Origin: Oscillospiraceae bacterium
GTDB taxonomy: Bacteria; Bacillota; Clostridia; Oscillospirales; QAMX01
Length of the DNA stretch: 64,000 bases
Assembly (NCBI GenBank): GCA_015067825.1
Contig: SVLQ01000001.1
Coordinates: 138,485 to 202,484 of the forward strand
Direction: 5' to 3'
How positions within the stretch are numbered: position 1 is the first letter of the stretch; each line of letters starts with the position of its first letter. The notes beneath the pieces are model-generated. The model was not told where the DNA came from, did no database searches, and saw only the letters and a program-made list of their open reading frames with translations. Shown piece by piece: positions 1-64,000 of this stretch. Made by a program: the position numbers and the translations under genes.

Positions 1-393
1 GCCTACCAGAAAAAGATCGTCGAAAACGCCGCTGCTCTGGCGAACGGTCTTCTGGAAGAAGGTTTCGACCTCGTTTCCGGCGGTACCGATAACCACCTCA
101 TGCTCCTCGACCTGCGCAAGTTCGATATCACCGGCAAGGAACTCGAACACCGTCTCGACGAAGTGCATATCACGGCCAACAAGAACACGATCCCCAACGA
201 TCCGCAGAGCCCGTTTGTCACGAGCGGTATGCGCCTCGGTACTCCGGCGGCTACGTCCCGCGGCCTTGGCGTCGAAGATATGCGCGTCCTCGCCAAGCTG
301 ATCCGCATGGCCGCCACCGATCTGGATGCCAACAGAGAGTACATCCTGAACGCCGTCGCCGAGATCTGCGCGAAGTATCCGCTCTACGCCTAA
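1..393 (+). CDS. glyA: Serine hydroxymethyltransferase, C-terminal part (cut by window edge)
   Basis: The frame is open at the left edge and ends with TAA at 391-393. The 130 visible residues match the C-terminal domain of PLP-dependent serine hydroxymethyltransferase, which interconverts serine and glycine and charges tetrahydrofolate with one-carbon units in the cytosol. Typical blocks are [23 protein letters not shown] and [15 protein letters not shown]. The PLP-binding lysine lies in the missing upstream part, so activity cannot be judged. rarA follows after 33 bases and is probably cotranscribed. Confidence 0.96.
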
Positions 394-426
394 TTCCGAC
401 ATACCAAGAAAGGCGGTGAGGTCTCC

Positions 427-1710
427 GTGTATCAACCGCTCGCCGACCTTGTCCGCCCGAAGGAATTTTCCGAAGTGGTCGGACAGGATCATATCTTAAA
501 CGCATCGTCGGTTTTTCGCCGCTCGCTGGACGCCGGGAACATCTCCAATATGATCTTCTACGGCCCGTCCGGTGTTGGCAAGACGACGGTTGCCAGCATC
601 ATCGCCTCCAAGACCGACCGCACGCTCTATAAGCTCAATGCGACGACTGCCTCGATCGCGGATATCAAAGAGATCTGCTCACAGATCGGCGGCCTGACTG
701 CGACCAACGGCATCCTGCTGTATCTCGACGAGATCCAGTATTTCAACAAAAAGCAGCAGCAGTCGTTACTCGAGTTTATCGAAAACGGCAGCATCGTTCT
801 GATCGCATCCACCACGGAAAACCCGTATTTCTACGTCTACAACGCGATCCTCAGCCGTTCGACCGTGTTTGAATTCAAACCGGTCTCGGCTGAGTCGCTC
901 AAGCCCTGCATTCTGCGTGCGGTCGGGATCGCTTCCGACCGCGCCGGTGTCCCGATCGCAATCACCGACGATGCCCTTGCGGTTATCGCCTCTGGCTGCG
1001 GCGGCGACGTACGCAAGGCGATCAACGCCGTGGAACTGCTGACAAGTGCCGTGCCAACCGGTGTTGACTCTTACGAGATTACCGAAGCCGAAGCGCTCGA
1101 AGTCACGCAGCGTTCGGCGATGCGCTACGACCGCGACGGCGACGCACACTACGATATCCTCTCCGCGCTGCAGAAATCGGTTCGCGGCAGCGATCCGGAT
1201 GCCGCGCTGCATTACCTCGCACGTCTGCTCACCGCCAACGACCTGCCGTCGGCTTGCCGCCGTCTGCTCGTGATGGCAAGTGAAGACGTCGGGATGGCGT
1301 ATCCGCAGGCCGTGCCGATCGTCAAAGCCTGTGTTGATAGTGCGCTGCAGCTCGGCCTCCCCGAAGCCCAGCTTCCGCTCGGCGAGGCTGTCGTTTTGCT
1401 TGCGACCGCGCCGAAATCGAATTCTTCCGCCAACGGCATTTGGTCGGCGATGGCCGACGTTGCTGCCGGAAAAACGGGGGATATCCCGGCCCACCTGAAG
1501 GATGCCCACTACTCCGGTGCGGCAAAGCTCGGCAGGGGAAAGACCTACCTTTATCCGCACAGCTACAAGCATCACTACGTGCGCCAGCAGTATCTGCCGG
1601 ATGCGCTGAAGGACGTCACCTATTACCAATACGGCGAAAACAAACTGGAGCAAGCCACGAAACGGTATTGGGACGAAGTCAAGAAAGATGCGGAAGACCC
1701 GAAGAAGTAA
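427..1710 (+). CDS. rarA: Replication-associated recombination protein A (MgsA/RarA-type AAA+ ATPase)
   Basis: The 427-residue product is a clamp-loader-like AAA+ ATPase that acts at stalled replication forks. Walker A is GPSGVGKT at residues 46-53, Walker B is LLYLDE at 97-102, and the C-terminal half carries the family signature region with SEDVGMAYPQA and the KDAHYSGAAKLGRG stretch near the end. The start is GTG at 427, preceded by AAAGGCGGTGAG, a good ribosome site; no ATG nearby fits better. Length is normal for the family. A hairpin terminator follows at 1727. Confidence 0.95.
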   Translation: MYQPLADLVRPKEFSEVVGQDHILNASSVFRRSLDAGNISNMIFYGPSGVGKTTVASIIASKTDRTLYKLNATTASIADIKEICSQIGGLTATNGILLYLDEIQYFNKKQQQSLLEFIENGSIVLIASTTENPYFYVYNAILSRSTVFEFKPVSAESLKPCILRAVGIASDRAGVPIAITDDALAVIASGCGGDVRKAINAVELLTSAVPTGVDSYEITEAEALEVTQRSAMRYDRDGDAHYDILSALQKSVRGSDPDAALHYLARLLTANDLPSACRRLLVMASEDVGMAYPQAVPIVKACVDSALQLGLPEAQLPLGEAVVLLATAPKSNSSANGIWSAMADVAAGKTGDIPAHLKDAHYSGAAKLGRGKTYLYPHSYKHHYVRQQYLPDALKDVTYYQYGENKLEQATKRYWDEVKKDAEDPKK

Positions 1711-1726
1711 GTTTATCAAAATAATG

Positions 1727-1759
1727 ACGGACAGTAACATTCGGTTGCTGTCCGTTTTT
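1727..1759 (+). terminator. Rho-independent terminator after rarA
   Basis: A 12-bp stem (1727-1738 with 1744-1755, one G-T pair) with a 5-base loop is followed by TTTTT. It ends the glyA-rarA transcript. Confidence 0.85.
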
Positions 1760-1821
1760 AATATGTCAGAAAATCTGCCAAAAAGTTTTACATGAAGTTC
1801 GCTATTTTTTTGTAAATCTAT

Positions 1822-1850
1822 TTGACTTTTGTCTGAAAAACTGTTATCAT
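1822..1850 (+). promoter_or_regulatory. Sigma-A promoter of the 1878-5028 operon
   Basis: TTGACT at 1822-1827 and TATCAT at 1845-1850 with a 17-base spacer, 28 bases before the start codon at 1878. Confidence 0.75.
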
Positions 1851-1877
1851 TTTTAAAAAGCTCAAGGAGGCTTTGGC

Positions 1878-3962
1878 ATGGCAAACGAGAATTTGACGAA
1901 AAAAAGCTTCTCCTTTCCTTCTTGCTCTTTTGATGACGGTGCTGTCTGTGCGAAAATTGAATTTGGCCAGGCAGACAACGTAGAGCTTGCGACTATTGGC
2001 GTCGACGGCAAAGTGATCGGCATCTGCGCCTTGAACAGCATGGGCGCACGCGACGTCGCCTATTGCCCGATCGACCGCACAGAAGGGACGCACGACGTCA
2101 CCGTGACGGTAGAGAACCACGCGGTAATCTACGATATTTCATTTCTCAAAACTCCTGCCTATGCACAGCAACCCTACACGCCGATTCCCGAAGAGAGCAT
2201 CTGTCCGATCGATGCGGACACTTGGGAAGCTGTCGATATGCTCGGCAGGCCGGTCGCATCGGTTGAAGACGTCGGGCCAAAATCCGACCGAAAAGTTGGG
2301 ATCTTTTATTGGACGTGGCACCAGCTGCCGTCGCGCAATCTGCGTCCGGTCGATGTGGTCGACGTACTTGCCAAGTATCCTGCCGCGGAATACCGACACG
2401 ATCATCCCGCATGGGGCGAAAGGCCATTCCAATGCTTTTGGCACGAGCCGCTCTACGGGTTCTATCAAGACGTCGATCCATACGTGATCCGTCACCATAT
2501 GACAATGCTGCGAAGCGCCGGTGTCGATTTCCTTTTGTTTGACTGCACCAACGGTGCGCTTCTTTGGCGGGCTGCATACGAACCGCTGTTCGCCGAAATG
2601 CGCCGGATGCGTGCCGACGGTGTAGATACGCCGAAGGTGGCGTTTATGCTGAATTTTTGGCCGAATAAAGATACCGAGCGGATGCTGCGTGCGCTTTATC
2701 AAAATCTGTACGCGCCCGGCCTGTATTCCGATTTGTGGTTTTATCTGGACGGCAAGCCGATGATCATGGGCTCTCCGGAGACTTTGCCGGAAATCGGCTG
2801 TACGGAAAGCGATACGCAAACGCTCAACGAAATCCGTTCGTTCTTCACCTTCCGCCCCGGTCAGCCCGGCTATGGCTGCGGCCCGAGCCGCCCCGACCAT
2901 TGGGGCTGGCTGGAGATCTTCCCGCAGCACAAATACGGCGAACGCCCGGACGGTTCCTGCGAAATGATGACGGTCGGTGTGGCGCAGAACGCCAACAAAG
3001 ACCGCATCTGCACGCACTTTAACGACAAAGACACCTTCGGCCGCAGCTATACCAAAAAGCACGGCTTCAAGCTTCTGGACTCTGAATCCTACAAATACGG
3101 CTACAACGTGCAGGAACAGTGGGAACGCGTGCTCGATATCCGGCCGGATATTGCCTTTGTCACCGGTTGGAACGAGTGGATCATGGGACAATTCCATGAG
3201 CCGTGGCTCAGCGACAACGATTCCACACAGCTTGCGATGGTCGATCAATACGACCGCGAGCACAGCCGCGATATCGAACCCGACCGCGACGGTTATCTCG
3301 ACACCTATTATCTGCAGCTCTGCTCCAATATTCGTCGCTTCAAGGGCGCTACCCCGCGACAGCCCATTTCCGCACCGAAAACGATTTGCATGGACGGCAG
3401 CATCGAACAATGGGACGACGTGACGCCGAAATACGTCTGCGACAAAGGCACAACGATCCACCGTGACCACGACGGATTTGTTGGGTGCCATTACGTGAAC
3501 ACCAGCGGCCGCAACGATATGATCGCCGCCAAGGTTGCGCGGGATGCCAAGTTCGTCTACTTCTACGCAGAATGCGCCGAGGAACTGACGCAACCGTCTA
3601 AAAACGGTTGGATGTCACTCTTTTTGGATACCGACCGCAGCAAACAGACCGGTTGGGAAGGGTATGATTATATCGTCAACCGTACCGCACCGATCAGCGG
3701 TAAAACGACCGTTGAACGCTACGTTCGCACGGTCGACGAAGGCAGCTTCACATGGGAGACCGTGGCCGAGGCTGAAATCGTTGTCAACGGCAACACCCTT
3801 GTTATCGCCGTTCCGCGAACCGTTGCCGGATTGGACGGAACGCTCGATTTTGAATTCAAATGGAGCGACAATATGCAAACGCCGGACGTGATGGATTTTT
3901 ACGTCAACGGCGATACGGCACCGATCGGCAGATTTAATTACCTCTACCGCGAGAAAAAATGA
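1878..3962 (+). CDS. GH71/GH99-like glycosidase with C-terminal CBM9-like domain
   Basis: 694 residues with no signal peptide. The start ATG has AAGGAGG seven bases upstream. A short beta-rich N-terminal region (about 1-130) is followed by a TIM-barrel-like part (about 135-500) beginning VGIFYWTW and containing VDFLLFDCTNG and VTGWNEW (W-N-E-W at 431-434), features shared with GH99/GH71-like and WbsX-type proteins. Residues from about 510 resemble CBM9-type sugar-binding domains (MDGSIEQWDD, ARDAKFVYFYAEC, LFLDTDRS). The likely role is cytoplasmic processing of an oligosaccharide, but the substrate cannot be read. The next gene follows after 22 bases. The family call rests on motif memory, not a search. 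Confidence 0.7.
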   Translation: MANENLTKKSFSFPSCSFDDGAVCAKIEFGQADNVELATIGVDGKVIGICALNSMGARDVAYCPIDRTEGTHDVTVTVENHAVIYDISFLKTPAYAQQPYTPIPEESICPIDADTWEAVDMLGRPVASVEDVGPKSDRKVGIFYWTWHQLPSRNLRPVDVVDVLAKYPAAEYRHDHPAWGERPFQCFWHEPLYGFYQDVDPYVIRHHMTMLRSAGVDFLLFDCTNGALLWRAAYEPLFAEMRRMRADGVDTPKVAFMLNFWPNKDTERMLRALYQNLYAPGLYSDLWFYLDGKPMIMGSPETLPEIGCTESDTQTLNEIRSFFTFRPGQPGYGCGPSRPDHWGWLEIFPQHKYGERPDGSCEMMTVGVAQNANKDRICTHFNDKDTFGRSYTKKHGFKLLDSESYKYGYNVQEQWERVLDIRPDIAFVTGWNEWIMGQFHEPWLSDNDSTQLAMVDQYDREHSRDIEPDRDGYLDTYYLQLCSNIRRFKGATPRQPISAPKTICMDGSIEQWDDVTPKYVCDKGTTIHRDHDGFVGCHYVNTSGRNDMIAAKVARDAKFVYFYAECAEELTQPSKNGWMSLFLDTDRSKQTGWEGYDYIVNRTAPISGKTTVERYVRTVDEGSFTWETVAEAEIVVNGNTLVIAVPRTVAGLDGTLDFEFKWSDNMQTPDVMDFYVNGDTAPIGRFNYLYREKK

Positions 3963-3984
3963 AATGAATATAGGAGGCGCTACT

Positions 3985-5028
3985 ATGCAGGAACTGAAAC
4001 TCGGCGTTGCTTATCACGGCAACCGTTTGCTTTCACACGTGGAAGCCGACATGAAGGATATCATCGCGCACAATTTCAACACGGTCGTGCATATGTTCTC
4101 TCACAACGACTGGGATCGCAGCGACAACATCATGAAGGAGATCTTCGATATCACGAGCGGTTACGGTCTGGATATCTGGGTCGATAACTGGGGGCTCGGC
4201 GGCCCTCCGGGTGATAAATCGCACTTCCTCTGCTACCATCCCGAAGCACATCAGATCTTTTCCGACGGCACGATGCGCCCGGTCAGCGTTTGCTTCAACC
4301 ACAAGTGTTATGTCGACTGGACCAAGGAATGGATCGACAAGGTTTACGAATGCGGTGGCAGAACGATTTTCTGGGACGAGCCGACGCTTTCTCTGGAAGA
4401 CACGCGCTTCTCCTGCGCCTGTCCGGTCTGCAAAAAGCTCTTTGCCGAGCGTTACGGCCGCGAGATGCCCGTGATCCCCGATGCTGATTGCTACGACTTC
4501 CAGGAATGGTCGATCGTAAACTATTTCCGCGAGGTCACGGCCTACTCCAACGCCAAAGGCATGAAAAATATCGTCTGCGTTATGCTCCACAAAGGCATCG
4601 GCATCAGCCTCGATAACCTCGGCGCTCTCGGCAAGCTGGAAACGATGGACAACATCGGCTGCGACCCCTATTGGGTCGGAAACTCGCAGTTGGACGGTTC
4701 TTACGAAAATATCTACCGCTTCGTCTACGAATCGACGCGTAAGAATATCACCGTCTGCGAGCAGTGCGGAAAAGATCACAACGTTTGGGTGCAGGGCTTT
4801 GGCAACCCACCCGGCAGAGAAGAAGAGATGATCTATGCCGCGGAAGCCGCTTATGACGCCGGTGCGCGCAATATCCTTGTATGGGGATATCGCGGCTCGG
4901 AAGGGAACAACTACCGCGCCAGACAGCCTGAAATCGCTTGGAAAACGATGGGCGATGCGATGGGCCGTATCCTGAACAAGGAACGCGACCGGATTGCCGC
5001 CGCAGCCAGAAAGGCCATGGGGCTGTAG
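3985..5028 (+). CDS. Putative TIM-barrel glycosidase-like protein (GH42-like cysteine motif)
   Basis: The 347-residue product begins at ATG 3985 (MQELKLGVAYHGN). An ATG at 3964 is in frame, but the ribosome site AGGAGG at 3972-3977 lies between the two and serves 3985. The sequence reads as a (beta/alpha)8 barrel: NFNTVVHMFSHND, LDIWVDNWGLGG, RTIFWDEPTLS. The CACPVCKKLF segment recalls the C-x-C-x-x-C metal site of GH42 beta-galactosidases, and DEP after a beta strand could hold an acid residue. No firm family can be named. It shares the promoter at 1822 with its upstream neighbour and probably acts on the same glycan. Confidence 0.6.
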   Translation: MQELKLGVAYHGNRLLSHVEADMKDIIAHNFNTVVHMFSHNDWDRSDNIMKEIFDITSGYGLDIWVDNWGLGGPPGDKSHFLCYHPEAHQIFSDGTMRPVSVCFNHKCYVDWTKEWIDKVYECGGRTIFWDEPTLSLEDTRFSCACPVCKKLFAERYGREMPVIPDADCYDFQEWSIVNYFREVTAYSNAKGMKNIVCVMLHKGIGISLDNLGALGKLETMDNIGCDPYWVGNSQLDGSYENIYRFVYESTRKNITVCEQCGKDHNVWVQGFGNPPGREEEMIYAAEAAYDAGARNILVWGYRGSEGNNYRARQPEIAWKTMGDAMGRILNKERDRIAAAARKAMGL

Positions 5029-5095
5029 TAAATTACCGAACCAAAAGGCTTGTTCTGAAGGCAATGGTATGTAAAATATTTTCGTCCCGGCAGGA

Positions 5096-5124
5096 TTACC
5101 TGCGGGATTGTTCTGGTATATAAT
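5096..5124 (+). promoter_or_regulatory. Probable promoter of the methyltransferase gene
   Basis: TTACCT at 5096-5101 and TATAAT at 5119-5124, 17-base spacer. A bulged inverted repeat, CCCGGCAGG with CCTGCGGG (about 5086-5106), overlaps the -35 element. Confidence 0.55.
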
Positions 5125-5196
5125 GCAGCTAAATGAGAGTATAAGAGCAAGAAACCTAACTTGATGAGATAGAAAATTGCATAAGGAATCATTACA

Positions 5197-5955
5197 ATGA
5201 ACGTAAATGAATTGATCGAAAACTGGAAGACCGAAGAACAAATTGCCTATATTCATGGATGGGATTTCTCCCACATTCACGAACGCTATACGGAGCAGGA
5301 GGACCTCCCCTGGGATTATCGGGCCGTGATCGAAGAATATCTGCATCCGGAAATGAAAATCCTGGACATAGATACCGGCGGCGGCGAGTTCCTTTTGTCT
5401 TTGCGTCACCCGCATGAAAACATTGCAGCGATGGAGAATTTTTCTCCAAATGTAAAACTTTGCCAAGAGATCCTGCTTCCTCTTGGCATTGACTTCAGGC
5501 CCGGTGACGGAAAAGGAAAAATACCTTTTGATGACGGTGCCTTCGATATGGCGATTAATCGGCATGGAGATTTCAATGCCAGTGAAATTTATCGGGTGCT
5601 GAAGCCCGGTGGATTTTTTATCACACAACAGGTAGGAGCAGAGAATGACAGGGAACTGGTAGAACTTTTGTGCGGAAAAACAGAAACGCCTTTCCCGGAT
5701 CAATATTTGAGCATAACAGCCGGAAAATTCGAGGATGTAGGTTTCACGGTTTTACGAGGGGAAGAAGCATTCCGTCCTATTCGCTTTTTTGATGTTGGTG
5801 CGCTGGTGTGGTTCGCGCGTATTATCCAGTGGGAGTTCCCGGGGTTCTCTGTGGCTACACATCTGAAAAAGCTCCTGAAAGCTCAACGAATCTTGGAAGA
5901 ACAAGGATCCATAGACGGCAGCATTCACCGCTTTCTGCTGACAGCACAGAAATAA
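5197..5955 (+). CDS. Class I SAM-dependent methyltransferase
   Basis: 252 residues. Motif I is degenerate (ILDIDTGGGEF, about 49-59), followed by an acidic turn (AAMENFSPN) and a post-motif EIYRVLKPGGFFITQQVG typical of methyltransferase 11/25-type folds. The substrate is unknown; an rRNA or small-molecule target would both fit. The start ATG has AAGGAATC upstream. Codon use is more A/T-rich than in neighbouring genes, with many AAA, ATT and GAA codons, which hints at acquisition by transfer. It stands alone between its own promoter and the hairpin at 6029. Confidence 0.8.
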   Translation: MNVNELIENWKTEEQIAYIHGWDFSHIHERYTEQEDLPWDYRAVIEEYLHPEMKILDIDTGGGEFLLSLRHPHENIAAMENFSPNVKLCQEILLPLGIDFRPGDGKGKIPFDDGAFDMAINRHGDFNASEIYRVLKPGGFFITQQVGAENDRELVELLCGKTETPFPDQYLSITAGKFEDVGFTVLRGEEAFRPIRFFDVGALVWFARIIQWEFPGFSVATHLKKLLKAQRILEEQGSIDGSIHRFLLTAQK

Positions 5956-6028
5956 GTGGGCCGATTACAAGTTAATACGCTGCTTATTGTTTGCGTATAA
6001 CCGATGATGTCACGCGGTGCTGAAAAAT

Positions 6029-6062
6029 AAACCTCCCTATGAAAAATCTCATAGGGAGGTTT
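6029..6062 (-). terminator. Terminator shared by the convergent genes
   Basis: A perfect 14-bp stem (6029-6042 with 6049-6062). On the minus strand it is followed by TTTATTTTTC, so it chiefly ends the efp transcript; it also lies 73 bases after the methyltransferase stop. Confidence 0.8.
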
Positions 6063-6109
6063 ATGTGTTTTACGAGTTCGCGCCAAAAGGTACAGCTTTT
6101 AGGGTTCGA

Positions 6110-6550
6110 TTATTCGTGATCGTGGTGGCAGCAGTCGCAGTCGTCGTCTTCGCAATCGCAGTCTTCAAAATCGACTTCGATTTCCAGAAGTTCGCCGCAG
6201 GCGGGGCAGGTGACGTCGCCCTGTTCAATCTCGTCGAAATCAAGGTAGATCTTTTCGCTGCACTTGGGGCATTCGACTTCGTAGAGTTCTTCTTCGTCGC
6301 CTTCGTCGTCATCTTCCTCGTCGTACTCTTCGTCGAGTTCGTCCTCGTCGTCTTCGTACAGATCATCCATGACGGTGTCCATATCTTCGTTGAGCAGGTC
6401 GATCACTTCTTCGTGGTCAGAGATCGTGAGCGCCATGTCTTCGAGCAGATCGATGATTGCAAGTGTGAGCTTGTCGGACGGAACGTCTTTATTCAGATTG
6501 AGGCCGTCGGCCATACCACGCAGATAAGCAGCTTTTTCATTGAGCGTCAT
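6110..6550 (-). CDS. CD1247-type acidic zinc-ribbon protein
   Basis: 146 residues. The N-terminal part (MTLNEKAAYLRGMADGL, about 1-55) matches the CD1247 N-terminal domain of Clostridia. It is followed by a run of Asp/Glu (about 65-92), a zinc-ribbon core with CPKC and CPAC (about 95-120), and a Cys/Asp/His-rich tail ending CDCCHHDHE. Its function is not known. It is the second gene after efp, a pairing I recall from other Clostridia, which suggests a translation-linked role. The strongly acidic stretch is normal for the family. Confidence 0.8.
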   Translation of the reverse strand: MTLNEKAAYLRGMADGLNLNKDVPSDKLTLAIIDLLEDMALTISDHEEVIDLLNEDMDTVMDDLYEDDEDELDEEYDEEDDDEGDEEELYEVECPKCSEKIYLDFDEIEQGDVTCPACGELLEIEVDFEDCDCEDDDCDCCHHDHE

Positions 6551-6574
6551 ATCAAAATTCCTTTCTTGATAAGT

Positions 6575-6601
6575 CCGCCCCTTTTCAATGAAAAGGGGCG
6601 G
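6575..6601. repeat. Hairpin between efp and the CD1247-type gene
   Basis: A perfect 12-bp stem (6575-6586 with 6590-6601) with a 3-base loop. No T-run follows on the minus strand, so it is more likely an RNA processing or stability element than a terminator. Confidence 0.6.
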
Positions 6602-6611
6602 TAAGGTTGAT

Positions 6612-7175
6612 TTACTTCTTGCAGCGTTCGAGATATTCGCCCGTACGGGTATCGATGCGGATAAAGTCGCCGTTGTCGATGAAGAGCGGAACTTTGACGA
6701 CAGCGCCGGTCTCGAGGGTGGCGGGCTTCAGGGTGTTGGTGGCGGTATCGCCGCGGAAACCCGGTTCAGTGTCGGTGACTTCGAGTTCGACGAAGGTCGG
6801 AACTTCGACGCCAAAGACGTTGCCCTTGTAGGAGAGGATCTTGCAGTTCATGTTCTCTTTGACGAATTTGAATTCATCGCCGAGGGTGTCAGCGCCGATC
6901 GGGAGCTGTTCGTAGGATTCGAGATCCATGAAGTAGTAGAGCTCGCCGTCGCTGTAGAGATACTGCATTTCCTTGCGTTCGACGAATGCGGGCGGGTATT
7001 TGTCGGTGGGGTTGAACGTGCGTTCAACGACCGAACCAGAGATGACGTTGCGCAGCTTCGTACGGACAAACGCAGCGCCCTTGCCGGGCTTGACATGCTG
7101 GAATTCGATGATCTGCATGACCTGTCCGTCCATTTCAAAAGTAACACCGTTTCTAAATTCACCGGCAGAAATCAT
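6612..7175 (-). CDS. efp: Translation elongation factor P
   Basis: 187 residues, the normal length, covering the three beta-barrel domains of EF-P, which binds between the P and E sites and relieves stalling at polyproline. The modifiable lysine is K32 in the loop KPGKGAAF. No Lys34-type EpmA recognition features can be read, and no modification enzyme is encoded in the window. The start ATG has GGAGG upstream. It leads a two-gene transcript with the CD1247-type gene, separated by 61 bases that hold a hairpin. Confidence 0.97.
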
Positions 7176-7205
7176 TGATATACCTCCAAATTTGATTACC
7201 TATAT

Positions 7206-7234
7206 ATTTTATAATATTCTCGCTAAAATATCAA
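7206..7234 (-). promoter_or_regulatory. Promoter of efp
   Basis: Reading the minus strand, TTGATA (7234-7229) and TAAAAT (7211-7206) with a 17-base spacer. Confidence 0.7.
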
Positions 7235-7268
7235 GTCTTTTTTTGAGAATCCGCGAATAAAATCGGGT

Positions 7269-8438
7269 TTATTTCTCGTCGATCGAGGCAAGCAGCTTCT
7301 TGATACGGCTGGCGGGGTCGAGGAGTTCGCTCATCGAACGGTCGTGGTTCAGAGTGTTGATGATGTAGGCGATGTACTTGGACATATCAACTTCGCAGTA
7401 CCACGGACGCTTGAGCAGTTCGGGCGTGCGGTAGATCATGTTGGTCGTAAAGATCTTTTCGATGTAGCCGTCGGCGTGCGCCTTATCAAACGCATCCAGA
7501 CCTTCGACGAAGAGACCAAACGCGGTGCAGCAGTAAACGCGGCGGGCATTGCGGGCCTTCAGCTGTTTGGCAACGTCGATCATCGAGTCGCCGGAGGAGA
7601 TCATGTCGTCGACAACGATAACGTCTTTGCCGTCGAGGTTGGCGCCAAGGAACTCGTGGGCAACGATCGGATTGCGGCCGTTGACGATCGTCGAGTAGTC
7701 GCGGCGCTTGTAGAACATGCCGAGGTCAACGCCGAGAACGGTCGAGTAGTAGATGCAGCGGGTGAGGCCGCCTTCGTCCGGGGAGATGACCATCAGGTGG
7801 TCGCGGTCGATCTGCAGACCATCGGCGTTATGAACAAGCGCTTTGATCATCTGGTAGGTCGAGGGAACACTTTCAAAGCTCGCGTTAGGGATCGCGTTTT
7901 GGACACGGGCATCGTGGGCATCGAAGGTGATGATGTTTTCAACGCCAAGGTTGACCAGTTCCTGCAGCGCGAGCGCACAGTCGAGCGATTCGCGGGTCGA
8001 ACGGCGATGTTGACGGGATTCATAAAGCATCGGCATGATAACGCTGATGCGGCGGGCCTTGCCGGCAGCGGCGGAAATGATGCGCTTGAGATCCTGGAAA
8101 TGATCGTCCGGGCTCATCGGCACTTCCTTGCCGTACATACGGTAGGTCACGTTGTAGTTAAAGCAATCCGAAAGAATGTAGAGATCGTCGCCGCGGACCG
8201 ACGAATTGATGATACCCTTGGCTTCACCGGTACCAAATCTGGGGCAACGAACGTCCAGCATATAAGAATCGCGCGTGTACTCATCTTCGATCGAGGGAGC
8301 GATCAGGCCTTTTTTGACAACGTCTTTGCGCCAAGTAACGAGGTAACGGTTGATCTTCGCCGCAATCTCTTCACATCCACGCATACCAACGACTGCCAAT
8401 TGTCCGACGGGCAGATTATGCAGTTCTTCCAAAACCAT
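7269..8438 (-). CDS. prs: Ribose-phosphate pyrophosphokinase, long divergent form
   Basis: 389 residues against about 315 for typical class I enzymes. It makes PRPP from ribose 5-phosphate and ATP for purine, pyrimidine, His and Trp synthesis. The PRPP loop is VIVVDDMISSGDS (usual form DDMIDTAGT), and SPDEGGLTR, KRRDYS and FDAHD correspond to conserved blocks; the usual GYARQDR is changed to YESRQHR. About 60 extra N-terminal residues precede the catalytic fold. GGAGG lies between ATGs at 8462 and 8438, so 8438 is the start. It has its own promoter downstream of the peptidase gene. Confidence 0.9.
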   Translation of the reverse strand: MVLEELHNLPVGQLAVVGMRGCEEIAAKINRYLVTWRKDVVKKGLIAPSIEDEYTRDSYMLDVRCPRFGTGEAKGIINSSVRGDDLYILSDCFNYNVTYRMYGKEVPMSPDDHFQDLKRIISAAAGKARRISVIMPMLYESRQHRRSTRESLDCALALQELVNLGVENIITFDAHDARVQNAIPNASFESVPSTYQMIKALVHNADGLQIDRDHLMVISPDEGGLTRCIYYSTVLGVDLGMFYKRRDYSTIVNGRNPIVAHEFLGANLDGKDVIVVDDMISSGDSMIDVAKQLKARNARRVYCCTAFGLFVEGLDAFDKAHADGYIEKIFTTNMIYRTPELLKRPWYCEVDMSKYIAYIINTLNHDRSMSELLDPASRIKKLLASIDEK

Positions 8439-8514
8439 CTGTTCTGTTCCTCCAAATTTCATTTTTCGAATCGACTGTTTCTATTTTTTTCGGCCTCATT
8501 CGACACCTACATAT

Positions 8515-8544
8515 ATTATACAGCAAAAGCACCGTTTCTGGCAA
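8515..8544 (-). promoter_or_regulatory. Promoter of prs
   Basis: Minus strand TTGCCA (8544-8539) and TATAAT (8520-8515), 18-base spacer. Confidence 0.7.
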
Positions 8545-8565
8545 GTGACGAACCTGACTATTTTT

Positions 8566-9651
8566 TTAAAGAATCAAGAGACTTTTTTTAGCTTTTGTCA
8601 GATTTTCGCATCCGCCGTCTTTGAGAATGACACAATCTTCAATTCTGACACCAAATTTTCCCGGAAGATAAATTCCAGGCTCGCAGGAAACAACTCCGTT
8701 TTCAGGCGTCAGATCGCCGGTTTCGGCGCTGAACGAAAGGCTTTCGTGAACCTCGAGGCCAAGGCCGTGGCCGAGCCCATGCCCAAAGTATTCGCCGTAG
8801 CCCTGTTCGGCGATATAGCTGCGGGCCGCTCCGTCGACTTCCGACCATTTTCTGCCGGCACGCGCTTCGCGCAGACCGATCGCCTGTGCTTCGAGAACGA
8901 TCTCATAGATCTTGCGCATCTCTTCGCTTGCACTGCCGACCGCGACCGTACGGGTCATATCAGAGCAGTAACCGTTGTAGAGAACGCCGAAGTCCATCGT
9001 TACGAAATCGCCGTCTTCAATCACGCGTTCGGTGGCGTGGCCGTGCGGCAGGGAAGAGTTGGGGCCGGAGACAACGATCGGATCGAACGAGAGTTTTTCA
9101 CCGCCGCAATGATAGAGGTGGAAGATCAGGCGTGCCTCGACTTCTTTTTCCGTCATGCCGGCGTGAATATCTTCGAGCACCTTTTCAAACGCCGCGTCCG
9201 TGATCTGCTGCGCCTTGCGCATATTGTCGAGCTCGTCCTCGGTTTTGGCGGCGCGCAGATAGTTGATCTGCTGTCCGACCGGAACAAGTTCTGCCTTCAG
9301 TGCAGACTTCAATGCGTTATACTCGGCAACGGACGTCTCACCGTCTTCAAACGCAAGTGTCGCGATCTGCCATGCAGCCAGCTTTTCGTTGATCAGATCG
9401 GCATACTTCTCACCGCGTTTGATCATGCACAGTTCAATGTGCGGCAAAGCGTTCTGTGCGGCCTCGAAATAGCGGAAGTCGGTGACAAAAATGCAGTTAT
9501 CCGCTGTGATCAGAACCATGCCGGCAGAGGAGGGGAAACCGGTGGCGAAATAGCGGTTGATGTGCGAAGTGAGCAGGAGAGCGTCGGAGGCGATGCGCCC
9601 ATCTTTCAGCGCAGCCTGCACACGGCGCAGATTCATATCGTTGGCAGCCAT
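8566..9651 (-). CDS. Xaa-Pro peptidase family protein (M24)
   Basis: 361 residues with a creatinase-like N-terminal domain (1-135) and a pita-bread metallopeptidase domain. All five metal ligands can be seen: the two Asp in MDFGVLYNGYCSDMTRT, His in GHGLGHGLGLEVHE, and the Glu residues in SCEPGIYLP and RIEDCVIL. It should cleave the bond before proline or act as a prolidase on peptides in the cytosol. In Clostridia and Bacillus this gene often lies next to efp; here prs is between them. It follows the LarA-type gene by 27 bases. Confidence 0.93.
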   Translation of the reverse strand: MAANDMNLRRVQAALKDGRIASDALLLTSHINRYFATGFPSSAGMVLITADNCIFVTDFRYFEAAQNALPHIELCMIKRGEKYADLINEKLAAWQIATLAFEDGETSVAEYNALKSALKAELVPVGQQINYLRAAKTEDELDNMRKAQQITDAAFEKVLEDIHAGMTEKEVEARLIFHLYHCGGEKLSFDPIVVSGPNSSLPHGHATERVIEDGDFVTMDFGVLYNGYCSDMTRTVAVGSASEEMRKIYEIVLEAQAIGLREARAGRKWSEVDGAARSYIAEQGYGEYFGHGLGHGLGLEVHESLSFSAETGDLTPENGVVSCEPGIYLPGKFGVRIEDCVILKDGGCENLTKAKKSLLIL

Positions 9652-9678
9652 ATCAAAAAAACTCCGTTTCTATTGTAA

Positions 9679-10968
9679 TCAGTTTTCTCCGTAAAAGCGT
9701 TTGGGATCGGCCCACAGACCGAGGGCGGGATTGCTGATGTAGAAGATCTCTTCGCCGTCCGGCATCGTCTGCCAGCCATCCGTCAGCACAGCCGGATCAT
9801 AGCGTTTGACAGCCTCGGAATAGGGCACGTGCTCGTAATTGACCGACCGAACTTCCTTGGCCGAAAGCAGGGAAGGATCGGTGCAATAGGTGATCGTAAA
9901 ACGTCCGTCGGACGAACCGTGAACGAGGTGAGCCGCGACCGATTGGTTCTTCTGCAGCTCCTCTTCCTTGGCAAACAGATCGAGAACCGCCTCTCTGCCG
10001 ACGTAGCCAAACAAGCGGATCACGCGGTCGTTTTCCGTATCTTCACCGAAATGGCGCACACCGGGCGCTAAAATGACCAGCTCACCGCCGTCGGCCATCG
10101 CCATACGCGTGCGGTAAACGGCTTTGTTGCCAAGCCAGGTGCTCTTGAATTCGGCGGGATCGAGGTAAACAACGGTTTTGGCAAACGGCTTTTCTACGAA
10201 GATCATGTTTTTCTGCTGCGCCAGTTCAACAGCGCCTTCAAAAACCTCACGCTTGTCCCCGACAAACAGACCGTGGATCCGGAGCCCTTCGGCGGTGTTG
10301 GTCGTGACCGTCTGGAAGAAATAGAGGGGCAGCCCCTTGAGAAAGTGTGTATGGGCGTAGTCAAAGACTTTGCGCACCGGCGTATGGTCGCGCCCCATCA
10401 TGCGTTCCATGCCGTAAAGCGCACCGAGCATATGCGACTGGTTGATAAGCTTTGAACCGCCGATGCCGACGAAGATGTTTTTGGAATAGTTCGCCATGCC
10501 GACGACTTCGTGCGGCACGACCTGGCCCATCGAAACGATCAGATCGTATTCACCGCTCACTAAAATGCGGTTGACCTCGACATCGATTTTCTCATTCATG
10601 ATCCCTTCGGATACTTCGCTGACGTATTCTGCCGGGACTTCGCCGATCTTAACAACGTCGTTTTTCCAATCGTGGACGAGAAAGCGGTCGTCGGGGATAT
10701 TGGCAAAGAAGCGGTCTCTCTCGGCCTTTGTCATCGGCTCATGCGTGCCGAGCGCCGGCATCAGATAAACCTCGGCGCTTGCCTTCAGCGCGTGGTAGAG
10801 CTTGGAGGCGATCACACCGCCGGCGGAATGCAGACGGGTAATGTCGGGCGGCAGGAGAAGCACTTTTTTGGGAGTGCACTCCAAAGCGGCCAAAAACGTT
10901 GCCACGGCAGTATCGAGTTCGGCATCCGAAAGGCCACAGCCATTCTCGTAATAAAACTGACTGTTCAT
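9679..10968 (-). CDS. Lactate racemase-like protein (LarA family)
   Basis: 429 residues. The family signature PPDITR (D-x-TR) is at about 41-46, with ALGTHEPMT, then PHEVVGMANYSKNIFVG and INQSHMLGAL, which supply the conserved His, His, Lys and His of nickel-pincer enzymes. Such proteins racemise or epimerise 2-hydroxyacids and need the NPN cofactor made by LarB, LarC and LarE, none of which is in the window. AGAGGAAG precedes the ATG. It follows the sugar isomerase-like gene by 11 bases, so the substrate may be a sugar-derived hydroxyacid rather than lactate. Confidence 0.85.
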   Translation of the reverse strand: MNSQFYYENGCGLSDAELDTAVATFLAALECTPKKVLLLPPDITRLHSAGGVIASKLYHALKASAEVYLMPALGTHEPMTKAERDRFFANIPDDRFLVHDWKNDVVKIGEVPAEYVSEVSEGIMNEKIDVEVNRILVSGEYDLIVSMGQVVPHEVVGMANYSKNIFVGIGGSKLINQSHMLGALYGMERMMGRDHTPVRKVFDYAHTHFLKGLPLYFFQTVTTNTAEGLRIHGLFVGDKREVFEGAVELAQQKNMIFVEKPFAKTVVYLDPAEFKSTWLGNKAVYRTRMAMADGGELVILAPGVRHFGEDTENDRVIRLFGYVGREAVLDLFAKEEELQKNQSVAAHLVHGSSDGRFTITYCTDPSLLSAKEVRSVNYEHVPYSEAVKRYDPAVLTDGWQTMPDGEEIFYISNPALGLWADPKRFYGEN

Positions 10969-10979
10969 TGGTCTTCCTC

Positions 10980-11822
10980 TTATTTCTGCATGATCTCACG
11001 CAGGTACGAGACCGCCATGGAGATATCTCCCACCGGGTTCGCACCGACTTCGCGTTCGATCGTAACGTAGCCGCTATAATCAATAGCCGAAAGGGCAGCG
11101 ATCCACGCCGGAACGTCGACGTTACCTTTGCCGAGCGGCAGTTCTTTGAAGTAGTCTTCCATACGCATATCTTCAATACCACCGTCGGCGAAGTAACCGT
11201 AGATCACGGCCGGATCGGTCTGCTTGAGCATGATACCGTCTTTGGCGTGGGTATGGACGATCTTATCGCCGAGCGTATGCACACCCTTGATCGGGTCAAC
11301 GCCGGTGACCATGACGAGGTTTGCCGGGTCGTAGTTGACGCCGATGCCTTTGGTCGGGAGCTGATCCAAAAACGCACCGAGCACTTCCGGCGATTCCGGC
11401 CCGGTCTCGATCGCAAAACGCGCACCGCATTCTTCACCGATCTGGCCGAGGGCGGTACAGGCTTCGGTCAGAACGCCGTAGCAGCCGCTCTTGTCGGCAG
11501 GGATAACACCGATATGGGTCGTGACGACGTTGGTCTCAAACGCCAGCGCCATTTCCATAATGCGCTTGGATGTCTCGATCTTGGCCGCATTGTCTGCAGC
11601 GACCGTGAAGCCGTGGCCGCCGAGGTCACCGCAGACTGCCGAAACGCAGAGACCGTGCGACTTGATCATATCCAGCGCTTCTCTACGTTGTTCCGCGTTC
11701 ATATCCAACGCAAACAGGCCGATCTGCAGCGCATCGGCGCCGATCTCTTTGGCAACGCGCAGCGATTCTGCAAACGGCAGACGGAAGCTTTCCAACATAA
11801 CGCCGATTTTGTACTGTTTCAT
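10980..11822 (-). CDS. Sugar phosphate isomerase/epimerase family protein (xylose isomerase-like TIM barrel)
   Basis: 280 residues of the AP-endonuclease-2 type TIM barrel. Probable metal ligands are Glu in FAIETGPES, Asp in GVNYDPANL and His in KIVHTHAKD. The family isomerises or epimerises sugars or inositol derivatives in the cytosol; the substrate cannot be deduced. AAAGGAAG precedes the start ATG. It lies 49 bases after dapF and 11 before the LarA-type gene, so it is likely part of a dapF-led transcript. Confidence 0.85.
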   Translation of the reverse strand: MKQYKIGVMLESFRLPFAESLRVAKEIGADALQIGLFALDMNAEQRREALDMIKSHGLCVSAVCGDLGGHGFTVAADNAAKIETSKRIMEMALAFETNVVTTHIGVIPADKSGCYGVLTEACTALGQIGEECGARFAIETGPESPEVLGAFLDQLPTKGIGVNYDPANLVMVTGVDPIKGVHTLGDKIVHTHAKDGIMLKQTDPAVIYGYFADGGIEDMRMEDYFKELPLGKGNVDVPAWIAALSAIDYSGYVTIEREVGANPVGDISMAVSYLREIMQK

Positions 11823-11871
11823 AAAATAATCTTCCTTTCAGTTCATCATATCATTTCAGGCAAACGCCGAT

Positions 11872-12729
11872 TTATTCCGGGAGTTCCACTTCGCCGCAAA
11901 ACGCGATCTCCGCAGGGCCGGACATATAAACCGGACCGGCTGAGGTGACAACGATCTCCACAACACCGCCGCGGGCATAAACGGTGATCTTTTCATCTTT
12001 GCGGCAAATGCCTTTTGCCACTGCGATCACGCAGGCAGCACAGATACCGGTTCCACAGGCGAGAGTCTCGCCGCTGCCGCGCTCCCAAACGCGGAATTTT
12101 AAGGTGTTGGAATCAATGATCTCCACGAACTCCGTGTTCACGCTGTCCGGGAAGATCGCATGCTTTTCCACGTACGGCCCGATTTTTTCCAGATCCAGCG
12201 CATCTACGTCGCGCACGAAACAGACCGCGTGGGGATTTCCCATCGAAACGCAATCCACCGTGATCAAACCGAGGTCGCCGAGCTGCAGCGTCAGATCGGC
12301 GGCTTTGGGTGCATTCACCGGGATCTTCGCCGGCTCAAAGCAGGGGGCACCCATATTGACAACGACCGATTCGACCGTATCGGTCTCTTCATCGACCACC
12401 AGCCGCAGCGTTTTAACGCCACTGCGGGTCATGACCGTGAGCGTCTGCTTATCGACCAGGCGGTTGTCGTAAAGGTATTTTCCGACGCAGCGGATCCCGT
12501 TGCCGCACATTTTCGCCTCCGAGCCATCGGCGTTGAAAATGCGCATCTCCGCATCACATTCGGCATGCGGCAAAATCAAGATCAAGCCGTCTGAACCGAC
12601 TGCAAATCGGCGGCGGCTCCAATGAATCGAGGCCTCCGACGGATCGGGCGGGACACGGTGACCGTTGAAAGCGTCCATATAAATATAGTCGTTGCCGGCC
12701 CCGTGCATCTTAACAAAAGGGTAGCGCAT
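11872..12729 (-). CDS. dapF: Diaminopimelate epimerase
   Basis: 285 residues, the usual length. It converts LL- to meso-diaminopimelate for lysine and peptidoglycan synthesis without a cofactor. The catalytic cysteine pair is C75 in KMCGNGIRC and the Cys in TLACGTGICAA near residue 220. The substrate-binding HGAGNDY motif is at 9-15. The open frame runs further upstream to 13011, but GGGAGG at eight bases before ATG 12729 and homology both set the start there. A consensus promoter lies 47 bases upstream. Confidence 0.97.
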   Translation of the reverse strand: MRYPFVKMHGAGNDYIYMDAFNGHRVPPDPSEASIHWSRRRFAVGSDGLILILPHAECDAEMRIFNADGSEAKMCGNGIRCVGKYLYDNRLVDKQTLTVMTRSGVKTLRLVVDEETDTVESVVVNMGAPCFEPAKIPVNAPKAADLTLQLGDLGLITVDCVSMGNPHAVCFVRDVDALDLEKIGPYVEKHAIFPDSVNTEFVEIIDSNTLKFRVWERGSGETLACGTGICAACVIAVAKGICRKDEKITVYARGGVVEIVVTSAGPVYMSGPAEIAFCGEVELPE

Positions 12730-12775
12730 GTGATCGTCCTCCCTTGAAGAATCGACAAATAATATTCCACTATTA

Positions 12776-12804
12776 ATTATAAAATACTTTGGCTTTTCTG
12801 TCAA
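12776..12804 (-). promoter_or_regulatory. Consensus sigma-A promoter of dapF
   Basis: Minus strand TTGACA (12804-12799) and TATAAT (12781-12776) with a 17-base spacer, a perfect consensus match. Confidence 0.85.
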
Positions 12805-12879
12805 TTGAGAAGGGGGGTGATTCCCAACCGATATTTTCGGAAATGCCGCAAAATTCCACCGTTTTTGATGCGGCAGCGC

Positions 12880-12908
12880 TTGACAAAACAGCAATTTGCG
12901 TATATAAT
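12880..12908 (+). promoter_or_regulatory. Consensus sigma-A promoter of ileS
   Basis: TTGACA (12880-12885) and TATAAT (12903-12908) with a 17-base spacer, again a perfect match; it is back to back with the dapF promoter. Confidence 0.85.
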
Positions 12909-12914
12909 AATTTA

Positions 12915-13180
12915 GTATTGATAAAATGCGATGATTGGGACAAGACGGTACGGATCGGTGCCTCAGAGAGCTGTCGGACGGTGCGAGACAGTGTACTGCC
13001 ATATTTGTCATCCCCCATGAGCAGTTTCGCCGAACGTTTTATCCAGTAGGCGGAACCGGTTGACCTCCGTTAAGTGGTATCTGTGTTTTTGCACAGAAAG
13101 GTGGGTGCAGCAGCACCAACTTGGGTGGTACCGCGGAAAGATTCTCCGTCCCATGATTTTTGGGGCGGAGTTATTTTTTT
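12915..13180 (+). ncRNA. T-box riboswitch controlling ileS
   Basis: The leader senses uncharged tRNA and switches between an antiterminator and a terminator. The T-box core GGGTGGTACCGCGG is at 13123-13136, followed by the terminator stem CTCCGTCCC (13144-13152) with GGGGCGGAG (13162-13170) and a T-run to 13180. Upstream, a Stem I with the conserved CAGAGAG segment (12964-12970) is visible. Two isoleucine triplets lie on the 3' side of Stem I, ATT at 13003-13005 and ATC at 13010-13012; I cannot decide which is the specifier. Specificity is inferred from ileS downstream. Confidence 0.93.
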
Positions 13181-13225
13181 ACAAAGAAACAACACGAATC
13201 GAATCGGAAGGAGCAGATACGTTTC

Positions 13226-16200
13226 ATGTACAAAGAAGTATCCAACAGTCTTGATTTTGTTGCCCGCGAACGCGAAATGAGCAAGTTCTGGCAGGAAAAC
13301 AAAATCTTCGAAAAGAGCATCGAAAATCGCGCAGAAGGCGAAAACTTCACCTTTTACGACGGCCCGCCGACCGCAAACGGCAAACCGCACATCGGCCACA
13401 TTCTGACCCGTGCGATCAAGGACATCGTCCCGCGTTACAAGACGATGAAGGGCAGTCACGTTCTCCGCAAAGCCGGTTGGGACACCCACGGTCTGCCGGT
13501 CGAACTGGAAGTCGAAAAGCTTTTGAAGCTCGACGGCAAACAGGACGTCGAACGCTACGGCATCGAACCGTTCAACGAAAAATGCAAGGAATCCGTTTGG
13601 AAGTACACGACCGAATGGAAAGAAATGAGTGACGCCGTCGCTTACTGGTGCGACATGGATAACCCCTACGTCACCTACCATAACTCCTACATCGAATCCG
13701 TCTGGTGGGCGATCAAGAATATCGCCGATCAGGGCCTTCTCTACAAGGGCCACAAGATCGTTCCGTACTGCCCGCGCTGCGGTACTGCGCTTTCGAGCCA
13801 CGAAGTTGCACAGGGTTATAAGGATGTTAAAGAAACCTCTGTTTTCGTTAAGTTCCGCATCGAAAACTGCGAGAACCGTTATTTCCTCGCGTGGACGACC
13901 ACGCCGTGGACGCTGCCGTCCAACGTCGCGCTGGCTGTCAACGCCGCCGAGACCTACGTTGAAGTGCAGATCGGTGACGAAAGCGTGATCATGGCGGAAG
14001 CCCTGGTTGAAAAGGTCATCAGCGAAGAGCATTCCATCATCGCTTCCTTCAAGGGCAGCGATCTGCTTGGCATGCGCTATGTTCCGCTCTTCGACTTTGC
14101 CACACCGGAAAAACCGGCTTACTACGTTGTCGCCGGCGATTTCGTCACGCTGACCGATGGTGCCGGTATCGTCCATATCGCTCCGGCCTTTGGTGAAGAC
14201 GACGCGCGCGTCGGCCGTGAAAACGATTTGCCGTTTGTCCAACTCGTCGACGGCCGTGGCCGTTTCACGCCGGAAGTTACACCGTGGGCAGGTACGTTCT
14301 GCAAGGACGGCGACAAAGCGATCATCGCCGATCTGAAAGAACGCGGCCTCCTCTACAAAGCGGTCGCCTTCGAACATTCCTATCCGTTCTGCTGGCGCTG
14401 CGACACGCCGCTGCTCTACTACGCTCTTGATACTTGGTTCATCCGCATGACGGCTGTCAAAGACCGTCTGATCAAGAATAACAATTCCATCAACTGGATC
14501 CCCGAAAGCATCCGCGACGGTCGTATGGGCAACTTCCTCGAAAACGTCGTCGACTGGGGTCTGAGCCGCTCCCGTTACTGGGGCACTCCGCTGCCGGTCT
14601 GGGTCTGCTCGTGTGGACATTTCCATGTCGTCGGCAGCATTGAAGAGCTCAAGGCGCGCGGCAAGGACGTTCCGGACGATATCGAACTCCACAAGCCGTA
14701 CGTCGACCGCATCACGCTGACCTGTGACAAATGCGGCGGCGAGATGCACCGCACGCCGGAAGTCATCGACTGTTGGTTCGACTCCGGTTCGATGCCGTTT
14801 GCCCAGTGGCACTATCCGTTTGAAAACAAAGAACTCTTCGAGCAGAACTATCCCGCCGACTTCATCAGCGAAGCGGTCGACCAGACTCGCGGTTGGTTCT
14901 ATACGCTGCTTGCGATCTCGACGCTGCTCTTTGACAAAGCGCCGTTCAAAAACTGCATCGTTCTCGGCCACGTCTGCGACAAAGACGGTTACAAGATGTC
15001 CAAGCACCGCGGTAACGTCGTTGACCCGTGGACAATTCTGAACAAGCAGGGAGCCGACGCAGTCCGCTGGTATTTCTATTCCGCTTCCGCGCCGTGGCTG
15101 CCGAGCCGTTTCTATGAAGACGCCGTCAACGAAAGCCAGCGCAAATTCATGGGTACGCTTTGGAATACCTACTATTTCTTCACGCTCTATGCCAATATCG
15201 ACGGCTTTGCGCCCAACGGCCGTACGGTCGATGACTGCAAGCTCACGGTCATGGACAAGTGGATCCTCTCGCGCCTGAATACGCTGATCCGCACGGTCGA
15301 CTCCGGCCTTGCCGAGTATAAGATCACCGAATCCGCCCGCGCCGTTGCCGCCTTCACCGACGAACTCTCCAACTGGTACGTCCGCCGCGGCAGAGAACGC
15401 TTCTGGGTTTCCGGCGAAAGCGAAGACAAAGACGCCGCGTTTATGACGCTGCACACGGTCCTTGTGACGCTTTCGAAGGTCATTGCGCCGTTCGTCCCGT
15501 TCCTCGCCGATGAGATCTACCAGAACCTCGTCCGCAGCACGGATGACTCCGCGCCGCTCAGCGTCCACCTCTGCGATTTCCCGGTGTGCGACGAATCGAA
15601 GATCGACGCCGACCTCGAAAAGAACATGGACCTCACGCTGCGTGTCGTCGTTTTGGGCCGTGCCTGCCGCGCTGCCTCGGCGATCAAGAACCGCCAGCCG
15701 CTGAGCGTGCTTTACGTCAAGAACGGTAACGACGAAGTTCTGCCCGATGATTTTGCCGCGCTTGCTGCCGACGAGCTCAACGTCAAGTCCGTCAGCTTCA
15801 CCGCCGACGCCGACCGTTTCGTTTCCTACCTCTTCAAGCCCCAGCTGAAAACCTGCGGTAAGAAGTTCGGTAAGCTTGTCCCGCAGATCAAAGAAGCGCT
15901 CCTCGCTGCCGACGGTTCTGCGCTGATGCAGGAACTCAAAGCGGAGGGCAAGATTAGCATTTCGCTGGCCGACACGACCGTCGAAATGCTCGAAGAAGAT
16001 CTGCTGGTCGAAACGAAGAAGGCCGAAGGCTTTATCGCCGAAAGCGACAAGGAACTCACCGTCGCGCTTGATATCTCGCTGACCGATGCTCTGATCGAAG
16101 AGGGCTACGTGCGCGAGATCGTCAACAAGCTGCAGACGATGCGCAAAGACGCCGGCTTTGCCGTCACGGATAAGATCCACGTCACCTACGCCGTCAGCGA

Positions 16201-16354
16201 TAAGCTCGTCAAGACGCTTGCCGAGAATGCCGACGATATCGCCTCCGACGTCCTCGCGCTTTCCATCACCGCCGCTGAGCCGGAAGGCTTTGTGAAGGAA
16301 TGGAACATCAACGGCGAAACCGCAACCTTTGGTGTCCGTAAAGATAACGAATAA
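13226..16354 (+). CDS. ileS: Isoleucyl-tRNA synthetase, type 2-like
   Basis: 1042 residues. It charges tRNA-Ile and edits valine. The class I motifs are PHIGH (54-58) and KMSKH near residue 590 followed by RGNVVDPW. The length and the KMSKHRGNVVDPW form fit the eukaryote-like, type 2 enzymes, a group often less sensitive to mupirocin; that property is inference. The frame extends upstream to 13160 inside the T-box terminator, but GGAAGGAG at 13206-13213 sets the start at ATG 13226. Expression is controlled by the T-box leader. Confidence 0.97.
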   Translation: MYKEVSNSLDFVAREREMSKFWQENKIFEKSIENRAEGENFTFYDGPPTANGKPHIGHILTRAIKDIVPRYKTMKGSHVLRKAGWDTHGLPVELEVEKLLKLDGKQDVERYGIEPFNEKCKESVWKYTTEWKEMSDAVAYWCDMDNPYVTYHNSYIESVWWAIKNIADQGLLYKGHKIVPYCPRCGTALSSHEVAQGYKDVKETSVFVKFRIENCENRYFLAWTTTPWTLPSNVALAVNAAETYVEVQIGDESVIMAEALVEKVISEEHSIIASFKGSDLLGMRYVPLFDFATPEKPAYYVVAGDFVTLTDGAGIVHIAPAFGEDDARVGRENDLPFVQLVDGRGRFTPEVTPWAGTFCKDGDKAIIADLKERGLLYKAVAFEHSYPFCWRCDTPLLYYALDTWFIRMTAVKDRLIKNNNSINWIPESIRDGRMGNFLENVVDWGLSRSRYWGTPLPVWVCSCGHFHVVGSIEELKARGKDVPDDIELHKPYVDRITLTCDKCGGEMHRTPEVIDCWFDSGSMPFAQWHYPFENKELFEQNYPADFISEAVDQTRGWFYTLLAISTLLFDKAPFKNCIVLGHVCDKDGYKMSKHRGNVVDPWTILNKQGADAVRWYFYSASAPWLPSRFYEDAVNESQRKFMGTLWNTYYFFTLYANIDGFAPNGRTVDDCKLTVMDKWILSRLNTLIRTVDSGLAEYKITESARAVAAFTDELSNWYVRRGRERFWVSGESEDKDAAFMTLHTVLVTLSKVIAPFVPFLADEIYQNLVRSTDDSAPLSVHLCDFPVCDESKIDADLEKNMDLTLRVVVLGRACRAASAIKNRQPLSVLYVKNGNDEVLPDDFAALAADELNVKSVSFTADADRFVSYLFKPQLKTCGKKFGKLVPQIKEALLAADGSALMQELKAEGKISISLADTTVEMLEEDLLVETKKAEGFIAESDKELTVALDISLTDALIEEGYVREIVNKLQTMRKDAGFAVTDKIHVTYAVSDKLVKTLAENADDIASDVLALSITAAEPEGFVKEWNINGETATFGVRKDNE

Positions 16355-16410
16355 CGGAATCAGCAAAACCATCCAAAATATTTTCACTTATTAGAAAGAA
16401 GTGTATTCTT

Positions 16411-18339
16411 GTGAAGTTGAAAAAAAGAGTTTTGTCCGTGATCCTCGCTTTTGTGATGTGTTTGTCCCTGATTCCTACCACGGCATTTGCTGCGGATATC
16501 GAAAAGCTGCCGATCAACTCCGGTATGAACTGGAACAATGCCGACGCATTCGGCGCTTACGACTATTCCGCGTCTCAACCGAAGACCGGTTATGCAGCCG
16601 GTCACTACACCTTCGATAACGGTGACGGCACGGTCTCTGCCTTGGTGGTGGCTCCTGTTGTTCGGAAGTATGACTTTGCAACCAAGGAGTATTACTACAC
16701 GAGCGTCACGGAGTTCCATGTTGAACGCTATGACGCAAAAGGCAATGTAGTTTCCTCGAAAACGCTGCCTATGGAACTGCCGATTTTCGGCACGTTCCTG
16801 GCAGGGCAGAAGTACAACTACATCGCCTTTGGCCAGAAGAACGAAGAACAAGATAACCGCCGCGAGGTCTGGCGTATTGTCCAGTACGACAAGAACTGGA
16901 ACCGCATTGCGGCTGTCTCGGTCACCGGCGGCGATACCTATACGGTGGAGCCGTTCCGTTCCACCACCGCGCGCATGGCCGAAAGTGCTGACGGCAAATC
17001 GTTGGTGCTCCACGCTTCGCGCACTCGATATGACACACACCAGTCCAATATCACGATGCAGTTTCAGACCGAGCCGTTTGGTCTAACCGTGCTCGGCGGC
17101 GACGAATTCCCAGCCAACCATGTCAGCCACTCGTTTGGCCAGTTTGTCCGGTACGACGGCAACAAGATTGTCACGGTTGACCACGGTGATGCTTATCCGC
17201 GTTCGTTTGTTCTTCAGGTGAATGGCGCAGTGATCGACCTGTTGGATATCTACGGTGCTGTTGGTGAGAACGTTACCAACGCGATCGGCAGCGGTTTGGA
17301 GGTTTCCGCAAGCGGTTATCTCTTCCTTGGCTGTTCCGATGCGCAAAATGGCTCGAAAACGCCTTGGAACGTATTTCTGACCTATGTCAGCAAGGATGCC
17401 ATCGAAAACAAACCGACAACCAAAACCTTTGGCTCGGTCACGGTTTCCACCGAGAAACCGCAGGGCTATCAGTATTGGACGTATACTCAGAGTGGTCAAA
17501 GCTACTACGTGACCGGTCTCTCGTTTGATGACAATGGCAAAGCACAGGTTAAGGAATACGTCAACCGCTTTATTGATGCCATCACGCCGACCGCAACGCT
17601 CACATGGCTGACTGACAGCAAAACCGACATCAATACGGCTCGACTTGTCCGCATTGATGCCAACACGTTTGCTGCAATGTGGAGCGAAATGGATGGCCTC
17701 CATTGGCAGCTCCTGAACGGAAAAGGTCAGCTGCAGGGCGCGGAACACGTGGTGTCCGGCGTCCTAATGCCGCCGACCCAACCCGTGGTTCGTGACCGTT
17801 CGATCCTCTGGATTCAGACGGAAAACGACAAACCGTGTCTCTATACGCTGAATACGGCCGACAAGCCCGCTCCCGACCCGATCCCGGCAACCGGCACGGC
17901 CTACGCCTCGACGCAGGAAATTGTGCTGGATGGCGCAAAAATTGAACTTCAAGCATACGCTTTGAAGAATGAGCAGGGGTATCTTACCAACTACGTCAAG
18001 CTCCGCGATATCGCCATGCTTGTCAATGGCACTAACGCTCAATTTAACGTCGGTTGGAACGGTGCCGTCAATATCATCAGCAACAAAGCCTATGAGCCCA
18101 ACGGCACCGAACTACGCACGCCGTTCTCCGGTGATCGTGCTTACGAAACCGCATCCGCTCCGACAAAGATTGACGGCTCTGTCATCAGCGTACAGGCGAT
18201 CCTTCTGAAGGATGACCAAGGCGGCGGTTACACCTACTATAAGCTCCGCGATATCGCCGAGGCGCTCGATTTCGACGTCAGTTGGGTACAGGGCACTGGT
18301 ATCGTGATCGAGACCGATAAGCCCTATACCGCCGACTGA
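16411..18339 (+). CDS. Secreted protein with two copper amine oxidase-N-like (stalk) domains
   Basis: 642 residues. A signal peptide (KLKKRVLSVILAFVMCLSL) ends at about AFA-AD, residue 27. Residues 30-490 are beta-rich with WD-propeller-like spacing but match no family I can name. The C-terminal part (about 500-640) holds two tandem repeats with KLRDIAMLVN and KLRDIAEALD followed by V-G-W-N and V-S-W-V, typical of stalk domains in clostridial cell-surface proteins. The start is GTG at 16411 with a weak AGAAAG site. It lies 56 bases after ileS and may be read through from it. Its role at the cell surface is unknown. Confidence 0.75.
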   Translation: MKLKKRVLSVILAFVMCLSLIPTTAFAADIEKLPINSGMNWNNADAFGAYDYSASQPKTGYAAGHYTFDNGDGTVSALVVAPVVRKYDFATKEYYYTSVTEFHVERYDAKGNVVSSKTLPMELPIFGTFLAGQKYNYIAFGQKNEEQDNRREVWRIVQYDKNWNRIAAVSVTGGDTYTVEPFRSTTARMAESADGKSLVLHASRTRYDTHQSNITMQFQTEPFGLTVLGGDEFPANHVSHSFGQFVRYDGNKIVTVDHGDAYPRSFVLQVNGAVIDLLDIYGAVGENVTNAIGSGLEVSASGYLFLGCSDAQNGSKTPWNVFLTYVSKDAIENKPTTKTFGSVTVSTEKPQGYQYWTYTQSGQSYYVTGLSFDDNGKAQVKEYVNRFIDAITPTATLTWLTDSKTDINTARLVRIDANTFAAMWSEMDGLHWQLLNGKGQLQGAEHVVSGVLMPPTQPVVRDRSILWIQTENDKPCLYTLNTADKPAPDPIPATGTAYASTQEIVLDGAKIELQAYALKNEQGYLTNYVKLRDIAMLVNGTNAQFNVGWNGAVNIISNKAYEPNGTELRTPFSGDRAYETASAPTKIDGSVISVQAILLKDDQGGGYTYYKLRDIAEALDFDVSWVQGTGIVIETDKPYTAD

Positions 18340-18358
18340 TCGGCAGCATAATAGTACG

Positions 18359-18398
18359 AAAGACCGACTGATTTCCAAATGGAAATCAGTCGGTCTTT
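18359..18398. terminator. Bidirectional terminator
   Basis: A perfect 18-bp stem (18359-18376 with 18381-18398), loop AAAT, lies between the convergent secreted-protein and AraC genes. Confidence 0.85.
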
Positions 18399-18409
18399 AT
18401 CATTATCAT

Positions 18410-19369
18410 CTATACTTTTCTTACCGGACGAATGTACTTCCAGTATCGGACGGAATCGTGGTAGAAGTAGAAGATCCTGCCCTCGGTGAGGTCAAGCTCG
18501 TAGCCGGAAGAAGCGTAGTCGAAGTTTGCCATTGCCGCTTCGATCAAGCTCTCAACGTCGTAGTCCGGGCCAAACGGTCCGTGCTCAAAGACGATGTATT
18601 CACCCTCCGGCACGTCCATCAGTTCCATCTGCGGCGGGATCGGCCCACTGTAATCTGCCGGCAGCCGCACACCGTAGCACTCGGCCAACGGAATGCCCCA
18701 ACTGCACACGCGGCCGCGCGGATGGTTGAGAAATCCCATGATCTGTCCGCTGCCGCTGCTCAGATCGTTGCTGCCCATGTCGTCGAGCTTATCGGGAATG
18801 CTGTGCAAGAGTCCGCAGATCGTTTCGCAGTCACAGCCGGGGATCGCGGCTTGTTTCTCCCAAAAATCAAAATAGCCGATGCTTTCGTAATTTCGGATGT
18901 GCAGAAATTTGTGCGCAGGGATCGTGACGAAATACGTTTTTACGGTTCCATGTTTTACGGTCATGTGCTTCTCTCCAATCTCCATCAAATGGCAGTCGAA
19001 GGGACGAATGATCGTGCGCAGGACAACCGGTACGGGATTTTGCCGGTAGGCAGTCGGCGTGACGCCGTAAGCCTCTTTGAACGCGCGCGTAAACGCCTCG
19101 TGTGAGGAAAAACCGTACCGCACGGCAATATCGAGAAGCCCGTCGTCGCTGTCCCGGACATCACAGAACGTAAACGCCAGCCTCCGAAGCCGCAGATAGT
19201 CGCGGAACTGCAGCCCGGTGATCTCCCGGAACTTGCGCGAGAGATAAAATTCCGAATACCTAAGTTCTGCTGCCAAATCGCCGAGCGTGAGCGGTTCGTC
19301 GCTTTGGGATTTGATGTGCGCGTCGATCGCATCCAGCATCTGTTGGATCTCCCAGTACCATGTCCGCAT
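18410..19369 (-). CDS. AraC-family regulator with GyrI-like effector domain
   Basis: 319 residues. The two helix-turn-helix motifs of AraC/XylS proteins fill residues 12-108 (LTLGDLAAELRYSEFYLSRK and DIAVRYGFSSHEAFTRAFKE, ending PTAYRQ). The C-terminal half (about 120-319) resembles GyrI/SOUL-like small-molecule binding domains, as in Rob and BltR-type regulators (PEGEYIVFEHGPFGPDY). It probably binds an amphipathic or aromatic ligand. An inverted repeat covering its own -10 box suggests autoregulation. Confidence 0.88.
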   Translation of the reverse strand: MRTWYWEIQQMLDAIDAHIKSQSDEPLTLGDLAAELRYSEFYLSRKFREITGLQFRDYLRLRRLAFTFCDVRDSDDGLLDIAVRYGFSSHEAFTRAFKEAYGVTPTAYRQNPVPVVLRTIIRPFDCHLMEIGEKHMTVKHGTVKTYFVTIPAHKFLHIRNYESIGYFDFWEKQAAIPGCDCETICGLLHSIPDKLDDMGSNDLSSGSGQIMGFLNHPRGRVCSWGIPLAECYGVRLPADYSGPIPPQMELMDVPEGEYIVFEHGPFGPDYDVESLIEAAMANFDYASSGYELDLTEGRIFYFYHDSVRYWKYIRPVRKV

Positions 19370-19390
19370 CGTTTCTTTGCCCCTTTCGCT

Positions 19391-19414
19391 GCTCTGCCGT
19401 TATTATAGCAGAGC
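19391..19414 (-). promoter_or_regulatory. AraC gene -10 box inside an inverted repeat (putative operator)
   Basis: GCTCTGC (19391-19397) and GCAGAGC (19408-19414) flank a minus-strand TATAAT (19407-19402). No clear -35 element lies 17 bases upstream, which would suit an activated or self-controlled promoter. Confidence 0.55.
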
Positions 19415-19450
19415 AGAGCCGCCTTTTGCTTGATTTGGCTTGCGCAAACG

Positions 19451-19906
19451 TCAGCGATGCACGTACATCCGCGACGGCTGTTCCTCACCGTCGCCCTGCG
19501 CCATGCAGAGAAACTTCCAGCCGTAGCGCTCGTAGAAGCCCGTGTGGTCAGTCAAAAGATAGAGGGTATCGATCCCGCGCCCGGCCATATCGTCGCATAC
19601 ACGCTGCAAGAGCTGCCCTGCAAGCCCCTGGTAACGGTATTCCGGCTCCACGTAAACGGCGCAGACGTTTGGCGTCAGATCCTTACGGTCGTGGAAATCG
19701 TTTTCGATCACACCCAAACCGCCGATGATCTTTTGGCCGTCGAGCATCACGTACCACTGCGGAACAGGGGAGAGAGCGCGCAAACATTCCTCCATGCTCT
19801 CGAGATAGGCGTTTTTCGGGATATGCCAGCTTTGATGAAACCACTCGGCGGCAGGTTCGACCAACTCGGGATGGTCAAGGATCGATACAATCGGGTAATC
19901 ACTCAT
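19451..19906 (-). CDS. GNAT-family N-acetyltransferase
   Basis: 151 residues with the acetyl-CoA fold: IIGGLGVIENDF strand pair, CAVYVEPEYRYQGLAGQLL (motif A, with Y-Q-G-L-A for the usual R-G-x-G-x) and a C-terminal FYERYGWKF. The substrate is not known. GGAG sits eight bases before ATG 19906, which is preferred to an in-frame GTG-like start further up. The ATG overlaps the patatin stop as ATGA, so the two are translationally coupled. Confidence 0.88.
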   Translation of the reverse strand: MSDYPIVSILDHPELVEPAAEWFHQSWHIPKNAYLESMEECLRALSPVPQWYVMLDGQKIIGGLGVIENDFHDRKDLTPNVCAVYVEPEYRYQGLAGQLLQRVCDDMAGRGIDTLYLLTDHTGFYERYGWKFLCMAQGDGEEQPSRMYVHR

Positions 19907-20754
19907 GATTTTTTCTCCAAATACGCGCACAATGCGCCGTACTGCTTCTCTGCTTCTCTATAACCAAGTCGGTAGACCGCTTCCAGCTTGTCGCGGTTCT
20001 TCTCCACCCGGCCGAGCTCCAAAGGCTCCGGCGGTGCGATCACAAATGCCGTGCCGTCGGCCTCGGCTTGGCGGACCCGCTCCAGCGTTTCGTTGTAGAC
20101 ATTGTGGCGGTTACGAAGCGTTTCCACAAACTTGGGATACTTCCGGTATTTCAGTGCGATCAAACCGATCATGCGGTTGGGAGATTTACGATACCCACGG
20201 TGCTGCGTTAGAACGACGACGTTCTTTTTGCACCCCAGATCGATGGCCTTTTGCAGCGGGATCGAATCGGCACTGCCGCCGTCGAGGCAAGGATGACCGT
20301 TGATCATCACCGGATGCGCCACCAGCGGAAGTGCCGCCGACGCGCGCACGAGACCGATATCCGCAAACATATCGCGCAGACGCGGGTATTCGGCCTGCCC
20401 GGTCTCACAGCTGGTCACGACCGGTCGAAAAACGGTCTTGCTCTTTTTGAAGGTCTCATTATCAATCGGATAGAGCTTTTCGGGGATCTCGTGGTAGAGA
20501 AATTTGCTGCCGAAGAGCTCGCCGGTCGTCAGCAGGCTGTAAAGGCTGCAATACCGACGGTTATCAAGATAATCCGTTCCCACGGCATAGGCGCGCCCCT
20601 TCTGCTTTGCCAAAAAGCTGCAGGCATGGCAAGCCCCGGCAGAAACCGCCAGACACTCCGAAAATTCCAAATCTTTTTCCAAAAAGAAGTCGAGCACACC
20701 CGCGGTGAAGATCCCGCGCATGCCGCCGCCTTCTAAAATGAGTCCTGTTTTCAT
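19903..20754 (-). CDS. Patatin-like phospholipase family protein
   Basis: 283 residues. The oxyanion loop is LEGGGMRG (7-14), the nucleophile Ser lies in AVSAGACHA (about 36-44; the first Gly of the G-x-S-x-G elbow is Ala), and the dyad Asp in LDGGSADSIPL (about 157). This forms a cytosolic lipid acyl hydrolase of the YjjU/RssA type. Its stop overlaps the GNAT start and its ATG begins one base after the MBL hydrolase stop, so three genes form one operon. Confidence 0.92.
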   Translation of the reverse strand: MKTGLILEGGGMRGIFTAGVLDFFLEKDLEFSECLAVSAGACHACSFLAKQKGRAYAVGTDYLDNRRYCSLYSLLTTGELFGSKFLYHEIPEKLYPIDNETFKKSKTVFRPVVTSCETGQAEYPRLRDMFADIGLVRASAALPLVAHPVMINGHPCLDGGSADSIPLQKAIDLGCKKNVVVLTQHRGYRKSPNRMIGLIALKYRKYPKFVETLRNRHNVYNETLERVRQAEADGTAFVIAPPEPLELGRVEKNRDKLEAVYRLGYREAEKQYGALCAYLEKKS

Positions 20755-20755
20755 C

Positions 20756-21580
20756 CTAAATCTCCACGATTTTTCCGTCGTACGAGACGTCCAAACCGTA
20801 TTTCGCCGCTTCCGGCAGCATTTCGTCGTAGGTGAGAATCCCGTTATGGGAAAAGTGATTGACGATCAGCTTGGTCGCTGAATCCACGCAACCGAGTTTT
20901 TTCAGTTCCTCTGCGACCTTTGCGCAGACGTCCAACGACATGTGTCCCTTGCTCCACGTTTCTTTGACGAGGTAGGTACAATCCAGGCTGACGCAATCGA
21001 GGTGACGCCCCGCAAGGTATTCCCAGCTTTCTTCGGGGAACCAGCCGGTATCGTGGGCGTAGAGCAGCGTTTTATCACCGTCGGAGATCAGATAAAAATA
21101 CGCGTCCTGCGTTTTGTCGTGATCGGCCTTTAGCGCGGTGATCTCGTATTTTCCGTGCGTAAACGGCACGAACGGGTCGATGATCTGAAAGCTGACAGAG
21201 TCGGTTTTACCGCGTTCCATCAGTTTCATACGCACGTCTTTGGCGAGGTAGGCGCAGCGGCGGTTGCAGTAAACGGTCAGATGGGTCGCACCGTGGGCAA
21301 ACGCCGGAACGTGCATTTCAAAATCCATCGGGTAGAAATGGTCGGTGTGGCCGTGCGTAATGATCATCCCGCTCCACTTCGAGGCGTCGAGATGATTCTG
21401 CAGAACGTGCATGTAGGTATCGGGAGGGAAGTCGATCACCAGTTCGTCGTCGATCACGGCCTGCGAGCGCGTGCGAATATTTTTGCCGCCGGCAGCGCGG
21501 GCACGAGCGCAGTTATCACAGGTACAAAACAATGCCGGCCAGCCTTCTGCGGCCGCCGTACCGAGGTATTGCAGCTTCAT
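20756..21580 (-). CDS. MBL-fold metallo-hydrolase, PhnP-like
   Basis: 274 residues. The metal motif is THGHTDHFYP, with further ligands in LYAHDTGWF and NHFSHNG. A CTCDNCARAR segment near the N terminus recalls the structural zinc site of PhnP-type cyclic phosphodiesterases, but phn genes are absent, so the substrate is open. The frame extends to 21634, yet GAGGAA before ATG 21580 (MKLQYLGTAAAEGWP) marks the start. First gene of the operon with patatin and GNAT. Confidence 0.87.
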   Translation of the reverse strand: MKLQYLGTAAAEGWPALFCTCDNCARARAAGGKNIRTRSQAVIDDELVIDFPPDTYMHVLQNHLDASKWSGMIITHGHTDHFYPMDFEMHVPAFAHGATHLTVYCNRRCAYLAKDVRMKLMERGKTDSVSFQIIDPFVPFTHGKYEITALKADHDKTQDAYFYLISDGDKTLLYAHDTGWFPEESWEYLAGRHLDCVSLDCTYLVKETWSKGHMSLDVCAKVAEELKKLGCVDSATKLIVNHFSHNGILTYDEMLPEAAKYGLDVSYDGKIVEI

Positions 21581-21615
21581 TTTGGTTCCTCTTTTCATAA
21601 TTGTGCGTTTCTTAT

Positions 21616-21644
21616 ATTTTACATGAGTTGACAAATATTTTCAA
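21616..21644 (-). promoter_or_regulatory. Promoter of the MBL-patatin-GNAT operon
   Basis: Minus strand TTGAAA (21644-21639) and TAAAAT (21621-21616), 17-base spacer; it overlaps the divergent promoter on the other strand. Confidence 0.65.
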
Positions 21645-21656
21645 GTGTGATACACT
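21628..21656 (+). promoter_or_regulatory. Promoter of the radical SAM-pcrA-mscL operon
   Basis: TTGACA (21628-21633) and TACACT (21651-21656), 17-base spacer. Because it interlocks with the minus-strand promoter, only one RNA polymerase can bind at a time. Confidence 0.7.
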
Positions 21657-21707
21657 ACACTGTAGGTTATTCTGTCGAGAAAAATCCAAAAAATCAGGGA
21701 GCGAATC

Positions 21708-22649
21708 ATGGACTGGTCACAGCAAACGCTGCAGGCAATGCACCATTGCATCTGTTGTCCGCGTAGGTGCGGTGCCGACCGCGCAAACGGTCAGCGCGGG
21801 CTTTGCGGCGCCAAACTGGACGTTGCCGTCGCACGGGCAATGCCGCATTATTTTGAAGAACCATGCATCTCCGGCACGCGTGGCAGCGGCACGATCTTTT
21901 TCAGCGGCTGCTCCCTTCATTGCTGCTTCTGCCAGAACGAAGAAATCTCCCATTCCGACAGCCGCGGCCGACTGCTTTCCGCTGATGATCTTGCCGAGAC
22001 GGTTTTGAATCTTGCCGCCCGCGGTGTTCACAACATCAGCTTTGTCACACCTACGCACTATGCGTACCAGATCGCCGACGTTTTGCGCGCGCTGAAGCCG
22101 ACGCTGCCGGTCGTTTGGAACAGTGGGGGATACGAATGCGTCGAAACTGTTTCGATGCTTACAGGGCTCGTGGACGTATGGCTGCCAGATCTCAAATTTG
22201 CCGACGACGACGTTGCCGCCCGCTGCACGACCGTCAAGGATTACGCTTCGTTCGCATTCCCGGCGGTAGCAAAAATGGCGGAGCTCGCACCGGAAAACGA
22301 GTTTAACGACGATGGGATCATGACAAAAGGTGTGCTCATTCGCCACCTCTGTTTGCCCGGTCAGACTTCGCAGAGCAAAAAGATCCTTGATTGGGTCGCC
22401 GCCGAACTCGGAACCAATACCGCGGTCAGCTTGATGCGTCAATACGTCCCGACCGGTAAAGCTTTGACGATGCCGCCGCTTAACCGTCCGTTAAGAGAGA
22501 GAGAATACGAACGGGTTTTTGACTATATGATGAACCTCGGCCTTGTGAACGGCTTCACGCAGGATGCCGAAGCCGCCGAGGAAGGCTATGTCCCACAGTT
22601 TTCCGGTGAGGGCGTGGTAACTGCAACACAGGAGGAACAAACGCTATGA
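21708..22649 (+). CDS. Radical SAM protein, PflA-like
   Basis: 313 residues. The 4Fe-4S cluster binding cysteines are C68, C72 and C75 in GCSLHCCFCQN (CX3CX2C). The N-terminal CICCPRRC (14-21) and C33 could bind a second metal. The family includes distant pyruvate formate-lyase activase relatives of unknown substrate; no glycyl-radical enzyme lies nearby. The ATG follows a GGGAG site. Its stop overlaps the pcrA start by four bases. Confidence 0.88.
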   Translation: MDWSQQTLQAMHHCICCPRRCGADRANGQRGLCGAKLDVAVARAMPHYFEEPCISGTRGSGTIFFSGCSLHCCFCQNEEISHSDSRGRLLSADDLAETVLNLAARGVHNISFVTPTHYAYQIADVLRALKPTLPVVWNSGGYECVETVSMLTGLVDVWLPDLKFADDDVAARCTTVKDYASFAFPAVAKMAELAPENEFNDDGIMTKGVLIRHLCLPGQTSQSKKILDWVAAELGTNTAVSLMRQYVPTGKALTMPPLNRPLREREYERVFDYMMNLGLVNGFTQDAEAAEEGYVPQFSGEGVVTATQEEQTL

Positions 22650-25102
22650 CCATGCGCGAGGAATACCTCGAGCTTCGCCGCGCGATCTTAAAGCGCGAGT
22701 ACGGATATTTGAATGATAAACAGCGCGAGGCGGTGTTTGCGGCCAACGGCCCGCTCCTGATCCTCGCCGGTGCCGGCAGCGGCAAGACTACCGTTTTGAT
22801 CAACCGCATCGCCTACTTGATCAAATACGGCAATGCCTACGAGAGCGACGATTTCCCGGCCTTTATCGATGACGTTGAGCTGGACGAGCTGGCCGCATAC
22901 AAAGACGGTCAGAAAGAGCTTTCGTCCGCCCGCCTTGCCGAGCTGCTCGCTTCGAAGCCGGTTCGTCCGTGGCGGATCCTTGCGATCACGTTTACGAACA
23001 AAGCTGCCGGAGAACTGAAAGAACGTCTGACCAACGCACTCAGCCGCGAAGAAGCCGATGCCGTCTGGGCTTCGACCTTCCACTCCGCCTGTGTACGGAT
23101 CCTGCGCAAGGACTGCGAACGCATCGGCTACAAAAAGGGCTTTACCGTTTACGACGCCGACGACCAAAAACGCGTTTACAAGGAAGTTCTGGATGCACTG
23201 CACATCTCTGAGAAAACGATCACACCGCGCGATGCCGCAACGATCATTTCCAACGCCAAAGACAAGCTCTGGACGCCCGAGCAGTTTGCGATAGAAGCAA
23301 AAAAAGAAAACGACAAAAAGATGGAGATCCTGATCCCGGTTTACCAAGGGTATCAGCGTCGGTTGTTCGAGGCCAATGCGATGGACTTCGACGATCTTAT
23401 CATGAAAACGGTCGAGCTCTTTGAGGTCTGTCCGGACGTTTTGGAGGAATACCGCAAAAAGTTCGAGTACATCCTCGTCGATGAATATCAGGACACCAAC
23501 CACGCACAGTATCGGCTCGTTTCGCTGCTCGCAAATCCCCGCCGCAACATCTGCGTGGTCGGCGACGATGACCAGAGCATCTACCGCTTCCGCGGTGCGA
23601 CGATCGAAAATATCCTCGGTTTCGAGGATGAGTACACCGATGCCCGTGTGATCCGCCTGGAGCAGAATTACCGCTCTACTGCGTATATCCTGAACGCCGC
23701 CAACGCGGTGATCCAGAATAACCGCGAACGCAAGGGGAAAACACTCTGGACCTCGCGCGACGGCGGCAGCAAGATCATCGACCATACCGCCGAAAACGAG
23801 ATCGAAGAAAGCAGCTACGTCGCTGAAGCGATCCTCAAAAACGTCACGCAGGGACAGCCTTGGCGCAACCATACGGTGCTTTACCGCATGAATGCGCAGT
23901 CCAACAGCATGGAACTTGCGTTCCGCAAAAACGGTATCCCGTACCGTATCATCGGCGGTATCCGCTTCTTCGACCGCGCAGAGGTCAAGGATATGCTCGC
24001 GTACCTGCAAGTGATCGCCAATCACGCCGACACACTGCGCTTAAAACGCATCATCAACACACCGCCGCGCGGAATCGGACAAAAATCGATCTCCGAAGCG
24101 ATCACGGCCGCCGAAAACGCCGGTGTTGAGCTCTACGACGTGATTCGCCGTGCAAACGAATTTGACGGCATCGCCAAGGGTGCGCAGGCGAGCATGCTGG
24201 AGCTCGCCGGTATGATCAGCGAGCTGAGCGCTTTGTCCGAGAAGCTGCCGCTCGACGAGCTCTACGATATGCTCCTCGACCGTAGCAATTACGTGACGAT
24301 GCTCGTGGCTAAACCGAGCGACGAAAATAAAACGCGGTTCGAAAACATCAAGGAACTGAAATCCAACATCGTCCACTATATGAAAGAGGCCGAAGAGCCG
24401 AGCCTGGTCGGATTTTTGGAAGAAGTTGCGCTCTTCACCGATATCGACCGCTACGACACCGAAGCCGACGCCGTAACGATGATGACGATCCACTCTGCCA
24501 AAGGTCTGGAGTTCCCGAACGTCTATATTATCGGCATGGAAGAGGGGATCTTCCCCGGGATGCGCTCGATGGAGCACCGTGCCGATATGGAAGAAGAACG
24601 CCGACTTGCCTACGTCGGCATCACCCGTGCGCGGGATAACCTCGTTTTGACCCACGCGGCACGCCGTATGCTCTTTGGCCAGACCTCGCACAATGCGGTT
24701 TCGCGTTTTGTTGAGGAGTTGCCGGCAGAATGCGTGGAGAAAACAGGCGGCGTTTCGCTCCGCGAACGCGGCAGCATGCTCGGCGGCTCGCGTTTCTCGT
24801 CCGACGGCGGATGGGGAAAATCGTCGTTCTTCGACGATACGCCGCCCCGACGCACGCCTGTGCGTTCGACCCGTCCGGCAGCACCTGCTGTCCCGCCGAA
24901 AAAGACGATTCCTGCCGCCTCGAGTGCACCACTCCCAGACTACGCCGTCGGGATGCGTGTCTCGCACAGTGCTTTCGGCGAAGGTACGATCGCTTCGACG
25001 AAGCCTACCGCGGGCGACATTCTCCTTGAGATCGAATTCGACACAGTCGGCACGAAACGTCTGATGGCAAAATTTGCGCAGAAGTACATGAAGGTTCTCT
25101 GA
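22646..25102 (+). CDS. pcrA: UvrD/PcrA-type ATP-dependent DNA helicase
   Basis: 818 residues, somewhat longer than the usual 730-750. This 3'-5' superfamily 1 helicase works in repair and plasmid replication. The Q-motif is LNDKQREAV, Walker A is GAGSGKTT (42-49), motif II is VDEYQDTN, and GDDDQSIYRFRGA and the HSAKGLEFPNVY box follow. About 50 extra, acidic residues (KYGNAYESDDFPAFIDDVEL and on, about 60-108) sit between motif I and ITFTNKAA. The C-terminal 60 residues end in the VGMRVSHSAFGEGTI polymerase-binding type domain. It overlaps the radical SAM gene. Confidence 0.95.
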   Translation: MTMREEYLELRRAILKREYGYLNDKQREAVFAANGPLLILAGAGSGKTTVLINRIAYLIKYGNAYESDDFPAFIDDVELDELAAYKDGQKELSSARLAELLASKPVRPWRILAITFTNKAAGELKERLTNALSREEADAVWASTFHSACVRILRKDCERIGYKKGFTVYDADDQKRVYKEVLDALHISEKTITPRDAATIISNAKDKLWTPEQFAIEAKKENDKKMEILIPVYQGYQRRLFEANAMDFDDLIMKTVELFEVCPDVLEEYRKKFEYILVDEYQDTNHAQYRLVSLLANPRRNICVVGDDDQSIYRFRGATIENILGFEDEYTDARVIRLEQNYRSTAYILNAANAVIQNNRERKGKTLWTSRDGGSKIIDHTAENEIEESSYVAEAILKNVTQGQPWRNHTVLYRMNAQSNSMELAFRKNGIPYRIIGGIRFFDRAEVKDMLAYLQVIANHADTLRLKRIINTPPRGIGQKSISEAITAAENAGVELYDVIRRANEFDGIAKGAQASMLELAGMISELSALSEKLPLDELYDMLLDRSNYVTMLVAKPSDENKTRFENIKELKSNIVHYMKEAEEPSLVGFLEEVALFTDIDRYDTEADAVTMMTIHSAKGLEFPNVYIIGMEEGIFPGMRSMEHRADMEEERRLAYVGITRARDNLVLTHAARRMLFGQTSHNAVSRFVEELPAECVEKTGGVSLRERGSMLGGSRFSSDGGWGKSSFFDDTPPRRTPVRSTRPAAPAVPPKKTIPAASSAPLPDYAVGMRVSHSAFGEGTIASTKPTAGDILLEIEFDTVGTKRLMAKFAQKYMKVL

Positions 25103-25165
25103 AACGAAGATATCCGCGAAAGCGGAATCGATAAAAAACAAAAAAAATAGGAAAGGGCGTTACTC

Positions 25166-25618
25166 ATGAAAAAAAGCGGATTTATGGCGGACTTTAAGAA
25201 GTTCATCACCAAAGGCAACGTCGTCGATATGGCCGTCGGCGTTATCATCGGCGGTGCGTTCTCGAAGATCGTCTCCAGCCTCGTCAACGATGTCATCATG
25301 CCTCTGATCGGTATGCTCATCGGCGACATCAACTTCACCGACCTCAAGTGCATCCTGAAGCCCGAAGTGCTCGATGCCGAAGGCAACGTCGTCACCGCGG
25401 CGGTCACGGTCAACTACGGTCAGTTCATCCAGTACGTTGTCGACTTCCTGCTTGTCGCGCTCTGCATCTTCGTCGCGCTGCGCGTGATCACCAATCTCTC
25501 CAAGAAGCTGAAGAAGGAAGAAGAAAAAGAAGCCGCCGCTGCTCCGGCCCCGGCTCCCGCTCCGAGCAAAGAAGAAGTTCTCCTCACCGAGATCCGCGAC
25601 CTGCTCAAAAACAAATAA
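25166..25618 (+). CDS. mscL: Large-conductance mechanosensitive channel
   Basis: 150 residues, normal length. MscL opens under membrane tension and releases solutes in hypo-osmotic shock. The N-terminal [22 protein letters not shown]1 (about 18-45) and TM2 (about 80-105) are followed by a charged helix with an Ala/Pro-rich stretch. GGAAAGGGCG precedes the ATG. It is 63 bases after pcrA and ends at the 25639 terminator. Confidence 0.97.
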
Positions 25619-25638
25619 ATCAAAAACCGACGATCAAA

Positions 25639-25686
25639 CAAGGCTCCGTACGATAAAATACCGTGCGGAGCCTTGTTTATTTTTTT
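25639..25686 (+). terminator. Terminator after mscL
   Basis: A 14-bp stem (25639-25652 with 25662-25675, one G-T pair) with a long T-run to 25686. Confidence 0.85.
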
Positions 25687-25690
25687 GTTT

Positions 25691-25721
25691 ATAGTTGATT
25701 TTGTGGCAAAAAATCAACTAT
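25691..25721. repeat. Perfect 12-bp inverted repeat upstream of the lipoprotein promoter
   Basis: ATAGTTGATTTT (25691-25702) and AAAATCAACTAT (25710-25721), loop of seven. It ends eight bases before the -35 box and may be an operator. Confidence 0.55.
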
Positions 25722-25728
25722 AGTTCGA

Positions 25729-25756
25729 TTTACAAACTTTTTTTATATGATATAAT
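25729..25756 (+). promoter_or_regulatory. Promoter of the lipoprotein gene
   Basis: TTTACA (25729-25734) and TATAAT (25751-25756), 16-base spacer. Confidence 0.7.
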
Positions 25757-25800
25757 ATTGTAAAGTATGTTTATAAACAAAAAATGAGAGGTGTTCCGCC

Positions 25801-27183
25801 GTGAAACGATCTGTCCGTGCACTGTCGTTTGCGTTGCTAATTGCAATGCTGTTGTCCGCATGCAGCCCTACACAAGCCCCTTCATCCACTTCACAAGGGA
25901 CCACCGCGCCAGCCACATCGCAAGCTGACTTATCACCAGCATCGACAGAACCATCTGCTATGGTGACGGTAACCTCTGCCGATACCAAACCTGCGACCGA
26001 TGTCTTCGCCGCTGTCCGCGAAAGCAACGAAACATGGCTTGCACACGGTCTTCGTGCCTACGAAAGCGGCAAAGAACCCATGAATCTGCGAGCCTTTTTC
26101 ACAAGCAGCCAACTGAATCTTTCGTACTTAACCTTGTATGAGCATATGTTTGTCTATGACGAGGCTACTTCCATCACGGTTGCAGAGGCGTTGTTTCGCT
26201 TTATATGTGATGAATTTGGCCCGGAGGCCCTGACTGATTTGACCAAACGGACAGAGTACAAAACGGCCTACCTGCAGTCGTTGGGAATCGACATGGCTTA
26301 CACAAATACGCCGGAGTTGGAAGCTCTTTTTGCCTCGATGAAGCTTTGGCGGCAAAGCGAGTATAAATATATTTTGTCTTTTGACAATATCCACTTTTAT
26401 TTTCCGGACTTCACTGTACATCCGTCCACATACAACGGCCTGACGTATTATACCGTAATCGGCCTAAAAAGCATGATCGCCTTTTTAGAGGAAAACGGTT
26501 TCACCGAATATGTAAATCCGGATCGCGATTTCCACTTTTTTATGCCGTTGGAAGGCGGCATTTCGTACACCAAAGAAAATGGAATGATGTACATCAATGA
26601 CCCTGGGGCACTTCAACACGAAGCCGTCCATGCAATGGGAATCACATCGTTACCTCATATGTGTCATATGTGGTTGAAAGAAGGAATCTGTACCTATATC
26701 GGCCAAATTCTGTTTGAAACGCAGTGGAACAGCGCCAGAATCTTTGAGCCGTTGGCGCTGGCTGCACAGGGATACTACGATGCGGCTGCTGATTCCGGCG
26801 ATGCTTTGGCAGTTAAAAGGCAGGCAATTGCTCAAAAGTACCTCGCTGCCGGCGGTATTCTCGAAGCCACAGCAGAAGGACTATCGAAATTTGATTTTCG
26901 GTTGTATTATGATTTAGTTGCATTATATGAGTTTGAAACCAAGCAATACGAAACGTTATATGACGTTTTTATAGCACTCAACCCAACGTATTCCGGACAG
27001 GAATACATTGGCCAAGACCTGTCCTATGCCCAAGCCGGCTCCATGGTAGCATATTTGGCCGAGGACTATGGACTGGAAACTGTATTGAAAGCACACGAAA
27101 CACAGGATTTAGAGGGAACATTTGGCAAAGGCTACGAAGCCTTGAAAGCCGACTGGCTTGCGTATCTTGCAAAATTCAAATAA
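25801..27183 (+). CDS. Lipoprotein with gluzincin-type zinc peptidase motif
   Basis: 460 residues. The signal sequence ends in the lipobox LLSAC with C21 as the lipidated residue, followed by a Ser/Thr/Pro-rich linker to about 65. A zinc motif HEAVH (H273, H277) is followed by WLKEG with E294, as in gluzincin peptidases, though the spacing is shorter than the M1 HEXXH-X18-E. It should sit on the outer face of the membrane. The start is GTG with GAGAGG upstream. Codon use is more A/T-rich than in nearby housekeeping genes. No family beyond the fold could be named. Confidence 0.7.
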   Translation: MKRSVRALSFALLIAMLLSACSPTQAPSSTSQGTTAPATSQADLSPASTEPSAMVTVTSADTKPATDVFAAVRESNETWLAHGLRAYESGKEPMNLRAFFTSSQLNLSYLTLYEHMFVYDEATSITVAEALFRFICDEFGPEALTDLTKRTEYKTAYLQSLGIDMAYTNTPELEALFASMKLWRQSEYKYILSFDNIHFYFPDFTVHPSTYNGLTYYTVIGLKSMIAFLEENGFTEYVNPDRDFHFFMPLEGGISYTKENGMMYINDPGALQHEAVHAMGITSLPHMCHMWLKEGICTYIGQILFETQWNSARIFEPLALAAQGYYDAAADSGDALAVKRQAIAQKYLAAGGILEATAEGLSKFDFRLYYDLVALYEFETKQYETLYDVFIALNPTYSGQEYIGQDLSYAQAGSMVAYLAEDYGLETVLKAHETQDLEGTFGKGYEALKADWLAYLAKFK

Positions 27184-27226
27184 ATTACAGCCCTTCGGCG
27201 TTTATCACCGAAGGGCTGTAATTTTT
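27182..27226. terminator. Bidirectional terminator
   Basis: A 17-bp perfect stem (27182-27198 with 27108-equivalent arm 27208-27224) between the convergent lipoprotein and HTH-desulfoferrodoxin genes; T-rich on the plus side. Confidence 0.8.
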
Positions 27227-27809
27227 ATACTTTTTGCCGCAACAAACCGTGTTTGTTGCAGTAAACGTACAGATATCCCTGTCTGCGCAGCTGCAGGCGT
27301 GTTTCGGCGTTGCCCTCGGGATAGAGCTTGACGAGGCGGAAGCTATCGGGGGTGACGTAGGCGAGGAAGGAAATAAAATGTTCTTTGGTCATGTCGTGAC
27401 GAACGGTTAAAAAGTGCTCATCCTCGACTGGTTCGATTGCAATTCTATGTTCCTCGTCCACTTCTTCCGCGCTCAGACACGGCAGCGTGATCCCACAGCA
27501 GCTGATCAGCGCGCTGCCGATCGCGTGGATCACATTACCGCAAACCGGACAGACGTAGATCCTCGTGCGCAGCATATTGCCCGAAACGTTTTTGTTGACG
27601 ATCGGCTGCCCGGAGAGAAGTTCCGCCACCGAGACGCCGAGTGCACCAGCCAGCGGTTCGAGCAGGGAAATATCCGGCAGACCTTTGGCGGTTTCCCATT
27701 TTGAGACCGCCTTATCGGAAACACCGACAAGCGCGGCAAGTTCTGCCTGCGTCAGTCCCTTGGATTCCCGCAGAGACCGGATCGTTGCGGCTGTTACGTA
27801 GTTATCCAT
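27225..27809 (-). CDS. HTH (XRE) regulator fused to a 2Fe desulfoferrodoxin/superoxide reductase
   Basis: 194 residues. Residues 6-66 form an XRE-type helix-turn-helix (LRESKGLTQAELAALVGVSD). The rest is a full desulfoferrodoxin: C87, C90, C104 and C105 match the Fe(Cys)4 desulforedoxin centre, and H121, H138 (HDM), H144 (KEHFI), C184 and H187 (CNKHG) match the Fe(His)4Cys centre that reduces superoxide. All ligands are kept, so it could both detoxify superoxide and use either iron site to tune DNA binding. The second reading is inference. Lone gene with its own promoter. Confidence 0.88.
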   Translation of the reverse strand: MDNYVTAATIRSLRESKGLTQAELAALVGVSDKAVSKWETAKGLPDISLLEPLAGALGVSVAELLSGQPIVNKNVSGNMLRTRIYVCPVCGNVIHAIGSALISCCGITLPCLSAEEVDEEHRIAIEPVEDEHFLTVRHDMTKEHFISFLAYVTPDSFRLVKLYPEGNAETRLQLRRQGYLYVYCNKHGLLRQKV

Positions 27810-27845
27810 TCCAATTCACCTTTGCAAAGAAGTATCAGCACTTAC

Positions 27846-27874
27846 AGTATACCGTATTTTCCAACGATCTGCAA
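27846..27874 (-). promoter_or_regulatory. Promoter of the HTH-desulfoferrodoxin gene
   Basis: Minus strand TTGCAG (27874-27869) and TATACT (27851-27846), 17-base spacer. Confidence 0.65.
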
Positions 27875-27890
27875 CCTACGCTGCGTAGAG

Positions 27891-27928
27891 AAAAAATCGA
27901 TCCCTTCGGAATATCCGAAGGGATCGAT
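27891..27928 (-). terminator. Terminator after the flotillin gene
   Basis: A perfect 14-bp stem (27896-27909 with 27915-27928); on the minus strand it runs into TTTTTT (27896-27891). Confidence 0.85.
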
Positions 27929-27940
27929 ACGTATGAGCAA

Positions 27941-29320
27941 TTATTCTTCCGAACCGGATTCTTCACTATGCGGTTTGCCGAGATACTCCGGCAAGTCCAT
28001 ACCGGCCATTTGAAAGAGATCGTTCATCGGGGGGATCGATTTCATCAGGGAAGATGCAAAGTTAGCAGTTGCAGACGTGCCATCCTTGCTGCCGCCGTCC
28101 CAAACAGTGATCTTGTCGAACTTGAGGTTCTTGATCGCTTCGACTTGCGTCTTGACGAGCTCTTCGAGTTTATCGGCGATCATCAACTTGATTGCCTGGC
28201 TCGGGTCGCCGCCGGCGGCACGCACAATCTCCGCGAGACCAGCCGCCTGCTTGACAAGTTGAATTTCCATACCGCGGGCTTCCGCTTCCATTTTGGCGTA
28301 GATGGCCTCGGCTTCGCCTTGTGCGCGGATCTTAGCGCGTTCGGCTTCGGCCAGCGCTTCAATCTCAATTCGTTTGCGGTTGATCTCGGTCTGCACGATA
28401 ATATCGGCTTCCAGAGTAGCCTTTTCCTTGTCGGCACGCGCCGCTTCAGCAGCCTGTTCAGCGGCGTAAGCTTCTTGCAGAGCCTGTGCCGCCGCAATCT
28501 TTTCCGCAGCGGTCGCACGGCGCAGAGCGTCGGCTTCGACTTCACGGCGAGAAGCATTAGACTGCGAAATTTCCGCCTGTGCGTTGTTTTCACCTTGGAT
28601 GGCCTTGGCATTGGCGTCAGCAACTTGAACACGCTGATCCATGTTGGCATTAGCCTGGCCGATTGCGCCGTCGCGATCCTTTTCAGCAACAGAGCGTTTG
28701 GCGTCGTTGATCGCTTTTGCCGCCGCTTCTTTACCGAGCGCTTCGATGTAGCCGGATTCGTCATTGATATCCGTGACGTTGACGTTGATTAAGCGGAGAC
28801 CGATCTTTTTCAGTTCCGATTCCACATTACCCGAGACTGCCAACAAAAACTTATCGCGGTCGGCGTTGATCTCTTCGATGTCCATCGTTGCAATGACCAA
28901 ACGAAGCTGGCCGAGAATGATATCCTTTGCCAATTCCTGGATTTCAACAAGCTTCAACCCGAGCAAACGCTCGGCGGCGTTTTGCATGATTGTCGGTTCG
29001 GTCGAAATACCAACAGTAAAGCGAGAGGGGACATCAATGCGGATGTTTTGGCGGGAAAGCGCGTTGCGCAGATCGACGCTAATAGAAATCGGCGTCAGAT
29101 CGAGGTATTCATATGCCTGAAAAACGGGCCATACAAACGACGCACCGCCGTGGACACAGCGCGCCGACCGCGTTGTTCCGTCGTTGTTGCTACCGACTTT
29201 ACCGTAGATCACCATGATCTTGTCGGACGGACATTTGCGGAAGCGAGAAATTACCAAAATCAAAAGCGTGAAGAACAATAGCGCGATAACAGTGATCAAT
29301 CCAATCACGAACGGTGACAT
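27941..29320 (-). CDS. Flotillin family membrane scaffold protein
   Basis: 459 residues. An N-terminal membrane segment (about 5-26) precedes an SPFH domain (about 30-200) and a long Ala/Glu/Lys-rich coiled coil with EA repeats (about 205-360), the flotillin layout. Such proteins organise functional membrane microdomains and recruit transporters and signalling proteins. The tail ends MDLPEYLGKPHSEESGSEE. It lies 51 bases after the NfeD-like gene, as in the B. subtilis yuaF-floT pair, and ends at the 27891 terminator. Confidence 0.93.
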   Translation of the reverse strand: MSPFVIGLITVIALLFFTLLILVISRFRKCPSDKIMVIYGKVGSNNDGTTRSARCVHGGASFVWPVFQAYEYLDLTPISISVDLRNALSRQNIRIDVPSRFTVGISTEPTIMQNAAERLLGLKLVEIQELAKDIILGQLRLVIATMDIEEINADRDKFLLAVSGNVESELKKIGLRLINVNVTDINDESGYIEALGKEAAAKAINDAKRSVAEKDRDGAIGQANANMDQRVQVADANAKAIQGENNAQAEISQSNASRREVEADALRRATAAEKIAAAQALQEAYAAEQAAEAARADKEKATLEADIIVQTEINRKRIEIEALAEAERAKIRAQGEAEAIYAKMEAEARGMEIQLVKQAAGLAEIVRAAGGDPSQAIKLMIADKLEELVKTQVEAIKNLKFDKITVWDGGSKDGTSATANFASSLMKSIPPMNDLFQMAGMDLPEYLGKPHSEESGSEE

Positions 29321-29371
29321 TTTTTCTCCTCCTTCTTCAATAAAAAAGCAACCAAAATCAAACTGCGTAGA

Positions 29372-29998
29372 TCATGCGTGGTCCGTCAGTCGTTCAACGA
29401 TCAGGGAATCCCCCAATAAACCTGACACAAAGACTTTTGATCCGGTAGGCAGAAAATCGTCTCCATCCCAAATCGCCTCTACTTCGCATAGCTTTCCGTG
29501 CAACACAAGACTAATCTTGCCGTTGCCACGCTTTTTCGGCGGAATAGGGATATAGACTTCGCCAACCGTACCAACTGCGTTTTTCAGTTGGACGGCGCCG
29601 TTTTCCTGCAGACGTTGTACAGCCCTCATGACGAATGCGTAGATAATATCTGCCACCGCACCGGAAATCAAACCGACAGTAATCGATAACAGAGGCGATT
29701 GCTGTAAGCTGACGACCAGTGTAGTCCAACTACCGATGGCAAAAAATGCAAGGATACCGCGCAGCGTAAACAGCTTTAAGCCGCCAACTTCGTCCCAGTC
29801 CGGTCCGTCATCAAGATTATCTACCATGTCTGGTAGGCCATCTCCGTCAGTATCTACTGCGACACCGCCCGGTCCGCTGTCAGAGAGTCCAAATAGAAGT
29901 AACGCAAACTGAACAACTAAAACAATCGTTGTCGGCACCGCAATACACAGAGCAATTTGCTGGTACAACGCCAATGACTCCCAGAACGCACTCATCAT
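29372..29998 (-). CDS. NfeD-like membrane protein with an acidic DxDxDG loop
   Basis: 208 residues. TM1 is at about 13-38, two further helices at about 78-100 and 105-128, and a C-terminal OB-fold-like domain (about 138-208) matches NfeD proteins that partner flotillins. Between TM1 and TM2 lies VDTDGDGLPDMVDNLDD (48-64), a calcium-binding thrombospondin type 3-like repeat not expected in this family. The domain call for the OB fold rests on VGTVGEVYIPI and the partner gene. Confidence 0.8.
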   Translation of the reverse strand: MMSAFWESLALYQQIALCIAVPTTIVLVVQFALLLFGLSDSGPGGVAVDTDGDGLPDMVDNLDDGPDWDEVGGLKLFTLRGILAFFAIGSWTTLVVSLQQSPLLSITVGLISGAVADIIYAFVMRAVQRLQENGAVQLKNAVGTVGEVYIPIPPKKRGNGKISLVLHGKLCEVEAIWDGDDFLPTGSKVFVSGLLGDSLIVERLTDHA

Positions 29999-30050
29999 AC
30001 CACTTCCTTTCTTTTTTTGGCAAGTGCGCGCCTGCTTGCCTTGTGGTATT

Positions 30051-30079
30051 ATTATACCTGCTTACTCCGGATAACACAA
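30051..30079 (-). promoter_or_regulatory. Promoter of the NfeD-flotillin operon
   Basis: Minus strand TTGTGT (30079-30074) and TATAAT (30056-30051), 17-base spacer. The rest of the 29999-30292 gap is AT-rich and shows no gene. Confidence 0.7.
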
Positions 30080-30292
30080 CATCTACCTGAAACGACCACG
30101 AACACAGGGAGATGGTTGACATATCGCTCGCAACACAATCTTCGTTTTTCGCAGAATATCTCCGTTTTTCTCGCGTTTTCATGACCTCATTGCAAATCTG
30201 CAAAAAATATCACCCTGACAGAGAATAACAGAATATCTGTATCAAAATCAGAGAAAAAACACACCGGCTAATTGCGTAAACGTTTTGTATTT

Positions 30293-31237
30293 CTATTTTT
30301 TCAGAACATTTTCCCGGAAACAATCATCCAGGATCCCTAACTCTTTTGCCCCCATCATCAAAGCACCGATCTGCGGCGGAGTCGCAAGCAGTTCGACCGC
30401 AAGATGTCTGCAGCCCAGTGCAGCAAGGGCCGCGCGGAATGCCTCGTTATAGCGCTCGGAATGCTCAAACACACCGCCGTAGACCGCAACGTGTTCGGCG
30501 CCGGAGCGTTTATGCAGACAGGCGCACAACTCTGCCGAGGAATACGCCGCCGTTTCGATCACTTCGATCGCCAGTTCGTCGCCGCTTTGCGCAGCACGGT
30601 CGGTACCGGCGGAAAGTGCGGCGATGTCGGAGGGTTTGAAGTCCTCGGAATAGATGATCGGGATCGCCTCGCGCAAAGTCGGCGTCCCGAAATGCTCGCA
30701 GAAGATCGGCCGGAGCAGCGTTTCGCGGCCGTAATCCTCCGCTTCCGCTGCCGCCAAAAGCGCACGGCGGCCGATATCAAAGCCGCTGCCGCTGTCGCCG
30801 AGCAGATATCCCCAGCCGCCGGCAATGTGCTGCCGACCTTCGACGTCGAATGCCGCGCCCATCGAGCCGGTTCCGGCGATCAGAAGGATACCGGGTTTGC
30901 CGCCGGTCGCCGCATAGAGCGAGACCGAAACGTCGGAATCCATCAGGCAGCGCGCCGGATCAAAACGGTCACCGCAGAACTCGCGCACGAGCGCTTCGTC
31001 TGCCAGCGTATCCAGCGCGGCAGATCCGATCGCCAGCATCGCACAGTCGTCAGCAGTTGCATTGTTGTCGGCAAGCAGGGCATCGACTGCGTCGAAGAGA
31101 TTTTTTCGCGCAGCGGACATGCCAATCGCGTTGAAATTGATGCCGCCGCAGTCGGCTCTGCCGAGAATATGTCCTTGTTCGTCTGCAAGGGTCAGGCGGG
31201 AATGGGTACCACCGCCGTCAACACCGATCAGATACAT
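30293..31237 (-). CDS. BadF/BadG-type kinase, N-acetylglucosamine kinase-like
   Basis: 314 residues of the ASKHA fold. The phosphate-1 loop is GVDGGGTHSR (5-14), the phosphate-2 segment ILLIAGTGSMG (about 116-126), and an adenosine loop follows near VAVYGGVF. Family members phosphorylate N-acetylglucosamine or related sugars with ATP, though some act on other substrates. It is the last gene of the five-gene operon, 24 bases after the HAD phosphatase, and no clear terminator follows. Confidence 0.85.
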   Translation of the reverse strand: MYLIGVDGGGTHSRLTLADEQGHILGRADCGGINFNAIGMSAARKNLFDAVDALLADNNATADDCAMLAIGSAALDTLADEALVREFCGDRFDPARCLMDSDVSVSLYAATGGKPGILLIAGTGSMGAAFDVEGRQHIAGGWGYLLGDSGSGFDIGRRALLAAAEAEDYGRETLLRPIFCEHFGTPTLREAIPIIYSEDFKPSDIAALSAGTDRAAQSGDELAIEVIETAAYSSAELCACLHKRSGAEHVAVYGGVFEHSERYNEAFRAALAALGCRHLAVELLATPPQIGALMMGAKELGILDDCFRENVLKK

Positions 31238-31261
31238 AAAAAACGCTCCTTCATTTCACAC

Positions 31262-32056
31262 TCAAAGCTCCGCACACAGTTCTGCGACGGAAGGATAGAT
31301 AAAATCCGCGTACGCTTCGGTCTGCTTCTCATAGTCTTCCAACGTGGTCTCGCCCGACAGAACGAGCACAGAGGCCATACCGGCGTTGTTTCCGAATCGG
31401 ATATCCGTCATCAGCCGGTCGCCGACCATCGCCGTAGTGGCAGCCTCGAAGCCGTAGCGAGCCATCGCAGCATCCGCCATGGTTTTCTCAGGTTTACCGA
31501 AAATGATTGGACGCTTGCCGGTCGTCGCTTCGATCAGGCAAATCATCGAACCCGTGTCGGGAATGAATCCGTTTTCGACCGGGCAGGTAAAGTCCGGATG
31601 CGTTGCATAGTAGGGAACACCTACGGTGATCCAGTTGCAGGCGTCGACAAGCTTTTGATAGGTCAGCGTTTTATCGAATCCGAGCAGCACGCAATCCGGT
31701 GTTTCAGCCGTACCGTTTACGATGGTAAATCCGGCGGTTTCCAACTGCACCTGCAGCTCCGGCGTCCCCAGCAGATATACCTTTGGCGGAGCGCCAAAGA
31801 TCTTGAGGAGCGAAAACACAGCGGCATCACCGGAGGTAAAGATATCGTCCTCGGTCACAGTCACGCCGAGTCGCGCAAGCTTTTGCACGTAGGTGGCAGG
31901 GGAGGCCGAGGAATTGTTGGTCAGAAAGATCGCTCTGCCGCCTTTTTCGGCGATGCGCGTAAGCAGCGGGATCGTCCCCGAAAACAACTGGTTACCGAGG
32001 TAGATCGTCCCGTCCATATCCAAGAGAAAATTTTTGATCTTGCGGATGTCGTTCAC
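31262..32056 (-). CDS. HAD-IIA family phosphatase (NagD-like)
   Basis: 264 residues. The nucleophile motif is LLDMDGTIY (D13, D15), motif II is the LTNNSS segment near 44, and motif III/IV is MVGDRLMTDIRFG. The C2 cap suits small phosphosugars, glycerol phosphate or nucleotides. Its place between the glycerol-1-phosphate dehydrogenase and a sugar kinase suggests a glycerol phosphate or sugar phosphate substrate (inference). Confidence 0.9.
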   Translation of the reverse strand: MNDIRKIKNFLLDMDGTIYLGNQLFSGTIPLLTRIAEKGGRAIFLTNNSSASPATYVQKLARLGVTVTEDDIFTSGDAAVFSLLKIFGAPPKVYLLGTPELQVQLETAGFTIVNGTAETPDCVLLGFDKTLTYQKLVDACNWITVGVPYYATHPDFTCPVENGFIPDTGSMICLIEATTGKRPIIFGKPEKTMADAAMARYGFEAATTAMVGDRLMTDIRFGNNAGMASVLVLSGETTLEDYEKQTEAYADFIYPSVAELCAEL

Positions 32057-32069
32057 AGAATCCGTCCTT

Positions 32070-33344
32070 TCAGACCCCGATCGGATCTTCTTCCAAAATA
32101 TCGAGCACGCGCATCATCGTCATTCTGAAGCGCGCATAACGGCCGTAACGCAGACCCTGTTCTTCGAGGTGGAGCGGGATATCCGCTTCGGCACACGTCG
32201 CCGCACCGCCGGTCTTACGGATCAGATCGCGGATCTCGTCCCCCGAAGGTACACGAGCGAGTGCGGCGCGCAAAGTCTCCCAGTTCGCCTCAACAGAACC
32301 CGGAACGATCTGGTCAACCGGATTCGGCGTATTCTCGGTGCGGCATTCATCCAAAAGCGAACCGTAGATCGGCGCCAGCGCATCCCAGTCGATATCACGG
32401 CGCAGTTCATGGACGAAATCGTAGGTCGCAAGCTTATTATAGACGTCGGCGACGAGGCCGGCGGCAATGCCGACCTTTTTGCCGTGGAATACCTGCGGAC
32501 GTCCCATCAGCGCATACTGCATTTCCCAGAAATGCGCGATGTGATGCTCCGCTCCGGACGCCGGGCGCGTACACCCCGAAAGCAGCATTGCCAAACCGGA
32601 AAGTACCAGCGCTTCCATCAACGAGGCGGCAAATTCCGGCGACTGCGAATCAGCACGGCGGGCAAGTTCCGCCGCATCATCGACGGCAGCGCGGGTGAGG
32701 GACGCGATCTGATCGCAGTAATATTCACCGGTCAGGCACGCAGCGACCTCCCAGTCAGCGTGGGCGGTGTATTTGCCGAGCAGGTCACCGAGGCCGGCAG
32801 CTTTCAGCACGGCCGGACTCTTGGCCAAAACGTCGCTGTCGGCAATGATGACCTCCGGCGCCTTGGCCGGGTAGGTACGCTTGAAGCCGTTTTGCGTGAT
32901 CGGCGCCATAACCGAGGCGAAACCATCCATCGACGGTGCGGTCGCGTAGATCGCAAAGGGCATTTTGAGCTCTGCGGCATTGAAGCGGCAGATATCATTC
33001 AGAGAACCCGTACCGACCGACAGGAGCGCTTCGGCGTCTGCAGCAAACAGATCACGTTTGACCCGCTCCACGCCGTTGGTGTCAGCGATCTGCAGATCAT
33101 CAAAAAGCGTCAGTGTCGTGCGGAAGCGCGCTGCACGCAGCGCATCCATAATGCCTTCGGCGGCTTTGAGCGTATTTTTGTCGGCTACGACGTGCAATTT
33201 CTTGCCAAACTCGGCCTCACGCAGAATGCGGCCGGTATCACCGGTATTTTTGTATCCGATCTCAAGACTGCGGATATTGATCTCGTGTTTTCTGCCGCAG
33301 GGACAATCGCGGAGAGAGTCAGTCACTTTTTTCAGATCAAGCAT
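32070..33344 (-). CDS. araM: sn-Glycerol-1-phosphate dehydrogenase (AraM/EgsA type)
   Basis: 424 residues. The family reduces dihydroxyacetone phosphate to sn-glycerol 1-phosphate, the enantiomer used in archaeal lipids; B. subtilis AraM is an NADH- and Ni-dependent member. Visible are the nucleotide loop GTGSLNDICRF, APSMDGFAS, and SGAEHHIAHFWEM with metal His ligands. An N-terminal DCPCGRKH cysteine motif is present. It lies 30 bases after lplA and 13 before the HAD gene. No prenyl transferase (PcrB-type) partner is in the window, so the fate of the product is open. Confidence 0.9.
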   Translation of the reverse strand: MLDLKKVTDSLRDCPCGRKHEINIRSLEIGYKNTGDTGRILREAEFGKKLHVVADKNTLKAAEGIMDALRAARFRTTLTLFDDLQIADTNGVERVKRDLFAADAEALLSVGTGSLNDICRFNAAELKMPFAIYATAPSMDGFASVMAPITQNGFKRTYPAKAPEVIIADSDVLAKSPAVLKAAGLGDLLGKYTAHADWEVAACLTGEYYCDQIASLTRAAVDDAAELARRADSQSPEFAASLMEALVLSGLAMLLSGCTRPASGAEHHIAHFWEMQYALMGRPQVFHGKKVGIAAGLVADVYNKLATYDFVHELRRDIDWDALAPIYGSLLDECRTENTPNPVDQIVPGSVEANWETLRAALARVPSGDEIRDLIRKTGGAATCAEADIPLHLEEQGLRYGRYARFRMTMMRVLDILEEDPIGV

Positions 33345-33374
33345 ACTATTCCATCCTTTTCAGAAATGATCGTT

Positions 33375-34337
33375 TTATTCTATGGTCGCCAGCCACGAGG
33401 CAACCTCGGTATACGCCCCCGTGCAGACGCGTTGCGCGGCTTCCGCCAATTCTTGCGGAAGAAAGCGGACACCGGTCAGGGTCGCGGCCAGTGCGGCCGG
33501 GAACTCTGTATCGAGGAGATCGGAGTTGACGCCGCATTCGGTCACAACACCGTTTGTGATCGTAAACAGCAATTTGATCCCACCGAACGCAAAACGGCGG
33601 CTGCAGGCTCGGTCAAATCGCGGCGTTTTTCCGTAACGAAACTCCCAAGCGCGGAATTCCGCGGTTTCTCGCTCAAGTTCCTCGCTGTCCGGCAGCACAG
33701 CGGATTCGGTCAAGCCGTATTCGGCAGAAAACGCATCAATTATCGCCGTACACAACCGTTCGATCGTCAGCTCTGGCGCAAACTCCGTCAGATTCGCCAC
33801 GCGCGATGAGACCGACTTAACGCCCTTTGCTGCAAATTTCTCCCGCTCCGGCGTCAGATACCGCCCAAAAACCGAAAGATCGCTCTCAACCAGCAAGGTT
33901 CCGTGCTGCAACGCAGCCCCGTTGCTGTGGAGAAACGCACTGCCCGAGAGCTTTTTACCACCGGCGACAAGATCGTTGCGGCCTGTCCGTTCGGCACGAA
34001 TCCCCAACGACCGCAGCGCATCCAAGATAACACCGTACTGCCGCTCCTCTGAAAACATCCCTTCCGGAAGACAGAAAGAATAGTTCAGGTTTCCGCCGTC
34101 GTGGTAAACCGCACCGCCGCCGGTACGTCGGCGCACAAGCAGCACGCCGTCGGCATCCATTGCAGCAAGATCACACTCCAGCCACGGGTTTTGGCTGCAT
34201 CCGATCACCACGCAGGGAACATTCTGCCAAAGATACAGGATCGGCTGGCCGATTTTGGCTGCCAAACGGCAAAACGAGGCTTCCAGTGCCAGATTGGAAA
34301 ACGGATCGTTTTCCGAGCCCATCCAAAAAAACGCCAT
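33375..34337 (-). CDS. lplA: Lipoate--protein ligase
   Basis: 320 residues. It attaches scavenged lipoate to acyl carrier domains in an ATP-dependent way. The catalytic loop RRTGGGAVYHD (about 73-83) and the substrate lysine in VAGGKKLSGSA (about 147) are seen. The C-terminal accessory domain is present. No lipoylated enzyme, such as a glycine cleavage H protein, lies in the window. Its ATG is 3 bases after the DUF362 stop. Confidence 0.9.
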   Translation of the reverse strand: MAFFWMGSENDPFSNLALEASFCRLAAKIGQPILYLWQNVPCVVIGCSQNPWLECDLAAMDADGVLLVRRRTGGGAVYHDGGNLNYSFCLPEGMFSEERQYGVILDALRSLGIRAERTGRNDLVAGGKKLSGSAFLHSNGAALQHGTLLVESDLSVFGRYLTPEREKFAAKGVKSVSSRVANLTEFAPELTIERLCTAIIDAFSAEYGLTESAVLPDSEELERETAEFRAWEFRYGKTPRFDRACSRRFAFGGIKLLFTITNGVVTECGVNSDLLDTEFPAALAATLTGVRFLPQELAEAAQRVCTGAYTEVASWLATIE

Positions 34338-34340
34338 CGT

Positions 34341-35420
34341 TTATTCAACTTCCTTGATGTCGTAATCAAAGCTGCCCATACCGATCGATTCCAGCGCGCG
34401 CAGCTGCACGTACGGATCTTTGCCGTGGATGCGTTCAAAGAGATGTCCCTTTTCGCCGAGCTCGTAGCCGATCGGCACACCGGCGGGGAGGAAGTTTTCG
34501 GTTTTGATCATCGCAAGGGAGGCGTGTTCGATCGCGACGATATCATCGGAAGCAAGAATACCGATGTCCGGCACGATATCGGGCGTTGTAAAGCCCCAAC
34601 AGTCGCAGAGAACTGTGATATTCATCAGGAAATTGATATAGTAAACGTTGCCAGGAGCAAAGTGTTCGAGACATTTTTGCGTACAAAGCGCCATCCCTTG
34701 CTGGAAATCCTCAAAACGCCCGGCGTTGAGCGTGAATGCGCCCGTCGGACAGGTCTTGACGCAATGCTGGCAGGAGGTACAGTGGTGCTGGTTCATCTTC
34801 AGCTGATCGTCTTTGAACGAAAGAGCGGAGTGGTTGCAGTTATCGACGCAGACACCGCAGCGGATGCATTTTTCGTCATCCCACTCCAAGCCGCCTTCCA
34901 GACTGTGGATTTGGTGGCGCGTACGGTCGGAAACGCAGCCCATAGAGATATTTTTCACCGCACCGCCGAAGCCGCAGACGCCGTGTCCCTTGACGTGCGA
35001 GAGGTCGATCAGAACGTCGGCATCGTGGATCAGCCCGGCAACATCGACCTTGTGGAAGGACTTATAGTCCACGTCTTTTTCATAATAGTAATTGCCGTCC
35101 TCGCCGCAGCAGGGGACAATCGGGCATCCGAGATACTCCTCGGTGTAGCCGCGTGCACGGGCATTGCCGATCACGTGATCGGTGATAAAAACATCCGCAC
35201 CGTAGCTTTTGAGTTTGGAGATCAGGATCTCTACAAACATCGGGTGAATCGTTGAATAGCCGATCGAACGGCCGAGATGCATCTTGACCGCGGTCTTTTT
35301 GCCGCTGACAATAGAAGAGAGCGGCGATTCGTCCAGCAAACGTTCAAACTTCGCCGGAAGCGTTTCGGATGCGTGATAGGAGCGGAAGGTGACAGGAGCA
35401 AACAGTACAGACGATTTCAT
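34341..35420 (-). CDS. DUF362 protein with two 4Fe-4S clusters
   Basis: 359 residues. A DUF362 domain (about 1-180, KKTAVKMHLGR) is followed by a bacterial ferredoxin pair CIRCGVCVDNC and CTSCQHCVKTCP (about 193-230), and a return to DUF362-like sequence. It may move electrons in an anaerobic redox step; the reaction is unknown. It heads the five-gene operon under a perfect promoter, so it is probably the redox partner of one of the downstream enzymes (inference). Confidence 0.87.
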   Translation of the reverse strand: MKSSVLFAPVTFRSYHASETLPAKFERLLDESPLSSIVSGKKTAVKMHLGRSIGYSTIHPMFVEILISKLKSYGADVFITDHVIGNARARGYTEEYLGCPIVPCCGEDGNYYYEKDVDYKSFHKVDVAGLIHDADVLIDLSHVKGHGVCGFGGAVKNISMGCVSDRTRHQIHSLEGGLEWDDEKCIRCGVCVDNCNHSALSFKDDQLKMNQHHCTSCQHCVKTCPTGAFTLNAGRFEDFQQGMALCTQKCLEHFAPGNVYYINFLMNITVLCDCWGFTTPDIVPDIGILASDDIVAIEHASLAMIKTENFLPAGVPIGYELGEKGHLFERIHGKDPYVQLRALESIGMGSFDYDIKEVE

Positions 35421-35489
35421 ATTGTGATCGGTCCTTTCTGCGGATATTCCGCTAAAGATAGGTCGGACAGCTTATTACATACCATATTA

Positions 35490-35518
35490 ATTATAGACGA
35501 TTCCAACCTCTTTGTCAA
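35490..35518 (-). promoter_or_regulatory. Consensus promoter of the DUF362-lplA-araM operon
   Basis: Minus strand TTGACA (35518-35513) and TATAAT (35495-35490) with a 17-base spacer, a perfect match. Confidence 0.85.
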
Positions 35519-35607
35519 CGAAAACCGATGGTCGGATAAGACGGATTTGTTGTGTGATTTTATAACAGAATAAAGCCAAAATTAATCGTTTCACCACAAA
35601 AATGATA

Positions 35608-35636
35608 TTGACTGCCCTATGTTCGCGTGTTATAAT
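35608..35636 (+). promoter_or_regulatory. Promoter of the GGDEF-EAL gene
   Basis: TTGACT (35608-35613) and TATAAT (35631-35636), 17-base spacer, 56 bases before the start. Confidence 0.8.
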
Positions 35637-35691
35637 AACTCCAGTAGTTTCCATCTCCACGGTATTTCCGGCAGAGGCAAAGGAGTCTTTT

Positions 35692-37797
35692 ATGAACGCG
35701 GAAGAAACGATCTACTACGAAAACTACAAAGAACTGATTGACAGCCTGCAAAACGAGATCGCGTGGATTTCGGATGTCGAAACCTACGAAATGCTCTATA
35801 TGACTGACCGGGCCAAGGCACTGATTTCGTGCTGTGACGATGGCTACCGCAATCAAAAATGCTACGAAGTTCTCCACGGCAACAACCGTCCCTGCACCTT
35901 CTGCCCGAACTTCAAGCTGGCTGCCGAAGGAACATACAACTGGTCGCAATACAACATCAAAACAAAAAAGTGGCTTTCCATCGAAGATCGACTGCTTGTC
36001 CACAAAGACCGGCATTATCGCTTGGAGGTCGCCCACGAGATCCGACCGGAAATGCTGGAAATTCCCAACGCGGAGAGCATTTTGCTCCAAAGTATCCAAA
36101 CTCTGACGACCGGCTCCGACTTCCAGACGGCAATCAACACCTTTCTCGAGATGGTCGGCGGATTCTATTTTGCTGACCGCACCTATGTTTTTGAGCTTGA
36201 CTTTGAAAAAGGGGTCACCAATAATACATACGAATGGTGTGCTGAGGGGGTTACCGCGCAGATCGACTTTTTGCAGCAGGTGCCCATCAGCGAAGTGGAA
36301 GACTGGGTTGTGCAATTTCTGAAAAAGCATGAGTATGTCATCCGCTCGGTCGATAAAGAACTGGATCACGATTCCGATACCTATAAACGTCTGATCGTGC
36401 AAAATATCCACAGCCTCTTAGTCGCGCCGCTATTTATCGACGATCGGCTGTTTGGTTTCATCGGTGTCGATAACCCCGAACTGCGCATCGATAACATCAA
36501 CCTGCTGCGCGCCGCATCCGACGTTATCGCCGTTGAACTCGACAAGCGCAGTATGCTGGAGCGATTGGAGTATCTGAGCTATACCGACATGCTCACCGGC
36601 GTTTCCAACCGCAACTTCTACATCAAAAAACTGGAGGAGAACTACCGCAATCCGCCGTCCAAATTAGGTGTAATTGTGGCCGATATCAATGGGCTGAAAG
36701 GCCTGAACGACCAATACGGCCACAAATACGGCGACTCAATTATTGTCCGTACCGCTCACATTCTGCGGGATTCCCAGCCGTTTCCGGTTTTCCGTGTCGG
36801 CGGCGACGAATTCATCATTCCTTGTCCCGAGATTGAAAAAACGGAGTTTCAGGCCATTCTCCAGACCTTGCGCGATGCATTTGCCGCTGATCCCGAATGT
36901 GATGTCTGCATTGGCAGTTCCTGGCACGGTGAAGGACTCGATATCAACACGCAGATTTCCCGCGCAGACGAACTGCTCTACGTCGAAAAGCAGACATACT
37001 ACCACGATGCGATCCGTGACGGAAAAATCACCCGCGCAAGCGCACTAAACGAGCTGCTCGGTGAAATTGCTGCCAATCGTTTCGTCGTTTATTACCAACC
37101 GCAGATCGACCTCAATAACGGTAAAATCGTGGGAGCGGAAGCACTTGTCAGGAAGCTCGATGCAGATGGCAACATTGTTTCGCCCGCTCGCTTTATCCCA
37201 TACTACGAGGCGCAGGGGATTTTGATGCATGTGGATCTATTTGTGCTCGACAGTGTTCTGCAAATGTTGCGTGAGCTCGAACAAGCCGGTTTGCATCTGC
37301 ACGTTTCTATCAACTTTTCCCGTTCTACGCTGCTGATCCCGGATTTTGTCGAAAAAATCTGCACCGCATGCAACACCTACGGTGTGCCGCCGCAGCGGAT
37401 CACACTGGAGGTAACCGAGACGATTTCCAAAGTCGGCGACGATGTTCTGCTGGAACTGCTGGAACAAATTCACAGCGCCGGGTTCCGCCTCTCGCTCGAC
37501 GATTTTGGCTCGCAGTATTCGAACCTCGCCATGATCACAGACCGAGGATTCGACGAAGTGAAGTTCGACAAATCGCTGGTCGATACGCTTTGTGAAAACC
37601 CGCGCAGCCGTGTTGTCATCAAAAACATCATTCAAATGTGCCGTGAGCTCGATGGGATCACCGTTGTTGCCGAAGGCATCGAAACCGCCGAACAGGCCGT
37701 GATTCTAAACGCCTATCAATGCGACATCGGCCAAGGATTTCACTTCTATCGTCCAATGCCTGCCGACGACCTAGTCGCACTTTTGCAAAAACCATAA
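35692..37797 (+). CDS. GGDEF-EAL c-di-GMP turnover protein with PAS-like and GAF domains
   Basis: 701 residues, no membrane segment. A PAS-like N-terminal domain (about 10-120) has the cysteine pair in RPCTFCPN (about 70). A GAF-like domain (about 135-290) is followed by a GGDEF domain with intact GGDEF (370-374) and an EAL domain with E483-A484-L485, NFSR, LEVTET, DDFGSQYSNL, FDKSLV and VVAEGIET, so both synthesis and breakdown of c-di-GMP look possible. AAAGGAG precedes ATG 35692, better than an in-frame ATG at 35602. Single gene, terminator at 37801. Confidence 0.93.
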   Translation: MNAEETIYYENYKELIDSLQNEIAWISDVETYEMLYMTDRAKALISCCDDGYRNQKCYEVLHGNNRPCTFCPNFKLAAEGTYNWSQYNIKTKKWLSIEDRLLVHKDRHYRLEVAHEIRPEMLEIPNAESILLQSIQTLTTGSDFQTAINTFLEMVGGFYFADRTYVFELDFEKGVTNNTYEWCAEGVTAQIDFLQQVPISEVEDWVVQFLKKHEYVIRSVDKELDHDSDTYKRLIVQNIHSLLVAPLFIDDRLFGFIGVDNPELRIDNINLLRAASDVIAVELDKRSMLERLEYLSYTDMLTGVSNRNFYIKKLEENYRNPPSKLGVIVADINGLKGLNDQYGHKYGDSIIVRTAHILRDSQPFPVFRVGGDEFIIPCPEIEKTEFQAILQTLRDAFAADPECDVCIGSSWHGEGLDINTQISRADELLYVEKQTYYHDAIRDGKITRASALNELLGEIAANRFVVYYQPQIDLNNGKIVGAEALVRKLDADGNIVSPARFIPYYEAQGILMHVDLFVLDSVLQMLRELEQAGLHLHVSINFSRSTLLIPDFVEKICTACNTYGVPPQRITLEVTETISKVGDDVLLELLEQIHSAGFRLSLDDFGSQYSNLAMITDRGFDEVKFDKSLVDTLCENPRSRVVIKNIIQMCRELDGITVVAEGIETAEQAVILNAYQCDIGQGFHFYRPMPADDLVALLQKP

Positions 37798-37800
37798 CAT

Positions 37801-37835
37801 AAAAAATCCCAGTCCGAAATGGACTGGGATTTTTT
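37801..37835. terminator. Bidirectional terminator
   Basis: A perfect 15-bp stem (37801-37815 with 37821-37835) with A and T runs on both sides, between the GGDEF-EAL gene and the convergent ABC exporter. Confidence 0.85.
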
Positions 37836-37844
37836 ATGTCAAAG

Positions 37845-39671
37845 CTATGCGGTTTCGTCTTCGCCGGCCGAGAGGGAAATACGGTAAAGCTCAGCATAAT
37901 GGCCGTCGCGGGCGACAAGCTGATCGTGGTTACCCTGTTCGATGATCACGCCGTGGTCGAGCACGAAGATCTGGTCGCAGCCGAGGATCGTCGAAATACG
38001 GTGGGCGATCGTGATCGTCGTGTGGTCGCTGGAAACGGTCTTCATCGCCTGTGAGAGTGCCGCTTCGGTTTCGGTATCGATACTGGCGGTCGCTTCGTCA
38101 AGGACGAGCACCGAGGGCTTGACCGCGACTGCGCGGGCAAATGCGACTAACTGGCGCTGGCCGGCGGAGAATTCGGAACCACGTTCGGAAACGTGCGATT
38201 CCAAACCGTCCGGCAGACCGTTGATGAAGGATTCGGCACTGACAAGCTTGACGGCGCGCTTGATGTCGGCTTCGGTGATGCTTTCTTCATTGAGGCGGAT
38301 GTTGTAGTTGATGTCACCGGTAAAGAGGAAGACATCCTGCTGCACAACGGAGATACAACGGCGGAGATCGGTGAGCTTGTATTCGCGGATATCAACGCCG
38401 TCGATCAGGATCTCGCCCTTCTGGATTTCGTAGAAGCGGGCAAGCAGGGAGATGATCGTCGATTTGCCGGAACCGGTCGAGCCGACAAACGCGACACTTT
38501 CGCCGGGCTTGATCTCAAAGCTGACGTCTTTCAGAACCCAGTTATCTTTCTTATAGGCGAACCAGACGTTCTTGAATTCGATATGGCCGGAGAAGCTTTC
38601 GAGCGGGAGACCCTTTTCAAGATCCTCGAGCGTATCGCGTTTGTCGACGATATCGTAAATACGGTCGCCGGAGATCAGCGCGGACTGGATCGAGGTAAAC
38701 TGTTCGGCGAGGTTTGCAATCGGGCCGAAGAACTGCTTGATGTACTGGGTGAAGGCGTAGAGCGTACCGACGTCGAGCGTGTTGCCGACGACGTACGATG
38801 CAAACATCGAGATGAAGATTGCCGTTGCCAAATTGGCGAGGGCGGTCATCAGCGGGTTGGAAAGGCTGTTGAGCAAAACTTCCATGATGCCTAGGCGGTA
38901 ATATTCTTTGCCGTGGGCGTAGAATTCGTCGTTCTTCTGCTTTTCGCGGCAGTAGATCTGTACCATCTTCATGCCGGTGATATTTTCGGCGAGGAAGCCG
39001 TTCATCTTGGAAAGCTGCGCTTTGAGCTTGATAAAGTTCTTGCGCGAGAGATTGCGGTAGAAGAAGGTAATGACCGCAACGATCGGCACGCAGGTGAAGC
39101 ACCAAAGAGCGAGCTTGACGTCCAAAAGGAGCATCGCACCGCAGATATTGAAGATGATGAGGATGTCCTTGATAAACTGGATAATGATGCTGGAGAACAG
39201 ATCGGAGAGCGATTCGACGTCGCTGTTGACGCGCGTCAGAAGGCTGCCGGAGGAGTTGGCGTCGAAGAACGACATATTCTGGCTTTGGATATGGGCAAAC
39301 AGGTTTGTTCTCATGCGGTGCATCACGCGCTGACCGAGGGATGCGAGCGTGATCGACTGAGCATAGTCGCAGACCGAGCCCATGAGGATAACCACAAAAT
39401 AGAGGAGCGAAAGTTTGCCGATCGCGCCGAGATCGTTCAGACCGATCTCAAGGTTCTCGTCAATGACGAGCTTTAAGATGTACGGTTTGACGACTTGGAT
39501 CAGACTGGAAACCAACGCCAGAAAAAGTGTCAGAGCTGTCAGCGCCTTGTGGTAACCAAAGTTTTTCAGGAGGCGCCAAAGCGTGTGGCGCTTCTTTTTT
39601 TGCGTATATTCTGCCATGCGTCCTTCCGGGACGGACGGCGAACCGACGGAAGCCGGAGCTGTCTTTTTCAT
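37845..39671 (-). CDS. ABC exporter half-transporter with consensus catalytic site
   Basis: 608 residues: six membrane helices (about 40-330) then an ATPase domain. Walker A is GSTGSGKST, Walker B ends VLDEATAS with the catalytic Glu, and the H-loop is IAHRIS. The signature is FSAGQ rather than LSGGQ. With the next gene it forms a heterodimeric exporter of the TM287/288, BmrCD type, where one site is degenerate. Likely cargo is a lipid or drug. It lies 85 bases after its partner. Confidence 0.93.
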   Translation of the reverse strand: MKKTAPASVGSPSVPEGRMAEYTQKKKRHTLWRLLKNFGYHKALTALTLFLALVSSLIQVVKPYILKLVIDENLEIGLNDLGAIGKLSLLYFVVILMGSVCDYAQSITLASLGQRVMHRMRTNLFAHIQSQNMSFFDANSSGSLLTRVNSDVESLSDLFSSIIIQFIKDILIIFNICGAMLLLDVKLALWCFTCVPIVAVITFFYRNLSRKNFIKLKAQLSKMNGFLAENITGMKMVQIYCREKQKNDEFYAHGKEYYRLGIMEVLLNSLSNPLMTALANLATAIFISMFASYVVGNTLDVGTLYAFTQYIKQFFGPIANLAEQFTSIQSALISGDRIYDIVDKRDTLEDLEKGLPLESFSGHIEFKNVWFAYKKDNWVLKDVSFEIKPGESVAFVGSTGSGKSTIISLLARFYEIQKGEILIDGVDIREYKLTDLRRCISVVQQDVFLFTGDINYNIRLNEESITEADIKRAVKLVSAESFINGLPDGLESHVSERGSEFSAGQRQLVAFARAVAVKPSVLVLDEATASIDTETEAALSQAMKTVSSDHTTITIAHRISTILGCDQIFVLDHGVIIEQGNHDQLVARDGHYAELYRISLSAGEDETA

Positions 39672-39756
39672 AAGACCTCTTTTCTCCGCTGTATTCGGGC
39701 GTTTATGTTCTATTCGGCATATCGGCAGCGGGCGGTATGCCGATTTCAGATAGGCG

Positions 39757-41526
39757 TTACTTCTTTGCTTCCGCGTTGGAGGCTTCGATGATTGCGAGCA
39801 GATTCTGATATTCTTCGCTGGTTTGGCTCAGTTCTTCGTGCGTACCGATCGCGGCCATGCTGCCGTCTTCGTTCAAAAGCAGCACGCGGTCGGCGATCCC
39901 GGCAACTGCAATGCGGTGCGTGACGATGATCGTCGTGCACCCCTTGAGGTACGTACGAAGATTATCGAGGATCGTGCGTTCGGTTTCGGCGTCGACCGCG
40001 GAGAGGCAGTCGTCCAACAGCAGGAGCTCCGGCTTACGGACAAGCGCACGCGCGATCGAAACACGCTGTTTTTGACCGCCCGAAAGCGTCATGCCGCGTT
40101 CGCCGACGGTTGTACCGTAGCCATCGGGGAATTCCATGATGTTGTCGTGGATGGCCGCCGCACGTGCCGCTTCCATCGCGTCATCTTCGCTGAAGCGTTC
40201 ATCGTAGAAGATGATGTTGCGCATGATGCTGTCGGAGAAGAGGAAGGTCTCCTGCGGGACGTAGGCGATCGAACCGCGCAGCGTGCGGAGCGGGATTTCT
40301 TCGATCGGATGCCCGGAAACGGTGATCGAATCGGCCGGCGGATCCCACATACGCATCAGAAGGCTGACCAGCGTGGATTTGCCGGAGCCGGTCGCGCCCA
40401 TGACGGCGAGCGTGCCGCCGTTTTCCAGTGTGAAGGAGATGTTTTTCAAAACATCTTTGTCCGTGCCGGGATAGCGGAAGCTCAGGTCGGAAACTTCGAT
40501 CGCCATCGGATCCAGCGAGGTGACGGACTTGTCGGCGTTTTTATCGTTGATCGCCGGGGTTGCCGTAAAAATCATGTCGAGACGCTGCATCGAGACCGAG
40601 CCGCGCTGCCAGATCTGGATGATGCGGCTGATACGAGCAATCGGCTCCATGAGAAGAGCGATATAGGTATTAAACGCGACAAATTCACCGAGAGAAAGCG
40701 AGCCATCAATGACCATGCGGCCGCCAAGGTAAAGGAACACGGCAAAAATCGCGCCGAAAACGAAGTTGGAGAGCGGGTTGATGAACGACCAAACGCGGAT
40801 CATATCCATTTCAGCCTTCCACTTTTTGCGGCTCAGATTTTCAAACTGTTTGTTTTCGCTCTCTTCCTGAGCAAAGGCTTTGATGACACGTACACCTGTG
40901 AGGTTTTCCTGCACCTTTGCGGCGATGTCCGAAACGGAGTGCTGGACGATCATAAAGCGTTTACGCATTGCCGTCCGCAGCTTAACCAGCGCATAAAGCA
41001 GGAAGGGCAGGGGAATGACGGCGATCAGCGTCAGCTTGACGCTGGTTGTGCTGATCATGTAGCCGAGCGTGACCACGTTGGTTGTCAGAACATCGACGAT
41101 ACCAATCAGGCCCATACCAAACATCATGCGGATCGCCTGCGTGTCGACAATCGCACGGGTGATGATGTCGCCGGTGTTGTTTTTTACATAAAATTCCGAG
41201 CTCAGATCCTGCAAGTGCGTAAAGAGAGAATGACGCAGATGCAGCTCGATCGAGCGGGTAAAGCCCATGATCAGATAGCGCCATGCATTGCGCGTGATGA
41301 ACGCACAAATCGCGCAGCCGACCATAATCAAGCAGGTGTTGCGAACGTCGGCAAGCGTTGTTCCGGTGGTTGGATCACTCGCGGCTTTGACCAAGTCGAT
41401 CGCTTCGCCCAAGAGGCGCGGCAGAACTGTGTTGAACATGGTTGCAACGATGACAAGAGCTACGCCGAGTGCATAGCGAAACCAATGTTTTTTGAAATAA
41501 TTGATGATAACTGTTTTACAACGCAC
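39757..41526 (-). CDS. ABC exporter half-transporter with degenerate catalytic site
   Basis: 589 residues: a six-helix membrane domain and an ATPase. Walker A is GATGSGKST, the signature is the consensus LSGGQ, but Walker B ends LLLLDDCLSAVD, with Asp in place of the catalytic Glu, as in the non-hydrolysing site of heterodimeric exporters. The start is GTG at 41526, with AAGGAG inside the end of the phosphatase gene. Partner of the 37845 gene. Confidence 0.92.
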   Translation of the reverse strand: MRCKTVIINYFKKHWFRYALGVALVIVATMFNTVLPRLLGEAIDLVKAASDPTTGTTLADVRNTCLIMVGCAICAFITRNAWRYLIMGFTRSIELHLRHSLFTHLQDLSSEFYVKNNTGDIITRAIVDTQAIRMMFGMGLIGIVDVLTTNVVTLGYMISTTSVKLTLIAVIPLPFLLYALVKLRTAMRKRFMIVQHSVSDIAAKVQENLTGVRVIKAFAQEESENKQFENLSRKKWKAEMDMIRVWSFINPLSNFVFGAIFAVFLYLGGRMVIDGSLSLGEFVAFNTYIALLMEPIARISRIIQIWQRGSVSMQRLDMIFTATPAINDKNADKSVTSLDPMAIEVSDLSFRYPGTDKDVLKNISFTLENGGTLAVMGATGSGKSTLVSLLMRMWDPPADSITVSGHPIEEIPLRTLRGSIAYVPQETFLFSDSIMRNIIFYDERFSEDDAMEAARAAAIHDNIMEFPDGYGTTVGERGMTLSGGQKQRVSIARALVRKPELLLLDDCLSAVDAETERTILDNLRTYLKGCTTIIVTHRIAVAGIADRVLLLNEDGSMAAIGTHEELSQTSEEYQNLLAIIEASNAEAKK

Positions 41527-41532
41527 TCAAGC

Positions 41533-42192
41533 TCACACTCCTTTGGACAGACCGGCATGATAGAGATGGGAGGTATCGTTGAGGAAACAAAGACGCGTGT
41601 GCACATGGTCTTCCATATTGATATAGCTGATTTTCGTCACGGCAGTGTTGTCGTGCTGGAAGTTGAAGTGGTCGGGATAGGGGAAGCGCAGAGCTGCCAC
41701 AACCATACGGCTGATAAACACGCCATGCGCGACCAGCGCCACATTTTCTTCACCAGGGAATCTGCGGCGCAGATAGCTGACGATGCGATGGCAGCGCGCA
41801 AGGTACATATGCAGGTCATGGTATTCCTCCGGCAGCGATTCGCCGCCGCCGGCCGCAGTCGGCACGGTATAGGGCAGAGCCGTCGGGCAAATCTCCAGCA
41901 GTTCACCATACGCCTTCGGAACAAATTCCGGTGAAGTGCCGCACTCCATCACATCCGGCAGCAGTTCTACCGACATCGGGCCTTCGGGCTGACGGATCGC
42001 AATTTCGTTGGCGGTTGCAAGCGCACGGCGCAAGGGACTTGCGATGATGCAGTCAAATTTGACATTGGCCAAACGCAGGCCAACCTGACGAGCCTGCTCA
42101 AAGCCAAGCTCGGTCAGGGTCGGATCATCGCCGCCGCATCCGGGCGTGACGTTTCCCTGAGATTGTCCGTGGCGGACAAGATACAGATTCAT
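41533..42192 (-). CDS. Histidine phosphatase family protein
   Basis: 219 residues. The nucleophile motif is LVRHGQSQGN near the N terminus and the second His lies in VALVAHGVF. The family includes phosphoglycerate mutases and many phosphatases; this one fits a broad phosphatase such as YhfR/CobC. AGGAG lies eight bases before ATG 42192, better than the longer frame to 42243. It heads the transcript with the exporter genes. Confidence 0.9.
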   Translation of the reverse strand: MNLYLVRHGQSQGNVTPGCGGDDPTLTELGFEQARQVGLRLANVKFDCIIASPLRRALATANEIAIRQPEGPMSVELLPDVMECGTSPEFVPKAYGELLEICPTALPYTVPTAAGGGESLPEEYHDLHMYLARCHRIVSYLRRRFPGEENVALVAHGVFISRMVVAALRFPYPDHFNFQHDNTAVTKISYINMEDHVHTRLCFLNDTSHLYHAGLSKGV

Positions 42193-42301
42193 CTTCCACT
42201 CTCCTTCCGATCTTCTGATCGGTTTGCAGGACCCATATCGCACAGTTTCAAAACAGCAGGGTCCGGGCGATATTCCCGCAGTCCTATAATCCTACTCCTT
42301 T

Positions 42302-42330
42302 ATCATACTCCAAATTCCGGCAAATTTCAA
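42302..42330 (-). promoter_or_regulatory. Promoter of the phosphatase-exporter operon
   Basis: Minus strand TTGAAA (42330-42325) and TATGAT (42307-42302), 17-base spacer. Confidence 0.6.
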
Positions 42331-42612
42331 TAGAGAAACACCATTTTCGATCTGCATAATATATGCATTATCAACAAAAACAAATCAAGAGTGAAACCGT
42401 TAAAAATATGATGAAAAATCAAGAATTCATTATTTTAGTCCAAAAACAAAAGCTGGTATTCGCCATTTTTAGATCGGATCGAAGATTCTTGGAAATTATT
42501 TTCGGAGGAATGAACAAAGTTTCTGTGTATATCTGTCGTCAGTTACGCCGATACTTTGATTGCAGTGAATCTGCCGACAAAAGAATGACCGGATAAAAAA
42601 GGAGAAACCGAC
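42331..42612. other. AT-rich intergenic stretch
   Basis: No convincing gene is seen. A short dyad TGCATA-ATA-TATGCA lies at 42353-42367. An open frame at 42363-42596 of 77 codons has no ribosome site and is probably chance. Confidence 0.5.
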
Positions 42613-42942
42613 ATGACAAAACTCGGATGCAAAGTTTCCACCTGTGCCTACAATTGCAGGGATCTCTGCAGCAGAAACTCGATTCTCGTCGACGGACATC
42701 GCGCTTCACAGAGCAAACAGACGCATTGCAGCTCATTCGCTCCCAAGGATCACAGCGTTTCCAACAGCGTCGGCTGCGGTTCGCCGGAAGCCGAAACTGA
42801 TGTTTCCTGCAAGGCTGCAAACTGCGCCTTCAACTCTGACGGAATTTGCAGTGCACGGGAAATCACGGTGGCTGTTTGCGGCTGTTCCGATCCGTGCTGT
42901 TCCGCCGAAACTGCCTGCGCGAGTTTCCGCCGTTCCCGCTGA
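42613..42942 (+). CDS. DUF1540 cysteine-rich protein with two repeats
   Basis: 109 residues made of two DUF1540-type units. Unit 1 starts CKVSTCAYNCRDLC (6-19) and unit 2 CKAANCAFNSDGIC (about 67-80), each followed by a further Cys pair. The cysteines suit zinc or iron-sulfur binding; the family is common in spore-forming Clostridia and its role is not known. AAAGGAG precedes the ATG and a terminator follows at 42957, so it is a single-gene transcript. Confidence 0.88.
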   Translation: MTKLGCKVSTCAYNCRDLCSRNSILVDGHRASQSKQTHCSSFAPKDHSVSNSVGCGSPEAETDVSCKAANCAFNSDGICSAREITVAVCGCSDPCCSAETACASFRRSR

Positions 42943-42956
42943 CCGCCTGAACTGCC

Positions 42957-42992
42957 AACACCGCATCGAAGCTGTATGATGCGGTGTTTTTT
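42957..42992 (+). terminator. Terminator after the DUF1540 gene
   Basis: An 11-bp perfect stem (42957-42967 with 42978-42988) with a run of Ts. Confidence 0.85.
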
Positions 42993-43019
42993 CTATAGGT
43001 ATTTTGTCCGGATTGAGAC

Positions 43020-43048
43020 TTGACAGGGAAAATCGGATTTTATATAAT
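43020..43048 (+). promoter_or_regulatory. Consensus promoter of the 43082 glycosidase gene
   Basis: TTGACA (43020-43025) and TATAAT (43043-43048), 17-base spacer, perfect match. Confidence 0.85.
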
Positions 43049-43081
43049 AGAAAAAAATCACGATAGAGGCAGGGATTACTT

Positions 43082-45307
43082 ATGATGATATTCCAAAGCG
43101 TTGCCCTCCGCTACACCTCGTCCGATGCCGTCGCCGAACGCGCCGCAGCACTCCTGCGCGAAGAACTGCTGCTTCGCAGTGCCGTTTGCGCCGAACCGGC
43201 GGATCTCACCATTGAATTTGTCCGTACGGAAACGGATAACGCCGACTGCTACGCAATCTATGTAGACGGTTCCCACATCACTCTTTCTGCTGGCGGTCTC
43301 CGCGGCTATATCTTTGCCTATTCGCATGTTCTCCGCAAGGTCGAATGCCGCCGCGGCGCACTGCGTTTGGTCGAAGATCCTTCCGGCGAATACCGTCCGA
43401 ATAAGCCGATCCGTGGCCACCAGCTCGGCTACCGTCCGAAGAACAACACCTACGACGCATGGTCGCCCGAACAGTTTTACCGTTATTTCCGCGACATGAT
43501 GTTCTTCAACTCCAACGTCGTAGAGCTGATGCCCGGCGGTACCGACGACGGGCAACGCAATGAGCTGATGTCGCATTCTGAAAACGAAATGATGTACGTC
43601 TGTTCCGAGCTTGCCGATTCGCTCGATATGGATGTTTCCGTCTGGTATCCCAACTGTGAAGAATCGACAATCGAAGAATCTGCCGAAATGCGCGGGAAGA
43701 TCCTGGCGAAGATGAAACGCCTGAATTACGTGTTCCCGCCCGGAGGCGACCCCGGCGACTATCCGGCCGAAGAATTTCTGCAACGCGCGATCGCAGCCGA
43801 ACGCGAGATCCGCAAGACCCACCCGAACGTTGAAATGTGGCCGTCGGCCCAAAAGCCGAAACGGATCCCCGGCTGGGGCGATGAATTCATCCGCGTGATG
43901 AAGACCGAACCGGAAGAGATTTCCGGCATCATCACCGGTCCTAACCGTGCGTTCTCGCTCGATGATCTCCGCCGCTTCCTGCCGCACAAATATCCGATCC
44001 GCTTCTATCCCGACGTCACGCACAACGTGCGCTGTGAATACCCCGTGCACGTCCTCGAAGACGACTGGCACTATGCGTTCGCTTCGACAATGGGCCGCGA
44101 ATCGATCAACCCGCGTCCGTATGAATACGCCTACATGCACACGCTTGCCCAGCGCTATATCGCCGGTAGCGTTTCCTATTCCGAGGGCTGCAACGATGAC
44201 CTCAACAAGATGATCTATGGTTATCTGGATTTCGACCCGACAACGCCGGTTCGCGAGATTCTGGAAGACTACGCCCGCGTGTTCCTGATCGGCGCTGACG
44301 CCGAAAAGGCCGCCGATGGCATTGCCGCACTCGAGAAAAACTGGTACGGCGATCCGGCCGAAAACCCGCTCATTGATGCGACCTTGGCAATTTGGGAATC
44401 GCTCGCCGCAGAAACGCCGGAACTGATGGAAAATTGGCGCTTTGTTTCGTATCTTTTCCGCGCCAAGGGCGACGCCGTCATCCGTAAGCGCCGCATTTTT
44501 GAGCAGAAGCTCTGTAAATCCGCACGCAAGCTGATGTTCGCCGGCAAAATCGATGAGGCGATCACTGTGCTTGAAACGCCGGAGGAGCCGGCATACAGCG
44601 CGCTTCGCGCCGAACTCTTCGACCTTGCCGCCATTCTTTACAGAACCAACGGCATGCAGCTGGATATCAAAAACTTCCACGCGAGCGCACCTGACCGCGG
44701 TGCCGTTCTGGAAACGATCGACCGTCCGATCACCAACCGTTTGTTCTACCGCACACAGCTCGAAAAGATCCGTGCACTGCCAGAAAACGAGCAGGCTGCT
44801 GCGGCGAGAGAACTGATCGAACACGAATCGGTGCGTGAGGATGAATTTATGTTCTCGGTCACGGAAGACACTCTGAAGCGCTTCGGCGGCAAACCGCTCG
44901 ATGCGTACCTGAACTTCCGCGGCGACAGCGAAGGCTACAATAACGGGGAACTGCCGACTTCGCTGCTCGGCCTCTACGACCACTTCTTCTTCCACTGCAT
45001 GCTCGGCGGCTTCACGCCGGGGCAGAACTACGTGTTGAAGCTGATGTGCTCCGACCGCCGCCGCAATCCGATGCCCGAGACCGATCTGATCATCACCGCC
45101 AACGGCAAAGAGGTTTACCGCGGCCCGTATTTCGGCGGCCGTCCCGATCCGGAGTACGATGCCAAATGGCTGGGCAGAAAGTACATTTCCCAAACCTTTG
45201 ACCTTCCGGCCGACGTCTTTGAAAACGGTTGCCTGAAACTTCGGTTTGAAGAAAACACCTATGGCGTAGAGTTCTCAGAGTTCCGAATTTTACGAGCCGA
45301 TAGCTAA
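43082..45307 (+). CDS. GH67/GH20-like glycoside hydrolase
   Basis: 741 residues, no signal peptide. The N-terminal 100 residues look like the GH20/GH67 zincin-like lead domain (GGLRGYIFAYSHVLRKVE), then a barrel starts RGHQLGYRPKNNTYDAWSPE. Candidates for acid residues lie in LMPGGTDDGQ and SEGCNDDLNK. The C-terminal 120 residues are beta-rich (DLPADVFENGCLKLRFEEN). I recall such proteins from Clostridia and Lentisphaerae, but the substrate is not known; a glucuronoside or hexosaminide would fit. ATG 43082 has GAGGCAGGG upstream. Confidence 0.65.
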   Translation: MMIFQSVALRYTSSDAVAERAAALLREELLLRSAVCAEPADLTIEFVRTETDNADCYAIYVDGSHITLSAGGLRGYIFAYSHVLRKVECRRGALRLVEDPSGEYRPNKPIRGHQLGYRPKNNTYDAWSPEQFYRYFRDMMFFNSNVVELMPGGTDDGQRNELMSHSENEMMYVCSELADSLDMDVSVWYPNCEESTIEESAEMRGKILAKMKRLNYVFPPGGDPGDYPAEEFLQRAIAAEREIRKTHPNVEMWPSAQKPKRIPGWGDEFIRVMKTEPEEISGIITGPNRAFSLDDLRRFLPHKYPIRFYPDVTHNVRCEYPVHVLEDDWHYAFASTMGRESINPRPYEYAYMHTLAQRYIAGSVSYSEGCNDDLNKMIYGYLDFDPTTPVREILEDYARVFLIGADAEKAADGIAALEKNWYGDPAENPLIDATLAIWESLAAETPELMENWRFVSYLFRAKGDAVIRKRRIFEQKLCKSARKLMFAGKIDEAITVLETPEEPAYSALRAELFDLAAILYRTNGMQLDIKNFHASAPDRGAVLETIDRPITNRLFYRTQLEKIRALPENEQAAAARELIEHESVREDEFMFSVTEDTLKRFGGKPLDAYLNFRGDSEGYNNGELPTSLLGLYDHFFFHCMLGGFTPGQNYVLKLMCSDRRRNPMPETDLIITANGKEVYRGPYFGGRPDPEYDAKWLGRKYISQTFDLPADVFENGCLKLRFEENTYGVEFSEFRILRADS

Positions 45308-45323
45308 AAGTTTGAACAAATAC

Positions 45324-45352
45324 TTGACATTAAAATGTGATAGTGTTATAGT
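45324..45352 (+). promoter_or_regulatory. Promoter of the MacAB-type operon
   Basis: TTGACA (45324-45329) and TATAGT (45347-45352), 17-base spacer, directly followed by an inverted repeat. Confidence 0.85.
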
Positions 45353-45385
45353 AAATGGGAGGCAGAAAAACTCTGTCTCCCATTT
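45353..45385 (+). promoter_or_regulatory. Inverted repeat at the transcription start (putative operator)
   Basis: AAATGGGAGGCAG (45353-45365) pairs with CTGTCTCCCATTT (45373-45385) with one G-T pair. It abuts the -10 box and covers the likely +1 site, so it may be a repressor operator or a 5' RNA hairpin. No T-run follows, so it is not a terminator. Confidence 0.6.
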
Positions 45386-45418
45386 ACTGTCCCGGTGCGT
45401 TAAAGGGGAGGAATTGCT

Positions 45419-46462
45419 TTGAAAAAGAGATTTAGTAAGCGTTTTTTCATGAAAATTGTATTGTTCATCTGTGCCGTTTTGCCGGTGCTGACACTCGGCG
45501 GATGTGCGCTGTTCCCGGAAGAAGAAGAGCCCATGCCCGTTCCGCTCGTTGAGGTTAAGCAGGCCGAATACGCGACCCGCTCGCCCGAACGCCAGACGAT
45601 CGAAAACTGCGTCGAAGGCAAAGCCAAGGTCGTCGCCGCAAAACAGGTGGATGTTTCGTTCACCGAAACCGCCGGCTATATTTCCAAGCTCTATTTCACC
45701 TACGGTGACTACGTCAACGAAGGCGATTTGCTCTGCTCGCTCGACGATCCGACGCTGGGCGAACAGCTCTACGAAGCGGAATGCCGCGCGGAAATTTCGG
45801 AACTGGAATTTGCGCGCCTGCAGGAACGCTATCAAAACGGCGAACTGGATGAAATCGCATGGAAGCAGGCGGAACTCAACATCTATATTGTCCGCCGTGA
45901 TCTGCAGAAGCTGCGCGACCGCTTTGAAGGTACCCAGCTCTATGCACCGATGTCCGGCGTCGTTGTTTATGCCGCAGACATCAACGAAGGCGCATACGTG
46001 AATGCCCGCGACGTGGTGTACTCAATTGCCGACACGACCGAGCTCTTTATCAAATTTGAAGAAATCGACTACGTAAAGCTCCCGCTTTATGCCAAGTGCG
46101 AACTTACGCTCGACTACGGCGGCGAACAGATCAAGTACGACGGTCAGGTCATCCGCACACCGGACAATCTGCCGGAAGATGCATTAAACAGCGATAAGTA
46201 TTCGGTGCTTCTGAAGCTCGACCGCGATCTGCCCGAAGGCATCGAACTCGGCACCGAATTGAGCCTTTTCTACCTGATCGAACGCAGCGAAAACACGATC
46301 ACGATTCCCAAACACGCCATCAAATATGTCGGCAACCGCAGCTACGTCTACGTTCTCGAAGACGGATACCGCCGCGAACGCGACATTTTGGTGGGTATTG
46401 TCAGCGAGTATGACGCAGAAATTCTGGAAGGCCTCGACGAAAACGACCTCGTGATCTATTGA
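45419..46462 (+). CDS. HlyD/MacA-type lipoprotein adaptor subunit
   Basis: 347 residues. The signal sequence ends in the lipobox LGGC (C29). A biotinyl-lipoyl-like half (about 55-90), an alpha hairpin (about 95-140), the barrel domain and a C-terminal domain ending ENDLVIY give the periplasmic adaptor layout. In Gram-positive systems such lipoproteins link the FtsX-type permease to the outside. The start is TTG at 45419 with GGGGAGG upstream. First gene of a four-gene operon. Confidence 0.9.
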   Translation: MKKRFSKRFFMKIVLFICAVLPVLTLGGCALFPEEEEPMPVPLVEVKQAEYATRSPERQTIENCVEGKAKVVAAKQVDVSFTETAGYISKLYFTYGDYVNEGDLLCSLDDPTLGEQLYEAECRAEISELEFARLQERYQNGELDEIAWKQAELNIYIVRRDLQKLRDRFEGTQLYAPMSGVVVYAADINEGAYVNARDVVYSIADTTELFIKFEEIDYVKLPLYAKCELTLDYGGEQIKYDGQVIRTPDNLPEDALNSDKYSVLLKLDRDLPEGIELGTELSLFYLIERSENTITIPKHAIKYVGNRSYVYVLEDGYRRERDILVGIVSEYDAEILEGLDENDLVIY

Positions 46463-46489
46463 TCGCCCAAAGGAAACGGTGATTTCACT

Positions 46490-49351
46490 ATGTTTAAAAC
46501 AGTATTCAGAAGACTGAGCAGCAGCCGCTGGAAGGTCCTGTCGCTGTTGACCGGTTTGATTTTGGCGATCGCGATCGCATTCTGTATTCCCGTCTATTCC
46601 GACGGCGTTTTGCAGCGCATCCTGATCAAAACACTGGAAGAAGTACAGACAACGACAGGGGAGTATCCCTCCTACATCAGTATTGATTATCGTATCGCCG
46701 GTGTGAAGAAAAACTCCGACTATATTTCCGGCGTGATCGAAGAAGAGCTGGCCGCTTTGGATGCGGCTATGCCGATGGACAGTCTCGTCAAAGGCAAATA
46801 CTATAAATATGAGATGTTCCGCCGTTCGAGCGATTTCAGCCGAAAATACGAAAACCTCTCACTGACCTATTACGAAAATCTGGAAGACCACGTCAACGTG
46901 GTTACCGGGCGTATGTACAATCCCGACCGAGATGATGGGATCGTCGAGGTTGTCATGAACAACCGCTTCCTTGTCAAATCCATGTATACGCTCAATGAGG
47001 TCTACGAATTTGACAGCTTGTATTCCGACGAAGCCGAAGGCATCAAAATTATGATCGTCGGCATCGTCGAACCGTTGGATGCTTCCGAGCTCTTCTGGTA
47101 CGAAGAATTCAACGATATCTCCGGCGGTATGTTTGTTTCCAACAACTACTTCGCCCAAAAAATTGCGGCGAATATGGACTACGCCCGCCATTTAACACAG
47201 TTTACCTACTATAACGCCTACAACTTCTACGACCTAAAGACCGATACGGCCGAAAGTGCGGCAGCGATCTACCGTACGACCAACGACAATCTCACCGAAC
47301 GTCTGGCCAAAAACATGCTGCAGTTCAATATCACTCAAGCGATTGATGACTTCGTCGCCAAAAAGGATACGGTCGAAGTCAGCATGTACATCCTGACGAT
47401 CCCGGTCTTCATTCTGCTCGCATTCTACATCATCATGGTTTCGCGCCTGAAGCTGCAAAGCGAACAGCACGAAATTTCGGTCATGCAAAGCCGCGGTGCC
47501 GGCCGTCCGTACATTTTAGGGCTGTACCTGATCGAATGCATTCTTTTGATGAGCGTTGCGTTGTTGATCGGACCGTTGATCGGGCGCTTCTTGTGCGAAG
47601 TGATCGGTGCCTCTAACGGCTTTTTGGAATTCGTCAACCGCAAGGCGCTTGATTTCCGCCTCGTTCCGGCCGCATTCTATTCTGTCGGCGCGGTTGCACT
47701 GCTCTTCATCCTGATTACCATGATCCCGGCGTTCTTCGGCGCCAGCATCAACATTCTGGAAAGCAAGCGCAAAACCCACAAAAAACACACACCGTTTTAC
47801 CACAAGTATTTCCTGGATGTCCTGTTCCTCGGCATCGGCCTCTACGGATTCTACAACATGGAAATGCAGCGCCGTATGCTGGAAACACTCCTCGCCGAAG
47901 GCACAATCATGGGGTCGAGCAGCGATATTCTGACCTATCTGTCGAGCACGCTGTTCGCGCTCGGTGCCGGTATGCTGTTCCTGCGAATTTATCCGCTCAT
48001 CATCAAATTGATCTTTTGGGCAGGCCGCCGCATTTGGCCGGCATGGGCGTACGCCACGATCAACCGTGTCGCGCGTAACCGCGATGCCGCTCATATCATG
48101 CTATTCCTGATCGCCACGGTTTCCATCGGTATCTTCAGCACCGATGCGGCCCAGTCAATCAACAGCCACATCGAGAAGAACACGCGTGCCACCCACGGCA
48201 GCGACATCGTATATCGGCCGATCTGGCAGAAATACGACAATGAAGGCAATATTGTCTACGGCGAGGCTGAAAACGACGGCAACATCGTCAAGATCTACGA
48301 TGACGACGAATTGATCCAAAGTATCCATGTCAACTACAACGAGCTCCTGCCGCAGACCTTCCTCGAATTTGAAGGCGTGGAAGCAGTTGCGCGCGTGTAC
48401 AGAGAAGATGGGGTTGGCATTCGTGCCGGACGGACTCTGCAGGATGTCAGCGTTATGTACATTGATCCGTATGATTTCGGCACGGTCGCGTTCTCGTCCG
48501 CAAACATGAATACTTACCACCTAAACGAGTATCTGAACATCATGTCGTTGGACGAAAACGCATTGGTCGTTTCCAACAACATCATGAAGCAACTCGGCTT
48601 AAAACCCGGCGACAACCTGACGGTCTCCGCTACAGTCGGCAGTATTACCGGCATAATCATCGCAGGTGTTGACTCGTGGCCCGGATTCGAGAAATACTAC
48701 ACAACCGATCTCGGCAAGGCTTACGAGACCACATTTGTTGTCGGTAATCTCTCGAAGGTCTTCTTCGAACACGATATCCGCCCGTATTCGTTCTGGATCA
48801 AGCGCACCGAAGATGCCACCGACACCGGCATCTTTAACGCACTTTCCGCCAGCGATCACGGAATCGATTCCATCGAAAGCGCGACACAGGCGGTCATCGA
48901 AGAGAAGAACAGCCCCGTGCTGCAGGGCACAAACGGTCTGCTCTCGGTCTCGTTCCTCACCGCGCTGATCATCTGTGCGATCGGCTTTATGATCTACTGG
49001 ATCATTTCGATCAAATCGCGCACATTGCTCTTCGGCATTTCCCGCGCACTCGGTATGTCCAAGGGCGGCATTATGAAAATGCTGATTACCGAACAGCTGC
49101 TGGTCTCCGGTGTTGCCACCGCGATGGGTATTCTGATCGGCAAAATCGGCAGCACACTGTTTGTCCCGATGCTCGCGATCAACTACACCTCCGTCGAGGA
49201 TATCATTCCGTTCCACGTGGTCGCAACCAAGGAAGACTTGATCCGCATCTGTGTGATCATGCTTGCGTTGCTGGTGATCTGCGTGGCGATTCTCTCGCTG
49301 ATGGTCATCCGTCAGAAGATCGACCGAGCCGTCAAGATGGGCGAAGAATAA
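46490..49351 (+). CDS. FtsX-like ABC permease, fused two-unit form
   Basis: 953 residues. Ten membrane segments can be read: one at about 17-36, three at about 300-415, three at about 430-560, and three at about 820-945. Two large outer domains lie after the first helix and between about 565 and 815. This is two FtsX units in one chain, so a single permease can pair with two different ATPases. Typical cargoes are lipids, peptides and antibiotics. It lies 27 bases after the adaptor gene. Confidence 0.92.
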   Translation: MFKTVFRRLSSSRWKVLSLLTGLILAIAIAFCIPVYSDGVLQRILIKTLEEVQTTTGEYPSYISIDYRIAGVKKNSDYISGVIEEELAALDAAMPMDSLVKGKYYKYEMFRRSSDFSRKYENLSLTYYENLEDHVNVVTGRMYNPDRDDGIVEVVMNNRFLVKSMYTLNEVYEFDSLYSDEAEGIKIMIVGIVEPLDASELFWYEEFNDISGGMFVSNNYFAQKIAANMDYARHLTQFTYYNAYNFYDLKTDTAESAAAIYRTTNDNLTERLAKNMLQFNITQAIDDFVAKKDTVEVSMYILTIPVFILLAFYIIMVSRLKLQSEQHEISVMQSRGAGRPYILGLYLIECILLMSVALLIGPLIGRFLCEVIGASNGFLEFVNRKALDFRLVPAAFYSVGAVALLFILITMIPAFFGASINILESKRKTHKKHTPFYHKYFLDVLFLGIGLYGFYNMEMQRRMLETLLAEGTIMGSSSDILTYLSSTLFALGAGMLFLRIYPLIIKLIFWAGRRIWPAWAYATINRVARNRDAAHIMLFLIATVSIGIFSTDAAQSINSHIEKNTRATHGSDIVYRPIWQKYDNEGNIVYGEAENDGNIVKIYDDDELIQSIHVNYNELLPQTFLEFEGVEAVARVYREDGVGIRAGRTLQDVSVMYIDPYDFGTVAFSSANMNTYHLNEYLNIMSLDENALVVSNNIMKQLGLKPGDNLTVSATVGSITGIIIAGVDSWPGFEKYYTTDLGKAYETTFVVGNLSKVFFEHDIRPYSFWIKRTEDATDTGIFNALSASDHGIDSIESATQAVIEEKNSPVLQGTNGLLSVSFLTALIICAIGFMIYWIISIKSRTLLFGISRALGMSKGGIMKMLITEQLLVSGVATAMGILIGKIGSTLFVPMLAINYTSVEDIIPFHVVATKEDLIRICVIMLALLVICVAILSLMVIRQKIDRAVKMGEE

Positions 49352-49366
49352 GGAAAGGCAGGGGAT

Positions 49367-50068
49367 ATGATGGAAACTACCGACAATACGATCCTGATGC
49401 GCGGCGAACACATCTCCCGTGTCTTTCGTTCCGGATCCGAAACCGTGCACGCGCTGAACGATGTCTCCGTTGAGATCAAAAAAGGTGCGCTCACCGTTCT
49501 GCGCGGACGCTCGGGTTCCGGCAAAACGACGCTTCTGAACATCCTCAGCGGTCTCGATACGCCGACAGAGGGGACGGTATACTTTAACGGAGAAAATATC
49601 AGCGATCTTTCCGACCGCAAGCGCGACAAGCTGCGCGCCAAACACATGGGGTTTGTTTTTCAGGCGGTTGCATTGATGCCGGATATGAACGCGATCGAAA
49701 ACATCGAATACGGTCTGCGCATTGCCGGCCGCTACGACCGCAACAGCCGCAAAATTGCGGAGGAATGCCTGCGTATGGTTGGCCTCGGCAAACGCATGCA
49801 CCATTTGGCACAAGAGCTCTCTGGCGGCGAGCAGCAGCGTGTTGCCATCGCGAGGGCGATCGCGCATGCGCCCACACTGATTTTTGCCGATGAACCGACG
49901 GCAGAACTCGATACCGCCATGGGCATTCAGGTTGTCGACATCTTCAAGCGGCTGATTCGCGAGCAAGGTGTTACGATCGTCATGACAACGCACGACCCCA
50001 ACATGTTGGAACTGGCCGACTGCGTTTATACCTTGTTAGACGGGGTGATCATCGATGGCAATGATTGA
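49367..50068 (+). CDS. MacB/LolD-type ABC ATPase (first)
   Basis: 233 residues. Walker A is GRSGSGKTT, the signature [14 protein letters not shown], Walker B ends [12 protein letters not shown] and the H-loop THDPN is present, so it should be active. It lies 15 bases after the permease gene and overlaps the next ATPase by 14 bases. It likely forms a heterodimer with that protein. Confidence 0.94.
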
Positions 50069-50948
50069 ATGCGAAAACCTGGTCAAGATTTATAAGACCG
50101 ACGAGATCGAAGTTATGGCTCTGCAGGGGCTCGACCTCACCGTCGAAGACGGCGAATTCATGGCCATGATGGGCAAGAGCGGCAGCGGCAAGTCGACGCT
50201 TTTGAACATGCTTGGCGGCCTCGATACGCCGACGGCCGGTAAGTTGTTTGTCCACGGCCACGATATGCTGCGCATGAAAAAATCGCAGATGATGACGTTC
50301 AAGCGCAAAGAAGTCGGATTTGTCTGGCAGAACAACGGGCGCAATATGCTTCCGTTTTTGAGTGCACTCGACAATGTCATGCAGCCGATGATCTACGCCG
50401 GCCGCAAAAAGCGCAAAGAACGCGCCGAAATGCTGTTGGAAATCGTCGGACTCAAGCATCGCATGAAAAACAAGGTCGATCAGCTCTCCGGTGGCGAGCA
50501 GCAGCGTGTGGCAATTGCCATCGCCATGGCCAACGAACCGGCGCTGTTGCTGGCCGACGAACCGACCGGTGCGGTTGATACCAAAACCGCCGACCTGATC
50601 TTCGATATCTTCCGTGAACTCAACCGCACACTCAAGCAGACAATCGTAATCGTCACCCACGACTTCCGCATGTCGCAGAAGGTCGATCGAGTGGTCAACA
50701 TCCGCGACGGCAAAACCAGCAGCGAAATCATCCGCAGCATCAGCTATGCCGATGAATTGAAGCAGCTGCACAAGCAAAATTCGGTTCACACCGAATGGAT
50801 CTCGCTCGACCGAGCCGGACGTTTGCAGCTCCCGCAGGAATACGTCGACAGCTTAAAGATTGAGATCCCCGGAAAGATGATCGCGCGCCGAGAAGGCGAC
50901 CAGATCATCCTTACAAAAGATGATAAATCCGAAAATGCCGATTCGTAA
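50055..50948 (+). CDS. MacB/LolD-type ABC ATPase with C-terminal AbrB-like tail
   Basis: 297 residues. The ATPase core (1-225) has Walker A GKSGSGKST, signature LSGGEQQRV, Walker B LLLADEPTGAVD and a THDFRM H-loop. The tail at 248-290 (ISLDRAGRLQLPQEYVDSLK then GKMIARREGDQIIL) resembles the AbrB/SpoVT swapped-hairpin motif. I recall similar tails in ATPases of FtsX systems of other Gram-positives. The tail's role is unknown; it could aid dimerisation or link to regulation. Overlaps the previous gene by 14 bases. Confidence 0.92.
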   Translation: MAMIECENLVKIYKTDEIEVMALQGLDLTVEDGEFMAMMGKSGSGKSTLLNMLGGLDTPTAGKLFVHGHDMLRMKKSQMMTFKRKEVGFVWQNNGRNMLPFLSALDNVMQPMIYAGRKKRKERAEMLLEIVGLKHRMKNKVDQLSGGEQQRVAIAIAMANEPALLLADEPTGAVDTKTADLIFDIFRELNRTLKQTIVIVTHDFRMSQKVDRVVNIRDGKTSSEIIRSISYADELKQLHKQNSVHTEWISLDRAGRLQLPQEYVDSLKIEIPGKMIARREGDQIILTKDDKSENADS

Positions 50949-50955
50949 TACACAA

Positions 50956-50990
50956 AAACCGGTCTGCTGCAAGTTGCAGCAGACCGGTTT
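50956..50990. terminator. Bidirectional terminator
   Basis: A 17-bp perfect palindrome (50956-50972 with 50974-50990) with a central G, between convergent operons. Confidence 0.8.
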
Positions 50991-51006
50991 CTTCATGTTT
51001 ACGATA

Positions 51007-51831
51007 TCAGATATTGAGGATAGTTTCGCCGTTACCCTCGGCAGTGCCTTCGATTCCGGCGCGCAGAGCCGCCATATCGCGTTTCATTGCCAGCGTGAAG
51101 GAGAGAATATCGCTGTGGTGCACCACAAAGTTTGCACCGGTCTCTCTACACCAATTGATCTCCTGCGAAAGCTCACCGGCATAGTGGACGTGGATGCCCG
51201 AACCGATTCCGGCCTGACGCCCCTTGGACAGGATCTCACGCACAGCGGCATCGTACTTCGGGTGCGTGTACTGTTCGGGAATCCCCAGGCTCGTCGAGAG
51301 GTCATGCGGCCCGATCAGAATGCCGTCGAGGCCGTCAATCTTGACAATCTCATCGAGATTTTCCATCGCCGGAATGCTCTCGATGTTGACAATCAGCGAC
51401 TTCGAACGGTTGGCATTTTCGAGGTATGCCTTCAACTCCGGCGACGGGGTTTCGATTCCGTTGAGGATATTCTCCAGTTTAATGCCCTTCAACGGCTTAT
51501 ATTTGACGGCACCGACCAGAGTTTTGACCTGTTCGGGCGTTTCAATGTAAGGGGCGATAATCCCTTCGGCACCGGCGTCAAGCGCCATCGAGGCTTCATA
51601 GGGATCCGGAGAGGGGATACGGACAATCGGTGCAATGTTCATCGCCTTGAAGGTCTGGCACATCCACGAAAGCGTGGTGCGGTCAACGCAAATGTGCTCC
51701 GTGTCGATGAAGATGTAGTCGAAACCAAGGGTCTGGATGGTTTCCGCAAACTTGGGCGAACGGGAAACAAGCATCATGCCGTACAAAAACTTTCCGGCGT
51801 GGAGAGCATCTCTAAAATCGCGACCGTTCAT
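51007..51831 (-). CDS. HpcH/HpaI-type aldolase
   Basis: 274 residues. The family splits or forms 2-keto-3-deoxy sugar acids or 4-hydroxy-2-oxo acids to pyruvate plus an aldehyde with a divalent metal. The FIDTEHICVDRTTLSWM block, SPDPYEASMALDAGAEGI and IESIPAMENLDEI (metal Glu) are seen. It lies 18 bases after the hydroxyacid dehydrogenase, and together they may handle a sugar acid. Confidence 0.88.
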   Translation of the reverse strand: MNGRDFRDALHAGKFLYGMMLVSRSPKFAETIQTLGFDYIFIDTEHICVDRTTLSWMCQTFKAMNIAPIVRIPSPDPYEASMALDAGAEGIIAPYIETPEQVKTLVGAVKYKPLKGIKLENILNGIETPSPELKAYLENANRSKSLIVNIESIPAMENLDEIVKIDGLDGILIGPHDLSTSLGIPEQYTHPKYDAAVREILSKGRQAGIGSGIHVHYAGELSQEINWCRETGANFVVHHSDILSFTLAMKRDMAALRAGIEGTAEGNGETILNI

Positions 51832-51849
51832 ACGTCAATTCTCCTTTAT

Positions 51850-52809
51850 TTATCGATTCACTACATTGATCGGCGATCCGTCAAGGAACGCGCGAATATT
51901 ATCGGCGGTAACCTGCATCAGGCGTTTGCGGGCATCCAGCGTTGCCCATGCAATGTGCGGCGTGATGATCGTTTTTTTCGAAGAAAGGAGCGGGTTTTCG
52001 GCCTTCGGCGGTTCGGAAGAAAGCACATCCAACGCCGCACCGGCAATCCGTCCACTGTTCAGGGCCTCGGCAAGTGCCGCCTCATCGATCAGCTGACCGC
52101 GCGCTGTGTTGATAATCCACGCGTTCGGTTTCATCCGGGCGATGGCGTCTTTGCCGATCATGCCGGTATTTTCAGGCTTTAGCGGACAGTGTAGCGTGAT
52201 GATATCGGCGTTGGCATACAGTTCTTCCAAAGTCACGTAGGTAAACGCATAGCCGACGTCGAGCGGGCGTCTGTGCGGGTTGTAGGCGAGAATCTTCATC
52301 CCGAATGCGGCGGCAATCTCGGCAACTTTCTGTCCGATCGCCCCCATACCGACAATACCGATCACTTTATCCTTCAGCTCCGTCAGCGCCTGCACCCAAT
52401 ACGAATAGTCTTTTGCTTGTACCCAGCCGCCAGCGTGAACAGAGCTGCTATGTGCGGCTGTCCCGTGGCAGAGCTCCAAAATTAACGCAAACGTCAGCTG
52501 CGCAACCGAGCTTGTGCTGTAGGCAGGAACATTGGAGACCGGAATCCCATACTCTGCCGCAGCGGCGGTATCGACGATATTGTAACCTGTGGCCAGTACG
52601 CTGATAAACTTCAAATCAGGCAGCGCATGGATCGCATCTTTGCTGAGAACAGTTTTGTTCGTCAACAGAATATCCGCGCCCTGAGCGCGTTCGAGTAAAA
52701 GCTCCGGCGGGGTACGGTCGTAGACGGTTAGGTCGCCCAAAGCCTCGACCGCAGTCCACGGGTTGTCGCCGGGGTTCAGAGCATAGCCGTCCAATACGGT
52801 AATTTTCAT
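51850..52809 (-). CDS. D-2-hydroxyacid dehydrogenase
   Basis: 319 residues. NAD-binding VIGIVGMGAIGQKVAEIA, the catalytic Arg in INTARGQLIDE, Glu in VLSSEPPKAENPLL and His in IITPHIAW are all present. It reduces a 2-oxoacid, such as glyoxylate, hydroxypyruvate or a longer acid, to the D-hydroxyacid. GGAGAGG touches an ATG at 52818 and is nine bases before ATG 52809, so the latter is the start. Confidence 0.92.
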   Translation of the reverse strand: MKITVLDGYALNPGDNPWTAVEALGDLTVYDRTPPELLLERAQGADILLTNKTVLSKDAIHALPDLKFISVLATGYNIVDTAAAAEYGIPVSNVPAYSTSSVAQLTFALILELCHGTAAHSSSVHAGGWVQAKDYSYWVQALTELKDKVIGIVGMGAIGQKVAEIAAAFGMKILAYNPHRRPLDVGYAFTYVTLEELYANADIITLHCPLKPENTGMIGKDAIARMKPNAWIINTARGQLIDEAALAEALNSGRIAGAALDVLSSEPPKAENPLLSSKKTIITPHIAWATLDARKRLMQVTADNIRAFLDGSPINVVNR

Positions 52810-52872
52810 ATCACACATCCTCTCCGTGTTCGTCCGAAAGCGGCAGGGAAGTCAGCTGCGGACAGTGCATTC

Positions 52873-52901
52873 ATTATACTATGTTTTTTCGGATTTGGCA
52901 A
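52873..52901 (-). promoter_or_regulatory. Promoter of the hydroxyacid dehydrogenase-aldolase operon
   Basis: Minus strand TTGCCA (52901-52896) and TATAAT (52878-52873), 17-base spacer. Confidence 0.75.
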
Positions 52902-53023
52902 GAGAATGATAAATTTTCTTTGTTTTTCTTCTCAAAAAATACCGGAAAGAAATTAGAAAATCGGACATCCGGGGATTCCGGAAAATTGTGCGGAAAGGGA
53001 AACACAAGTGTAAAATAAAAGGA

Positions 53024-53070
53024 GAAAGCCGCAAAACGGTACTCCCTCCCATTACCGTTTCGCGGCTTTC
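53024..53070. repeat. Long hairpin with a C-rich loop (candidate small RNA element)
   Basis: An 18-bp stem with one mismatch (53024-53041 with 53053-53070) and an 11-base loop CTCCCTCCCAT on the plus strand. No T-run follows on the plus strand. The loop could pair with AGGAGG-type ribosome sites. No gene overlaps it. Confidence 0.5.
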
Positions 53071-53115
53071 AAACGCACAAAAATGCAAGAAGTTATCAAA
53101 ATAATGTTAAACACT

Positions 53116-53164
53116 AGGAAAATTGACAAATCAACAATTGCTTTTATTGTTCTGTAATTTTCCT
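53116..53164. repeat. Second long imperfect hairpin
   Basis: AGGAAAATT (53116-53124) with AATTTTCCT (53156-53164), inner ACA/TGT, and a central AACAAT (53133-53138) with ATTGTT (53146-53151). The region between 52910 and 53438 holds no gene. Confidence 0.5.
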
Positions 53165-53383
53165 TAGCATGGTTATATTATACAGGAAGACTCGCCGATT
53201 TTCAACTAACCAAACGGACATCTCAACGCCAAACTATGTCGTTTCGGTAACACAGGTAAGTATCAGTCTGTCGGGGCGGTAGCATTACGGCAAATCTCAA
53301 AACAGAGCAAATAGCGCATAATATCTTTTCAATCTTGCGCAAATTCGGCGAAATCACCTTTGCAATCTCATAAATTTTCCGAT

Positions 53384-53412
53384 AAAATATAGAAAGAGGT
53401 TTTCTATATTTT
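53384..53412 (+). repeat. Perfect 12-bp inverted repeat before the CarD-type gene
   Basis: AAAATATAGAAA (53384-53395) and TTTCTATATTTT (53401-53412), loop GAGGT. It lies 26 bases before the start codon and may be an operator or leader hairpin. Confidence 0.6.
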
Positions 53413-53438
53413 ACGATCAGAAAGAGGCGTGCAGTCGG

Positions 53439-53954
53439 ATGGAAATCAACACACTCGTGGCATACGGTGCCAATGGAATTTGCAGAATTGAAGGGATGAG
53501 CGAGCAGATGATTGATGGTGTATGTCGCAGATTTTATGTACTGCGCCCGGTCGAATCGGAATCTTCCACCATTTACGTTCCGACCGATTCGGAAATGCTC
53601 TGTAAAAAGATGAAGCCGCTGCTCACACCGAGCGAAGCACTGGATTTGATCCAAACAATGCCGGAATCAGAGACGCTTTGGATCACCGACGACCGCGAAC
53701 GCAATGAACGCTACCACAAAATGATTGCAGACGGCAACTGCAGTGAGTTGGTGCGGCTGACTAAGACCTTGTACCAACGCAAACAGTACCTCGCCAAATT
53801 CGGAAAAAAATTGCGTTCTGCCGATGACCGCATCCTGCAGCAGGCCGAGAAAATCCTGTTTGGGGAATTGGCCGTTGTTTTGGGAATTCCGCGCAGCGAG
53901 GTTCTGGCGTTTATCGAAGAAAAGCTGGTAAAAACTGCTGCAGAAGAGAAATAA
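53439..53954 (+). CDS. CarD family transcription regulator
   Basis: 171 residues. The N-terminal Tudor-like RNA polymerase interaction domain (about 1-60) starts INTLVAYGANGICRIEGM and the rest is the helical DNA-contacting part (ERYHKMIADGNCSELVRLTK). CarD proteins bind the polymerase beta subunit and steady open promoter complexes. The start ATG has AGAAAGAGG at a wide spacing, so initiation may be weak. The next gene has its own promoter. Confidence 0.9.
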   Translation: MEINTLVAYGANGICRIEGMSEQMIDGVCRRFYVLRPVESESSTIYVPTDSEMLCKKMKPLLTPSEALDLIQTMPESETLWITDDRERNERYHKMIADGNCSELVRLTKTLYQRKQYLAKFGKKLRSADDRILQQAEKILFGELAVVLGIPRSEVLAFIEEKLVKTAAEEK

Positions 53955-53958
53955 CCGG

Positions 53959-53987
53959 TTGACAAACCGCCGTGTGTTCGCTATCAT
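53959..53987 (+). promoter_or_regulatory. Promoter of the alpha-galactosidase-like gene
   Basis: TTGACA (53959-53964) and TATCAT (53982-53987), 17-base spacer. Confidence 0.75.
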
Positions 53988-54024
53988 AATAGCAGAACCG
54001 CTGTTATGAAAGGGGCACAACAAG

Positions 54025-55635
54025 ATGCTTCGTTATCCCGATCTGGTCACCCTATATTGCGAAACAGCCAAACAGGAATTTTCAGGACCGCATGGGCAAT
54101 ACGCGGACGTCTCCTATACGCTCGCTCTGTTAAAAGACCGTATGAGAGTCTCGGTTGTTGCCGGTCAAACGCCGATTCGTTTTCTGCGTCTGCGCTGGCG
54201 TTTCACTGCAGAAGAGCGCAGAAATGACCGTATTCGCATCTACGGTGACGCTTGGGAGCGCGCCGGCGGCACTCTCGAATGGCGCGGAATCGTTCCGGAA
54301 CGAGTGATGCCGTGGTTTATGCTTGTTTCCAACGGCAGTGATGCCGATTTTGATGTATCCGGACGCCGTACCGATGCCTACGGCGTTTGTGTGCAGCCCA
54401 ATGCGTTTTGCTTTTGGCAGTACGATGCGGCCGGTGTAACGCTTTGGGTGGATCTGCGCAACGGCGGAAGCGGTGTTTTGCTCGGTGGCCGAGAACTGGA
54501 GGCATGTACCGTTTTATTCCGCACATACGAAAATTGCTCCGCATTTTCGGCCGGTGAGCAATTCTGTGCGGAGATGTGCCCGGCGCCAAAGCTGCCAAAA
54601 CAGCCGGTCTACGGCGCCAATAACTGGTACTACGCATACGGAAAAAGCTCGCACAGCGAGATTCTGACCGATACTGAGATTCTCGCAGAGCGCTGCAAAG
54701 GCATGGAAAACCGACCGTTTATGGTGATTGACGACGGATGGTCACCCAACCCCAAAAACGGGCCGTGGACACGCGGCAACGAGCGTTTCCCGGATATGCG
54801 GCGTTTGGCTGGGGAAATCGCCAAAAAGGGCGCTCGGCCCGGAATTTGGGTACGTTATATCTACGATGAAAAACAGGTTTGTGATTTGCCCAAGGACTGG
54901 CACTATCCGCACGACCCCGATTTTCTCGATCCGTCACATCCAAAAGTGCTCGAATACATCGCCGAAACAACCCGCAGATTTGTCGATTGGGGTTATGAAC
55001 TGATTAAATTTGACTGCTCCACTCAGGATATTCTCGGCCGCCGCGGCTATCGCACGCCCGACGTGATCGCGCCTGACGGCTGGCATTTCTTTGACCGAAG
55101 CAAGACCTCGGCAGAAATCATTCTGAATTTCTACCGCACGATACGCGCTGCGGCAGGGGAGGATGTTATTCTGCTCGGCTGTGCAACAGTTTCACACCTG
55201 AGCGCAGGCATCGTCGAGGTTGGCCGCACTGGCGCAGATATCAACGGCTATGACTGGGACATCACACGCCGGATGGGTGTGAACACATTGGCGTTCCGTA
55301 TGATGATGAATAACCGGCTGTTTGCGGTCGACGCGGATTGCGTCGGCATCACGGAATGGCTGCCGTGGCATTATAACCGTCAATGGCTCAAAATTCTCGC
55401 TTGCAGCGGTACGCCGCTCTTTGTGTCGTGTAAGCCTGGTATTCTTGATACTGCTGGACTGAACGAACTGCGTGATGCATACCTCCAAAATTCCGTGCAG
55501 GCCGACAAACTGATTCCGCTCGATTGGATGGAAAATATCTGTCCGGAGCGTTGGTTGCTCAACGGCAGCGAAATTTGGTTTGATTGGTTTGATGACCATG
55601 TCAATTCCGGATTCCAAGGAGAATCCAAATTGTAA
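54025..55635 (+). CDS. Alpha-galactosidase-like glycoside hydrolase (GH36/GH27 clan)
   Basis: 536 residues without a signal peptide. The barrel section includes PFMVIDDGWSPNP, RPGIWVRYIYDE and LIKFDCSTQDI, where the Asp of KFD fits the clan D nucleophile, and VGRTGADINGYDWD, which may hold the acid/base Asp. The N-terminal 200 residues form a beta domain. It should release alpha-galactosyl or related residues; the exact substrate is open. GAAAGGGG precedes the ATG. Single gene, terminator at 55641. Confidence 0.8.
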   Translation: MLRYPDLVTLYCETAKQEFSGPHGQYADVSYTLALLKDRMRVSVVAGQTPIRFLRLRWRFTAEERRNDRIRIYGDAWERAGGTLEWRGIVPERVMPWFMLVSNGSDADFDVSGRRTDAYGVCVQPNAFCFWQYDAAGVTLWVDLRNGGSGVLLGGRELEACTVLFRTYENCSAFSAGEQFCAEMCPAPKLPKQPVYGANNWYYAYGKSSHSEILTDTEILAERCKGMENRPFMVIDDGWSPNPKNGPWTRGNERFPDMRRLAGEIAKKGARPGIWVRYIYDEKQVCDLPKDWHYPHDPDFLDPSHPKVLEYIAETTRRFVDWGYELIKFDCSTQDILGRRGYRTPDVIAPDGWHFFDRSKTSAEIILNFYRTIRAAAGEDVILLGCATVSHLSAGIVEVGRTGADINGYDWDITRRMGVNTLAFRMMMNNRLFAVDADCVGITEWLPWHYNRQWLKILACSGTPLFVSCKPGILDTAGLNELRDAYLQNSVQADKLIPLDWMENICPERWLLNGSEIWFDWFDDHVNSGFQGESKL

Positions 55636-55640
55636 TCCGC

Positions 55641-55678
55641 AAAGTCCCTCCGAAATGCGTTTTTCGGAGGGACTTTTT
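55641..55678 (+). terminator. Terminator after the alpha-galactosidase-like gene
   Basis: A 15-bp perfect stem (55641-55655 with 55662-55676) with a T-run. Confidence 0.85.
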
Positions 55679-55743
55679 CAAAGCCGTAACTGGCAGGGGG
55701 GCTTTGGTTCGGGTATTCCGGCCGGAATTTCTCCGTAGATCCA

Positions 55744-55771
55744 ATTAAACAAAATGTAAATTTTGTTTAAT
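55744..55771. repeat. Perfect 12-bp inverted repeat in a noncoding stretch
   Basis: ATTAAACAAAAT (55744-55755) and ATTTTGTTTAAT (55760-55771), loop GTAA. No T-run; not linked to any clear promoter. Confidence 0.5.
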
Positions 55772-56062
55772 CAAGGGCGTTGAAATACAGTATCTCGTGG
55801 TTCGATGGCTTTAGCAAGCGCGGTCAAAGGTATATTGATATACTTGATGAAGCCCGATTGACAAACTCCGCACGGCGCATGTTTTTTATAGTAGCTTCGC
55901 CGTACAATCGACACGAGATTTGAATCCGATTCTTTTTTTGACTTTGACTTGGATTTGTCAGACGCGTTCTTTACAAATTTTGTAGCTGATTGGTTTTGGA
56001 TTGACGCACAGCAATCAATCAATGATAAATCCACCCCGCGTTTTACTGCCAACCGTATCTGC
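55772..56062. other. Stretch without a clear gene
   Basis: An open frame on the minus strand (56064 to 55771, 97 codons) has no ribosome site. It contains a Ser/Lys-rich segment and HAPCGVCQSGFIKYINIPLT. It could be a gene remnant or chance; I cannot decide. Confidence 0.35.
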
Positions 56063-56109
56063 AAAAAACCAGCGGCACAAATACGAGTCGGTATTTGTGC
56101 CGCTGGTTT
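56063..56109 (-). terminator. Terminator of the small cysteine protein gene
   Basis: A perfect 19-bp stem (56066-56084 with 56091-56109); on the minus strand it runs into TTTTTT. Confidence 0.85.
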
Positions 56110-56129
56110 ATTTATTTCTTTTGGTTTTC

Positions 56130-56369
56130 TTAGTCAGAGCTCTCATCCTCAGTTCGCAGAACCAACGGCCGCACCGTCATCGTCCGGCCCGGCACACGCT
56201 TGTACGGATCATACCGAAACCGCCGGCACTTATGATCGGCCGCAACCGGTCCGTGGTAATAACAAAGCATCGTATCCCGCGCAGTTTTGTCCGCCCAAGC
56301 ACAGTGTTCGCAAGCACGCGGATGATTTTTATAAAACAGCACCCAAATCGCAACCTTTCTTTTCGCCAA
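56130..56369 (-). CDS. Small conserved cysteine-rich protein of unknown function
   Basis: 79 residues at most. The core HPRACEHCAWADKTARDT, then CYYHGPVAADHKCRRFRYDP, has a CxxC pair and two further Cys, suited to metal binding. The CRRFRYDP ending is one I recall from short clostridial proteins, but no function is known. The frame begins at TTG 56369 right after an in-frame TAG; GTG 56342 with AAAGAAAGG upstream is the alternative start. A strong terminator downstream supports expression. Confidence 0.7.
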   Translation of the reverse strand: MAKRKVAIWVLFYKNHPRACEHCAWADKTARDTMLCYYHGPVAADHKCRRFRYDPYKRVPGRTMTVRPLVLRTEDESSD

Positions 56370-56556
56370 CTATCAAAAAAACACGCAAAAACAGGTGTTA
56401 ATCTTTTGTTCATATTTTATCATTTTTCGGTGTCTGCTGTGTTTATTCGTATTATACCATACTTTTTTCCAAAATACAAACAGAATCGTTCGCCCGAATC
56501 TTACGGATTTCGTCAAACGATCCCGGCGGCTAAAAAAATGCGGAATTTGCTTGTGT

Positions 56557-56586
56557 TTGACTGTGGATTATGGTATTATATATACT
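56557..56586 (+). promoter_or_regulatory. Promoter of the sialidase-SahH operon
   Basis: TTGACT (56557-56562) and TATACT (56581-56586), 18-base spacer. Confidence 0.7.
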
Positions 56587-56619
56587 GTACTGTTGTGCAA
56601 ATATAAGGAGGCAGCCATT

Positions 56620-57636
56620 ATGAAACTTATCAGAAAAGAACACATTTACCCGATCGAAAACTGCCCGATCCCCCCTTCCTGCCACGCTTCCACCCTGATT
56701 CGCCTGAAAGACGGCACCATCGCCGCAGCATGGTTTGCTGGAACCAACGAATCCGACCCGGACGTTTGTATCTGGTTTGCGAAATTTGACGGAAATGCTT
56801 GGGAAACGCCGGTTTGCGTCACGCCCGACAACAATATGGCTCACTGGAATCCCGTTCTGTTTTTGGATAACGACACCAACACCATTTGGCTTTTCTATAA
56901 AGAAGGCACCACGCCGCGCACTTGGTACACGCTGATTACCAAATCGACCGACGACGGCAAGACATGGAGCGAACCCGAACTTCTCGTTGAAGATGACGAG
57001 TCGCCGCGCGGCCCGGTTAAGAACAAAATGATCGAGCTTTCCAACGGCACTTGGCTGGCACCGACCTCGTACGAAAGTCTTGCCAGGTGCTGGATGCTCT
57101 TTATGGATCGCTCAGAAGACAAGGGTAAAACCTGGCAGCAGACCGATTTTGTTCCGATGAAGCTCGACGAAACATCCGACATCGTCTATACCCACGTCGA
57201 TGATATGCCCGAAAAGAGCTACGGTCTGATTCAGCCGACCCTTTGGGAAGAGCTGGAGAATCCTGGACATGTGCATCTGCTGGCACGTTCCAGCCTTTGC
57301 AGGGTCTACCGCGCCGACAGCACCGACTACGGCAAAACTTGGTCTCGCGCCTATCCGATCGATCTGCCCAACAACAACAGCGGCCTCGACGTTGTCCGCA
57401 CCGATGACGGCACGCTGGCGTTGATCTATAACCCGGTCAGCGGCGACTGGGCGGAACGTACGCCGATTTCCGTCTCGATCTCGCGCGATAACGGCCAGAC
57501 CTGGACCGAACGCATCGATCTTGAAACAATTCCCGGCGAATACTCCTATCCTGCGATCATCGCCGACGGCAACAAACTCTATATGACCTATACCTATCAG
57601 CGCAAAACAGTCGAATTTGCGATCATCGAACTGTAA
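56620..57636 (+). CDS. Sialidase-like BNR-repeat protein
   Basis: 338 residues, no signal peptide. Four Asp-box motifs (STDDGKTWS, SEDKGKTWQ, STDYGKTWS, SRDNGQTWT) mark a six-bladed propeller of the BNR/sialidase fold. The GPVKNKMIELSNGTWLAPTS block is a family hallmark. The substrate could be sialic acid or another acidic sugar. AAGGAGG sits eight bases before ATG 56620, so the longer frame from 56395 is not used. First gene of a four-gene operon. Confidence 0.82.
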   Translation: MKLIRKEHIYPIENCPIPPSCHASTLIRLKDGTIAAAWFAGTNESDPDVCIWFAKFDGNAWETPVCVTPDNNMAHWNPVLFLDNDTNTIWLFYKEGTTPRTWYTLITKSTDDGKTWSEPELLVEDDESPRGPVKNKMIELSNGTWLAPTSYESLARCWMLFMDRSEDKGKTWQQTDFVPMKLDETSDIVYTHVDDMPEKSYGLIQPTLWEELENPGHVHLLARSSLCRVYRADSTDYGKTWSRAYPIDLPNNNSGLDVVRTDDGTLALIYNPVSGDWAERTPISVSISRDNGQTWTERIDLETIPGEYSYPAIIADGNKLYMTYTYQRKTVEFAIIEL

Positions 57637-57660
57637 ACATACAAGAATTGAGGATAAATC

Positions 57661-58923
57661 ATGTACTGCGAAAACAACTGTGAAATTGCCGATCTCGCAC
57701 TTGCGCCGACCGGTCATCAAAAAATCGAATGGGTCAAGCCGTCGATGCCTGTCCTTTCGTCGATCCACGAGCGTTTCTTGCGTGAACAGCCGCTGGCCGG
57801 ACTGGACATTTCCATTTCGATCCACCTCGAGGCCAAGACCGCGTATTTTGCCCACGTTCTGGCTGCCGGAGGTGCCAAAGTCCGCGTGACCGGCTGCAAT
57901 CCGCTCTCCACGCAGGACGATGTGGCGGCCGCATTGGTCGATGACGGTTTTTGCGTCAACGCCGTGCACGGCGCTTCGGCGGAAGATTATCGCCGCCATT
58001 TGATTGCAACTTTGGAAAACAAGCCGCAGCTGATCGTCGATGACGGCGGTGACCTCGTGGAAATCCTGCACGAGGTGCGTCCGGAGCTTGGCGAGCGTTT
58101 GGTTGCCGGCTGTGAAGAAACGACCACCGGTGTTCATCGTCTGCGCGCTCGTTCTGCGGCAAGTCAGCTCAAGTTCCCCATGATCGCCGTCAACGACGCC
58201 GACAGCAAGCATCTGTTTGATAACCGTTACGGCACCGGACAAAGCGTTTGGGATGCGATCATGCACACAACCAACCGTATGGTCACCGGCAAAACAGTTG
58301 TTGTCGCCGGCTACGGCTTCTGTGGCCGCGGTATTGCCAAGAACGCCCGCGGCCTTGGCGCAAATGTTATCGTCACGGAAGTTGCACCGCACGCCGCGCT
58401 GGAAGCTTGTATGGACGGCAACCGAGTGATGCCGATGGCCGAAGCCGCAAAACTGGGCGACATCTTTGTCACAGCCACCGGCTGCCGCGACGTCATCACC
58501 AAAGAGCATTTCGCTGTGATGAAAAATGATGTACTCCTCTGCAATGCCGGCCACTTCGACGTCGAAGTCTCTGTACGAGATCTGGCGGAAATGGCAGTTT
58601 CGAGCTGTGAACGCCGCGCCAACATCACCGGCTATACGCTGGCAGACGGCCGCGTGCTCAATGTGCTCGGAGAAGGCCGTTTGGTCAATCTCGCCGCCGG
58701 CAATGGCCATCCGGCAGAAATCATGGACATGAGTTTTGGTCTGCAGGCACTTTGCGTAGAATACGCCGCTAAAAATGGGCATACTCTGGAAAAAGGTGCT
58801 GTGATCGATGTCCCGCGTGGTCTCGACGAACAAATCGCTATTCTGAAGCTCGCGGCAATGGGTGCGGCACTCGATACCCTCACGCCTGAGCAGTATGCCT
58901 ATCTGAACGGTTGGGAAGTCTGA
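57661..58923 (+). CDS. ahcY: S-adenosylhomocysteine hydrolase
   Basis: 420 residues, the shorter bacterial-archaeal form. It splits S-adenosylhomocysteine to adenosine and homocysteine, with bound NAD. The NAD loop VVAGYGFCGRGIA, EETTTGVHRL, NDADSKHLFDN and the C-terminal GYTLADGRVLNVLGEGRLVN block are present. Many Clostridia use the Pfs/LuxS route instead, so this gene is notable. It is 24 bases after the sialidase-like gene. Confidence 0.96.
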   Translation: MYCENNCEIADLALAPTGHQKIEWVKPSMPVLSSIHERFLREQPLAGLDISISIHLEAKTAYFAHVLAAGGAKVRVTGCNPLSTQDDVAAALVDDGFCVNAVHGASAEDYRRHLIATLENKPQLIVDDGGDLVEILHEVRPELGERLVAGCEETTTGVHRLRARSAASQLKFPMIAVNDADSKHLFDNRYGTGQSVWDAIMHTTNRMVTGKTVVVAGYGFCGRGIAKNARGLGANVIVTEVAPHAALEACMDGNRVMPMAEAAKLGDIFVTATGCRDVITKEHFAVMKNDVLLCNAGHFDVEVSVRDLAEMAVSSCERRANITGYTLADGRVLNVLGEGRLVNLAAGNGHPAEIMDMSFGLQALCVEYAAKNGHTLEKGAVIDVPRGLDEQIAILKLAAMGAALDTLTPEQYAYLNGWEV

Positions 58924-58951
58924 CCAACATCCTGAAAGGACGATTTGACCC

Positions 58952-59818
58952 ATGGTTTCCGCAGCCAAAAAGCGTCGGCGCAAACGTGCGCTGATTTCCC
59001 TGCTGATCCTTGCAATCCTTGCCGCACTCGTTGTTTGCGCATTTTGGCAAGGTCTGACGGTTTCCCGCTATGAAATCGCAATTTCCGGTCTGCCGGAATC
59101 CTTCCGCGGATTCCGCATCGTACAGGTCGCCGACCTTCACTGTGCGCGCTTTGGCGACGAACAGGAGCTTCTGTGTGAAAAGATCCGCGATCTGAACCCG
59201 GACATCATCGTCATCACCGGCGACATGACCGATCAGACAATCCTCGATCCGGAACCGACGCGCGAACTCTGCGAGGCCTTTTCCGGCGAAATCTCCATGT
59301 ACGCCGTGCTCGGCAACCACGACCTTTGGATTGCCAAAAGCGACGTTCGCGCATTGCTGGATATCTATGAAGCGTGTGGTGTGACCGTTTTACGCGGTGA
59401 CACGGTTCCCCTCACAATTGGTACCGACACCATCTATCTTCACGGCGAGGACGATCCGGCACACTGGGGCAACGACACAGTTGGGTTCCTCAAGGAAAAT
59501 CCAATCGGGCTCTCCCCTGTTGACGGTTCGGTCAATTTGCTGCTCTATCACCGCGCCAATGCTTTTCCTGCGATCTCCGATGCAGGCTTTGATCTGATCA
59601 TCGCCGGACATATGCACGGCGGTCAGGTTCGAATCCCGCTGGTTGGCGGTCTCGTCTCCCCTACGCGTGAATTTTTCCCGGACTATACAGCCGGTCTCTA
59701 TCAGGAAAACGGCACACAGATGGTGGTAGGGCGCGGTTTGGGCAATGCAGTTTCGGTTCCGCGGATTTTCAACGCACCCGAACTGGTTTTGATCACATTG
59801 CAGGGAGTGTCCAAATGA
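58952..59818 (+). CDS. Membrane-anchored metallophosphoesterase (YkuE-like)
   Basis: 288 residues. A positively charged N terminus and one membrane segment (about 12-33) are followed by a calcineurin-like domain with VADLHCARFG, ITGDMTD, LGNHD and IAGHMHGGQ. It faces the outside and may act on lipid-linked phosphates or nucleotides. GAAAGGAC lies upstream of the ATG. Its stop overlaps the next start as ATGA. Confidence 0.92.
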   Translation: MVSAAKKRRRKRALISLLILAILAALVVCAFWQGLTVSRYEIAISGLPESFRGFRIVQVADLHCARFGDEQELLCEKIRDLNPDIIVITGDMTDQTILDPEPTRELCEAFSGEISMYAVLGNHDLWIAKSDVRALLDIYEACGVTVLRGDTVPLTIGTDTIYLHGEDDPAHWGNDTVGFLKENPIGLSPVDGSVNLLLYHRANAFPAISDAGFDLIIAGHMHGGQVRIPLVGGLVSPTREFFPDYTAGLYQENGTQMVVGRGLGNAVSVPRIFNAPELVLITLQGVSK

Positions 59819-60480
59819 CGGACCTATCCTATGATGTGGTTTTCAGCCGTCGTAAAACGATTGCACTTTCGCTGGATCCGGGCGGCAACTTGACCGTCCG
59901 TGCACCGCTGCGAACCGGAAAAAACGTGATTGAAGATGTTATTCTCCGGCATCGCAGCTGGATTATCCAAAAACAGCATGCTTTGGCGGAGGCGAAATCC
60001 GCACATCCCGAAGTTCGGATTTGCGACGGTGCAGTGCTCCCCTATTTGGGTGGATCGCTGACGCTTCAAATTGCGGATGTTGCCGAAGTCAAACAGATCG
60101 GTGATACGCTGCAGATTCCTCCGTCGGCCGACGGGCGGGTACTGGTCGCATGGCTGAAAGATCAGTTGCGGCCGATCCTCACGGAACGTTGTGCATACTT
60201 TGGCGAAAAGATGGCAGTCCGGCCGCAGAGCGTCGGCATCACCTCGGCCAAAACGCGTTGGGGCTCCTGCTCCGCATCCAATCGGCTGAATTTCACATTT
60301 CGACTCATCTTCTGCCCACCGGATGTCATCGACTACGTGGTGATCCACGAGCTATCGCACATTCGCCACAAAAATCATAGCGCGCAATTTTGGCAGCAAG
60401 TCGGTTCTGTGCTCCCGGAGTATGCAAGTCAGCGCCTATGGTTGAAGAAAAATGCGCTTCTCATGGAAATTTTCGCATAA
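59815..60480 (+). CDS. YgjP-type (M48-like) metallopeptidase domain protein
   Basis: 221 residues. The zinc motif is HELSHIRHKNHS and the KTRWGSCSASNRLNF block is the family signature. The role of YgjP-like proteins is unclear; some link to DNA-repair-type SprT proteins. It overlaps the metallophosphoesterase by four bases and ends the operon at the 60482 terminator. Confidence 0.93.
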   Translation: MTDLSYDVVFSRRKTIALSLDPGGNLTVRAPLRTGKNVIEDVILRHRSWIIQKQHALAEAKSAHPEVRICDGAVLPYLGGSLTLQIADVAEVKQIGDTLQIPPSADGRVLVAWLKDQLRPILTERCAYFGEKMAVRPQSVGITSAKTRWGSCSASNRLNFTFRLIFCPPDVIDYVVIHELSHIRHKNHSAQFWQQVGSVLPEYASQRLWLKKNALLMEIFA

Positions 60481-60481
60481 T

Positions 60482-60516
60482 AAAAAGGTTCCGGTCATAA
60501 GATCGGAACCTTTTTT
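60482..60516. terminator. Bidirectional terminator
   Basis: A 12-bp perfect stem (60482-60493 with 60504-60515) with A and T tracts on both sides, between the convergent YgjP and Dabb genes. Confidence 0.85.
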
Positions 60517-60525
60517 CACGCCTAT

Positions 60526-60816
60526 TTACAGTTCGCAGTCGATCGCAACACTCGCCGAACGCACGCGGTGCATATAGGTTTTGACCACTTCGCAGTGGTA
60601 CGGATCCTTCTGATACGCTTCCAGCGCATCGCGGTCATCGAGCAGGACCTCCAGAATCACATCGTAGGAGCGTTCAGAGTGCAGGAAATCAATCCCTACA
60701 TAGATATCGCGCAGAAGCGGAACATTGCCCTTCATGCCCAGGAGCACGCTCTGCGCCTCCTTACAGGCGGCTTCCGACGAATCTTTGAGTTTAAAACAAA
60801 CAACATGTTTAATCAT
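60526..60816 (-). CDS. Dabb family protein (stress-responsive A/B barrel)
   Basis: 96 residues. MIKHVVCFKLKD at the start and YVGIDFLHSERSYDVILEV in the middle match the dimeric alpha-beta barrel Dabb family. The family binds or modifies small molecules; substrate unknown. It is 13 bases after the membrane-anchored unknown gene, in the xer transcript. Confidence 0.88.
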   Translation of the reverse strand: MIKHVVCFKLKDSSEAACKEAQSVLLGMKGNVPLLRDIYVGIDFLHSERSYDVILEVLLDDRDALEAYQKDPYHCEVVKTYMHRVRSASVAIDCEL

Positions 60817-60829
60817 ACGGATTCTCCTT

Positions 60830-61369
60830 TTATTCCGCCGCAGCGTTTTGATTGATAAAGCTGGTCAGACGCTTATAGACCTTGGCATTCGCATCCATCG
60901 CATCGTAGTAAGCATCATCCATTTTGTCGGTGTCGGTATTGTTGAGTTCCTGCATCAGATACTGCGTCGCACCGCGCAGCTGCCCGACAAGGTCAGCGGC
61001 GGTATCGGCGAGCTTGGCTTCAGCATCGGCCGACAAATCACCCGCGGCAAGCACACTGCCGTAGTTCCGAAGTGCTGTAACGGTTTCACCGCAGAGCTGC
61101 AGATAGCCTTCGTGGATTCTGGCACCAAGATCGCACCGCGACAGCTCACCCGCATAGTAGATCAGATCCGCACCATCAACATCTTCCGCTTCCAACTCAT
61201 CGAGTACGGTTTCGGTCAGGTCATTGATGTAGAAAATATCCTTCCGCAGTTCACAGCCGTAGACACGCTTCATCATTTCGCTTTGCGTAAAAAACATCAC
61301 GCAAAAAATCGCTACGGTAATCGAAAACAAAATGGCAACCACCAATGCCGGGCTAAGCTTCTTCCTCAT
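60830..61369 (-). CDS. Membrane-anchored protein of unknown function
   Basis: 179 residues. One membrane helix at about 8-27 and then a helical, acidic outer domain (TETVLDELEAEDVDG, ALRNYGSVLAAGDL, ATQYLMQELNNTD). No family is recognised. It overlaps the xer gene by 17 bases, so it is coupled to it. Confidence 0.75.
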   Translation of the reverse strand: MRKKLSPALVVAILFSITVAIFCVMFFTQSEMMKRVYGCELRKDIFYINDLTETVLDELEAEDVDGADLIYYAGELSRCDLGARIHEGYLQLCGETVTALRNYGSVLAAGDLSADAEAKLADTAADLVGQLRGATQYLMQELNNTDTDKMDDAYYDAMDANAKVYKRLTSFINQNAAAE

Positions 61370-62384
61370 TGGTTCCTCCTGTTTTTTCCGGCGGCCGTAC
61401 CGTCGCCAGAGGGTTCACATCGGCCGCACGGCGCAGAATGTCGTTACTGACATGGGTATAGATTTGGGTCGTGTTGAGCTGCTCGTGCCCAAGGATCTCC
61501 TTGAGCGCGAGCACATCAACACCGTTTTGGTACATTAAGGTCGCGGCAGTATGGCGTAGCTTGTGCGCCGAATATTTTTCGGCGTCCAGTCCCGCCTCCT
61601 CCAGCCGTTTTTTGACCAGCCATTTGACGGTCATGGCTGTAATGCGGGTCTTCCGGCGGGTGACAAATAATGCACGTTCACCCGGTGCTGCCACCTTTGC
61701 ACGCTCCGGCAGATATGCCGCAATCGCGCTGCGGCAGGCATCGTTTAAATACACCGTTCGCTCTTTGTTACCCTTACCCGTGATGACCAACGTTTCGCCG
61801 TTTTGGATATCCGCAAGATCGATCCCGCAGAGCTCCGAAACACGCAGTCCGCAGTTTAAAAAGAGCGTCAAGATGCAGAAGTCACGTGCCGCATTCTCAC
61901 CGTCAACACCGGAAAGAAGCGATACGCTTTCTTCCGTTGTCAGATGCCGCGGAAGCGACTTTTTGATTTTCGCCGTCTCCAGCATTGCGGCCGGATTCTC
62001 GTCGAGCAGCATTTCCTGCTTCGTCAGATATTTGAAGAACATCCGCAGCGAAACCGCCTTCCGCGCTCTGGCAGCGCTGCCGATCCCGTTTCTGCCGTTG
62101 GGACGGGACGCATTCTCACGGTCGCGAGAGAGATAGCTCATGTAATCGTACAGATCCATCAGCGTGACCGATTTTAAAAGCGCCGCATCCACGTCTTTGA
62201 TCGGGATCTCATCGAATGCCATGTCTGTCGGACAAAGCCCGCGCACCTGCTTCAGATAGCGAAAAAACAGGCGCAGATCGAGGTAGTATTCGTCTGCCGT
62301 GCGCGGTGATTTCCCTTGGATCGTCTCCACGTAGGTCAAAAACCGCCGCAGAATATCCGGGGCATCTTCAAAGCTTCGGTTCAT
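61353..62384 (-). CDS. Xer-type tyrosine recombinase
   Basis: 343 residues, longer than the usual 295-305. It has an N-terminal SAM-like domain with an extra loop near 93-115 (SRDRENASRPNGRNG), and a catalytic domain with Arg in LNCGLRVSEL, Lys in VITGKGNKER, HKLRHTAATL and LGHEQLNTTQIYTH with the Tyr nucleophile. All six catalytic residues are kept. It may resolve chromosome dimers or serve a mobile element; no att site is seen. AAGGAAGAG precedes its ATG, 26 bases after the GH2 stop. Confidence 0.92.
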   Translation of the reverse strand: MNRSFEDAPDILRRFLTYVETIQGKSPRTADEYYLDLRLFFRYLKQVRGLCPTDMAFDEIPIKDVDAALLKSVTLMDLYDYMSYLSRDRENASRPNGRNGIGSAARARKAVSLRMFFKYLTKQEMLLDENPAAMLETAKIKKSLPRHLTTEESVSLLSGVDGENAARDFCILTLFLNCGLRVSELCGIDLADIQNGETLVITGKGNKERTVYLNDACRSAIAAYLPERAKVAAPGERALFVTRRKTRITAMTVKWLVKKRLEEAGLDAEKYSAHKLRHTAATLMYQNGVDVLALKEILGHEQLNTTQIYTHVSNDILRRAADVNPLATVRPPEKTGGTNEEEA

Positions 62385-62410
62385 GGAACGTTCTCTTCCT
62401 TGTCGTGTGT

Positions 62411-64000
62411 TTAGCGATAGGTCTCCGCAAACGAATCAAGCTTGCTCGTAAACGGCTTGATCACAAAGCCAAAGCTCAGATCGCGCGCAGCGAGGCCGTC
62501 GCGTTCGGGGTAAACTTCGGCCAGCAGGCCGCTCTCACTAATCGCCGTGATGCGGTAATCAAGACGCACGACCGATTCGTCGCGCGGGACAAGCTCATAA
62601 TCGTGCTTGGCATCCATCAGTTCCTGTGAGGTAAAGCGAGAAATATTGAAGCACAGTTCGGAATCCTTCAGCGGTGCAAAGTAGAGACCGCGGCCTTCAA
62701 AATTGGCAACCTGTGCCCAGCGCGTACCGTAGTGCGAGCCGTTTTCCTGCGGGCGAATATAGTGCTCAAAGTTATCATCGGCGGTCGTTTCGTAGCGGCC
62801 GATTTTGGTCGACATGTGGCGGTCGGAGTACGCTTCGATCGGACCATGACCATAGTAGACGGCCTTATCGAATTCCTGCGGCAAATGCAGCTCTAAGCCG
62901 ATCAGCGGCAGACGCGGGATCATATCCTTTAGACGGCCGTTGAAACGGATCTCCACCGCACCGTCGCTGCAGAAGGTGTAGCTAACCTCCGCCTTGATCG
63001 ACGGCAGGCTGGAAACCGGGCCAAGTGCAATCTTTGTCAGGACTTCAAGTTTGCCGTCTTTGATCTCGCCAACCTCGGTCGCATAGGTCTTCTGCTGGGC
63101 CTTATTGAGGAAAAGCTTCAGCCAAAGATCCGCGCTGCTGCCGTTGATCGTAGGGGCGTGCCACAGAGAGAACTTGACAGGCTCGTTCAACGTCGCCTGC
63201 TCACCGCATTTGATCTGCATGATCTTGCCGCGGCGTTTGTCGAAGATGTATTCGGCGTTTCCGGCGGAAACAGACAGGATCGAGTCGGTTTCCGTCGCAC
63301 GGAGCGTGCTCTGTTTGCGCGGCGGCAGTTCATCTGCAAGTGCGGTCAGGTCAAACTGCTCAAAACCGGTTTCAAAACCGGCATCCGCCCATGCCGTAGC
63401 ATCGTTCTGAACGAACGACAACGTCAGGAAAGCATGACCCTTGACCGTCGCCGGATCGATCAGCGCAAAGCTCTTGCTCTCTTGGGCTGCGATATCCAGC
63501 GATTCGATTCGTCCCTGCGCACAGATCTTGCCGTCGCATTCCAGTTTCCAGACAAGAGCGAAGTCGGAAAGGTCGGCGAAATAACGGCGGTTGGTCACGG
63601 TCACAACGCCATCGGCATAGGTCGCGGCTGCCTGACGGTAGACCTGCTTCATATCGTAGTAGCCCGGGCGCGGACGGCGATCAGGGTACACAAGACCGTC
63701 GGCGCTGCCGGTACCGCTGTGGACGGCGTCGTTGAAGTCGCCGCCGTAGGTATAGCGACCGCCGCCGAGATCGACGCTATGGTCGCAATATTCCCAGATA
63801 CAGGCGCCAAAGAAGCCTTTGTGCTTTAAAACGAGATCCCAGTTGGCAAAGACGTCGCCCGTCGACATCGAGCAGACGTATTCGCAGAGGAAGAACGGCT
63901 TATCGGAAAGTTTTTCAGCAAAATAGCGGGCAATATAGGCCGTATCGGCGTACATTCTGCTTTCCACGTCGGAGATATCGGCAAAGCATTCGCCTTCCGG
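62411..64000 (-). CDS. GH2 beta-galactosidase, C-terminal part (cut by window edge)
   Basis: About 530 residues. The frame is open to the right edge, so the start is beyond the window. The nucleophile Glu lies in FLCEYVCSM, followed by GGDFND and GLVYPDRRPRPGYYD, which match GH2 LacZ-type enzymes. The C-terminal 250 residues form the beta-gal small-chain domain (YYGHGPIEAYSDRHMSTKIG). It cleaves terminal beta-galactosides in the cytosol. It probably shares a transcript with the xer gene, 26 bases downstream. Confidence 0.93.
   Translation of the reverse strand, partial: PEGECFADISDVESRMYADTAYIARYFAEKLSDKPFFLCEYVCSMSTGDVFANWDLVLKHKGFFGACIWEYCDHSVDLGGGRYTYGGDFNDAVHSGTGSADGLVYPDRRPRPGYYDMKQVYRQAAATYADGVVTVTNRRYFADLSDFALVWKLECDGKICAQGRIESLDIAAQESKSFALIDPATVKGHAFLTLSFVQNDATAWADAGFETGFEQFDLTALADELPPRKQSTLRATETDSILSVSAGNAEYIFDKRRGKIMQIKCGEQATLNEPVKFSLWHAPTINGSSADLWLKLFLNKAQQKTYATEVGEIKDGKLEVLTKIALGPVSSLPSIKAEVSYTFCSDGAVEIRFNGRLKDMIPRLPLIGLELHLPQEFDKAVYYGHGPIEAYSDRHMSTKIGRYETTADDNFEHYIRPQENGSHYGTRWAQVANFEGRGLYFAPLKDSELCFNISRFTSQELMDAKHDYELVPRDESVVRLDYRITAISESGLLAEVYPERDGLAARDLSFGFVIKPFTSKLDSFAETYR

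Follow-up and report, generated by a model that had tools for sequence, protein, structure and literature searches.

The closest described relatives of the protein studied here belong to the HTH-Dx-SOR class, in which an N-terminal helix-turn-helix (HTH) precedes desulforedoxin (Dx) and superoxide reductase (SOR) domains in the same order as in our protein. This architecture is already known and has been catalogued since 2011, when SORGOdb defined the class with 19 proteins; the main text of that work describes no operator, function or loss of the catalytic lysine for it (PMC3116461). Among openly readable papers, a full-text search for the class name returned PMC3116461 alone, and a broader one yielded no functional study, in keeping with an earlier, sequence-only reading of the locus that described such fusions as present but little studied in Clostridia. 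XRE regulators typically control their own expression, binding as dimers to palindromes in their promoters (PMC12565409). Based on our data, we favor, with a probability of about 0.6, the reading that the fusion described here is an XRE-type transcription factor that regulates its own gene and has a repurposed two-iron superoxide reductase as its sensor.

The fusion gene lies in a 64,000-nucleotide stretch of DNA (the window) from a gut-type Clostridia bacterium. It occupies positions 27225-27809, as the sequence-only reading had correctly placed it, and runs on the minus strand from an ATG at 27809 to a stop at 27225, encoding 194 aa. Terminator-like hairpins are found on both sides (minus strand), one at 27182..27224 after the stop codon and the other at 27896..27928, where it ends a flotillin-like operon just before the putative operator; intrinsic terminators in these positions suggest that the gene is probably monocistronic. 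The pair just upstream, a flotillin-like (Band_7) gene and a small membrane-protein-like ORF before it (27941-29320 and 29372-29998, minus strand), resembles a floT operon. A conserved partner gene of the family was rejected, the neighbors being at background with rare exceptions, and so was a phage or mobile origin, a search of viral contigs having given HTH-level matches only.

Residues 10-64 (27618..27782, minus strand) form an XRE/Cro-C1 HTH (PF01381, HTH_3, E 3e-15; TMt 0.89 with the DNA-binding domain of the P22 c2 repressor). Residues 82-191 match desulfoferrodoxin models at scores under the curated cut-offs, with 21.8 bits for PF01880 (cut-off 22.2; 22.9 bits in another search), 14.6 bits for PF06397 (cut-off 23) and about 36 bits for TIGR00320 dfx_rbo (36.2, E 5.8e-9; cut-off 146.9), the last placing the protein below the curated level of desulfoferrodoxins. 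Judged by these scores, the C-terminal half is homologous to desulfoferrodoxin yet beneath its thresholds; of the profiles proposed as a check by the sequence-only reading, the one for the HTH was recovered and the two Pfam families of the iron domain fell short. In phmmer, the protein matched the D. baarsii SOR (2ji2/2ji1) with E about 1e-6 and with the ligands aligned, the C-terminal ones included. The AlphaFold2 model (mean pLDDT 91) matches P22/434-type repressors in its HTH part and Dx-SOR crystal structures in its C-terminal part (2ji1 and 1dfx, E 1e-9 to 5e-9, TM about 0.71-0.72 on the target), the best match by TM-score (0.79) being the class III SOR of T. pallidum (1y07), a protein without HTH. 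The joining of an XRE HTH to a desulforedoxin and SOR fold, as previously read from the letters, is confirmed. Moreover, the observation is not due to chance, because full-length homologues in which the ligands are invariant are spread across Clostridia (at least 575 matches). Treponema TrtA, a 104-aa XRE protein without a Dx-SOR domain, was rejected as a relative.

The residue numbers given earlier for the nine iron ligands proved exact. By ligand mapping and alignment, C87, C90, C104 and C105 (CX2C-X13-CC; 27495..27551, minus strand) make up a desulforedoxin-type Fe(Cys)4 site, and by alignment to D. baarsii, H121, H138, H144, C184 and H187 (27249..27449, minus strand) correspond to H49, H69, H75, C116 and H119 of SOR-type site II. 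The fold, the four Dx cysteines and the five site II ligands are shared with class I Dx-SORs (D. baarsii 2ji1, D. desulfuricans 1dfx), from which the window protein differs by its extra HTH, the absence of Lys48, a loop before His49 three residues shorter and a Dx loop two residues shorter; the Dx motif in the SORGOdb text is CX2CX15CC (PMC3116461). The catalytic Glu47-Lys48 pair of SORs is E119-E120 in the window protein, followed by H121, and no Lys or Arg is found in residues 106-121.

We compared 141 fusions with a set of standalone SORs from 30 Clostridia loci and D. baarsii (31 in all). None of the 31 standalone proteins departs from Glu47, Lys48, His49 or Pro51, whereas the fusions keep Lys48 in only four cases, Pro51 in three and Glu47 in 72. 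In all 141 fusions the active-site loop before His49 is three residues shorter than in standalone SORs, and the Dx spacing is X13 in 101/101 close homologues against X15 in 27/31 standalone proteins. Cys87, Cys90 and Cys104 are kept in every fusion, and Cys105 is replaced by His in ten. All nine ligands are retained by 89 of the 101 members of the window protein's own group and by 22 of the 40 divergent members, in part of which the catalytic iron ligands decay: six members have lost four of the five site II ligands together, in at least three separate losses on the tree. The operator described below is retained by these six relatives, directly in five cases and, in L142, at the head of an apparent operon. 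Since the six occur in genomes both with and without a standalone SOR, loss of site II through redundancy was rejected. In five close homologues, His replaces Cys105 and Asp replaces His187 at once, and each replacement is also found alone in three (L171, L173 and L177-L179 are among the members concerned), hinting at a coupled change of the two metal sites.

The sequence-only reading had called the protein a complete superoxide reductase that may both remove superoxide and report it to DNA. As far as the alignments tell, it is complete in its ligands, not in its catalytic residues. With Lys48 absent, the loop shorter and site II lost in relatives that keep the operator, efficient superoxide removal is unproven and is not a constant function of the family; the reporting to DNA is supported strongly, if indirectly, by the conserved operator at the gene's own promoter. 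An enzyme that truly reduces superoxide and in addition signals it to DNA, its HTH tuning production to demand, would agree with the intact Dx site and catalytic-iron ligands, and an operator at its own promoter suits an enzyme that controls its own level. The fusion is the only SOR in the window's genome, where no Fe/Mn superoxide dismutase was found, and for this reason some superoxide or electron-transfer role of the window protein is possible. Rubrerythrin is present in this genome. SORs without the Lys (I. hospitalis, from the title of a PDB mutant, 'T24K') and without the Glu (N. equitans, from a title cited in PMC3116461) also exist, so that low activity may persist; we give residual superoxide chemistry in the window protein slightly less than an even chance. 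Nevertheless, the loss of Lys48 here and in 137/141 fusions, the partial loss of Glu47, the loss of Pro51, the shortened loop and the retention of the operator where the catalytic iron site has gone make such a true enzyme unlikely.

The fusion gene is preceded by a putative operator, the palindrome CTACGCAGCGTAG (CTACG-N3-CGTAG; 27876..27888, minus strand), whose dyad is centered at -43 from the inferred transcription start. Directly after it (GTAG-G-TTG) comes the -35 element TTGCAG (27869..27874, minus strand) and, after a 17-nt spacer, the -10 element TATACT (27846..27851, minus strand); the same spacer length was found in 89/96 homologous promoters. The family consensus reads TCTACG-N3-CGTAGG-TTG-N20-TATAAT, in which TTG begins the -35 hexamer and the 17 nt follow it. 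As a conserved, putative operator-promoter module before the genes of this family, it is new here. The 434 and P22 c2-type XRE repressors share the HTH fold and a palindromic operator of similar length (14 bp in 434, 13 bp here); the fusion differs from them in its sensor half, an iron domain, and in having one site at one promoter where they have a phage switch.

The dyad CTAC-N5-GTAG is exact upstream of 46/98 close homologues, against a shuffle maximum of 6, and sites with at most one mismatch were found for 87. In 96 close homologues the arms and TTG are 90% identical, in contrast to 29% for the flank and 27% for the spacer; as the latter two are near chance, shared descent alone does not explain the conservation of the operator. 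A single fixed module score that includes the -10 box (threshold 16) was passed by 118/138 family promoters, 0/138 shuffles and 7/928 other nearby genes, and since it was built after the motif had been seen, the argument rests on the comparison with shuffles and with other genes and not on the raw rate. Four of the seven other-gene passes (L142, L148, L152, L154) concern a small gene that lies ahead of the fusion gene and shares its orientation. Another (L171) concerns an FMN-reductase/flavodoxin-like gene just before the fusion gene; in these five, the putative operator thus stands at the start of an apparent operon including the fusion gene. The small gene encodes about 117 aa, with no Pfam match in the three that were scanned. 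The remaining two passes (L022, L122) belong to an XRE zinc-ribbon gene with its own inverted repeat. Divergent clades retain the module with altered half-sites, GTTTA accompanying SDKTISKWERG helices and GTGGA accompanying PKTVSKWETG.

In the window's 2.7-Mb genome, the exact palindrome CTACGNNNCGTAG is found once, in the promoter of the fusion gene. No one-mismatch sites of TCTAC-N5-GTAGGTTG were found in this genome, nor any excess indicating a regulon at up to two mismatches (26 sites versus 38 for the reversed control). One two-mismatch operator-like site there precedes a probable ABC transporter gene (L207, G000:C22:154113) and comes with a perfect TATAAT; it is unconvincing and may be due to chance. 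Across 291 genomes, 11 of the 20 exact TCHAC-N5-GTAGGTTG sites lie directly upstream of the fusion gene, each being the sole such site in the 11 genomes that have one beside a close homologue. For the divergent-clade version the corresponding figure is 9/16, and most of the other exact operator sites examined fall inside coding sequence. Control of standalone SORs in trans was rejected, the operator being present in 0/20 of the regions upstream of these genes in genomes that carry the fusion (best score 14.1, against a threshold of 16). A perfect operator and promoter precede, in trans, a CatA-like (PF00302) acetyltransferase gene (L263, G243:C2:2655112), and in L125 a similar acetyltransferase-like gene comes directly after the fusion gene, which suggests that divergent clades have a small regulon. 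An operator with TATAAT is also found upstream of a DUF2087 (PF09860) gene (L262, G184:C1:785335); this gene and the acetyltransferase gene of G243 look like trans targets in those clades.

The window's genome encodes other XRE proteins with up to 59% HTH identity to the fusion. Before the gene of the one at 59% (L002, G000:C4) stands an element that loosely resembles the operator and keeps the same distance to the gene, so that sites of this kind could be bound by XRE proteins other than the fusion; a centre at -43 may be a frequent trait of this XRE subfamily. The operator might then belong to a different regulator, the HTH of the fusion binding elsewhere or only localizing the protein. Three observations make this highly improbable: the site is essentially confined to the fusion gene or its operon, its half-site varies from clade to clade in step with the HTH of the fusion, and two naturally occurring forms of the close-homologue Dx-SOR domain that have no HTH (L160, L161) are both without operator. 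The fusion itself is probably the protein that binds the putative operator, and its self-regulation is, on these sequence comparisons, well supported. The regulatory half of the earlier guess seems, in this respect, better supported than its reader could know.

Dx-SORs dimerise, and the fusion would do so through its Dx-SOR part, allowing the two HTHs of the dimer to bind CTACG-N3-CGTAG at its own promoter. The operator abuts a weak -35 box, in which TTG is followed by little conserved sequence. A dimer centered at -43 could help the polymerase from a class II position or block it, and the sign of regulation may be either activation, which would suit the weakness of the -35 box and the rigid spacing, or autorepression. 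The iron sites, through their redox or metal state, would alter DNA binding or the contact with RNA polymerase and so set the level of the protein. Signal input would most naturally fall to the iron domain, and we hold the chances that iron or redox state is the signal to be about even.

The Dx-SOR fold might also be a zinc- or iron-stabilized structural or dimerisation domain with no redox sensing, as the decay of site II in several lineages and the Cys105 to His change, common in zinc sites, would allow. We regard this as quite improbable, since 89/101 of the window protein's group keep all nine ligands, more than dimerisation needs. Thus, owing to an almost private conserved operator at its own gene and the family's loss of the catalytic lysine, the fusion appears closer to an iron sensor that regulates itself than to an ordinary enzyme of detoxification: Lys48 persists in 4/141 fusions against 31/31 standalone SORs, three Dx cysteines in all 141, and site II was lost three times. 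Against the sensor model count the enzyme-like retention of all nine ligands by the window protein and 22/40 divergent members and an HTH-less version (L160) directly after a nitroreductase-family gene, which suggests redox chemistry. A pure sensor would also have little purpose if it acted on its own gene alone, so that the domain may do something more, by catalysis or metal binding, or weaker targets may exist; a few trans sites are indeed found in divergent clades.

The fusion is carried by 63 of the 291 Clostridia genomes sampled. In a tree of the C-terminal domain, fusions and the 31 standalone SORs are split by a single branch with 100/100 support, in keeping with our favored reading. 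A standalone SOR is present in 33 of the 63 fusion genomes and missing from 30, and the fusion was thus rejected as a mere substitute for it. Several standalone SOR matches (e.g., G105:C79, G046:C33, G126:C88) occupy open frames of 207-216 aa, which exceeds the length of a Dx-SOR, and are possibly another fusion or just long open frames.

SoxR, a MerR-family protein with a [2Fe-2S] cluster, controls transcription through its iron centre in response to oxidants. The fusion would work alike, and the two families are unrelated. To our knowledge, no dedicated superoxide-sensing transcription factor is established in Clostridia. We tentatively suggest that the family may comprise widespread one-component sensors of superoxide/oxygen or iron in Clostridia, in which a former SOR came to supply the sensory half of an XRE regulator that has a private operator. 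If true, this would provide an unrelated counterpart of SoxR in obligate anaerobes and a clear case of an enzyme fold turned sensor, and with the family in about a fifth of the sampled Clostridia genomes and a defined short operator, the question is directly testable.
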